Positions 1-36,696 of a stretch of 36,696 bases of DNA are shown here, in pieces. Location of the stretch: the NCBI GenBank assembly GCA_019359175.1, contig JAHHHU010000032.1:1-36696 (forward strand), in the 5' to 3' direction. The notes beneath the pieces were generated by a model. It made no database searches and was not told the origin of the DNA. It worked only from the letters and a program-made list of their open reading frames with translations. Position numbers and translations under genes: made by a program. The first letter of the stretch is position 1, and each line of letters opens with the position of its first letter. The DNA comes from Phormidium tanganyikae FI6-MK23. GTDB taxonomy: Bacteria > Cyanobacteriota > Cyanobacteriia > Leptolyngbyales > Leptolyngbyaceae.

Positions 1-59
1 CGGTCGGGAGCACAGGGGAAGCGGGAGAATGTCAATCAGATGCTCAAGTTGCGCTGTGT

Positions 60-300
60 TTATCTCAATGCAACCTGAGCAGCTTGAGTCTTTTGCACAT
101 TTGGGTTGCTCCCCTTTCCAAGCTTGAAGTTTGGCACGAACAGCTTCTTGATCCGATTTGGGAGGCATCGCAGCAAGACGGGCAAAGTGTTCTCGATTGC
201 GTTCTTCCCAATAGTGTCGATCGCTTTCTGCAATCTGCAAAACTTGTTGATACTCAGCTTCTATTTCAGCTTGATGAGTTTTGATGTAAGTTGAGCGCGA
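60..300 (-). pseudogene. coding-like fragment without a start codon, downstream of the DUF1499 gene
   Basis: On the minus strand an open frame runs out of the 3' end of the DUF1499 gene in a different frame and reads a hydrophilic, charged sequence (for example AESDRHYWEERNREHFARLA). It has no ATG, GTG or TTG in a sensible place and no recognisable start signal. A one-base frame change near position 85 would give a natural-looking end at a TAA at 60-62. I do not recognise the family. It may be the remains of a gene whose 5' part was lost, or a chance frame with good composition. Confidence 0.3.
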
Positions 301-776
301 ATCGACTCGATCCGTTGCCGATTCACACCAAGATCCGATTCCCCAAGTCGCGATGCCGATCGGACTTGAATCACATTCGCTGCTTTGTCCAGATAAAACT
401 CAACATCATCCACAAAGCCCATCAGTTTGCTGGTGAACTCTGCATAGACATAGTTGTCAGAGGCTTGAACAATCTTGGTTCGAGGTAAAGACTCGATCGT
501 TTGTTTCAAGTTTGCGATCGCTTTGTCAGGCGCAACCGAATAGCGAATCGGCTCGATCGCATGAGTCGGATCAGTGCTGAAACTGCTAACACAATTCGGA
601 GTACTGGGACAATCTGCAAAGAGATCGTTTGTTAAGCCCAAATTTGACGGGCGAGTGCCTGAGAAAGAAAACAAAGTTGCGATCGCCGGATTGAATGGAA
701 GTGCGATCGCATTTGGAACAACACCGAACCAGCAAAGTGATCCAATCAAGAACAATGTGACAATACGCTTCAGCAT
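261..776 (-). CDS. DUF1499 domain protein with signal peptide
   Basis: 171 residues. The N-terminus (about residues 1-25) is a typical signal peptide with a hydrophobic core ending near AIA. The body carries the DUF1499 signature CPSTPNCVSS around residues 55-64 and the later conserved block with FTSKLMGFVDDVEFYLD and VRSASRLGESDLGVNRQRI. DUF1499 proteins are widespread in cyanobacteria, chloroplast-bearing plants and proteobacteria; their biochemical role is not established. The length is normal for a stand-alone member. The gene is monocistronic as far as can be seen; upstream lies the decayed uma2 gene on the other strand. The ATG at 776 is preceded by a purine-rich stretch and is the natural start because the signal peptide begins there. 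Confidence 0.85.
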   Translation of the reverse strand: MLKRIVTLFLIGSLCWFGVVPNAIALPFNPAIATLFSFSGTRPSNLGLTNDLFADCPSTPNCVSSFSTDPTHAIEPIRYSVAPDKAIANLKQTIESLPRTKIVQASDNYVYAEFTSKLMGFVDDVEFYLDKAANVIQVRSASRLGESDLGVNRQRIESIRAQLTSKLIKLK

Positions 777-857
777 GAATCTCTGCGGTAAACTTCACTT
801 TTAGTGTAAAGGAGCGGCGTGTAAAATGAAGGGAACGATCGCTCGTGGGCTAGTGTG

Positions 858-1158
858 ATGACTTTATTGGAAACTCAAATCTCGATCGACACTTGGATTT
901 CTGCTTCATGAGATGAGTTCGTCCAGATTGCGGACGCTCCTGCCTTTAGCAAGCTCAAAGGCTACTACCATCAAAAAAGGATGAGATTTGAGCTATGTCT
1001 ACTGGCGCTGACCATTCCGAAGATCACACCACATTACGATGAGTGTTGCACTCTATGCAGCGCTTAAAGGCATCCGAATCAAGGGACGCGATGGCTGTTC
1101 ATACCGCAAGGCTGGATCAAATGAATTTCAGCCAGATTTGTCGTAGTACATTGTGGTT
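858..1158 (+). pseudogene. Uma2 (DUF820) pseudogene, N-terminal half
   Basis: Three short frames together read a Uma2-family N-terminal half. From the ATG at 858 it reads SISIDTW-like sequence, an in-frame TGA at 909-911 where the family has Trp (context ISAS*DEFVQIAD), then KLKGYYHQKRMRFE. A frameshift near 993 leads to MSTGADHSEDHT, another near 1037 to MSVALYAALKGIRIKGRDG, CSYRKAGSNEFQPDLS, and a TAG at 1144-1146 before YI. These are the conserved Uma2 blocks in the right order. Two stops and two frameshifts make it clearly dead. The homology stops abruptly after the PDLSYYI block; the matching C-terminal half is found at 3377-3796. Confidence 0.8.
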
Positions 1159-1160
1159 TT

Positions 1161-1656
1161 AGGCGTTGCTAGTCCCTTCCTCTGTCACTTAAAAATTCTT
1201 TGCGATAAAACCTCTTACTTTAGGTCGATGAAGTTATAGATTCGATTGATATAAGGTTTCCTGTAATTAACAGATGTCTTGAATAACAACAGTCTAGACA
1301 GTTTTTTGAACGATTTCAAAAAGCTCTTAGAGGTTACATTCTAGAATTGAGCTATTTTTCAAGGTTGGCTCTATTCCTGACTTTAATAAGATCCTGTCCA
1401 ACAGGCGAATCAGGGTTTGAGCCTGAAAATCTGCTCAAAATCTGTCCGAAGTATTGGAATAGATTAGCTTTGATCATTGCGCCCCGAAATTAACTTCTTT
1501 ATGAGCTATGTATTAGCGATGTTCACTGCCACGAGTCAATGCCTACCCAATGTCGTTGCGGAGACGCAACGAAGCCTGCTCAGAGCCTAATTGAATAGTG
1601 TAATTCTTTGAAGCTTCGCATCGTATTAGAGTCAACTTAAGTCATCACAGAACTTT
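1161..1656. other. AT-rich non-coding stretch upstream of the radical SAM gene
   Basis: About 500 bases without a believable reading frame on either strand. It is AT-richer than its surroundings and holds short hairpin-capable sequences, the clearest being at 1554-1571. It presumably contains the promoter of the radical SAM gene at 1657, but I cannot point to convincing -35 and -10 boxes. It forms the left part of the segment that separates the two halves of the decayed uma2 gene. Confidence 0.5.
1554..1571. repeat. perfect 7-bp stem, 4-base loop hairpin
   Basis: CGTTGCG, loop GAGA, CGCAACG: a perfect inverted repeat with a compact loop, about 85 bases before the radical SAM start. It has no T-tract, so it is not a typical intrinsic terminator. 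Short GC-rich hairpins of this kind are scattered as dispersed repeats in many cyanobacterial genomes; whether this one is a repeat copy cannot be decided from one window. Confidence 0.45.
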
Positions 1657-3237
1657 ATGAAAGCATTGTTGCTCTATCCTCAATTTCCCCAGTCTTTCTG
1701 GTCTTACGATCGCTTCATGGAAATTGCTGGACTGAAAGCAGTGATTCCACCTTTAGGAATTATTACGGTTGCTGCACTACTACCGTCAGACTGGGATATC
1801 CGGTTTTACGATCGCAATGTTGCTTGCGAAAGCCAAGCAGACTGGGAATGGTGTGATCTAGTCATTCTTTCCGCCATGATTGCTCAGAAATTGGAGTTTC
1901 AGGCGCTAATTCAAAAAGCCGTTCAGTTAGGTAAGAAAGTAGCTGTCGGTGGACCTTATCCGACCTCGGTTCCTCAAGATGCCTTAGACGCTGATGCTCA
2001 TTTCCTGATCTTGGATGAAGGGGAGATGACCGTTCCCAAATTCCTGGAAGCAATTGAGCGGGGCGATACACAGGGGATATTTCGATCATCTGAGAAACCA
2101 GACGTGACTCAAAGCCCTATGCCACGCTTTGATTTGCTTAAACGGGATGCCTACTTGATGATGGCAATTCAGTTTTCGCGTGGGTGTCCGTTCAACTGCG
2201 AGTTTTGTGACATCATTTCGCTCTATGGGCGTAAACCCCGAACTAAAGAACCGAGCCAAGCTTTAGCTGAGCTGCAGACTCTTTATGATCTAGGTTGGCG
2301 TGGTTCGCTTTTTGTCGTAGACGATAATTTTATTGGTAATCAGAGGAACGTTAAACGCTTCCTCAGAGAACTGATTCCCTGGATGCAGCAGCGCGATTAT
2401 CCATTCACCTTCATTACAGAAGCCTCAGTCAACCTGGCGGAAGATGATGAATTACTTCAACTCATGGGTGAAGCAGGCTTTTTTGCCGTTTTCTTAGGCA
2501 TTGAAACGCCTGACCAGGAGAGTTTACATGTTACCCGTAAATTGCAAAATACCCGCAATCCTTTGGTGGAAGCTTGTGACAAGATCAATAAGGCAGGGTT
2601 ACTAATCTATGCAGGATTTATTCTTGGATTTGATGGAGAGAAAGCAGGAGCAGGCGATCGAATTCAAGAGTTTGTTGAACAAACTAGTATCCCTCAACCC
2701 ATGTTAGGCATTCTTCAGGCTCTACCTAACACAGCACTATGGGAGCGACTGAAAAAAGAGCAGCGTCTCATTGAAAGCAACAGCCATCTGACAGGCGACC
2801 AGAATACTCTGATGAATTTCATTCCAACTCGGCCGATCGCAGAGATTGCCAGCGAATATGTCGAAGGCTTCTGGGAGTTGTATGACCCTCAGCGTTATCT
2901 CAAACGCTGCTTTCAGCAATGTCTTCAAATCCGTACTCTGACGAGTCGAAAGCAAACAAGACTATTCCCCTTAAGCACAGGTGTACGATTGGTTACCCAA
3001 CTTATTTGGCATCAAGGAATCCGCCGACCCGAAATTCGAGGACAATTTTGGTATCAGCTCTGGGTTCTTCTGCTCAAGAAACCACAGAGTCTCAGTCTGT
3101 ACTTAGGGTTGTGTGCGGCTGGGGAGCATTTCTGGCAGTACCGTGCATTGGCAAGAGAGAAGATTAGTCAACAGCTTGGTTATGATCCGCTCGAGATTTC
3201 TGTAACTTCTGATCGAGAGCCAATATTAGTACAGTAA
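1657..3237 (+). CDS. B12-binding radical SAM protein (DUF4070 type, HpnP-like architecture)
   Basis: 526 residues. The N-terminal 140 residues form a B12-binding-like Rossmann domain (starts MKALLLYPQFPQSFWSY; later VAVGGPYPTSVP and LILDEGE). The radical SAM core follows, with the [4Fe-4S]/SAM motif Cys177-x3-Cys181-x2-Cys184 (RGCPFNCEFCD) and a downstream VVDDNFIGN block. The C-terminal part matches the DUF4070 extension. The family includes the hopanoid C-2 methylase HpnP and several unassigned cyanobacterial paralogues, so a radical methylation or similar B12-dependent reaction on a lipid or unactivated carbon is the family-based expectation; the substrate is not deducible. It reads intact, with no frameshift. 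It has no functional neighbours: it sits alone between the two halves of a broken uma2 gene. Confidence 0.85.
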   Translation: MKALLLYPQFPQSFWSYDRFMEIAGLKAVIPPLGIITVAALLPSDWDIRFYDRNVACESQADWEWCDLVILSAMIAQKLEFQALIQKAVQLGKKVAVGGPYPTSVPQDALDADAHFLILDEGEMTVPKFLEAIERGDTQGIFRSSEKPDVTQSPMPRFDLLKRDAYLMMAIQFSRGCPFNCEFCDIISLYGRKPRTKEPSQALAELQTLYDLGWRGSLFVVDDNFIGNQRNVKRFLRELIPWMQQRDYPFTFITEASVNLAEDDELLQLMGEAGFFAVFLGIETPDQESLHVTRKLQNTRNPLVEACDKINKAGLLIYAGFILGFDGEKAGAGDRIQEFVEQTSIPQPMLGILQALPNTALWERLKKEQRLIESNSHLTGDQNTLMNFIPTRPIAEIASEYVEGFWELYDPQRYLKRCFQQCLQIRTLTSRKQTRLFPLSTGVRLVTQLIWHQGIRRPEIRGQFWYQLWVLLLKKPQSLSLYLGLCAAGEHFWQYRALAREKISQQLGYDPLEISVTSDREPILVQ

Positions 3238-3376
3238 TATTTCTCAAAAAGTTCTTTAGCTCGACTTTATCCATTAGGCAGCATAGCAAAGTGCCTCCAG
3301 CTAACAGCTAAACACCTGGCTTGGGACTTTAATCAGGTCACGCTCACACCCCGACCTCTCAAAAAGTCGCGGTACC

Positions 3377-3796
3377 CATAAATAGGATCGTACTAACGCC
3401 AACGCATCAACGACAACTGTAATAAAAGGCAATTCCTCGCGGAACACGAGTTGTGATTTGAATGTCTACCCTTTGCCAGACTTAGTGATTGAGATTTCAG
3501 ATACTTCACTTTCTGATAATCTGGGGAAAAGCGCCTGCAATACGAAGACCTGGGTATTCCTGAGCATTGGAGCATTAATGTCCAGAAAAAGCAGATTCTT
3601 GCATTCCCACTTGCACCGGATGGCACAATTCGCCGCATTCCCACTTGCACCGGATGGCACAATTCGCCGCATTCGAGAATCGGTCATTCTTCCCGGTTTG
3701 AAGCTAGACATCTTAGAGCAAGCCTTATAGCTTAGTGATCAGGAAGATCAATCTGCAATGACTACATGGCTAATGACACAGTTTCAAAATCAGTAA
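3377..3796 (+). pseudogene. Uma2 (DUF820) pseudogene, C-terminal half
   Basis: Reading with frame changes, this stretch gives the C-terminal half of a Uma2 protein: DRTNANAS, then CDLNVYPLPDLVIEISDTSL, a frameshift near 3528, RLQYEDLGIPEHWSINVQKK, ILAFPLAPDGTIRRI, and, after removal of one copy of a 34-bp tandem duplication (3601-3668), RESVILPGLKLDILEQAL. A TAG at 3728-3730 is followed in frame by LSDQEDQSAMTTWLMTQFQN and a TAA at 3794-3796, the usual family ending. It begins just where the N-terminal half at 858-1158 stops in the family alignment, so the two look like one gene separated by the intervening DNA. Its end overlaps the 3' end of thrB. Confidence 0.8.
3601..3668. repeat. perfect 34-bp tandem duplication
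   Basis: Two identical 34-bp units (3601-3634 and 3635-3668) lie head to tail inside the uma2 pseudogene. Because 34 is not a multiple of three the duplication shifts the frame; removing one copy restores the family sequence through TIRRIRESVILPG. It looks like slippage or unequal recombination in a gene no longer under selection, not a CRISPR or regulatory iteron. Confidence 0.9.
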
Positions 3797-4698
3797 ATTA
3801 AGCTTGTTCCTTGAGATTCGATCGCTAAATTTTTCACCTGCACCCCAACGCCTAAATCCATCCAAGCCTTTTCCATTGCCGCATTTACTGATTCAGCCTT
3901 TTCCTGATGCGCTAACGCCAACACAGTCGATCCGGCTCCACTAATCACCATGCCGTAAGCTCCAGAGACGATCGCTGCTGTTCTCACCATTTCATATCCC
4001 TTGATCAGATTCTCCCGATAAGGTTGATGAATGCGATCGTGCAGTGCTGCCTTTAACCAATCTGCGTTTCCGGTTTCTAATCCTCGGATTAACAGTCCTA
4101 AATGAGCCGTATTGAAAATCGCATCCGCACGGCTATAGGTTGCAGGTAGAACACTCCGAGCTTCAGCGGTTGATAGTTCAAAATCAGGAATTGCCACGAT
4201 CGGAACAATGCTCGAATGCCAAGATAAATCGCAGATTTCCCAAGCTCGATCGACACCCGATGCGGCTAACCGACAACCCCCAATCAGCGCAGGCACGACA
4301 TTATCGGGATGTCCTTCAATTTCCGTTGCGAATTCTGCAATCTCAAGCTGAGTGAGCGGCGATCCTGCTAGTTGATTCGCTCCGACTAATCCACCAACGA
4401 TCGCGGTTGCCGAACTCCCTAAACCTCGCGCAAGTGGCACATCCATTTTGATATCGAGTTGAATCGCTGGAAGTGGTTGACCAATACGATCGTAGAATTT
4501 CACAAACGCTTGATAGACCAAATTACTCGAACCGAGTGAAACGCGATCGGCTTCTGCTCCCGTTGCGGTAATTTTCAATCCAGAATCGACTAAGGAAAAT
4601 TGGAACTCGTTGTAGAGAGTTAGTGCGGCTCCGAGGCAATCGAATCCAGCACCGAGATTGGCAGTAGTAGCGGGAACGCGGACGGTAACAGTAGACAT
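3790..4698 (-). CDS. thrB: homoserine kinase
   Basis: 302 residues from the ATG at 4698, beginning MSTVTVRVPATTANLGAGFD, which is the classic N-terminus of homoserine kinase. It phosphorylates L-homoserine with ATP to O-phosphohomoserine, the branch-point step before threonine synthase. The GHMP-kinase ATP-binding motif PLARGLGSSATAIVGG lies near residues 85-100 and the C-terminal GHMP block with ISGAGSTVLAL is present. The open frame extends 43 codons upstream, but that stretch is unlike the family and would run into folC, so the downstream ATG is preferred. It is divergent from folC with about 60 bases between the starts. Its last bases overlap the end of the uma2 relic. Confidence 0.93.
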   Translation of the reverse strand: MSTVTVRVPATTANLGAGFDCLGAALTLYNEFQFSLVDSGLKITATGAEADRVSLGSSNLVYQAFVKFYDRIGQPLPAIQLDIKMDVPLARGLGSSATAIVGGLVGANQLAGSPLTQLEIAEFATEIEGHPDNVVPALIGGCRLAASGVDRAWEICDLSWHSSIVPIVAIPDFELSTAEARSVLPATYSRADAIFNTAHLGLLIRGLETGNADWLKAALHDRIHQPYRENLIKGYEMVRTAAIVSGAYGMVISGAGSTVLALAHQEKAESVNAAMEKAWMDLGVGVQVKNLAIESQGTSLIY

Positions 4699-4758
4699 GA
4701 GCAGCGATCGCAGTGAACAGTCATCTATTGTAGAGTTAAGCGATCGCAATTTTCGGGT

Positions 4759-6012
4759 ATGGCAAATTTGGAAACGATTGAGAAAATAGAGGCGCTGCTT
4801 CAGTCTTATGAGCGTTTTGGGGTTCATCTCGGTTTAGAAGCGAGTTTGAAGCTACTCACAGACTTGGGAAATCCACAAGACCGTGTTCCCGTGATTCATG
4901 TCGCAGGGAGCAATGGGAAAGGGTCGGTTTGTGCTTACCTTTCGACAATTTTGACTGAAGCAGGCTATAAAACTGGACGCTATACTTCACCGCATTTAAT
5001 CGATTGGACAGAGCGGATTTGCATCAACAATCAATCGATCGATGCTGAGAGCCTTTATCAAACCTTGCTCAAAGTTCATTCAAAAGTTGATCCGACTTGT
5101 TCACCAACTCAGTTTGAAGTGCTAACGGCTGCGATGTGGCTTTACTTTGCAGAACAAAATGTCGAGGTTGCTGTGATCGAAGTCGGGTTAGGCGGACGAT
5201 TAGATGCAACGAATGCGATCGAGCATCCGTTAGTGAGTGTGATTGTTTCAATCAGTCGAGAACATTGGCAACGGTTAGGATTTACGTTGTCGAGTATTGC
5301 GGGTGAAAAGGCTGGAATTCTCAAATCTGGTTGTCCTGCGGTGATCGGACAGTTGCCGAGTGAAGCAAAAACGGTAATCGATCGACGAATTGCCGATCTC
5401 AACTGTCCTGCCGTTTACCCCGAACCTTCTCAACTGATTAAAGGTTGGGCACACCAAGGATCACTGAAATATCAACTCCCGCTCCAAGGCGCTATTCAAT
5501 TACACAATTCTGCATTAGCGATCGCAGCAATTCAATTTCTTCGCCAACAAAACTGGGACATTCCTGATAACGCAATTATCAATGGAATTAGAAACACAAC
5601 CTGGGCAGGAAGATTACAGTGGTATAATTGGAAAAATCATAAAATCCTAATCGATGGCGCACACAATCCCGCAAGCGCCGAAGCATTGAGACAGTACATC
5701 GCTCAAATTGGAAAATCTCCGATTCAATGGGTGATGGGAATGTTATCTACGAAAGATCATGCCGATATTTTCAAGGCATTATTACGATCGCAAGATTCGC
5801 TATTTCTCGTTCCCGTTCCCGACCACAGTTCGGCTGATCCAACTGAACTCGCAATTCTCGCTCAGGAAATCTGTCCGAGCTTAAGAACTTGTCAAACTTA
5901 TCCCGATGTCTCGACCGCATTACAAAGCGCGATCGGGCAATCTAAACTCACAGTACTGTGCGGCTCACTCTATCTAATTGGAGACTTTTTCAAGCAACAA
6001 AGACACTCTTGA
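4759..6012 (+). CDS. folC: bifunctional folylpolyglutamate/dihydrofolate synthase
   Basis: 417 residues. Mur-ligase-like enzyme that adds L-glutamate to dihydropteroate and/or reduced folates using ATP. The P-loop VIHVAGSNGKGSV is near residues 45-57, followed by RYTSPHL, the EVGLGGRLDATN block and the C-terminal-domain motif IDGAHNPAS. Length and motif order are normal for FolC. It starts at ATG 4759 (MANLETIEKIEALL), sharing a short divergent promoter region with thrB. About 100 bases without a gene separate it from the histidine kinase downstream; no terminator is evident. Confidence 0.93.
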   Translation: MANLETIEKIEALLQSYERFGVHLGLEASLKLLTDLGNPQDRVPVIHVAGSNGKGSVCAYLSTILTEAGYKTGRYTSPHLIDWTERICINNQSIDAESLYQTLLKVHSKVDPTCSPTQFEVLTAAMWLYFAEQNVEVAVIEVGLGGRLDATNAIEHPLVSVIVSISREHWQRLGFTLSSIAGEKAGILKSGCPAVIGQLPSEAKTVIDRRIADLNCPAVYPEPSQLIKGWAHQGSLKYQLPLQGAIQLHNSALAIAAIQFLRQQNWDIPDNAIINGIRNTTWAGRLQWYNWKNHKILIDGAHNPASAEALRQYIAQIGKSPIQWVMGMLSTKDHADIFKALLRSQDSLFLVPVPDHSSADPTELAILAQEICPSLRTCQTYPDVSTALQSAIGQSKLTVLCGSLYLIGDFFKQQRHS

Positions 6013-6108
6013 AGATTTGTCTCCACCTTTTGGTAGAAGTCCCTCCCTATCCAAAGCGTTAGTCTAATTAGAATTCCCCTGTGGGTACGCCTTACATTTC
6101 TGCTGATC

Positions 6109-8175
6109 ATGGAAGATTCTCGATCTCAAACTGGTGATTCTTACGAGATCTATTTGCAACCCTATTCTGAGGAACAGAGCAGCATAGAGGCTTCTGTGCC
6201 AAAGCTGACCTACTCTCAAGCGTTAGAGCGTCTCCAACAAGCAGAAGCTGCCCTACAAAACAGTGAGGCACGATTTGAACGATTTGTTCAGGGCAGCCAA
6301 GACGGGTTTTGGGATTGGGACATTGCTGCAAATCACTGGTACGTTTCCGATCGCTGGAAAGAATTACGCGGAATTGCAATAGATCAAAGGATCCCAGACT
6401 CCGTTGCGGTTTGGTGCGAAGCGACTCATCCAGAAGATCGAGATCGCGTTCTTGCAGGATTTCATCGATACATCGCGCAAGGTTCGGGACAGTACAGCGA
6501 TGAATATCGGATTTTGCGCCCGGACGGGACGGTGCTTTGGGTACTCGATCGAGGGCAAGCCATTTGGGACGAAACCGGACGCGCGATGCGGATCACCGGA
6601 TCGCAAACTGATATCACAAAACTAAAGCGCACAGAAACCGCATTAGAAGAAAGTCAGTTGATTTATAAAACGCTAGCGGACGCAATGCCGCAAATATTCT
6701 GGATCACACGATCCGACGGCTATTATGATTACTTCAATCAACGCTGGTACGATTACACCGGCACAAAACTCGGTGACACTGACGGCGAAGGCTGGCAAAA
6801 CTGCTTTTACCGCGAAGATGCCGAAAAAGCCGATGTAGTCTGGCAACGCTGTCTGAAAACGGGTGAGCCTTACAACGTCGAATATCGCCTCCGAAATGCC
6901 AAAACAGGCGAATACCGCTGGCACATCGGACGAGCGCTGCCATTGCGCGATCAAGACGGCAAGATCCTAAGATGGTTTGGATCTTGTACCGATATTCATG
7001 ATCAAAAGCTGCTAATCGAAGAGCGAGACAATGCGCTAGAACGAGAACGCGCTGCCCGACAGGAGCAAGAAAAAGCTAACCGAATTAAAGATGAATTTCT
7101 TGCAGTCGTCTCGCACGAACTGCGATCTCCGCTCAATCCGATTCTCGGCTGGGTTAGACTGCTCAGAACCCGCAAGATGGGCGAAACTCAAACCCAACAA
7201 GCCCTTGAAACGATCGAGCGCAACGCCAAACTACAATCGCAACTGATCGAAGATCTCCTTGATGTGTCCCGAATGCTGCGCGGCAAATTGGCTTTGACGA
7301 TCGCGCCCGTGAACTTAATCACCGTAATCGAAGCCGCGATCGAAACCGTCCGCCTCTCCGCCCAAGCCAAAAATATCCAGATTCAAACTCGGTTAAATTC
7401 GACTTTCACAAGCGTTTCCGGCGACTTTAACCGACTCCAGCAAGTCGTCTGGAATCTTTTATCGAATGCCGTGAAATTCACGCCTGAGAACGGCACAATC
7501 AAGATCGAGCTTTCTAGCCACGATTCCACGATCGAACTGAAAGTTCAAGACACCGGAAAAGGCATCGCCCCCGAATTCTTACCCCACGTTTTCGAGCAGT
7601 TTCGCCAAGCCGACAGCAGCATCACCCGACAATTTGGCGGATTGGGACTCGGTTTAGCGATCGTGCGTCACATCGTCGAGCGCCATAACGGTCGAGTCCG
7701 AGTCGATAGCCCCGGCGAAAATCAAGGCGCAACTTTCACAGTCGAACTCCCGTTACTTTCTACCCCAGTGCAAGGCGCGATCGCGCCTCTCAATCGCACT
7801 TCCGATGATCAATTAACCGGGATTTCGATTCTAATTGTCGATGACGAAGCAGACGCGCGGGAACTCCTCGCCTTTTTGCTTGAACAACAAGGCGCGATCG
7901 TCACCGTTGCGAATTCTGCTAAAGATGCACGATCGAAGCTTGCAGACACACAAGACATTCTGATCAGCGATCTCGGAATGCCCGAAGAAGACGGCTTTCA
8001 ACTGATTCGCAAACTGCGATCGGAAGGTCGATCGATTCATGCGATCGCATTAACTGCCTACGCGCGTGAAGAAGATCGTCAAGCCGCTCTTGCCGCCGGA
8101 TTTCAGGCGCACATCACAAAACCGATCGAGCCAGCGGAACTCTTCAAAGCGATCCGAGCAGCCGTACAGAAGTAG
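6109..8175 (+). CDS. hybrid histidine kinase, PAS-PAS-HisKA-HATPase-REC
   Basis: 688 residues, no membrane segment, so probably cytoplasmic. A short N-terminal coiled-coil-like stretch (about 40-60) is followed by two PAS/PAC domains (about 60-185, starting FVQGSQDGFWDWDI; and about 190-310, starting LADAMPQIFWITR). The HisKA H-box VVSHELRSPLNPILGWVR has the phospho-acceptor His336. The HATPase_c N, G1 and G2 boxes are visible (NLLSNAVKFTPENG, VQDTGKGIAPEF, GGLGLGLAIV). The C-terminal receiver (about 570-688) has the acidic pair VDDEAD and phospho-acceptor Asp621 in LISDLGMP, with a conserved K in ITKP. The input signal cannot be read; no heme or GAF chromophore motif is evident. No response regulator gene lies next to it. 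Confidence 0.9.
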   Translation: MEDSRSQTGDSYEIYLQPYSEEQSSIEASVPKLTYSQALERLQQAEAALQNSEARFERFVQGSQDGFWDWDIAANHWYVSDRWKELRGIAIDQRIPDSVAVWCEATHPEDRDRVLAGFHRYIAQGSGQYSDEYRILRPDGTVLWVLDRGQAIWDETGRAMRITGSQTDITKLKRTETALEESQLIYKTLADAMPQIFWITRSDGYYDYFNQRWYDYTGTKLGDTDGEGWQNCFYREDAEKADVVWQRCLKTGEPYNVEYRLRNAKTGEYRWHIGRALPLRDQDGKILRWFGSCTDIHDQKLLIEERDNALERERAARQEQEKANRIKDEFLAVVSHELRSPLNPILGWVRLLRTRKMGETQTQQALETIERNAKLQSQLIEDLLDVSRMLRGKLALTIAPVNLITVIEAAIETVRLSAQAKNIQIQTRLNSTFTSVSGDFNRLQQVVWNLLSNAVKFTPENGTIKIELSSHDSTIELKVQDTGKGIAPEFLPHVFEQFRQADSSITRQFGGLGLGLAIVRHIVERHNGRVRVDSPGENQGATFTVELPLLSTPVQGAIAPLNRTSDDQLTGISILIVDDEADARELLAFLLEQQGAIVTVANSAKDARSKLADTQDILISDLGMPEEDGFQLIRKLRSEGRSIHAIALTAYAREEDRQAALAAGFQAHITKPIEPAELFKAIRAAVQK

Positions 8176-8269
8176 CCGATACGGTTTTACTCCCAATATT
8201 CGATACAATCTGATCTGCACTGTCTGTGTTCAGACGACTTGCATTCAGACCTATCCTCGATTAACCGCC

Positions 8270-9544
8270 ATGATCCACGAAATTTTCATGCCCGCTCTCA
8301 GCTCCACGATGACCGAAGGAAAAATCGTGTCCTGGGTCAAATCTCCGGGCGACAAAGTTGAAAAAGGGGAAACCGTCGTGGTGGTGGAATCGGACAAAGC
8401 CGATATGGATGTCGAGTCTTTTTACGAAGGCTATCTCGCCACGATCGTGACTCCAGCAGGCGAATCCGCTCCCGTCGGCAGTGCGATCGCGCTTCTTGCT
8501 GAAACCGAAGCCGAAATCGAAATCGCCAAACAGCAAGCAACCTCGGCTCCCGCTGCCGAACCTGTTGCCGTCCCTACCCCCGAACCCGTCGCTGTCGCCG
8601 CTTCAACGAATGGAACTAGCGCCCCCGCCCAAAACGGTAGAACGATCGCATCTCCCCGCGCCCGCAAACTTGCCAAAGACCTCAAAGTCGAACTCTCTAC
8701 CCTCGTCGGTAGCGGGCCTCACGGTCGAATTGTGGCAGAAGATGTCGAAACTGCCGCTGGAAAAACACCGGCCCTTTCAAAACCTCCTGCTTCGATTCCT
8801 GTGCCTCCCGCTCCTGTTGCGGTCGTCGCTCCAACACCCCGCCCCGCTCCCGCCCCGATTCCCGCGCAACCGGGTCAAGTCAAACCGATGACCACACTAC
8901 AAACAGCGGTCGTCCGAAACATGACGGCGAGTTTGGATGTTCCGGTCTTCCGCGTGGGCTATACGATCACAACCGATGCCCTCGACAAGCTCTACAAGCA
9001 AGTGAAATCGAAAGGCGTAACCATGACCGCGCTATTAGCAAAAGCGGTAGCAGTCACGTTACAAAAACATCCTTTGCTGTATGCCAGCTACGTTGAAAAC
9101 GGCATTCGTTTTAATGCTTCGATCAATGTTGCGGTTGCGGTCGCAATGGAAGATGGCGGATTGATCACCCCTGTATTGCAGAACGCGGAACAGCAAGATC
9201 TCTACTCACTGTCTCGCAGTTGGAAAGATTTAGTCGATCGAGCAAGATCCAAACAGCTTCAACCCGACGAATACAGTTCTGGAACCTTCACGATTTCAAA
9301 CTTGGGAATGTTTGGAGTCGATACGTTTGACGCGATTTTGCCGCCCGGACAGGGATCGATCTTAGCGATAGGTGCTTCTCGCGCTAACGTGGTCGCAACC
9401 GATGATGGAATGCTAGGAGTGCGCCGCCAAATGCAGGTGAACATTACTTGCGATCACCGAATTATTTACGGAGCGGATGCTGCTGCATTCCTGCGTGATT
9501 TGGCTAAACTGATCGAAACTGATTCGCAGTCGTTGACACTGTAA
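8270..9544 (+). CDS. pdhC: pyruvate dehydrogenase E2, dihydrolipoamide acetyltransferase
   Basis: 424 residues from ATG 8270 (MIHEIFMPALSSTMTEGKIV). It transfers acetyl groups from lipoamide to CoA and forms the core of the pyruvate dehydrogenase complex. Single lipoyl domain (1-78) with lipoyl Lys43 in ESDKADMDVE, an Ala/Pro-rich linker, the E1/E3-binding domain (about 125-160, ASPRARKLAKDLKVELSTL and GPHGRIVAEDV), a second flexible linker and the catalytic domain with His396 in TCDHRIIYGADAAAFL. The Tyr where many E2s have Asp is usual in cyanobacterial and plastid E2. An in-frame extension upstream to 8066 overlaps the kinase gene and is rejected. The gene is followed after 3 bp by a uma2 gene. 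Confidence 0.93.
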   Translation: MIHEIFMPALSSTMTEGKIVSWVKSPGDKVEKGETVVVVESDKADMDVESFYEGYLATIVTPAGESAPVGSAIALLAETEAEIEIAKQQATSAPAAEPVAVPTPEPVAVAASTNGTSAPAQNGRTIASPRARKLAKDLKVELSTLVGSGPHGRIVAEDVETAAGKTPALSKPPASIPVPPAPVAVVAPTPRPAPAPIPAQPGQVKPMTTLQTAVVRNMTASLDVPVFRVGYTITTDALDKLYKQVKSKGVTMTALLAKAVAVTLQKHPLLYASYVENGIRFNASINVAVAVAMEDGGLITPVLQNAEQQDLYSLSRSWKDLVDRARSKQLQPDEYSSGTFTISNLGMFGVDTFDAILPPGQGSILAIGASRANVVATDDGMLGVRRQMQVNITCDHRIIYGADAAAFLRDLAKLIETDSQSLTL

Positions 9545-9547
9545 AGC

Positions 9548-10099
9548 ATGACTATTAGCACCCTGAAATGGACGATCGATCTTTATCACCAAGCGGTAGA
9601 AGCGGGCGTATTTAATGCTGTGCCCGTTGAATTATTGAATGGAGAATTAGTCGAAATGTCCCCTGAAGGCGTGCCTCATGCTGGTTTAAGCGACAGTTCA
9701 TCTCGGTATTTGCAACGGCTTTTAGGAGAACGGGCAATCGTGCGTGTTGGACACCCAATCACGCTGCGAAATCACTCTGAACCGGAACCCGATTTAGCGA
9801 TCGTTCAACCGCTTGAAGAGGTCTACAAAAATGAACATCACCCCTACCTAGAAAACATTTTCTGGGTGATCGAGTACTCGAATTCAAGCTTGCAGAAAGA
9901 TCTAGAAATCAAATCCAAAATCTACGCAGAAGCAAAGATTGCTAAATACTGGGTGATTAACTTGAAAACGAGAGAATTGATTGTCTTTCGCGATCCGATG
10001 AATGGGGAGTATCGATCGCAAGTCACGTTAACCAGCGGTGTAATTTGTCCTCTCTCTTTCCCAGAGGTCGAAATCGAAGTTGCGCGCCTCATTCGATAA
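9548..10099 (+). CDS. Uma2 family (DUF820) protein
   Basis: 183 residues. Uma2 proteins have a PD-(D/E)XK endonuclease-like fold and are massively expanded in cyanobacteria; their function is unproven. The family pattern is visible: LLNGELVEMSPEG near 30-42, EPEPDLAIVQ near 77-86, IFWVIEYSNSSLQKDLEIK near 100-118 and KYWVINL near 129-135. It starts 3 bp after the pdhC stop, so it could be co-translated with the E2 gene, but nothing links the two functionally. It is intact, unlike the relic at 858-3796, and is only distantly similar to the Uma2 at 18627. Confidence 0.85.
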   Translation: MTISTLKWTIDLYHQAVEAGVFNAVPVELLNGELVEMSPEGVPHAGLSDSSSRYLQRLLGERAIVRVGHPITLRNHSEPEPDLAIVQPLEEVYKNEHHPYLENIFWVIEYSNSSLQKDLEIKSKIYAEAKIAKYWVINLKTRELIVFRDPMNGEYRSQVTLTSGVICPLSFPEVEIEVARLIR

Positions 10100-10114
10100 G
10101 GAATGATTCCTATC

Positions 10115-10157
10115 AAAAATCCCTCAGGCTAATTTAGTTTTAGTCGAGGGATTTTTT
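10115..10157. terminator. bidirectional intrinsic terminator
   Basis: ATCCCTC and GAGGGAT form a stem flanked by an A-run on the left and TTTTTT on the right, so it can terminate both the uma2 gene (plus strand) and the small basic gene coming from the minus strand. The loop is fairly long (about 19 bases). Confidence 0.75.
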
Positions 10158-10211
10158 GATGAACTTATTCATAGCGCGATCGAGAACAGCCTGTAACGCT
10201 ACCGATCAAAC

Positions 10212-10397
10212 TTACACATCAGCCGCGCCTTCAGACACCCGGTTTTCACCTTGATCGCCTTCGTTCTCATCGCGGTTGCCGTCAAATCGTCTGCCACGAT
10301 TGCCAAAACGACCTGTATTCGTGCGCTTACGGAATTTGCGTGCATAAGCTTGGTTACGCAGAGCTTTTTCTTTCTTTTGGTTGCGGCGTTTAGCCAT
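10212..10397 (-). CDS. small basic conserved cyanobacterial protein
   Basis: 61 residues. The N-terminal half is extremely basic (MAKRRNQKKEKALRNQAYA then RKFRKR), the middle is Gly/Arg-rich (GRFGNRGRRF), the tail is acidic. Such a bipolar composition suggests an RNA- or ribosome-associated protein, but that is inference from composition only. The start ATG at 10397 is followed by good codon use and the frame is followed by a strong terminator, so I believe it is real. It lies downstream of the tRNA nucleotidyltransferase on the same strand with about 160 bases between, long enough for its own promoter. Confidence 0.7.
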   Translation of the reverse strand: MAKRRNQKKEKALRNQAYARKFRKRTNTGRFGNRGRRFDGNRDENEGDQGENRVSEGAADV

Positions 10398-10559
10398 TGT
10401 TTACCCCTTACTTGTCACAGTCTTTGATAAATTAGACACAGTTAGCGATTATATTCCATAACTGAAGGTTTTATCTAGTCCCTTGCAGCGATTCAGACAG
10501 ATCGAAAACGTAATCCAGACTACAGCTTAACTTGAAAGCCCGATCGCGAAGTTTAAATT

Positions 10560-11831
10560 TCACGTCAGTGATCGCGCAAGTTCTACGGCTTCCTCGCGAG
10601 TCGAAATCCTTCCTTCTGCTCGTGCTAACTGCAACGCGGCGAGGAGTTTCCCGATCTGAGGACTCGGCGGAATCTGTAAAAGGCTGATCAAATCCTGCCC
10701 CGATAAAATCGGACTCGGATGCGCTACGGGATCAGCGAGATCAAGAAATCGATCGACTAACATCGCTACGCTTTCCACCGGAAGTTTGATTGCAAAACCG
10801 AGCAGTGCGATCGCAGGAAATACTGCGCCCACGGATTGAAAGAATCGATATTGTTCAGCTAGTGACCAATGCGTGATCGCATGATCTGATCTCAGTTCCG
10901 GCAGCGCTTTCACAACGGTACTCACCGCTTGAATTTCTGCCCGACTATATTTCAATCGCCACAACTGCGCTTCAGCAATTTGGGGATCGTCAGGTAAAAG
11001 ACTGGCAAGTTTCGCGATCGTCACCCAAGTTCGGACTGATCCCTTCGCCTCAGATGCTTTCGGAGTACCGCGCACCGTTCGGCTGAGTTCTGACCAAAAC
11101 TCTGTCCAGGTTTCTTGTAAATGCACAGTGACATGATCGATCGCGGCAACTTGCAACAATCGATCGAGCGTTGCACTCGGAAACCAATCGCGCAGTAACC
11201 CATCTTCCCAAGCGATTCTGATCCAGTTCGTGCCGCGTGCGGTTCCCAAGAGATAGTTCAACTCAGATTGCACCCGTTCGGCAGCGATTTTGCTGAGATT
11301 AGGCGCGAGTTGGCGAATCGCTTGTTGCGTCTCGGATTCCAGGGAGAATCCAAGTTGAGCAGCTTGGCGATATGCCCGCAACAATCGCAGCGGATCTTCT
11401 GCCAGATTCTCGGCAGAGACCATTCTGAGTCGTTTTCGCTGTAAATCCTCGTATCCGTGGAGCGGATCGAGTAAGTCCTTCTTGTGGGGATTGTACGCGA
11501 TCGCATTTACCGTAAAATCGCGTCGTCGTAAATCATCTTCGAGCGTTTCGCCCACCTGAAGCGCAAAATCCGCTGTGCCCTGTTCAAACACGACACGGGC
11601 AATCTGTCGCTCTGCATCGAGGACGACGAATCCAGCCCGATAATGACGCGCGATTACTTGCGCCGTTTCCACTGCATTTGAGGGCAAAACGAAATCGAGG
11701 TCGAGATATTCAGAATGTCGATCGAGCAACGCATCTCGCACTGTGCCGCCGACTAGACACGCGGACTTGGGCAACCACTTTAAATCAAAGGGCCACGTTT
11801 CCGGGGATAGAGCGGACGAAACCAATGCCAC
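10560..11831 (-). CDS. tRNA nucleotidyltransferase / poly(A) polymerase family (CCA- or A-adding)
   Basis: About 423 residues from a GTG at 11831. Class II nucleotidyltransferase that builds or repairs the tRNA 3' CCA end. Visible motifs: CLVGGTVRDALLDR, catalytic acids in YLDLDFVL, RRRDFTVNAIAYN, DPLRLLRAYRQAAQLGF and ERVQSELNYLLG. In several cyanobacteria the CC-adding and A-adding activities are on separate proteins, so the exact activity is open. The frame is open up to an ATG at 12005, but the additional 58 codons read unlike protein; GTG 11861, GTG 11831 and TTG 11825 are all possible starts and none has a clear Shine-Dalgarno sequence. It is divergent from ycf34. Confidence 0.87.
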   Translation of the reverse strand: MALVSSALSPETWPFDLKWLPKSACLVGGTVRDALLDRHSEYLDLDFVLPSNAVETAQVIARHYRAGFVVLDAERQIARVVFEQGTADFALQVGETLEDDLRRRDFTVNAIAYNPHKKDLLDPLHGYEDLQRKRLRMVSAENLAEDPLRLLRAYRQAAQLGFSLESETQQAIRQLAPNLSKIAAERVQSELNYLLGTARGTNWIRIAWEDGLLRDWFPSATLDRLLQVAAIDHVTVHLQETWTEFWSELSRTVRGTPKASEAKGSVRTWVTIAKLASLLPDDPQIAEAQLWRLKYSRAEIQAVSTVVKALPELRSDHAITHWSLAEQYRFFQSVGAVFPAIALLGFAIKLPVESVAMLVDRFLDLADPVAHPSPILSGQDLISLLQIPPSPQIGKLLAALQLARAEGRISTREEAVELARSLT

Positions 11832-12054
11832 GTTGCGATAATGTTCTAACTGCAAATTCACGCGTTTAGCTAACCTAGATCGAAGTCGTAATGTAACAAA
11901 AAAATCGAGTCGGAGAAAAGTTTTCCGCCGTTCGAGCGCAACATAAATCAACCTAATTTGAGATGATAAATTGAATGCGCCTGAGCTAGAGTAACAGAAA
12001 AGCAAGCTCGATCACGCCTACTCCCTCTATTGTGATGCAGAGGAACTAGAAACC

Positions 12055-12303
12055 ATGTGTATTTGCGTAAATTGCCACTATGTCGATCGCTGCACTACCT
12101 ACAATGCGGTCGAAGCTCAACATGAACAAGCTCATTTAACCGAAACGCCCGATTTTGAGGCGACCGAACCTACGATCAATGTAAATATTCGCGATCGTAG
12201 TGACTACATTGAAATGGAATGGGATGTGGTCGGCTGTCTTAGCTTTAAGGAAGAAAAAGGTAAGTGGGCAAAGCTCAGACCCGGAGAGTTAATCCCAACT
12301 TAA
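12055..12303 (+). CDS. ycf34: Ycf34 family protein
   Basis: 82 residues beginning MCICVNCHYVDRCTTYNAVE, the Cys-rich N-terminus diagnostic of Ycf34, and containing HLTETPDFEATEPTINV and EWDVVGCLSF. Ycf34 is conserved in cyanobacteria and many algal plastids; the Synechocystis homologue is reported to bind an iron-sulfur cluster and to matter for photosynthetic electron transport. The Cys residues at 2, 4, 7 and 13 and the one in VGCLSF are the probable ligands. Length and start are typical. It is divergent from the tRNA nucleotidyltransferase and 107 bases upstream of the TPR gene. Confidence 0.9.
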   Translation: MCICVNCHYVDRCTTYNAVEAQHEQAHLTETPDFEATEPTINVNIRDRSDYIEMEWDVVGCLSFKEEKGKWAKLRPGELIPT

Positions 12304-12341
12304 CAAAAAGATCTGTAGATTCCGGATTGCACGATAGTCAT

Positions 12342-12407
12342 TTGAAACCTGATTCGAGGGAATGTTAAGGGCAAAGAAAACCTTACTTCGCGCGAACCAG
12401 GTTTCAA
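12342..12407 (+). promoter_or_regulatory. leader inverted repeat overlapping the ribosome-binding region of the TPR gene
   Basis: TTGAAACCTGATTCG (12342-12356) pairs with CGAACCAGGTTTCAA (12393-12407) with 14 of 15 positions complementary; the odd position can form a G-U pair in RNA. A smaller AAGG...CCTT pairing sits in the loop. The right arm ends 3 bases before the ATG of the TPR gene, so the folded RNA would bury the ribosome-binding region. There is no T-tract, so it is not a normal terminator for ycf34. It could also be a DNA operator. Confidence 0.55.
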
Positions 12408-12410
12408 GCT

Positions 12411-13820
12411 ATGCGTTTTATTCGTCGTTCTTCGTGTCATGTCACCGCTGCAATTGCCGCATTTGGGCTTGCTGCTTTTCCCGCATTTGCTCAAGATGCC
12501 AAACCTGATGCGCCAAAACCCACCCTTGAAGTGTCCAACCGCCTTCAGGAAGCTCAGAATTTTTTCAATCAGGGTGAAAATCGGGTACGAGATGCCAAAT
12601 ATCGCGAGGCGCTAGAAGCCTACAATCAAGCGATTCAGCTCAATCCGACGTGGGGGCGTCCTTACATCAGTCGGGGATCTGTTCGATCGAAGCTTGGAGA
12701 TCACCAAGGCGCAATTCAAGATCTCGATCAAGCCGCGCAAATGAATCCCACTGATGCCATGATCTACGCTCATCGGGGCAGTGCGCGTTTTGGTTTGGGA
12801 GATACCGCCGCTGCGTTAACCGATCTGAATCAAGCGATCGTACTGAATCCAAATTTGGCAGCCGCCTATGTGAATCGTGGGTACATTCGGACTCAATCGC
12901 AAAGTTGGGATGAAGCGATCGCAGATTTTGATCAAGCCTTACGAGTCGAGCCGAAATTTGCGCCTGCTCTAGTGAATCGTGGGTTTGTGAAGTTACAGAA
13001 AGGCGATCGTCAAGCGGCACTGAATGACTTAAACGAAGCGATTAAACTGCAACCGAATTCCGCTGAGGCTTTTGTGGCTCGCGGCACAATTCAGCACGAA
13101 ATCGGAGAATCGGAAACTGCGATCGCGGACTTTTCCCAAGCGATTCGCCTCAAGCCGACGCTAGCCGATGCGTATTACAATCGCGCTCAAGTGAATGCGA
13201 AACTCGGCTATCTAGAAGCGGCTGAAACGGATTTAACCAAGCTGGCAATGCTCACTCCGGATCGCGCGATCGTCTTTCACCAACGCGGCATGGTACGCGC
13301 AGCATTAGAGAATTCTGAAGGCGCGATCGCGGATTACAACCAAGCGTTGAAGCTCAATCCGAACTTTGCACCTGCGATTAAGAGTCGAGGAGATTTACGA
13401 GCGGCATCCGGTGACAAAGAAGGCGCGATCGCGGATTATTCGCAAGCGGTACAGATTCAACCGAATTTTGCAGCGGCACTGAGTGAACGGGCGGAATTGC
13501 GAGCGAAATTAGGCGATCGATTTGGTGCGACGCAGGATTTTAGTGCAGCCGTAGACGCAGATAGCAACAACCCAAATGCGTTCGAGAATCGAGGTGAAGC
13601 GAGAATGAACACTGGGGATCTGCAAGGCGCGATCGACGATTTCAGCAAAGCGATCAGTCTCGATTCGAGCCGACCGAAAGCGTTTTATCACCGAGGAATC
13701 TTGCTCAAGCGCATAGGGAATCAGCAAAGTGCGATCGTTGATCTTCAGAGAGCCGCCGATTTGTATTTGCAAAAAGGCGATGCAGAAGGATACCGAAACA
13801 CCCTCGCTCAAATGAATTAG
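12411..13820 (+). CDS. secreted or periplasmic tetratricopeptide repeat protein
   Basis: 469 residues. Residues 1-27 are a signal peptide (MRFIRRSSCHVTAAIAAFGL, then AAFPAFA with a likely cut after AFA). From about residue 50 to the end there are about twelve consecutive 34-residue TPR units with the usual pattern (for example ALEAYNQAIQLNP, AIQDLDQAAQMNP, AIADYNQALKLNPNF). TPR solenoids mediate protein-protein contacts, so a scaffold role in the periplasm or lumen is inferred. The repeats are rich in HIP1 octamers at the DNA level, placed on the recurrent AIAD codons. A strong leader hairpin precedes the ATG and a terminator follows the stop. Confidence 0.85.
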   Translation: MRFIRRSSCHVTAAIAAFGLAAFPAFAQDAKPDAPKPTLEVSNRLQEAQNFFNQGENRVRDAKYREALEAYNQAIQLNPTWGRPYISRGSVRSKLGDHQGAIQDLDQAAQMNPTDAMIYAHRGSARFGLGDTAAALTDLNQAIVLNPNLAAAYVNRGYIRTQSQSWDEAIADFDQALRVEPKFAPALVNRGFVKLQKGDRQAALNDLNEAIKLQPNSAEAFVARGTIQHEIGESETAIADFSQAIRLKPTLADAYYNRAQVNAKLGYLEAAETDLTKLAMLTPDRAIVFHQRGMVRAALENSEGAIADYNQALKLNPNFAPAIKSRGDLRAASGDKEGAIADYSQAVQIQPNFAAALSERAELRAKLGDRFGATQDFSAAVDADSNNPNAFENRGEARMNTGDLQGAIDDFSKAISLDSSRPKAFYHRGILLKRIGNQQSAIVDLQRAADLYLQKGDAEGYRNTLAQMN

Positions 13821-13834
13821 CGCTGGGTCAATCT

Positions 13835-13880
13835 AAAATCGTGAATTGAGTCACTTCGGTAATTTGATTCACGATTTTTT
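13835..13880. terminator. bidirectional intrinsic terminator
   Basis: AAAATCGTGAAT and ATTCACGATTTT form a long perfect stem, with an A-rich left flank and T-run on the right. It lies between the converging TPR and ECF ATPase genes and overlaps the last codons of the latter. Confidence 0.8.
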
Positions 13881-14696
13881 ACGATCGAGCAATTTCGCTC
13901 TCATAACTTCAATTATCGAATTTTCTCCTTGTTGCTCCAACTCATCTAGTAGTGAAAGCAAGTCCACAGTAGGCGGTACTCCAAGTTGCAGCGCTTCGAG
14001 GGTTTCTTTCTGGGCGAACACGGTTTCGGGTGTGCCTTCGAGTGCTAAGGTTCCGCGATCGAGAACAATTACCCAATCTGCCCAACGATACACCCACTCT
14101 AGATCGTGGGTTGCCATAACGATCGTGGTTCCAGTCGCGTGAATCGTTTCTAACGTTTGAGCAAGAGCGCGAGTGTGGAGTGGATCGAGATAAGCAGTCG
14201 GTTCATCGAGTAGCAGTAATTCAGGTTTCAGAACCATGACACCCGCAAGAGAAACGCGCTTTTTTTGCCCCAGACTTAGCTGGTGAATTGGACGATTTGC
14301 GAATTCAGTTAAGCTAAATTCGTTCAGTACTGGGTCGATCGCGACTTCAATTTGCGATTCTTCCCAACCCAAATTGCATAAACCGTAGGAAATATCTTCG
14401 ATTACAGTCGAGGCGATCACTTGCTGTTCGGGATTTTGGAAGACCAATCCGACTTTTTGCCGCAGTTCGATTAGCGATCGTCGATTGTACTTCAGCCGTT
14501 CTCCTTTCCAATAGATTTTGCCCTGCTGAGGTTCATACAATCCATTCGCAAGTAGAAACAAAGTTGTTTTACCGCAACCGTTTTGACCGATTAGAGCAAT
14601 GCGTTTCTGATGTGGAATGTTCAGCGTTAAGCCTCGAATCACAGATTCGGATGTGCCTGGATAGGTGTAGTGGATCGAGCGAAATTCTAGAAGCAT
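13869..14696 (-). CDS. energy-coupling factor (ECF) ABC transporter ATPase, CbiO-like
   Basis: 275 residues. Cytoplasmic ATPase of an ECF-type vitamin or metal importer. Walker A IGQNGCGKTTLF near 37-48, Q-loop VFQNPEQQVIAS, signature LSLGQKKRVSLAG, Walker B LLLLDEPTAYLD and H-loop MATHDLEWV are all present. The Q-loop PEQQ form is characteristic of CbiO/EcfA ATPases. It overlaps the upstream T-component gene by 10 bases, which suggests translational coupling. The substrate-binding S component is not in the window, so cobalt, nickel, biotin or another vitamin cannot be chosen between. Confidence 0.88.
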   Translation of the reverse strand: MLLEFRSIHYTYPGTSESVIRGLTLNIPHQKRIALIGQNGCGKTTLFLLANGLYEPQQGKIYWKGERLKYNRRSLIELRQKVGLVFQNPEQQVIASTVIEDISYGLCNLGWEESQIEVAIDPVLNEFSLTEFANRPIHQLSLGQKKRVSLAGVMVLKPELLLLDEPTAYLDPLHTRALAQTLETIHATGTTIVMATHDLEWVYRWADWVIVLDRGTLALEGTPETVFAQKETLEALQLGVPPTVDLLSLLDELEQQGENSIIEVMRAKLLDRKKS

Positions 14697-15472
14697 AGAC
14701 TTAGAAGAAGCAGGAAACAGCCGAAACTTGCTTCGATCGTATAGCGTCGAGGAGTTTGATATCGCTGCGGCGACCAGACTCGAAACGTTCCATTAAAGCC
14801 CCTTGCAGCCGTTGATAATACGAACTGCTGATAGTTTTCCATTGTCTTACGAAAAAGCTGACTGACCAAAAGACTCAAACTATAAAACCAACGTCGATAA
14901 GTTCGATAACCGTTGCGAGAATGCTGTGCCGTCCAGAGTTCACTAGCAGTAGACAACAAGATGAAAATAAATCTGTACATTAACAGTAGTAGTTCTGTTA
15001 ATATCTCTGGACATCTTAGCCGTCTCATCACTTGTAATATTTCTGTGAATGGAGTTGTTAACAACAAGAAATACAGACAAGAAACAGTTGCGATCGTGCG
15101 CGTAAAAATCAATCCTGCTTGCAACACTCCCTGCTGACTCAGATACAAGTAATACGAGCCGAGCGATAATCCAGATACAATATCTGCTTGAACTCGCGAT
15201 TGCTCAGAGAGCGCGACTCCAGCAATTAACAAAGCTGGAATACTTGTAAACCAAAAGCCGATCGCAACACTCAACATTCGCCCGTAAATCTTGCCAGGAA
15301 TTCCGGCATAGCTCACAATCCAAACACCCATCCAGATCGCGATCGCAATTTGCACGATCGGACGAGTGATCAAAGCGAAGATCAGAACGATTCCCGCAAA
15401 CAGTACTTTATGTTGAGGCGGCAATTGTCGCAGTCGATTTTGATAAGAAAATGTATCAATCCATAAGTGCAT
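14687..15472 (-). CDS. ECF transporter transmembrane (T) component, CbiQ-like
   Basis: 261 residues with about five to six hydrophobic segments (around 22-40, 42-58, 68-90, 120-145, 155-178 and a short one at the C-terminus). CbiQ/EcfT proteins couple the ATPases to the substrate-binding S component through a cytoplasmic domain with Ala-Arg-Gly motifs; here STAARGFNG near residue 227 fits that motif. The gene lies between the methyltransferase (3 bp gap upstream) and the ATPase (10 bp overlap downstream). Its GC content is slightly lower than its neighbours. Confidence 0.82.
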   Translation of the reverse strand: MHLWIDTFSYQNRLRQLPPQHKVLFAGIVLIFALITRPIVQIAIAIWMGVWIVSYAGIPGKIYGRMLSVAIGFWFTSIPALLIAGVALSEQSRVQADIVSGLSLGSYYLYLSQQGVLQAGLIFTRTIATVSCLYFLLLTTPFTEILQVMRRLRCPEILTELLLLMYRFIFILLSTASELWTAQHSRNGYRTYRRWFYSLSLLVSQLFRKTMENYQQFVLSTAARGFNGTFRVWSPQRYQTPRRYTIEASFGCFLLLLSLCF

Positions 15473-15475
15473 CGA

Positions 15476-16390
15476 CTAACACGCTTGAGCAATCAAAGTA
15501 CGATGGCGCGGAGAGTTACAAGTTAAGGTTGGTTGAGCAAAACCTGCTTGTACGATCGCATTTTCCAAATCCAACGCGAAATATTGATCCAAATACGGCT
15601 CTGTACTCTTAAGCAGAGTCAGAATGTAAGGCGGCATTTTGGCGTGAACTTCAGACTGTGGATTCATATCCATAATTGCCAGATGACCACCCGAACGAAG
15701 TAATCTTCGTGCTTCTTGGAGAATTGCGATCGCAGCTTCCTGTGGCAGCTCATGAAACAGCAAACAAGTCGAAACCAAATCATACGAAGCCGTAGGTAAA
15801 CCCGTCGATTCTGCTGCAGTGTGTAACCAGTGAATATTTTTACGGTCTTCGGTTTGATACTCTGCAACTGCTAGAAAATGGGGTGAAAGATCAACACCCG
15901 TTACCGTTGAATTTGGGAAAGTATCTTGCAGCGAAAATGTACTCATTCCCACGCTGCAACCGAAATCGATGATCTCTTTCGGCGCGGTTGAAATTTGCGA
16001 CTTTAGGACATCGTGATAACTCTGGCGCAACCGTCGATCGCCATCTTTTCCCGCATCTTCCCAAATCCGGGCATGAACCGCATACGCTGCCACTTCCACC
16101 TCAGTTGCAGGTTCCCAAGCCAAATTCCCCGCTTCATACGCATGGAATGGACGTAAGTAATATTCGGGATATTCTAAATTCGGATTGTTGACTTTTTCAA
16201 ATTCTCCTGACCAATCTCGCGCCTGCAAATCGGCAACAATTTTTTTCCAAGGAACCCCGATCGACTCAGCGCGCTTGATCATCATGTTGCGAGCGCGAAC
16301 CCTTGCCAGATTAAATACAGGCGGAATCGATAAAATGCCGCTGACAATTTGAGAAGTCAGTCTAGGCTTGGTTTCGCGAGTTACTGTCAT
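15476..16390 (-). CDS. class I SAM-dependent methyltransferase
   Basis: 304 residues. The C-terminal two thirds is a Rossmann methyltransferase: motif I IDFGCSVGMSTFSL near 141-154, motif II acid in VTGVDLSPHFL, post-motif LVSTCLLFHELP and motif III LLRSGGHLAIMDMNPQ. The N-terminal 110 residues contain a conserved-looking WKKIVADLQARDWSGEFEKV block and are not a domain I can name. The substrate is unknown. It is the first gene of a tight minus-strand operon with ECF T and ATPase genes, which raises the possibility that its substrate or cofactor metabolism is linked to the transported compound; this is inference from context only. It is divergent from lexA. Confidence 0.82.
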   Translation of the reverse strand: MTVTRETKPRLTSQIVSGILSIPPVFNLARVRARNMMIKRAESIGVPWKKIVADLQARDWSGEFEKVNNPNLEYPEYYLRPFHAYEAGNLAWEPATEVEVAAYAVHARIWEDAGKDGDRRLRQSYHDVLKSQISTAPKEIIDFGCSVGMSTFSLQDTFPNSTVTGVDLSPHFLAVAEYQTEDRKNIHWLHTAAESTGLPTASYDLVSTCLLFHELPQEAAIAILQEARRLLRSGGHLAIMDMNPQSEVHAKMPPYILTLLKSTEPYLDQYFALDLENAIVQAGFAQPTLTCNSPRHRTLIAQAC

Positions 16391-16441
16391 GGTTAAATTT
16401 TGGCTCTAATCAACATCCTTAATTCTACAATCAGCGATCGC

Positions 16442-16455
16442 TAGACAAATGTTGA
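16442..16455 (+). promoter_or_regulatory. weak LexA-box-like repeat
   Basis: TAGACAAATGTTGA shares the ACAAATGTT core with the two better boxes downstream. Several positions differ from the published cyanobacterial consensus RGTACNNNDGTWCB, so alone it would not be called. Confidence 0.3.
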
Positions 16456-16462
16456 AATTGGC

Positions 16463-16476
16463 GATACAAATGTTCT
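16463..16476 (+). promoter_or_regulatory. candidate LexA operator 1
   Basis: GATACAAATGTTCT agrees at 13 of 14 positions with the cyanobacterial LexA box RGTACNNNDGTWCB (the second position is A in place of G). It lies 94 bases before the lexA start, in the divergent region shared with the methyltransferase gene. Confidence 0.55.
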
Positions 16477-16518
16477 GAGAAAGATAAACAAATTTACTAG
16501 ACGAGTGTGTGAATTCGT

Positions 16519-16532
16519 GATACAAGTGTTCT
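16519..16532 (+). promoter_or_regulatory. candidate LexA operator 2
   Basis: GATACAAGTGTTCT has the same single mismatch to RGTACNNNDGTWCB as operator 1 and is a direct repeat of it 56 bases further on. It sits 38 bases before the lexA ATG, a position that would block transcription or early elongation of lexA itself. Confidence 0.6.
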
Positions 16533-16569
16533 AAAATCCCTTAGTTATTTGTAATCCTCTCAGGAATTT

Positions 16570-17190
16570 ATGGAACCCCTTACCGAAGCCCAACAACAAC
16601 TCTACGACTGGCTGGTCGAATACATCCGCGAGCGCCAACACGCTCCGTCGATTCGGCAAATGATGACTGCGATGAATCTCAAGTCCCCGGCTCCTGTCCA
16701 AAGCCGCTTGGAGCATCTCCGCAACAAAGGCTACATCGGTTGGACAGAGGGGCAAGCCCGCACGATTCGGATTCTCAATCCGTTTCCGCAAGGTGTACCG
16801 ATTCGAGGCGCAATCGCGGCAACGAGTTTGGTCGAAACTTTCCCAGATGTGGAAGTCGAATATCTCGATTTGTCGAATTTGCTCTTGAAGCCGAATCATT
16901 TTGCGCTGAAAGTGCGCGGTCACAGCATGATCGATGCCCTGATCGATGATGGCGATATTGTGATTTTGCATCCCGTGAACGATGCGAGAACGATTAAGAA
17001 CGACACGATCGTTGCCGCACATCATCAAGGTAAAGCAACGCTAAAGTACTTTGAGCGCAAAGGCAGCAAGGTAATCCTCAAACCGGGCAACCCGAATCGC
17101 GACCTGTATCCGATCACTGAAGTTCCGGCTTCGGAAGTGGAAATTCAAGGCGTTTTAGTCGGCGTTTGGCGCGGCTACGGAAAAATCTAA
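16570..17190 (+). CDS. lexA: LexA family repressor with altered cleavage bond
   Basis: 206 residues, the normal length. Winged helix-turn-helix at 1-70 with APSIRQMMTAMNLKSPAPV and the wing; peptidase S24 domain at 75-206. Catalytic Ser119 (VRGHSMIDALIDDGD) and Lys159 (KATLKYFERKG) are present. The scissile Ala84-Gly85 of E. coli LexA aligns with Ala84-Thr85 (GAIAATSLVE). Self-cleavage may therefore be slow or lost. Cyanobacterial LexA proteins are known to include non-SOS regulators, for example of hydrogenase and carbon genes in Synechocystis. Two LexA-box-like direct repeats lie upstream, suggesting autoregulation. Start ATG 16570 gives MEPLTEAQQQLYDW, the family N-terminus. Confidence 0.9.
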   Translation: MEPLTEAQQQLYDWLVEYIRERQHAPSIRQMMTAMNLKSPAPVQSRLEHLRNKGYIGWTEGQARTIRILNPFPQGVPIRGAIAATSLVETFPDVEVEYLDLSNLLLKPNHFALKVRGHSMIDALIDDGDIVILHPVNDARTIKNDTIVAAHHQGKATLKYFERKGSKVILKPGNPNRDLYPITEVPASEVEIQGVLVGVWRGYGKI

Positions 17191-17289
17191 GGTGAATCCT
17201 GGGACAGTCTTACAGGGTGTTCGATCGAGAAACTCAATTCGCGCTCGCTGTGCGATGATGGCTAACGTTCTCGATCGACGCTTCATCCC

Positions 17290-18630
17290 GTGAATATTCA
17301 ACCCTATCTTCGAGTGTTTCAGAGTCGGAAAATGGCGGCTCTGATTCTACTGGGCTTCTCATCTGGTTTGCCATTCTATTTAACTGGAAAAGATCCGCTT
17401 CAGGCTTGGCTCACGAAAGAAGGGGTCGATTTGAAAGTGATTGCAGCCTTTAGCGTTGCGGCAATTCCGTATTCGCTCAAATTTCTGTGGTCGCCGTTTC
17501 TCGATCGCTTTGTGCCCCCGCTGCTCGGACGCAGACGCGGCTGGCTGATTGTGAGTCAGATTATTTTGCTGTTAGCGATCGGTTGGATGGCATTTCAAGA
17601 CACCAGCCAGTTACAGCAAGTCGCCGTGAATTCAGTGGAAGTATGTCGGAATGAAACCGCATTCAGAGGCTTCTGTGAGTTTTGGAATACCCTCAAGGCG
17701 CTTTCGATTAGCCCGTTTTTCTTAGCAGCTTTGGTGGTTGCATTCTTTAGCGCGAGTCAGGATATTGTCGCGGATGCCTATCGAACAGAGGTTTTGCAGG
17801 AATACGAACGGGGTGCAGGCGCTTCGGTCTTTTTGCTCGGCTATCGGTTGGCGATTCTGGTCGCTGGAGCAGTCACCTTTTATTTAGCGGGCGTGATGCC
17901 TTGGCGATGGGTGTATGTGATCATGGCGTTACTGATGTCGATCGGGATTATCAGTTCACTCATTGCACCAGAACCGACAAGGCAAATTCGACCGCCCGAA
18001 ACCCTGAGAGAATCGGTTGTGTTACCGTTTCAGGATTTCATTGGGCGAAATGGAGCCGGAAGGTCGATCGCAATTCTCGTGTTTATCGTGGTTTATCGAC
18101 TCGGAGATTCCTTGCTGCGAAATGTGGCAACGCCGTTTTTGTTAGATAAAGGCTTGAAGTTTAGCCCCGAAGATTTAGCGACACCAAGAGCGTTAAGTAT
18201 TGTAGCCGTGATTGTCGGGACGCTGGCGGGTGGGGCGATTATGACGCGGATTGGGGTGAATCGATCGCTGTGGTTTTTCGCTGTATTACAAGCAAGTGGG
18301 AATCTACTTTACGTTTTACTTGCAGAAGTTGGAAAGAATTTTCCAGTGATGATTTTGGCGATTAATTTAGAAAACTTCTGCGCGGGATTAGAATCAGCGG
18401 CGTTTGTGGCGTTTTTGATGGGATTGTGCAATCCGGGACTGTCTGCAACTCAGTACGCATTGTTATCGAGTTTGGCGGCATTTAGTCGTGATATTTTGGT
18501 TGCACCTTCGGGACAGTGGGCACAGTCGATGGGTTGGACAGCGTTCTTTTTGCTGACTGCGATTCTGGCGTTACCGGGATTATTGCTTCTGCCTCTTTTT
18601 GCACCTTGGAATGAGCGCAAGGCAGGTTAA
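17290..18630 (+). CDS. AmpG-like major facilitator permease
   Basis: 446 residues from a GTG at 17290; twelve hydrophobic segments spread over the whole length. The first segment with LILLGFSSGLPFYLTGKDPL and QAWLTKEGVDL, then FLWSPFLDRF and LGRRRGWLIVSQ are hallmarks of the AmpG family, which imports anhydromuropeptides during peptidoglycan recycling. QDIVADAYRTEVL in the middle loop is also family-typical. Several cyanobacteria have one or two members; their substrate has not been shown in this group. No Shine-Dalgarno sequence is visible before the GTG, and an internal ATG (residue 15) is an alternative start but would cut the conserved N-terminus. The stop codon overlaps that of the converging Uma2 gene by 4 bases. 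Confidence 0.85.
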   Translation: MNIQPYLRVFQSRKMAALILLGFSSGLPFYLTGKDPLQAWLTKEGVDLKVIAAFSVAAIPYSLKFLWSPFLDRFVPPLLGRRRGWLIVSQIILLLAIGWMAFQDTSQLQQVAVNSVEVCRNETAFRGFCEFWNTLKALSISPFFLAALVVAFFSASQDIVADAYRTEVLQEYERGAGASVFLLGYRLAILVAGAVTFYLAGVMPWRWVYVIMALLMSIGIISSLIAPEPTRQIRPPETLRESVVLPFQDFIGRNGAGRSIAILVFIVVYRLGDSLLRNVATPFLLDKGLKFSPEDLATPRALSIVAVIVGTLAGGAIMTRIGVNRSLWFFAVLQASGNLLYVLLAEVGKNFPVMILAINLENFCAGLESAAFVAFLMGLCNPGLSATQYALLSSLAAFSRDILVAPSGQWAQSMGWTAFFLLTAILALPGLLLLPLFAPWNERKAG

Positions 18631-19223
18631 CTCTCTGATTCAAACGTTACGCCTTCGTAGAGATCTGCGATCGCCCATTCAATTTCGAGCGGTAGCTCCG
18701 CTTCCCGTAGGGTTCGCAGTTGGATCGATTGTGCATCGGCTCCATAATCTCGCAGTAGCCAGCCTTCGGATGTCTTCGTATGGTGTTCGATTTCAACCTG
18801 ATATTGATTGATCAAGACATACTCTTGGAATTGAGGAACCGATCGATACATTTTGAATTTATCAGAGCAATCGTATCCTTGCGTGGACTTCGATAGCACT
18901 TCAACAATCAGACAGGGATTCGTGACTGTATCTCTTTGATCGTCGAGAAAGATCGGTGTTCCCTGAATTACCATCACATCTGGATAGGTATAAAGCTGAT
19001 AGTCAGGAATCCATAACCGTAGATCGCCGAAAAAAGGTTCTGCCCCTTTTCCTCTTAGCGCATATTTCAGGAAAGCATATACATTTCCAGCAATCCGGTT
19101 GTGATCGATCGTTCCTCCGGTCATTTCGACAATTTCTCCGTTGCGATATTCACTGCGAAAGTCGGCTTTGCGTTCAAGCTCCAGATATTCTTCTGGGGTC
19201 ACTTGCTTCACTTGCGTTTGCAT
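18627..19223 (-). CDS. Uma2 family (DUF820) protein
   Basis: 198 residues starting MQTQVKQVTPEEYLELERKA, a standard opening of the Uma2 subgroup. Conserved blocks: RNGEIVEMTGGTIDHNRIAG (27-46), YPDVMVIQGTP (80-90), PCLIVEVLSKSTQGYD (101-116), KFKMYRSVPQFQEYVLI (120-136). The Asp in the YPDV block and the Glu in LIVEV fit the PD-(D/E)XK-like active site proposed for the family. Intact. It converges on the ampG-like gene with a 4-base overlap of the two stop codons. A HIP1-related GCGATCGG lies before its start. Confidence 0.87.
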   Translation of the reverse strand: MQTQVKQVTPEEYLELERKADFRSEYRNGEIVEMTGGTIDHNRIAGNVYAFLKYALRGKGAEPFFGDLRLWIPDYQLYTYPDVMVIQGTPIFLDDQRDTVTNPCLIVEVLSKSTQGYDCSDKFKMYRSVPQFQEYVLINQYQVEIEHHTKTSEGWLLRDYGADAQSIQLRTLREAELPLEIEWAIADLYEGVTFESES

Positions 19224-19339
19224 GGTGCGCTCCTATGGGTGCGATCGGATCTTCAACTTATCATCTGTCTGATTTTTCGTGCGGCTGAACCTTTTAGAAT
19301 AAAGGAGTGAATAAAATCAGCCAGCCATAGGATTATTTC

Positions 19340-19903
19340 ATGGATATTGTCGAGTTTTTTCAACAGAGTGCGGGTAAATGGTCGTCGATGCGAACCAGTC
19401 ACCATCTCGCGTTTAAGCAACAAGAAGGTGGAAAATCTACGATCGAGATCGAACTTTTAGATAAATCTCATCCAGCAGTGATTCAGCTTTGTGCGATGTA
19501 CGAAGCTGACCCTGAAACAGCGTTGTGTGGAGCGCGTGTAACTTGGGACGGCACGATGGAATGGGATGAGGAAAAGCACGCCGGATCGACCGTGTTAGTG
19601 CCGATCGCTGATCCAGAAAATCCAATGCAAGGTAAATTGCTGCGAGAAATGGGTTACGCGGAGAAAGCTCCGGTGGCGGGTCGGTATGAGATGGCGGAGA
19701 ATAATGAACTCACGCTGACAACGGAATATGACACGATGTATTCCAAAGAGCGGCTGTGGTTTGAAAGCCCGAATGTGCGGTTGCGCCACAGCATTTTGAA
19801 GCGGTTTGGCGGGTTTAGTATGGCATCGTTCTGTTCTGAAGTGAGAATGGGGGGCGCGAAGCCTGATGTCCAAGCGGCGGATACCGCAGCGGCGAATGGC
19901 TAG
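19340..19903 (+). CDS. cpcS: CpcS/CpeS-type phycobiliprotein lyase
   Basis: 187 residues. Lipocalin-like lyase that attaches phycocyanobilin (or another bilin) to the beta-84-type cysteine of phycobiliproteins. The opening [20 protein letters not shown] and [13 protein letters not shown] is diagnostic, as are [13 protein letters not shown] and the [20 protein letters not shown] block with the [10 protein letters not shown] end. The family splits into CpcS/CpcU and CpeS groups; the sequence looks like the general CpcS-III type but I cannot place it firmly. Single-gene unit with AGGA before the ATG, a TAGAAT -10-like box near 19296 and a strong terminator after it. Confidence 0.88.
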
Positions 19904-19930
19904 AGACGGTTAATGTTTGTAAATTGGCAA

Positions 19931-19967
19931 GCCCTCGAAATCTCTCTGATTCCGAGGGCGATTTTTT
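19931..19967. terminator. intrinsic terminator after cpcS
   Basis: GCCCTCG (19931-19937) pairs perfectly with CGAGGGC (19953-19959), followed by a T-run at 19962-19967. It serves the cpcS gene on the plus strand and touches the 3' end of the kinase gene on the minus strand. Confidence 0.85.
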
Positions 19968-21429
19968 AATATTCTGCAAGTTTTCTTTGAGATTGGAGAT
20001 CGCTTGCTTTCTGACTCAAAATATTCTGAGCAATTCGATGCCATTCGCTCCGGAGTCTTTCATCCGTTTGACCTTGACTTAAGGGTTTGCCACGTCGATC
20101 GGGATATTTTCGATAGAATTCGTTATTCACTTGAGCAATAAAATCGTTGTAGTTAATCCCAAGCTTTTGACATTCCGCTTCGTAGTCGAGCGCTTGAACC
20201 GCTTTAGGTTTCGGCAGCATTTTATCGACACTCGGAACTGATTTCGCCACATACGGAAAGACTTGCGGCACAAGCCAAATCAGACTGACGATCGCAAGAA
20301 TCCAGAACAGCAGTTTGAGAATAAATTTGAAGATCCCAAAGACCGTGAATCGCACAATTCCAAACATTAAGCGAAATACAGCTTTTAGCGCCTTGTAAGT
20401 CCCTTTCATCAGCGCTAACGGGAGATCAAACGCGGCTTCAAACCAAGGACGCGGATAAGATCCGGTAGTCATCATGCTTGATCGATGATTCCGTTTACCT
20501 GCAAGCGCGACGGTTCCTGAATGCGTTGGAGGGGCAAGTTGGGGTTGCTTTGACGGAACGATCGCAGAGCGCGCGGAAGGCATCGCCACGGGAGCAACCA
20601 TCGTGAGCGCATCTAACACTTCACGCGCGGAATGATAGCGATCGCTGGGTCGATTGCTCAACATTCGATCGATGACTTGGGCGAAGAGCGTCGAAGTATT
20701 GGTGTACTGTTTCCATTGGCAAGTGAGATCGCGTGGATTAAATAAAGACTGCGCCTCTCGTCCGGTGAGCAGAACGACGATCGTGACCGCTAACGCATAA
20801 AGATCGCTGCTTGGTTCTGCCTTGCCTTTGTGGAGTTGTTCGATCGGGGCATACCCCGGTTTGCCAACCAAGGTTTGAGCGGAATGAACCGCTTGAGTAG
20901 CAGCCGCTTTTACGACTCCAAAATCAATCAGAACAGGCTTTTGATCCCACTCTCGCAAGATAATATTGTCGGGTGAAATGTCGCGATGCACAATGCCCGA
21001 TCGGTGAATATATTCCAAGACAGGCAAAAGCTGTTGAAGCAGTTGAACGGCTTCTAATTCGCTAAATGTGAGGTGTTGATTTCGCCGATCGTTGAGTAGT
21101 TCCTCATAAGTCTTACCTTCCACATAGTCCTGCACCAAGAACAGCAGGTCATGATTCTGCGTTTTGACCTGAAACAGTTCGCGAAATTGTGGAATCTGAG
21201 GATGTTGGAGTTGATGGAGAACTTTCGCTTCGCGCGTAAAGAGTTCTTCGGCTTTTTGGGCGTGTTTTGAACCTTGGGACTGCGGATCGAACTCCTTGAG
21301 GACGCAGACTTCGTTGAATCGATTGGTGTCTTGTGCCAAATAGGTACGTCCAAAGCCGCCTTGTCCCAAGACTCGTTGAATCCGGTAGCGATTTTGTACG
21401 ATCGTGCCATCAGGAAGCGGTAAACCCAT
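19966..21429 (-). CDS. membrane-anchored serine/threonine protein kinase
   Basis: 487 residues from ATG 21429 (MGLPLPDGTIVQNRYRIQRV). A Hanks-type kinase domain at about 14-285: glycine loop LGQGGFGRTYLAQD, ATP-binding Lys45 (VLKEFDP), catalytic loop IVHRDISPDNIIL, DFG in LIDFGVVKAA and the APE-region equivalent YAPIEQ. A linker follows, then a long hydrophobic stretch at about 345-405 (IVRFTVFGIFKFILKLLFW and ILAIVSLIWLVPQVF) and a C-terminal soluble domain of about 80 residues with YDDFIAQ-like and YPDRRGKPLSQGQTD sequence. The four-Cys motif seen in many cyanobacterial Spk kinases is absent. The open frame extends 40 codons further up but that part is not family-like. It is divergent from the molybdoenzyme gene. 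Confidence 0.88.
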   Translation of the reverse strand: MGLPLPDGTIVQNRYRIQRVLGQGGFGRTYLAQDTNRFNEVCVLKEFDPQSQGSKHAQKAEELFTREAKVLHQLQHPQIPQFRELFQVKTQNHDLLFLVQDYVEGKTYEELLNDRRNQHLTFSELEAVQLLQQLLPVLEYIHRSGIVHRDISPDNIILREWDQKPVLIDFGVVKAAATQAVHSAQTLVGKPGYAPIEQLHKGKAEPSSDLYALAVTIVVLLTGREAQSLFNPRDLTCQWKQYTNTSTLFAQVIDRMLSNRPSDRYHSAREVLDALTMVAPVAMPSARSAIVPSKQPQLAPPTHSGTVALAGKRNHRSSMMTTGSYPRPWFEAAFDLPLALMKGTYKALKAVFRLMFGIVRFTVFGIFKFILKLLFWILAIVSLIWLVPQVFPYVAKSVPSVDKMLPKPKAVQALDYEAECQKLGINYNDFIAQVNNEFYRKYPDRRGKPLSQGQTDERLRSEWHRIAQNILSQKASDLQSQRKLAEY

Positions 21430-21555
21430 AACGCAGTGGAGGTAATGACGCTGATCAACTGTATCACTGGATCTCAGATTGAGCAGATTTACTAAGACGC
21501 TTTTTTGAGCGTCAACAGAGACTAGAATAATCTCACTGTTGATCGCCAAAATTCC

Positions 21556-22590
21556 GTGAACCGTCGAGAACTTCTGAAACTATTGGGTCAAGCATCGGGC
21601 GGCTTGATTGCAGCAAGCGTTTTGGGTGGCTGTCAAGCGAAGGCAATGGATCTCTTATTCTCGCTTGATCTGAATGCGCCGCTTCCCGATCACTTGATTA
21701 CGCCGATCGACGAGTTTTATATACAGTCGTATGCCCTGGCATCTCAGGTCAATGCGGAAAAATGGAAACTAAGGATTGGCGGGGAAGTGAATCAGCCGAT
21801 CGTGCTAACGATGCAAGATATTCTGAGCGCACCGCAGGAAGAGTTTTACTTGACGATGGAATGTATCGGCAATCCAGCGGGCGGGAATTTGATCGGAAAT
21901 GCACGTTGGACAGGAACTTCGCTTTTACCGTTTTTGAAACGAGCAGGCGTGAAATCAAGCGCGATTGAGTTTGCGATGAAGGGCGCAGATTGGTACGAAA
22001 CGACGCTTCCTGTGGCAGAAATCATGCGTCCGGATGTGCGACTGGTGCATCGGATGAATGATGAACCGTTGACGGCTGAACACGGCTATCCGGTGAGGAT
22101 TTTGATCCCTGGACATTTTGGGCAGAAGCAGCCGAAATGGATCGTCGGGATTGATGCGATCGCGAAAACGAAAACCGGATTTTGGGAAAATCAAGGCTGG
22201 TCGAATACGGCTGAGATTCCAACCCATTCGCTGATGAAGCAAGTGCAAGATTCGCGAGTCTGGAATAAGCAAAATCAAGTGACACTGACGCGGGATAAAT
22301 GGGGTCAAGGCGTTTTGTTGGCAGGTGTTGCGTTGGATCGATCGGCTCCAATTAAGACGATTCAGATCAGCACTGATAACGGTTCTACTTGGGAAACTGC
22401 GGAACAAAATCGCCCAGAATCGCCGCACGAGTGGACACTATGGCGCTATCCCTGGAGGCCGAATCAAGCTGGAAAATATACCTTGTTAGCGCGTGCAACT
22501 TCGGAGCGGCAGCAACAAGCGATCGACGATAAGGATGGCAAAGACGGCAGTTCTGGAATTTTGCGAATCCAAACCACGCTAGAAGCTTAG
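21556..22590 (+). CDS. sulfite-oxidase-like molybdopterin oxidoreductase
   Basis: 344 residues from a GTG. The N-terminus NRRELLKLLGQASGGLIAAS is a twin-arginine-type signal, followed by VLGGC, a possible lipoprotein cleavage site, so it is exported folded with its cofactor. The oxidoreductase molybdopterin domain covers about 60-225, with the Mo-ligating Cys103 in TMECIGNPAGGN and HGYPVRILIPGHFGQKQPKW. The C-terminal Mo-co dimerisation-like domain (about 240-335) has GVALDRSAPIKTIQIST and EWTLWRYPW. Family members oxidise sulfite or reduce sulfoxides; the substrate here is unknown. Its stop codon overlaps that of the converging gene by 4 bases. Confidence 0.88.
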   Translation: MNRRELLKLLGQASGGLIAASVLGGCQAKAMDLLFSLDLNAPLPDHLITPIDEFYIQSYALASQVNAEKWKLRIGGEVNQPIVLTMQDILSAPQEEFYLTMECIGNPAGGNLIGNARWTGTSLLPFLKRAGVKSSAIEFAMKGADWYETTLPVAEIMRPDVRLVHRMNDEPLTAEHGYPVRILIPGHFGQKQPKWIVGIDAIAKTKTGFWENQGWSNTAEIPTHSLMKQVQDSRVWNKQNQVTLTRDKWGQGVLLAGVALDRSAPIKTIQISTDNGSTWETAEQNRPESPHEWTLWRYPWRPNQAGKYTLLARATSERQQQAIDDKDGKDGSSGILRIQTTLEA

Positions 22591-23360
22591 GACTTGTTCG
22601 CCATACGATTCGTTCTGAATGTCACATTTGACCCTTCTTGCGTTTGTTCTAAGACCAATAATGGGGTCGGTTTTGCATTCTGATCCCATCGCATATTGGC
22701 GATTCTGCCTTGGATCGCAGGTTGCCAAGTATCGTTTTCGTGGGTGGGACTGAGAAAGGTTTCAAAGCAATCGATGATTTGATTAATCGTTACTGATGTG
22801 GGCTGAGTCGGGAGCTTGAGAATCTTGATTTGAATTCGGAATAGAACTCTAGTCGATTGTGCTGCTTCGCCTGTCTTGTGCAGCACATCGAAGATTTCAT
22901 CGACTTGGCGACCTGTGCTGGCAATCCCGATTTCGCCTTGATTTGCTTGAGTTGGGCGCAATGCCATTGTGATTTTGTCTTTGACTCTAATTTTGATTTG
23001 ATTGACGATCGCGAAGTGAAACACTTCTTCCGCCATTCGCATCCGCAAATAGTCTAAGTTGAATTCGCGCGAGTGAATCAAATCGGGATTGCGTTCCATT
23101 TTCCCGATCGTTTCGACTGCATACTTCAGCTTCTTCTGGTATTCACGATTTTTGAGAACCTCAAATTTCACTTGCTTCTTCAGCTTGTTGGCTTGGAGTG
23201 TGGAGAGGATTCCTAAGACAATCAGCAGCAAAAAAAGCCCACCCGAAGTCATCATCCAAACATTTGTCCCAGTTTGAGCTGATGGATTGGATGCGGGCTG
23301 GGTTTTGACGGGTTTAGCAGCTTGAGCAAGCAGCGGGGAGGAGACTATTTGAAGCGACAT
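22587..23360 (-). CDS. conserved hypothetical membrane-anchored protein
   Basis: 257 residues. I do not recognise a named family. Residues 1-30 are a weakly hydrophobic Ala/Pro-rich segment, then one clear membrane helix at about 35-55 (MMTSGGLFLLLIVLGILSTL), a basic coiled-coil-like stretch (60-90, KLKKQVKFEVLKNREYQKKL), and a soluble C-terminal domain with EEVFHFAIVNQIKIRVKDKI and VLFRIQIKILKLP. The overall plan (single helix, then a helix-rich cytoplasmic part) looks like a conserved cyanobacterial protein of unknown function. It is divergent from the HAD gene and converges on the molybdoenzyme gene. Confidence 0.7.
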   Translation of the reverse strand: MSLQIVSSPLLAQAAKPVKTQPASNPSAQTGTNVWMMTSGGLFLLLIVLGILSTLQANKLKKQVKFEVLKNREYQKKLKYAVETIGKMERNPDLIHSREFNLDYLRMRMAEEVFHFAIVNQIKIRVKDKITMALRPTQANQGEIGIASTGRQVDEIFDVLHKTGEAAQSTRVLFRIQIKILKLPTQPTSVTINQIIDCFETFLSPTHENDTWQPAIQGRIANMRWDQNAKPTPLLVLEQTQEGSNVTFRTNRMANKS

Positions 23361-23452
23361 AGGGCATTTTCAGGGCAAGATCGTTCGTTTTCAGAGTTCC
23401 CAGATGAAACAATGAATGTTTACGTGAATTTTGCAAAATGAGGAAATTAGAA

Positions 23453-24229
23453 ATGAAATTGCTCGCTAGCTTCGCTGCACGGAGTGTTCGCGCTTCTGAT
23501 TTAAAGTCGATTCGATTAATCGCGACTGATATGGATGGCACATTGACGATCGATCAAAAATTCACGCCTCAGTTATTGCAAGCGTTCGATCGATTGAATC
23601 AAGCAGGAATTGCAGTGCTAATTGTCACGGGGCGATCGGCGGGATGGGTGAGCGGATTGGCGCATTATTTACCGATTGTTGGTGCGATCGCAGAAAATGG
23701 TGGACTGTTTTATCAGGGTGAAACTCAAGAATTGCTGATGTCGATCGCGGATTTAAAATTGCATCGTCAGAAGTTAGCGGAAGTATTTTTGGAACTGCGA
23801 TCGTATTTTCCTCAAATTCAAGAATCAAGCGACAACATTTTTCGTCTAACCGATTGGACATTTGATGTCGCTGGATTGAACACTTCAGATCTCAAACAGT
23901 TAGATGTGCTGTGTCAGAAGAACGGTTTTGGGTTCACTTATAGCAATATTCAATGTCACATCAAGTTAGCACAGCAAGATAAAGCACAAGGACTAATAAA
24001 GACCTTAAACAATCACTTCTCGCAGTACGAGTTAGAACAAATTGCAACGATTGGCGATAGTCCGAACGATGAAAGCTTATTTGATTCGGCTCGATTTCCG
24101 ATGTCGATCGGTGTTGCTAACATTCAGCATTATCAAACTCAACTGAAATATCTACCGACTTACATCACTGCTCAACCCGAAGGCATGGGATTCTGTGAAT
24201 TCGTCGATGCGGTGCTGGCGGTACACTAA
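23453..24229 (+). CDS. HAD-superfamily (Cof/IIB-type) phosphatase
   Basis: 258 residues. Motif I is ATDMDGTLTID with nucleophile Asp26 and acid Asp28; motif II VTGRSAGWV, motif III Lys in AQQDKAQGL, motif IV GDSPNDESLFD. The cap is of the IIB kind found in Cof-type sugar and cofactor phosphatases. The in-frame ATG at 23438 is 5 codons earlier, but the GAGG at 23440-23443 lies at a fitting distance from the ATG at 23453, which I prefer. The substrate cannot be inferred. It is followed after 28 bases by the thioredoxin gene on the same strand, so a two-gene operon is likely. Confidence 0.85.
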   Translation: MKLLASFAARSVRASDLKSIRLIATDMDGTLTIDQKFTPQLLQAFDRLNQAGIAVLIVTGRSAGWVSGLAHYLPIVGAIAENGGLFYQGETQELLMSIADLKLHRQKLAEVFLELRSYFPQIQESSDNIFRLTDWTFDVAGLNTSDLKQLDVLCQKNGFGFTYSNIQCHIKLAQQDKAQGLIKTLNNHFSQYELEQIATIGDSPNDESLFDSARFPMSIGVANIQHYQTQLKYLPTYITAQPEGMGFCEFVDAVLAVH

Positions 24230-24257
24230 AAGAGGCAAGACAGGAAATTAGGCAACT

Positions 24258-24818
24258 ATGGAATCTTCAACTCCGATCGCAACTCGTGTCCGCAACTTTT
24301 TGATCGTGATCGCCGCGATCTCGCTTTCGATCGCGATGGTTTTGGGACTCCGAACCCAGACGACAGGCGTTTCGCTGAATGAAATGTCCGCCGCTTCTAC
24401 GCCCTTAGAAGTCGCCCTAACCAACGGCAAACCGACGCTAATGGAGTTTTACGCGAATTGGTGTACAAGCTGTCAGGCAATGGCTCCAGAGTTGAAATCG
24501 CTCAAGGATAGTTACGGAGATCGTATTAATTTCGTTATGCTCAACGTCGATAACGAAAAGTGGCTTCCCGAAATTCTGCACTATCGCGTCGATGGCATTC
24601 CCCACTTCGTTTACATGGATCAGAAGGGAACTGCGATCGCTCAAGCAATCGGGGAACAACCTCGATCGATTGTGGAAGAGAATCTTTTAGCTTTGTCTGC
24701 TGGTACAGACTTGCCGCACGGACAAACTATTGGGCAAACCTCAGCGTTTTCGTCTCCGGTTGAAACCAAACCGAGCGATCCGCGTGGTCATGGTAGCCAA
24801 GTTGTTGAAAAATCTTAG
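24258..24818 (+). CDS. txlA: TxlA/HCF164-like membrane-anchored thioredoxin
   Basis: 186 residues. One N-terminal membrane segment (about 12-32, FLIVIAAISLSIAMVLGL) followed by a thioredoxin fold with the active site Trp68-Cys69-Thr-Ser-Cys72 (EFYANWCTSCQAMAPEL) and the cis-Pro in VDGIPHFVYMD. In cyanobacteria and plastids this family passes reducing power across the thylakoid membrane and is needed for cytochrome b6f and photosystem assembly. The C-terminal 40 residues are polar and look disordered. It follows the HAD gene closely and converges on another thioredoxin-fold gene with a 4-base stop overlap. Confidence 0.88.
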   Translation: MESSTPIATRVRNFLIVIAAISLSIAMVLGLRTQTTGVSLNEMSAASTPLEVALTNGKPTLMEFYANWCTSCQAMAPELKSLKDSYGDRINFVMLNVDNEKWLPEILHYRVDGIPHFVYMDQKGTAIAQAIGEQPRSIVEENLLALSAGTDLPHGQTIGQTSAFSSPVETKPSDPRGHGSQVVEKS

Positions 24819-25354
24819 TTGCGCCACTTGATCGAGCAACCAACCGGATCAGTAGAAACAGGCGAGATCGGTTGCCGATTGAGTAAAGCCGCGATCGCAT
24901 TTCTCAAGTACGGAACTTTCACCGCGCTGGAATTTTGAGCATTGTCATCGATCGCGCCTGCATACTGCACAATTCCTTTTTGATCGAGCAGAAACACATG
25001 AAGCGTTTTGGATGCCTTGAATGCGTGCGCTACATCCTGATTCATGTCACGCAAATACAAAAAATTCAATTGATGCTCTGCTGCAAACGTCTGCATCTTT
25101 TCGTAACCATCTTCAGGAAATTGCTGCTCATCATTTGGATTGATGCCGATTAATATCACGCCTTGGGATTGCACTTCAGTCTGAAGCTGCTTTAAGCGAT
25201 CGAGATAAAGTTTGACATACGGGCAGTGGTTACACATGAAAACAACTGCGATCGCGCTCTGGCGATCGAGATACCGCGCTAAATGGTGAATGGCTCCATC
25301 TGTACCGGGAAGCTCAAAATCAGGTGCGTATTGACCGATCAGTGGACTGTCCAT
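24815..25354 (-). CDS. thioredoxin-fold protein of the AhpC/TSA-redoxin type
   Basis: 179 residues. Begins with the peroxiredoxin-like IGQYAPDFELPGTDG and has the CxxC active site in VVFMCNHCPYVKLYLDRL (Cys about 41 and 44), IGINPNDEQQFPEDGYEKM and VPYLRNAIAALL. This CNHCPYV subgroup is common in bacteria and is usually annotated as thioredoxin family protein; its partner and substrate are unknown. There is no signal peptide, so it is cytoplasmic. It converges on txlA with the stop codons overlapping by 4 bases, an arrangement that leaves no room for a terminator. Confidence 0.82.
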   Translation of the reverse strand: MDSPLIGQYAPDFELPGTDGAIHHLARYLDRQSAIAVVFMCNHCPYVKLYLDRLKQLQTEVQSQGVILIGINPNDEQQFPEDGYEKMQTFAAEHQLNFLYLRDMNQDVAHAFKASKTLHVFLLDQKGIVQYAGAIDDNAQNSSAVKVPYLRNAIAALLNRQPISPVSTDPVGCSIKWRN

Positions 25355-25514
25355 AAGGATTGAGAGTGTAACAACTGAAACGCTTTGTCTCTCCAGTTAT
25401 AGACCAGCTTGCCCAAAAAGCTAACATTTTGGATTGCAAAAAACCACCGAAATTCGTTCAGCCTGCTTAATGGCAGTTCGACAAAGCTTTGCGCTTCGTT
25501 TTAATCGGCTTCTG

Positions 25515-25592
25515 CCCCCTAAATCCCCCATTCTGGGGGACTTTAAGCCAAGAATCCAGTTCAAAGTCCCCCAGAATGGGGGACTTAGGGGG
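25515..25592. repeat. long near-perfect inverted repeat (MITE/REP-like element)
   Basis: A 30-base left arm (25515-25544) and a 30-base right arm (25563-25592) are complementary at 29 of 30 positions around an 18-base centre. Each arm itself contains the palindrome CCCCCATTCTGGGGG, so four-way stem formation is possible. The C-run/G-run motif is of a type seen as dispersed intergenic repeats in cyanobacteria. It lies in the 289-base gap between two minus-strand genes; no transposase is linked to it. The rest of the gap (25355-25643) holds no gene. Confidence 0.85.
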
Positions 25593-25643
25593 CTTCCCGG
25601 ATTCAGCATCGAAGCAAATAATTTTTGTTGGGCTGACATCAAA

Positions 25644-26033
25644 TTAATCATTCACCGTCGCAGTGCAATCAATCTCGACCAACAAATCTTTAGGCAATCG
25701 TGCGACTTCCACACATATCCGAGCAGGCGCACTTTCTTCCTCAAAGTACTTCGCATAGACCGCATTCATTGCGGCAAAGTCATTGATATCTTTTAGAAAC
25801 ACAGTCGTCTTCACCACATTCGCCATCGACGAACCCGCCGCTTCTAAAATCGCCTTCATGCTGGTTAGAGCGCGCTCGGTTTGCGCCACGACATCTCCCG
25901 CCCCTACAATCTCCCCCGTCTTCGGATCGAGCGAAATCTGCCCTGCGACAAATACTAATCCTTGAGCAACGATCGCTTGATTGTAAGGGCCTACCGGAGC
26001 CGGAGCCGCATCAGTCCGAATAATTTTCTTCAT
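25644..26033 (-). CDS. ridA: RidA family reactive intermediate/imine deaminase
   Basis: 129 residues, full length. Hydrolyses 2-iminoacids such as iminobutanoate released by PLP enzymes of threonine and serine breakdown. The family signature [20 protein letters not shown] and the C-terminal [20 protein letters not shown], with the conserved active-site Arg and the Glu in VEID, are present. Its start codon overlaps the stop of the Nudix gene by 4 bases (ATGA), so the two are translationally coupled. Confidence 0.9.
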
Positions 26034-26458
26034 AGCTTTGGACGCATTCCATAATTTCTGTACTGTAAATAATCGTGCAAAATGAGATCGTGATCAAAAC
26101 ATAAATTCTTCGGAATCTCCCAGACATTGATCACTCGCACATTTTTCGCATCGTCTCCGGCTTTCGGATCGCCTGTTGCAGCAGCGATGTAGGTAATACT
26201 CATCGTGTGTTGTCGCTCGTCGCGATTCGGATCAGAATAAACTCCGAGCAGATCCACGATTTCGATTTCGAGTCCGGTTTCTTCGATCGCTTCATTGTGC
26301 GCTGTCGTTTCGGCTGAATTCCCGTAGTCGATAAATCCGCCAGGAATCGCCCAGCCATGCGGCGGATTTAGGCGTTCGATTAATACGATCGGGCGATTAG
26401 GTCGATCGATGAGTTCAATGATGATATCGACCGTGGGAGCGGGATTGCGATGAGCCAT
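26030..26458 (-). CDS. Nudix hydrolase with substituted Nudix box
   Basis: 142 residues. Starts [20 protein letters not shown] and has the Nudix fold with the box [20 protein letters not shown] then ETGL. Compared with G-x5-E-x7-REUxEExGU, the first Glu is Asn and the Arg is Asn, while the metal-binding Glu residues in NEAIEETG are kept. The following [19 protein letters not shown] region resembles ADP-ribose-type pyrophosphatases of cyanobacteria. Activity is likely but not certain. First gene of a coupled pair with ridA and divergent from malQ with about 60 bases between. Confidence 0.83.
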
Positions 26459-26522
26459 AAATAATTACGATTTCCGAACTAATCTTGATTCTTCTTTCGA
26501 CAGATTTTGTCGTTTTCGCTCT

Positions 26523-28073
26523 ATGGTACAGTGCGTTCAATCTTCTCCTCCCGTTTATTCTATGTCTTTGAAACGATCGAGCGGCGTTTTGCTGCATCCC
26601 ACCTGTTTTCCCGGTCGATTTGGGATTGGTGAACTCGGAGCCGAGGCACATCGGTTTATCGAGTTCTTGGTGCAAAGTGGTCAGCAATATTGGCAAGTGT
26701 TGCCATTGGGCCCAACTGGGTATGGAAATTCGCCGTATGCGTCATATTCGTCAATGGCGGGGAATCCGTTGTTGATTAGCTTAGATGCGTTACGCGATCG
26801 TGGATTGCTAGAAGAATCAGACTTTGCCAATCTGCCGGAATTCTGGGTGAATGGCGTGGATTATGATCGGGTTTATGCGTTCAAGGCTCCCTTGTGGCGA
26901 AAAGCTTCTGAAGCATTCAAACACCATGCCTCTGAGCAGCGAGAATTTGCTGAGTTTTGTACCAAGAAAGCATTCTGGCTAGAAGACTATGCGCTGTTCA
27001 TGGCATTGAAAGAAGAGAATGGCGGCAAAAGCTGGTATGAGTGGGAACCAGAACTCATGCAGTTTAAACCGGACGCGATCAAAGATGCCCAAGTTCGCCT
27101 AAGAAACGAAATCTACTACCAAAAATATCTCCAGTTCGAGTTCTTCCGCCAGTGGATGAAGCTCAAACAGCACGCGAATGAAAACGGCATTCAGATCATT
27201 GGCGACATTCCCATCTACGTCGCTCACGATAGTGCCGATGTCTGGGCAAACTCAGAGAACTTTCGGCTTGATCCTGAAACGGGCCATCCTGAACTGATGG
27301 CAGGGGTTCCACCAGATTACTTTAGTGAAACTGGACAGCTTTGGGGCAACCCTATCTATGATTGGGACTATCTCGAAAAGACTGACTTCAAATGGTGGAT
27401 ACAGCGCTTTGAAGCCATGTTAGATCTGGTCGATTGGATTCGGATTGATCATTTCCGAGGTTTCCAAGCTTACTGGGCAGTGCCACAAGGCGAAGAAACA
27501 GCAATCAATGGCAACTGGGTCGAAGCACCGGGAGATTTGTTTTTCGAGATGCTCGATCGTAAACTCGGCAAGCTCCCAATCCTAGCCGAAGACTTAGGCG
27601 TAATTACTCCCGAAGTCGAAGAACTTAGAGATAAGTTTGAATTCCCTGGTATGAAGATTGTTCATTTCGCTTTTGGTTCTGATTCGGGTAATCCCTATCT
27701 CCCGTTTAACTATTCGCGCAACTGTATCGTTTACACCGGAACACACGATAACGATACAAGCATCGGCTGGTATGAAAAACTCTCGGACTATGAGCGCAAT
27801 ACCTTAGAAAGCTATCTCGGCTGTATTAGTCATCAAGGCATCCATTGGGATTTAATCCGCTTGGCGATGAGTTCGGTTGCAGTGTTATCGCTCATTCCGC
27901 TTCAAGATCTGATGGGTTTAGGCACAGAAGCGCGAATGAATGCACCGGGTCAAGCAGAAGGGAATTGGGGCTGGCGTTATCGATCAGAGATGCTGAGTGA
28001 TGAAATTCGCGATCGATTCGCAAGCCTAACGCATCTATTTGGACGTGCCCCGCAAGGAAAGCATTCAGATTAA
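26523..28073 (+). CDS. malQ: 4-alpha-glucanotransferase
   Basis: About 516 residues (503 if the ATG at 26562 is used, which begins with the family-like MSLKRSSGVLLHPTCFPGRF). Glycoside hydrolase 77 amylomaltase that disproportionates maltooligosaccharides in glycogen metabolism. Seen: GQQYWQVLPLGPTGYGNSPY, IIGDIPIYVAHDSADVW, the nucleophile Asp in WIRIDHFRGFQAYW, acid/base Glu in ILAEDLGVITPEV and the third acid in VYTGTHDNDT. Length is normal. It is divergent from the Nudix-ridA pair and convergent with the SWIM gene. Confidence 0.93.
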   Translation: MVQCVQSSPPVYSMSLKRSSGVLLHPTCFPGRFGIGELGAEAHRFIEFLVQSGQQYWQVLPLGPTGYGNSPYASYSSMAGNPLLISLDALRDRGLLEESDFANLPEFWVNGVDYDRVYAFKAPLWRKASEAFKHHASEQREFAEFCTKKAFWLEDYALFMALKEENGGKSWYEWEPELMQFKPDAIKDAQVRLRNEIYYQKYLQFEFFRQWMKLKQHANENGIQIIGDIPIYVAHDSADVWANSENFRLDPETGHPELMAGVPPDYFSETGQLWGNPIYDWDYLEKTDFKWWIQRFEAMLDLVDWIRIDHFRGFQAYWAVPQGEETAINGNWVEAPGDLFFEMLDRKLGKLPILAEDLGVITPEVEELRDKFEFPGMKIVHFAFGSDSGNPYLPFNYSRNCIVYTGTHDNDTSIGWYEKLSDYERNTLESYLGCISHQGIHWDLIRLAMSSVAVLSLIPLQDLMGLGTEARMNAPGQAEGNWGWRYRSEMLSDEIRDRFASLTHLFGRAPQGKHSD

Positions 28074-28109
28074 TGCAAAATCCCTACATCTCGCAGTTTC
28101 GGTAGTGGT

Positions 28110-28180
28110 CTAGACCTGTGGGTATCCTCGCTGCAATCCTCACTGCTGATAGGTTCTGTAAACCTGATCCACAGGTCTAG
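28110..28180. repeat. 12-bp inverted repeat with nested dyad between malQ and the SWIM gene
   Basis: CTAGACCTGTGG (28110-28121) and CCACAGGTCTAG (28169-28180) are perfect complements 47 bases apart, with a smaller AGGTT...AACCT pairing nested inside. There is no T-tract. It could be a structured RNA end, a factor-independent processing signal, or the ends of a tiny decayed element. Confidence 0.5.
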
Positions 28181-28182
28181 CG

Positions 28183-28306
28183 CATCACCGATTATGATGT
28201 ATCAGGTTGGGAATCGACGATCGCCAAAATCTTCAAATCCCCGCCGTCCAAATATATCAATGCTCAAAGTAGCTCTCGATTTTTGGATTTGACTCGATCG
28301 TAAACT
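28183..28306 (+). other. short coding-like stretch, possible gene relic
   Basis: Directly after a TAG the plus strand reads RITDYDVSGWESTIAKIFKS then PPSKYINAQ and on to a stop at about 28304. There is no start codon in frame, and the 3' part lies inside the SWIM gene on the other strand. The composition is protein-like but I do not recognise it. It may be a relic or coincidence. Confidence 0.2.
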
Positions 28307-29103
28307 TCCTCCATCACAGCAATGAACGATTGATCCTTGTTCCAGAACGGCGGAAAATCTCCCTGCTTCTTCACTAAAATGCCCGACACGCTGCTTTGAG
28401 GAGGACGTTCAATCTCTTTCGGTAACGATTTGCTGCCTTGCCAAAATTCTTTCAGCGTTGTTTGGGTTGGGACAGGTTGAATCCCAGGGCGAGTGTAGAA
28501 CGACTCAACAGAATGCGGTGAAGTGGATTGGCGATCGAGTTCGCTGGCAAGGGCTTTCCCAAGCGGTGTTTTTGCTAGTTCAGCCTGTAAAGTTGTACGA
28601 GAAATTCCTCGCAGTTCAAACAGCAAAAAGGGATCTTGATCTAGCTCAGCGGCAATCCGATAGTATACGCCTGCAATGTGTTTACAAGGGTTACTGTAGT
28701 CAGGGCAAGAGCATTCCGTGTGAAAGTCTTTTTTCGATTTGGGCAATAGATTCAGATTCAGTTGTGCGAAGGCATCTTCGATGTTGTCGGGCATCTCATT
28801 CAACAATAGTTTAGAGATGAAACTAGCTTTTGAGGCAATGTATGCGATCGCGGCTGTCCATTGCGCCTGACTGATCGGATGGATCACAATTTCTGTTTCG
28901 TAAATGGGTTCTGTGTGGACACCAAAATAGGGATTCACGTTGCCGCGAACTTCAGCCACGATCGTGCCATCGGTGATCGTCAGTTTGCGAATACGATCGT
29001 TGTTTCGATAGGATCTCCCTCGACTCAAACGCCCCGCATCTGTGAACCGCTCCAGTGCTTCGATAAATTTATTGCCCCACCATGTTTTAGAAAGTTGTGC
29101 CAT
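28264..29103 (-). CDS. SWIM zinc finger protein
   Basis: 279 residues. The SWIM motif CxC...CxH is clear at about 127-141 (HTECSCPDYSNPCKHIAGVY). The N-terminal part has GRSYRNNDRIRKL and VRGNVNPYFGVHTEP, typical of bacterial SWIM proteins paired with SNF2 ATPases. SWIM fingers bind nucleic acid or protein. The gene follows the SNF2 helicase after 5 bases on the same strand, so the two are one transcription unit and probably one complex. The function of this pair in bacteria is not established. Confidence 0.88.
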   Translation of the reverse strand: MAQLSKTWWGNKFIEALERFTDAGRLSRGRSYRNNDRIRKLTITDGTIVAEVRGNVNPYFGVHTEPIYETEIVIHPISQAQWTAAIAYIASKASFISKLLLNEMPDNIEDAFAQLNLNLLPKSKKDFHTECSCPDYSNPCKHIAGVYYRIAAELDQDPFLLFELRGISRTTLQAELAKTPLGKALASELDRQSTSPHSVESFYTRPGIQPVPTQTTLKEFWQGSKSLPKEIERPPQSSVSGILVKKQGDFPPFWNKDQSFIAVMEEVYDRVKSKNRELL

Positions 29104-29108
29104 GAGTG

Positions 29109-32100
29109 TTAGTCCAAAATCGTACTGCGATTGAGCGTGATTAATTGTTTGAACGCTTCGTTATTCAGTTCGGTCAGCCAAGATTCATCAGAACCGACGA
29201 TCGCGCTTGCGAGTTTCTTTTTATCTTCGATCATTTGATCAATTCGTTCTTCGAGTGTTCCGAGTGCAACGAATTTATGCACGAATACATTCTTTTTCTG
29301 TCCGATGCGAAAAGCGCGATCGGTGGCTTGATCTTCAACGGCTGGATTCCACCAGCGATCGAAGTGAAAGACGTGATTCGCTTTGGTTAGCGTAATTCCG
29401 ACTCCACCTGCTTTAATAGATAGGATGAAGATTGAAGGTTCTGTGTCTGGATCTTGGAACTCTGCAATCATCTTTTCGCGTTTCGATCGAGCAGTGCCAC
29501 CATGCAGATAATAGGTTCGATAGTGTTGATGTTTCAGGTACTTTTCGAGTGCGGCTCCGATTTCTGTAAATTGCGTAAAGACGAGGATGCTTTCTCCTTC
29601 CTCGATCGCTTCTTGAATCATTTCGCTGAGGCGTTGCAATTTGTGCGATCGCTCTGGGGAGAATTCACTGTCATCTTGAAGAAATTGCATTGGATGATTG
29701 CAAATCTGTTTCAACTTCAGCAGTGTTGCTAACATCATTCCCTTGCGCTGAATCCCTTCTACTTCGTTTAACTGCTTCAGAATATCTTTTACAACCGCTT
29801 CGTAGAGTGAGGCTTGTTCTTTGGTGAGATTGCAGTAGAGTTTTTGCTCCACCTTGTCGGGTAAATCCTGAATGATGGCAGGATCAGTCTTCACGCGCCG
29901 TAGGATGAAGGGTTCGACGAGTTGCTTTAAGGTTGCAGATTTAGTGCGATCGTTGTTCTTCTGAATTGGAATTTCAAATGATTTACGAAACTGTGCTTCT
30001 TTGCCTAAATAGCCAGGATTGAGAAAGTTGAAAATCGACCACAAATCCAAAAGACGATTCTCGACAGGTGTTCCGGTCAGTGCGAGACGATGCTGGGCAG
30101 GAAGTTTAAGAACCGCTTTTGTCTGTGCTGCGGACGGGTTTTTGATGTTCTGGGCTTCATCAATGACGATCCGTTGCCAAGTGACAGCGGTGAGGAATGT
30201 GATATCTTTGCGAATTAGAGTGTAAGAGGTGATCACGACATCACAATCTGCGATCGCTTTTTGAAAAGCTTCAAACGTTTGAGCGCGATCGCTGCCGTGA
30301 TGGAGATGCGATCGTAACTGTGGTGCAAACTTCTCGATTTCTTTCTGCCAATTTCCCAGTACAGAAGTCGGAGCAATTAATAACGTGGGTGGAATCTGAG
30401 CGGTCTTTTTTCGAGTTTTGGGCAAGGCTTCGCGCTCTTGAACAAATCGAGCAATTACCTGAAACGACTTTCCCATGCCCATATCGTCTGCAAGACAGCC
30501 ATTCAAACCTAAGCTTTCAAGATAATGCAGCCAAGAAACTCCTCGCTTTTGATAAGCTCTCAATGTTCCATTTAATTGCTTTGGATCAGGCAGAACTTCA
30601 AGTTGGCTCTTATCATTCAACTGATTCAGCATCATTGATAAGGTTGAATCCTGCACGACTTCTAGTTCAATCCCATTGCTTCCTTCTGCGGATAGCTTGA
30701 TCAGATCCATTAAGCTCAGTTCTGGGTTTTCACTCCGATGTTTTTTCCAAAACTCCAGCATTTGCTGCATTTTACTGCGATCGAGTTGAATCCATTGCCC
30801 TCGAAATTGCACTAAATCCGCTTTCGACTGGACAAGTTGTTCCCATTCTTTTGGACTGACTGTTTCACCGTTAATGGATAGCTCATACTGATAGTCAATC
30901 AAAGTCTCAGCTGAGAAGTAGCTTTTACTTTTACCACTGCCACCCAATTTACGACCTTTTGCCTGCATTCGGACTTTTGCCCGTCGCCACCCTTGCGGAG
31001 TCCACCAAGCCGGAACAATCACTTTATAACCTGCATCTTCTAGCACCCAAGCCGTTTCTTGCAAAAAAGTAGTGGCATCTTCCACACTCAGCAAGATTTG
31101 AATCGGCTGATCGGTTTCGAGTCCTGCCCAAAGTTTCGGATAGATGCGAGCCGCATATCCCAATTGCATTAATAGCTGTTGCTCAAAGTCTTGCCCGAAT
31201 TGTTTCAGCAAAGTTTTACGTTTCGCAGTTCGAGCGTTCCAATAGTCCTCTAACGGCACTCGAACCGATGGATCTTGTCGAGAAGCCGCTTGAAATTCAA
31301 GTATCCAAGGGTCTTTCGCGTCTTGAGGAGATTGAAGCGCAAAACAAAGATGAAAGAGATATTCAGTTTGACTTTGAGCAATCCGATTTCGCCAGTTCTG
31401 CCAGTGTTGATATTGTTCTAAGCTATAGTTTGCTGGAGCAATTGACGACTTGAAACAATCATTGATTAAAGTATTTGCAATCTGTTTCTCGAATGTGGCA
31501 GGAATCGGAGTGCGTGTGATGATTTCGTGGAGCAGGACTTCTGAGAAGTGGCGGAGAAGTGTCATACGATCGCGCATTTGATTCTGAGCCGGACGAGCCT
31601 GAAATCCAACTGCACACAGTAACGGCATTCGCTCCACACAGTGCCCTAATTCAGATTCATAGTCTGTTGAGAGGATCTCCCACCCTGGATAAACTTCAAA
31701 CGTTGGAGTTGCCTTGCTCTTTCGCTTTGGGACAGAGAGCGATCGATACTTCAAGGCAGGAATATAACGATCGTTGAGTATCGTATGCTTAAAAAACTGT
31801 GTGTAGTGATACCAGAACAATAAATCTGCTCCAATCTGCACTTCTACTAAATTGTGCAGCGCTAAGAAATGCAACTCATTTAGCAGTTTAATCACCTGGG
31901 AAAGCGGACAGCAGTAGCCATGAACGATCCAATACTGCCAATCCCAAGTTTCAGGCTGGTCAACTTCGAGATAACGAGCGAGTTCAGGCGAAGGGCAAGG
32001 CTTCTCGGTGCTAGGTAGCAGAAAGAAGACAGGAGAGATCGAGTGAGATGTGATGGATAGTCCGAATTCTTGTGATAAAAATGTCGCTAAAGGCTTCTCT

Positions 32101-32249
32101 GCTAAATGATGAGGGTGCAGCCAAGGCTGGGATTTTAGTGGTTTGAGCTTCTCGATCGTTTCTACCCACAGGTAAAAATTGCCACCCTGCACAAAGTCAG
32201 TCGAGTCATCTGGAATCCAAGCACCATGTAGAATGTGCATTATCTTCAC
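29109..32249 (-). CDS. SNF2-family DEAD/DEAH-box helicase/ATPase
   Basis: 1046 residues. N-terminal about 500 residues are the SNF2-associated region (including the DUF3670-like block around 400-520, with VIVPAWW and KRSxxx-like basic segments). Helicase core: Walker A LADDMGMGKSFQVIARF near 590, motif Ia LLIAPTSVLGNWQKEIEKF, DEAQ-box VIDEAQNIKNPSAAQTKAV near 695, motif III LALTGTPVENRLLDLWSI, C-terminal lobe with LVFTQFTEIG, LHGGTARSKREKM, IKAGGVGITLTKANHVFH and DQATDRAFRIGQKKNVF. All catalytic motifs are intact, so it should be an active translocase. First gene of an operon with the SWIM protein. Confidence 0.92.
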   Translation of the reverse strand: MKIMHILHGAWIPDDSTDFVQGGNFYLWVETIEKLKPLKSQPWLHPHHLAEKPLATFLSQEFGLSITSHSISPVFFLLPSTEKPCPSPELARYLEVDQPETWDWQYWIVHGYCCPLSQVIKLLNELHFLALHNLVEVQIGADLLFWYHYTQFFKHTILNDRYIPALKYRSLSVPKRKSKATPTFEVYPGWEILSTDYESELGHCVERMPLLCAVGFQARPAQNQMRDRMTLLRHFSEVLLHEIITRTPIPATFEKQIANTLINDCFKSSIAPANYSLEQYQHWQNWRNRIAQSQTEYLFHLCFALQSPQDAKDPWILEFQAASRQDPSVRVPLEDYWNARTAKRKTLLKQFGQDFEQQLLMQLGYAARIYPKLWAGLETDQPIQILLSVEDATTFLQETAWVLEDAGYKVIVPAWWTPQGWRRAKVRMQAKGRKLGGSGKSKSYFSAETLIDYQYELSINGETVSPKEWEQLVQSKADLVQFRGQWIQLDRSKMQQMLEFWKKHRSENPELSLMDLIKLSAEGSNGIELEVVQDSTLSMMLNQLNDKSQLEVLPDPKQLNGTLRAYQKRGVSWLHYLESLGLNGCLADDMGMGKSFQVIARFVQEREALPKTRKKTAQIPPTLLIAPTSVLGNWQKEIEKFAPQLRSHLHHGSDRAQTFEAFQKAIADCDVVITSYTLIRKDITFLTAVTWQRIVIDEAQNIKNPSAAQTKAVLKLPAQHRLALTGTPVENRLLDLWSIFNFLNPGYLGKEAQFRKSFEIPIQKNNDRTKSATLKQLVEPFILRRVKTDPAIIQDLPDKVEQKLYCNLTKEQASLYEAVVKDILKQLNEVEGIQRKGMMLATLLKLKQICNHPMQFLQDDSEFSPERSHKLQRLSEMIQEAIEEGESILVFTQFTEIGAALEKYLKHQHYRTYYLHGGTARSKREKMIAEFQDPDTEPSIFILSIKAGGVGITLTKANHVFHFDRWWNPAVEDQATDRAFRIGQKKNVFVHKFVALGTLEERIDQMIEDKKKLASAIVGSDESWLTELNNEAFKQLITLNRSTILD

Positions 32250-32396
32250 ACCAATCGCTGATTTGACTTTACCAAAGCCTCGCAGAATCGCCCGTTTTTT
32301 TCAAGCGATCCGATTTCTAGAGCAGAAAGTAAGCCTGCTTCCATCTCTAAAAATTAATAAAAACCGCAAAATTGCTCGAATGTGAAAGGGTGCGAT

Positions 32397-32424
32397 ATTT
32401 TGAAAACGATAAGTCTTTCAAAAT
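32397..32424 (+). promoter_or_regulatory. dyad just upstream of ureE
   Basis: ATTTTGAAA (32397-32405) and TTTCAAAAT (32416-32424) are perfect 9-base complements 10 bases apart. The right arm ends 5 bases before the GTG of ureE, so it could be a repressor site or an RNA hairpin covering the ribosome-binding region. The arms are AT-rich, so chance is not excluded. Confidence 0.4.
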
Positions 32425-32429
32425 AAACT

Positions 32430-32861
32430 GTGACTCCGACTTTTATCCGTCGAACTTCCGCCCATTCTTCGCCCGATTACATTCTGTCGCTAACGGCTGA
32501 AGAAAGATCTCGATCGCGCTTTCTTTTCCAAGCCGATGACGGACGAGAAATTTACCTGAACCTACCCAGAGGCACAACGCTACGAGATGGCGACTGGTTA
32601 GAGTCAGACGAAGGCGAATTTCTCAAGATTCAAGCCAAACCCGAACCTGTTCTAACCGTGACTACTTCAGCATTGTTAGATCTATTACAAGCAGCGTACC
32701 ATTTAGGAAATCGCCACGTTCCACTAGAAATTACAGATACGTATCTCAGACTGTTACCTGATTCTGTTCTACAAGATCTACTAGAGCATCGTGGACTAGA
32801 AATCAAATCCGAAACGGTTCCATTTCAACCCGAATCCGGTGCATATGGACACGCTCACTAA
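32430..32861 (+). CDS. ureE: urease accessory protein UreE
   Basis: 143 residues from a GTG. Nickel metallochaperone that delivers Ni to the urease apoprotein complex. The N-terminal domain reads [20 protein letters not shown] and [19 protein letters not shown]; the C-terminal domain has [20 protein letters not shown], with the His of GNRH the usual metal ligand, and ends in a short GHAH tail. The tail is not strongly His-rich. It overlaps ureF by about 20 bases. The structural urease genes and ureG are not in the window. Confidence 0.9.
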
Positions 32862-33513
32862 TTCAGCACTGTTACGACTGTTGCAGTTAGCAAGCCCGGC
32901 TTTACCCGTCGGTGCATATAGCTATTCAGAAGGATTAGAAACGCTGGTTCATACGGGCGTGATCCAAACCGTGAATGATCTAGAACATTGGATCATGCAA
33001 GAATTGCAGTATGGAGCGGCTCGATTAGAAGCGGCGATGTTAGTGAGATCGCATCGCGCCACGATCGCACAAAATTTCGATCAAGTCCTCTACTGGAATC
33101 AGTGGTTTACCGCTGCACGAGAAACCGAAGAACTACGATCGCAAAGTCTCCAAATGGGCGGATCGCTTTTACGATTATTCCGATCGCTCTACCCCGAACC
33201 GATTCCAACTTTCGAGGACGGGTGTAATTTCGCGATCGCGTTCGGGCTCGTCGCCGCACTTTGGCAAATCGATGAATCTACAGCACTTTTAGCGCATCTC
33301 CACAGTTGGGCGACGAATTTAGTGAGTGCAGGCGTGAAGCTGATTCCGCTCGGACAAACCGCAGGGCAGCAGCTTTTATTGAAATTGGGCGAAGCGATTG
33401 GGGAAAGTACGATCGCTGATCTGGCGGATTCTGAGATTGAGAGTTGTGGATGGGGATTGTCGATCGCCAGCATGGCTCATGAAACTCTTTATAGCCGTTT
33501 ATTTCGGAGCTAA
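32839..33513 (+). CDS. ureF: urease accessory protein UreF
   Basis: 224 residues from GTG 32839, or 222 from the ATG at 32845. UreF works with UreD/H and UreG as a GTPase-regulating chaperone in urease activation. The family opening [20 protein letters not shown] and [13 protein letters not shown] is clear, as is the later [11 protein letters not shown] block and [16 protein letters not shown]. The start lies within the 3' end of ureE, so translation is coupled. In most cyanobacteria ureG follows directly; here a toxin-antitoxin remnant lies downstream instead. Confidence 0.9.
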
Positions 33514-33554
33514 ACTGAATGAATTGAAATCGTACTGGGCTGGGAGACAGAAAA

Positions 33555-33815
33555 ATGACGATCGCAGAACAGATCTACACCATTGCCAAGAACCTCCCCC
33601 CAGATCAAGCAAGCGAGATTCTAGCTTTTGCTGAGTCCATTCGCTCTAAGCACTCGACTAGCATCGACTCTGAATTACCGAACGAGCAAGTGATCTCGTC
33701 GCAAACTTGGGCAGACCTTGTTCGCTCCTTGGCTGGAACTTGGGCGGAAGACTTTCCAACTTTAGAGGAAATTCGTGCTGAAGAAGGACAAGATGTTTTA
33801 CGGGAGAGCCTTTGA
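33555..33815 (+). CDS. DUF2281-like antitoxin, VapB type
   Basis: 86 residues. Opens MTIAEQIYTIAKNLPPDQAS and EILAFAESIRSKHS, the helix pattern of DUF2281 antitoxins, and ends with the acidic toxin-binding tail (WAEDFPTLEEIRAEEGQDVL). Its stop codon is immediately followed by the start of a PIN-domain frame, the usual vapB-vapC spacing. The toxin is broken, so this is an orphan antitoxin or a decaying unit. Confidence 0.8.
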   Translation: MTIAEQIYTIAKNLPPDQASEILAFAESIRSKHSTSIDSELPNEQVISSQTWADLVRSLAGTWAEDFPTLEEIRAEEGQDVLRESL

Positions 33816-33985
33816 ATGTATGTTCTGGATACAAATACGTTGATCTATTACTTCAAAGGTCAAGGACAGGTTGCTCAAACTCTTGGGAATATTTCCCCTC
33901 AAGAAATTGCGATTTCTACGATCGTCTTTTATGAGTTGCAGGTTGGAATTATAAAATCGACATCACCTGCAAAGCGCCAAGCTGC
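33816..33985 (+). pseudogene. truncated VapC-type PIN-domain toxin
   Basis: The first about 55 codons are a good PIN-domain N-terminus: MYVLDTNTLIYYFKGQGQVA with the first catalytic Asp, then IAISTIVFYELQVGI with the second acidic residue. After KRQ the homology stops; the frame runs on for about 22 codons into the 3' end of the DUF3370 gene on the other strand before a stop at 34047-34049. The remaining half of the PIN domain, with the other acidic residues (usually around 95-120), is missing, so the toxin cannot be active. Confidence 0.82.
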
Positions 33986-33991
33986 AAGTCC

Positions 33992-35356
33992 TTACGGTTG
34001 CAGCGTTTTCACCGTGAGAACTTGCGGCGGTGTTGCATCAGGCGGATAGAGAAAATCAAACTGCACTAAACGTCGTTCTTGGGGTTTCATCTGTAAGGTA
34101 ATCAGCGGATCGCCTTGTTGACCGCGCTGTTGCACCAAATGAGCATAGTAAGTTTGGGGCAACCCTCGATCGTCGTTGTATCTCAGTCGCACTGTTCCGC
34201 GAAAGTTCATCTGTGTTCCTGGAGGCTGCAAAAAGCGCAATCCTGATTGAGTATCGTCACGCTTCAGAGGTGTCTCAACCGTAACAACAACGGTTTGATC
34301 TTGATCAGTCGTGTTCTGCAAAGGCATTGTTAGACTGTACTGAATTGCATAGTTTCCATGTGCTTGATAAGCAGTGTCAGGATAGCGACGAATCAGCTTT
34401 GCGCTTTGATTTTGGTTTGTGCCTAATGTGCCGCGATTCAAGGTGGCTAAACCGTATGAGAAGCCTTTTCCCGGCTCAGGAGTTGCGAGAGAATCGCGAT
34501 CGCGATCGACAATCCGCCCATTCCATTGAGAACCAACTGCAACGCCCGCTACTCGTCCATAGATTAAATTCCCTTCGGTTTGCTCGATCGGCGTTGGCGT
34601 TTTGTCACGAGGCTCTGAAACATTCGCTGTATTTAACAACGTTTGCCATTCTTCTACAGTCGGTTCGCGCTCGGTTCCATCTGGATTTTGCTTTGCAAAC
34701 ATTCCCAAGCTTGCAAGATAGACCTTTCCAGTGCTGCGGAGTCTCATCAAGCTCGATCGACCATTGAGCGGCGGTGTTAATGGCTTCACGGGAATCGGCA
34801 AATTTAGCAACATCCGACTTTCTCCAGGCGGAATCACAACCTGAGCCGGAAAGATATCTTGCCGTAGTCCGCGCAACACTTCACCTACTGCACGACTTCC
34901 GGGGCCTGAGAACGTTTTGCCATCATCGTTTTCCACAACAGCAGGCAGGGGAATAAAGGGTGCATCCGGTTGGCTGAGATAACTGGCGGCTTGAAGAATG
35001 TCGATCGTTACGGGTTCTTTGCCTGGATTGTTCGCAATCACTCCAATGTAAAGCGTTCTTAAATCTGTCGGCGTAAGTGCTTTGGCAATGTGATGTGCGA
35101 AGATGTCAAAGCGTCCTGAAAAGAGTTGATTGAGGTGAGCGGTGGGAACTTGCTTTCCAGCAGGTGGAAAGGTTGAAAGTAAAACTCCCTCAGTTTGCAC
35201 CACTTCGGGACTGTTGCTATTGAAAACTAACACTGAATCTAACTCACCCGGAAGAACGCGCATTTCTTGAGGCTGCACGATCGTTTGTGGCTGAGGTTTG
35301 GGAGCTGGCGAGGGAGTTGCTTGTGACAAGATCAAACTGGAGAGAAGCGACAACAT
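33992..35356 (-). CDS. DUF3370 domain protein with signal peptide
   Basis: 454 residues from ATG 35356 (MLSLLSSLILSQATPSPAPK); a TTG 30 bases further up is the only alternative. Residues 1-17 look like a signal peptide, so the protein is exported. The body carries cyanobacterial DUF3370 blocks: VLPGELDSVLVFNSNSPEVV, TEGVLLSTFPPAGKQVPTAH, GRFDIFAHHIAKAL, and the C-terminal QYSLTMPLQNTTDQDQTVVV region. Function unknown; the family is cyanobacterial and probably a beta-rich envelope protein. Its 3' end abuts the broken vapC gene. Confidence 0.85.
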   Translation of the reverse strand: MLSLLSSLILSQATPSPAPKPQPQTIVQPQEMRVLPGELDSVLVFNSNSPEVVQTEGVLLSTFPPAGKQVPTAHLNQLFSGRFDIFAHHIAKALTPTDLRTLYIGVIANNPGKEPVTIDILQAASYLSQPDAPFIPLPAVVENDDGKTFSGPGSRAVGEVLRGLRQDIFPAQVVIPPGESRMLLNLPIPVKPLTPPLNGRSSLMRLRSTGKVYLASLGMFAKQNPDGTEREPTVEEWQTLLNTANVSEPRDKTPTPIEQTEGNLIYGRVAGVAVGSQWNGRIVDRDRDSLATPEPGKGFSYGLATLNRGTLGTNQNQSAKLIRRYPDTAYQAHGNYAIQYSLTMPLQNTTDQDQTVVVTVETPLKRDDTQSGLRFLQPPGTQMNFRGTVRLRYNDDRGLPQTYYAHLVQQRGQQGDPLITLQMKPQERRLVQFDFLYPPDATPPQVLTVKTLQP

Positions 35357-35479
35357 AGAGAAAGGCAAAATCGGGAGCGGTGACAATCATACCGAAAAAG
35401 GGCAGTGCAAATCTTATCGAAATCTTGCTGAACCTCGTGACCCTATAAACAAACTGGTATGGATTCGATAAGAAAATTT

Positions 35480-35495
35480 TGTAGCAAAAACTACA
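35480..35495 (+). promoter_or_regulatory. NtcA-type binding site upstream of the HPP gene
   Basis: TGTAGCAAAAACTACA is a perfect palindrome on TGTAG...CTACA and matches the NtcA consensus GTAN8TAC exactly (GTA at 35481-35483, TAC at 35492-35494). A TACGGT -10-like TAN3T box at 35521-35526 lies 26 bases after the site, a little more than the usual 22-23. The position 60 bases before the ATG fits activation of the HPP gene by the global nitrogen regulator. Confidence 0.7.
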
Positions 35496-35556
35496 GTTTT
35501 TAGTTCTTGGGCTTGTCAGTTACGGTAATCTGGCATTAGTTCAAATTGAGCCTGAT

Positions 35557-36099
35557 ATGAGAAAGTTTTACCGAGTGAGGAGATATAAGGTTCCGCTGTA
35601 TCATCGATTCCAGTCTTTCTTTGCTCGATCGACAAGCATTACTCAACCTCATTTTTCCTATTATCAAATCTTTTGTTGCTGGCTCGGCAGCTTTCTCAGC
35701 ATTGCAGCGCTAGCTTATCTCTCTGTACACACAAACTATCCTTTGATTGCGGCTCCATTTGGAGCAACGGCGGTGATTCTGTACACGCTTCCAGATAGCC
35801 CACTGGCTCAACCCCACAATGTGATTTTGGGCAACTGCATCGGTGCGATCGTGTGTGTCACCTTTGTCCAATGCTTCGGAACGGCTCCTTGGGTGATCGC
35901 TCTGTCTGTTGCGACCGCAATCAAGTTAATGCAGTTGACCAAAACTTTGCATCCTCCAGGTGGCGCAGTCGCGTTGGTGGGTGCGATGACGGGTGCGTCT
36001 TGGTCTTATCTCTTTGTCCCTGTGTTCGCTGGATCAGTAGTAATGGTGCTTTGTGCTGCTGCATTTAACCATGTCGGAAAAACATATCCAAAACGTTGA
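35557..36099 (+). CDS. HPP family membrane protein, probable nitrite transporter
   Basis: 180 residues with about four to five membrane segments (around 47-65, 70-88, 92-112, 118-130, 145-168). The family-naming motif is LHPPGGAVAL at 131-140; PLIAAPFGATAVILYTLPDS and PLAQPHNVILGNCIGA are also conserved. Members in plant chloroplast envelopes and in cyanobacteria have been described as nitrite transporters. The NtcA-type site upstream supports a role in nitrogen uptake here. The N-terminal 35 residues are basic and hydrophilic. It converges on a small minus-strand gene with a 14-base gap. Confidence 0.87.
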   Translation: MRKFYRVRRYKVPLYHRFQSFFARSTSITQPHFSYYQIFCCWLGSFLSIAALAYLSVHTNYPLIAAPFGATAVILYTLPDSPLAQPHNVILGNCIGAIVCVTFVQCFGTAPWVIALSVATAIKLMQLTKTLHPPGGAVALVGAMTGASWSYLFVPVFAGSVVMVLCAAAFNHVGKTYPKR

Positions 36100-36113
36100 T
36101 TTGGCGAGTCAAA

Positions 36114-36296
36114 CTATTTCTGTCGCAACAGCTTTTGATAGAACTCTGATTTGAACGAATCAATTTCACGCTGCATTTCCTCATCACCGATCAATCCTTT
36201 CTGATGCGATCGCAGTAAGTTGAACAGCGTCAAAACAGCATTACCCTCGACAATCCCGCGAAATACGAGAAAGTCAACCTCATCTACAAAATCCAT
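36114..36296 (-). CDS. small hypothetical protein
   Basis: 60 residues from the ATG at 36296 (MDFVDEVDFLVFRGIVEGNA). GAGGTG lies 6 bases before this ATG, which makes it a better start than the upstream GTG at 36305. The sequence is amphipathic-helical with an acidic N-terminus and ends FYQKLLRQK; it has no recognised family. Good ribosome-binding spacing and protein-like composition make it probably real. Its small size and neighbours (DUF2188 fragment, IS) suggest accessory DNA. Confidence 0.6.
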   Translation of the reverse strand: MDFVDEVDFLVFRGIVEGNAVLTLFNLLRSHQKGLIGDEEMQREIDSFKSEFYQKLLRQK

Positions 36297-36320
36297 GTTT
36301 TTCACCTCAGCTCAGTGCTG

Positions 36321-36590
36321 CTAATGATTTGATACGTTTTCTGAGGGATGCAACGGTGGAATGAAGTAGGGATAGAAGCGCGGTTGTCGAGGATTGCGGT
36401 AATTTTTGCGATCGCGCTCCACTCCCTGCCGATTGAAAATTACCAGTTCACAGCGCTGATTGATGGCGAGATTCCGCCCGTACTCAATTGCTTCTTCCTG
36501 GGTGTCAAAGATGGCAGTCGCGCGATTGCTCCCTTCTTTCTTGACTGCCCACCCTTCAGGATGAGGAACAATAGGCTTGTTGGGAAATAG
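36321..36590 (-). pseudogene. DUF2188 domain gene, 5' end interrupted
   Basis: The minus strand reads FPNKPIVPHPEGWAVKKEGS, NRATAIFDTQEEAIEYGRNL, AINQRCELVIFNRQG and ends PPLHPSENVSNH with a TAG at 36321-36323. The VVPHPEGWAVK opening and the TQEEAIE-GR helix are the DUF2188 signature. Family members start only a few residues before the VPHPEGW block, but here there is no ATG, GTG or TTG in that position; the frame stays open to the window edge without a start. A transposase begins 35 bases upstream on the other strand, so insertion of that element has probably cut off the start and promoter. Confidence 0.75.
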
Positions 36591-36624
36591 GTAATAATAG
36601 ACAAGATCAGCATTACGCCGCCAG

Positions 36625-36696
36625 ATGCTTAACCTCGAACGCGCACTGAACCAGGATCGCCTGCTACGAGCATTAACCGGGCTGAATCGAAAAGCT
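36625..36696 (+). mobile_element. insertion sequence, start of transposase gene, cut by the window end
   Basis: From ATG 36625 the last 24 codons read MLNLERALNQDRLLRALTGL then NRKA. This is the usual N-terminus of a cyanobacterial IS4/IS5-like transposase. The left end of the element should lie between about 36585 and 36620; no terminal repeat can be confirmed because the other end is outside the window. Confidence 0.72.

Follow-up and report, generated by a model that had tools for sequence, protein, structure and literature searches.

An IS-bounded, putative HpnP-family radical SAM gene within a split uma2 gene of Phormidium tanganyikae FI6-MK23

Compound and pseudo-compound transposons carry cargo between two copies of one insertion sequence (IS), with a target duplication at the outer ends. 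Members of the IS6 family combine an IS6-type DDE transposase with terminal ends. Uma2 proteins, the targets in the case described here, are a nuclease-like family. The IS6 family, including its pseudo-compound transposons and translocatable units, is reviewed in PMC7986276. In PMC10697835, HpnP and HpnP-like proteins are defined as single proteins that combine a B12-binding, a radical SAM and a DUF4070 domain, and cyanobacterial hpnP is reported to broadly follow the species tree.

We analysed a 36,696-nucleotide stretch of P. tanganyikae FI6-MK23 (GCA_019359175.1, contig JAHHHU010000032.1; hereafter the window). It holds an insert that resembles an IS6 pseudo-compound transposon in that its passenger, a radical SAM (rSAM) gene, adjoins an IS6-family end and sits in a dispensable gene, and in that a related passenger in a congener (G005) lies between two IS6-family copies. 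It differs in lacking a second IS6 copy and an 8-bp duplication; the cargo has IS6 DNA on the left, whereas its right border is an IS701-family fragment. Among the literature titles listed for Uma2 (in cyanobacteria, or with pseudogenes or transposases), DUF4070, MITE/IS701 in cyanobacteria, IS6 passengers and HpnP, none describes this insertion.

One uma2 gene in two parts

The congener G006 has a single, undivided uma2 gene of 215 aa that adjoins thrB at the same locus (L020); its product scores 69.7 bits against PF05685 (cut-off 27). By tblastn, residues 1-45, 46-60 and 60-99 of this protein map to window positions 858-992, 992-1036 and 1033-1152, and residues 105-113 and 114-213 to 3429-3455 and 3455-3787; residues 137-175 also match 3523-3639 in another frame. 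The halves have zero overlap and at most five codons (G006 residues 100-104) are missing. Since they are complementary parts of an undivided gene at the same place, the window holds one uma2 gene that is split. The initial annotation had proposed this from two plus-strand pieces in the right order, without overlap or a large gap, and the G006 protein agrees on each point. The outcomes it had named as counting against a single gene (halves from different Uma2 subfamilies, overlap in the alignment, or two independent uma2 genes around the rSAM gene in relatives) were not encountered, and the relative sought, one with the locus free of the insert, is G006. The right half, however, had been taken to begin with DRTNANAS at about 3377. 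That peptide, at about 3386, is antisense to the C-terminus of an IS701-family transposase (3277-3411) and is not Uma2; uma2 restarts at about 3421-3429.

Both halves are pseudogenes, a decay absent from the initial annotation: stop codons interrupt the frame at 909-911, 1144-1146 and 3728-3730, and there are several frame changes. The 93 matches to the Uma2 family model (PF05685) in the same genome do not include them, and they are assigned to Uma2 through the undivided G006 orthologue, not by a PF05685 match. When the G006 protein was compared with the P. tanganyikae genome, three of the four window pieces listed were 61-78% identical and the fourth 41%; the best whole paralogue is 48% identical and takes the top score because it is whole. 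The halves are thus identified as the G006 orthologue because synteny and identity agree, not by score alone. The DUF1499-thrB order is kept in the congeners G001, G003 and G004. The uma2 gene at this locus has an internal deletion in G003, and in G001 and G004 the spacing is too small for a uma2. Coordinates are given in Table 1.

Table 1. Features of the split uma2 locus (window coordinates)
Feature	Position	Strand	Basis
DUF1499 gene, left neighbour	261..776	-	Pfam PF07386, E 1.7e-43; tblastn in L022, L023, L024
uma2 pseudogene 5' part, G006 residues 1-99	858..1153	+	tblastn; blastn 80% over 820-1027
Insert, ~2.27 kb; right end somewhere in 3414-3428	1154..3420	.	Alignment to undivided G006 locus L020
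Worn 3' terminal end of IS6-family element	1171..1212	+	Alignment to G005 and own-genome IS6 copies
Left hexamer flanking MITE, GAATAA	1281..1286	.	Read in sequence
MITE copy, 170 bp	1287..1456	+	Multi-copy matches; terminal repeats, flanks
Right hexamer flanking MITE, GAATAG, 5/6 as left	1457..1462	.	Read in sequence
Upstream DNA common to nearest rSAM locus	1580..1656	+	blastn 1580-3181 vs L009/G019, 82.7%
Intact B12-binding/radical SAM/DUF4070 protein, 526 aa	1657..3237	+	Pfam PF02310, PF04055, PF13282
IS701-family 3' end; transposase C-terminus 3277-3411, outer tip toward rSAM	3258..3413	-	
uma2 pseudogene 3' part, G006 residues ~105-213	3421..3796	+	tblastn; blastn 3429-3999, 74% to L020
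34-bp perfect tandem duplication within uma2 3' part	3601..3668	+	
thrB homoserine kinase, right neighbour, convergent with uma2	3790..4704	-	TIGR00191, 285 bits, cut-off 168

Mobile DNA in the insert

The insert had been described as free of transposase; it contains the 3' part of an IS701-family element, a short 3' end of the IS6 family and a MITE copy. On the left, 1171-1212 matches the final 43 bp of an IS6 copy in G005, up to the terminal base (0 of 2000 shuffles equally good; 4 and 1 of 2000 for two further IS6 copies). Of the hallmarks of the IS6 family, this short, 42-bp 3' end is all that the window keeps. Four of 12 own-genome IS6 loci align to it, with the match reaching or running just past the AACC end (0 of 300 shuffles each), and the other eight, some cut short or of other subgroups, lack the match. 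A model search found 54 IS6-family matches in the genome, fragments included, none of them on the window's contig. A candidate IS6 5' end at 1155, where GGTT agrees, was rejected, as 22430 of 36681 positions score equally well, and on the right side of the insert no IS6 end was seen. The nearest congeneric rSAM copy, in G005, lies between two IS6-family copies that are 82.9% alike. In G007 the rSAM copy stands beside one IS6-family copy and a 79-bp remnant; this remnant faces the rSAM gene with the opposite end and therefore does not represent the same insertion as in the window.

The right edge retains 45-56 C-terminal transposase residues with one stop. Its DNA is 85% identical to G007:C31 and 72% to G009, and the fragment is matched by the transposase of locus L056 (tblastn E 1.4e-8, 44%) and by a second transposase piece (E 8.9e-8). 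The L052 and L056 pieces match NF049999 (IS701) at E 2.7e-29 and 1.3e-29; being pieces, they fall below the whole-protein cut-off, which the N-terminal piece of L052 passes. The outer tip, AGCTCGACTTTATCC, is present with at most one mismatch in 26 of 33 genomes, and an own-genome NF049999 search listed no match on the window's contig. At each edge the outer IS end points toward the rSAM gene, and each element is cut off where it meets uma2.

The rSAM gene had been credited with its own 500-base leader. Much of this leader consists of mobile elements, and DNA shared with related rSAM loci begins only at about 1580 (local score 80 for 1580-1656, against shuffle maxima of 25-26). The window gave zero Rfam matches at gathering score. 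The MITE is short, non-coding and multi-copy, with terminal inverted repeats and a target duplication. Twelve other places, found by near-consensus ends, all carry 174-bp copies, and the 6-bp duplication around them is exact in seven, a shifted near-match in three and absent in two. With its terminal repeats and 6-bp flanking duplications the 174-bp element is like MITEs mobilised by IS elements; in G007 two of these ends lie 1.3 kb from each other and enclose an IS701-like transposase. Elsewhere in the family, the rSAM gene is paired with a small CPCC zinc-ribbon ORF in at least 5 of 80 loci, upstream on the same strand in at least 3 of 80, counts that are lower bounds as the pattern misses the L014/L078 variant. 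As a remnant of this ORF the window offers just the peptide HCHESMP, at a tblastn E of 0.06. The stretch 1463-1580 scores within the range of shuffled DNA, so a conserved pair is not shown.

The rSAM passenger and its relatives

An intact B12-binding radical SAM gene between the uma2 halves, as first annotated, is upheld by three Pfam domains, each over its cut-off. With dN/dS of 0.04-0.06 against nine homologues, the gene is under purifying selection. The domains are those that PMC10697835 gives for HpnP and HpnP-like proteins, and by this architecture the passenger is a putative HpnP-family methyltransferase, whose substrate is likewise putative. The genome encodes a second rSAM homologue (55% to the passenger) and a squalene-hopene cyclase (TIGR01507 over cut-off). 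Of the 23 genomes, this one counted, whose near-full-length homologue reaches 70% or more, 21 have the cyclase, and G015 (87% complete) and G038 (99% complete) lack it; it also occurs in 26 of 35 others, a distribution that does not discriminate. Nor do alphaproteobacterial plasmid homologues, which among the matches listed are 40-44% identical to the passenger and 40-42% to the second copy; the neighbourhoods of three of them hold no annotated hopanoid genes in a gene table that is incomplete. That the passenger is a true hopanoid C-2 methyltransferase HpnP, moved with IS6-type elements between cyanobacterial genera, is very doubtful.

Between the window and G019, from another genus, the rSAM proteins are 88% identical (third-position difference 0.37) and the ThrB proteins 63% (0.68). 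Because rSAM is far more alike than thrB, the one reference gene used, the comparison suggests horizontal acquisition of the rSAM gene by this lineage. In a tree from a short search without bootstrap, and with the G002 copy (L198) left out, the window rSAM groups with G019 (SH-aLRT 96); rows L132 and L151, with unreliable end branches of length 10, were retained and lie far from the window row. Against the congeners G005 and G007 the values are 86% for rSAM and 88-89% for thrB, a comparison that alone would fit vertical descent. Linkage to IS elements is not general in the rSAM family: of 80 loci, 4 (L073, L074, L075, L104) have a transposase no more than 1.5 kb away, as does 1 of the 57 loci with 5 kb on both sides, by a small transposase query set drawn partly from rSAM-family loci, which makes the count partly circular for the nearest relatives.

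Origin of the insert

We propose that a fragment of ~2.27 kb inserted behind codon 99 of a single uma2 gene flanked by the DUF1499 gene and thrB. This fragment would have carried an intact HpnP-family gene bounded by IS6-type (left) and IS701-type (right) outer ends, together with a MITE that probably arrived later than the insert itself. The expendable uma2 halves would then have decayed, and the rSAM gene would have stayed under purifying selection. Insertion of an IS-bounded cargo into an expendable uma2 is the best explanation, and we hold it with considerable confidence. The initial annotation had likewise seen a cargo insertion, and the undivided G006 gene at the same place, with uma2 internally deleted or without room in other congeners, bears it out.

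An IS6-type element may have taken part in moving the rSAM gene. This moving step is one that we infer, because a target duplication around the whole insert was not found; the best 8-mer agreement at the outer ends, for the rejected candidate TACATTGT, is 4/8, and decay could hide one. The GTAC noted earlier at both boundaries (1146 and 3372) is indeed there, but as a target duplication it is put down to chance: the window has 65 copies of this tetramer, and the one at 3372 falls within the IS701 fragment. With neither a duplication around the whole insert nor a right IS6 end seen, a clean compound-transposon event is not demonstrated.

The inward-facing IS ends and their truncation at the uma2 junctions fit fragment capture by illegitimate recombination as well. 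Here a broken or taken-up fragment with ends inside IS6 and IS701 would have been joined into uma2 without transposition, and junctions at or near truncated IS elements, where uma2 has lost five codons at most and nothing is duplicated, make this a serious possibility, if somewhat short of even. However, breakpoints that fell by chance within two IS elements would take a double coincidence, unless such DNA is prone to break; the genome is rich in IS6 copies. It is rather unlikely that the rSAM gene entered uma2 by clean transposition of an IS6-type (pseudo-)compound transposon or translocatable unit whose right IS6 copy was later lost with an IS701 insertion and deletion. The left-edge IS6 end, the IS6-rSAM-IS6 arrangement of G005 and a genome rich in IS6 speak for it, but the right IS6 end is unseen, the 8-bp duplication is absent, the candidate 5' end at 1155 is no better than background and the otherwise oriented G007 remnant belongs to another insertion.

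An assembly artefact joining unrelated contigs is highly improbable: the assembly is a draft of 77 contigs with many IS copies, but both junctions carry short, worn IS pieces, the longest other own-genome match to the right piece is 34 bp (10 of 24 candidates scored), and decay and the nested MITE favour an old natural insert. That two independent uma2 genes or fragments flank the rSAM gene by chance is barely conceivable even in a Uma2-rich genome (93 matches), as the halves complement one another along a single syntenic G006 gene (1-99, 105-213) and the best other Uma2 is just 48% identical to it; this is refuted unless the G006 gene is a fusion.

Insertion of an IS-bounded cargo is as a type an ordinary genome event; its passenger is somewhat interesting. 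The locus is a documented instance of an expendable Uma2 gene that holds an IS-bounded passenger and for which an undivided relative is known, and within one genus the uma2 locus is found intact, split, with an internal deletion or too narrow for uma2. Between cyanobacterial genera, a gene of the HpnP/HpnP-like family appears mobile. If the passenger were HpnP, this would touch the argument for vertical inheritance of cyanobacterial 2-methylhopanoid synthesis; cyanobacterial hpnP would then be mobile in Leptolyngbyaceae-like lineages, which would bear on 2-methylhopane biomarkers.

The two parts of uma2

Judged by identity and by position beside thrB, the uma2 pieces in the window are both parts of one gene, orthologous to that of the congener G006. 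There uma2 is undivided (215 aa, convergent with thrB; Pfam 69.7 bits against a cut-off of 27), and its locus, L020, aligns with the window as DNA in three blocks: 815-1024 with 820-1027 (80%), 1088-1151 with 1090-1153 (75%) and 1166-1704 with 3429-3999 (74%). Residues 1-99 of the G006 protein fall on 858-1152 and residues 105-213 on 3429-3787, complementary around the insert and with at most five codons missing by comparison with that protein. The initial annotation had rightly spotted a split gene. Among the 12 matches listed for the G006 protein in the host genome, the four window pieces are 74%, 61%, 78% and 41% identical; the top-scoring match, a paralogue at 48% identity, ranks first because it is whole. 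The draft genome (5.74 Mb, 77 contigs, 96.3% complete, with the window as the entire contig C28) holds 93 Uma2 matches. Two further ones lie within the window, at 9620-10081 and 18687-19196. The uma2 3' remnant contains a perfect 34-bp tandem duplication at 3601-3668.

All seven congeners possess thrB. G003 retains DUF1499 and thrB with an internally deleted uma2, the counterparts of window 291-875 and 3663-3999 lying about 10 bases apart. The DUF1499-thrB spacing is about 50 bases in G001 and about 130 in G004, too little room for uma2, and no uma2 match was seen. The neighbours of thrB in G005 and G007 are other ORFs; G002 is uninformative, as its contig ends within thrB. No DUF1499 match was found left of uma2 in G006 within the stretch examined.

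Insertion-sequence ends at both borders

Features of the insert, in window coordinates
Feature	Position	Remarks
IS6-family 3' end	1171-1212	match stops at terminal bases of IS6-family elements
MITE copy	1287-1456	flanks GAATAA and GAATAG
Upstream DNA common to the G019 locus	1580-1656	
rSAM gene	1657-3237	526 aa; Pfam cut-offs exceeded for B12-binding, radical SAM and DUF4070 domains
IS701-family element 3' end	3258-3413	transposase C-terminus on minus strand at 3277-3411

Stretches 1154-1170, 1213-1280 and 1463-1579 fall outside the assigned features. When the IS6-family end was compared with three G005/G007 copies, 0, 4 and 1 of 2000 shuffles were as good. Of 12 own-genome loci, four align up to or just past their AACC end, with 0 of 300 shuffles as good in each case; eight, some cut short or of other subgroups, do not align in this way. 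IS6-family matches in the 5.74-Mb genome number 54, fragments included. The MITE, located by element ends, is 174 bp at all 12 other places (L043 and L168 taken as one), and the 6-bp duplication there is exact at seven, a shifted near-match at three and absent at two. Besides the window copy, the 174-bp form occurs in at least four family genomes (G007, G011, G024, G027; L035, L037, L039, L043, L064-L071). At L164 in G007, two such MITE ends 1.3 kb apart enclose an IS701-like transposase.

Two points of the initial annotation needed correction, the boundaries and the lack of a transposase. DRTNANAS, taken as the start of the Uma2 C-terminal half, is instead antisense to VDALALVRSYLW of the IS701-family transposase, and the uma2 match resumes only at 3429; nor is the insert free of transposase sequence. 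The IS701-type tip AGCTCGACTTTATCC was found, with at most one mismatch, in 26 of 33 genomes searched. Elements of roughly 180 bp with similar inverted ends in G009 and G014 (L174, L175, L176) appear to be MITEs belonging to the IS701 type that supplies an end within the insert.

These data establish that uma2 holds an insertion past codon 99, that each border of it carries an IS end, that a MITE lies within and that the passenger has been maintained; the moving event behind it we infer. Capture of an IS-bounded fragment fits as well as, or slightly better than, a clean compound transposition. The latter would have placed IS6 at either side, together with a duplication; neither a second-side IS6 nor a duplication was found.

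Maintenance and probable movement of the passenger gene

No NCBIfam model reached its cut-off against the passenger protein. Some match to it occurs in all 58 genomes searched, own included, and a near-full-length homologue at ≥70% identity in 23; named relatives include Cyanobacteria bacterium FACHB-63 and Leptolyngbyaceae cyanobacterium C42_A2020_001. Since dN/dS is 0.04-0.06 against nine homologues (G005 and G007 giving identical values, and dS exceeding 2 in three), the gene has been kept functional. A small ORF ending CPCCSY-LLRH-YWRCSHCYQEMP lies near rSAM genes at five of 80 loci by strict pattern (L073, L079, L092, L104, L105), and weakly resembles Zn_ribbon_IS1595 (best E 0.005, under cut-off).

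Between the window and G019, of another genus, the passenger shows 88% protein identity and 0.37 third-position differences, against 63% and 0.68 for thrB. Across five further genera the values are 83-85% (0.43-0.48) for the passenger and 64-68% (0.61-0.66) for thrB. For the congeners G005 and G007 they are 86% (0.41) and 88-89% (0.39-0.40), a comparison that taken alone would fit vertical descent. Passenger divergence is nearly independent of relatedness, which points to horizontal transfer on the thin yardstick of a single reference gene, thrB. In the tree the window groups with G019 (SH-aLRT 96), with G005/FACHB-63 adjacent; a further group of copies from congeners (G001, G003, G005, G006, FACHB-63) forms a separate clade.

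In G005 a related rSAM gene is flanked by two IS6-family copies, and G007 has a 99.7% identical rSAM locus with one copy and a 79-bp remnant. Since this remnant points to the gene with the other IS6 end, the IS6 end in the window probably represents an independent association. Around the passenger, 9.5 kb (L171, L172) are 99.7% identical between G005 and G007, despite a one-genome-per-species collection.

The split of uma2 is a new example of a kind of event already known; the part deserving pursuit is the HpnP question.
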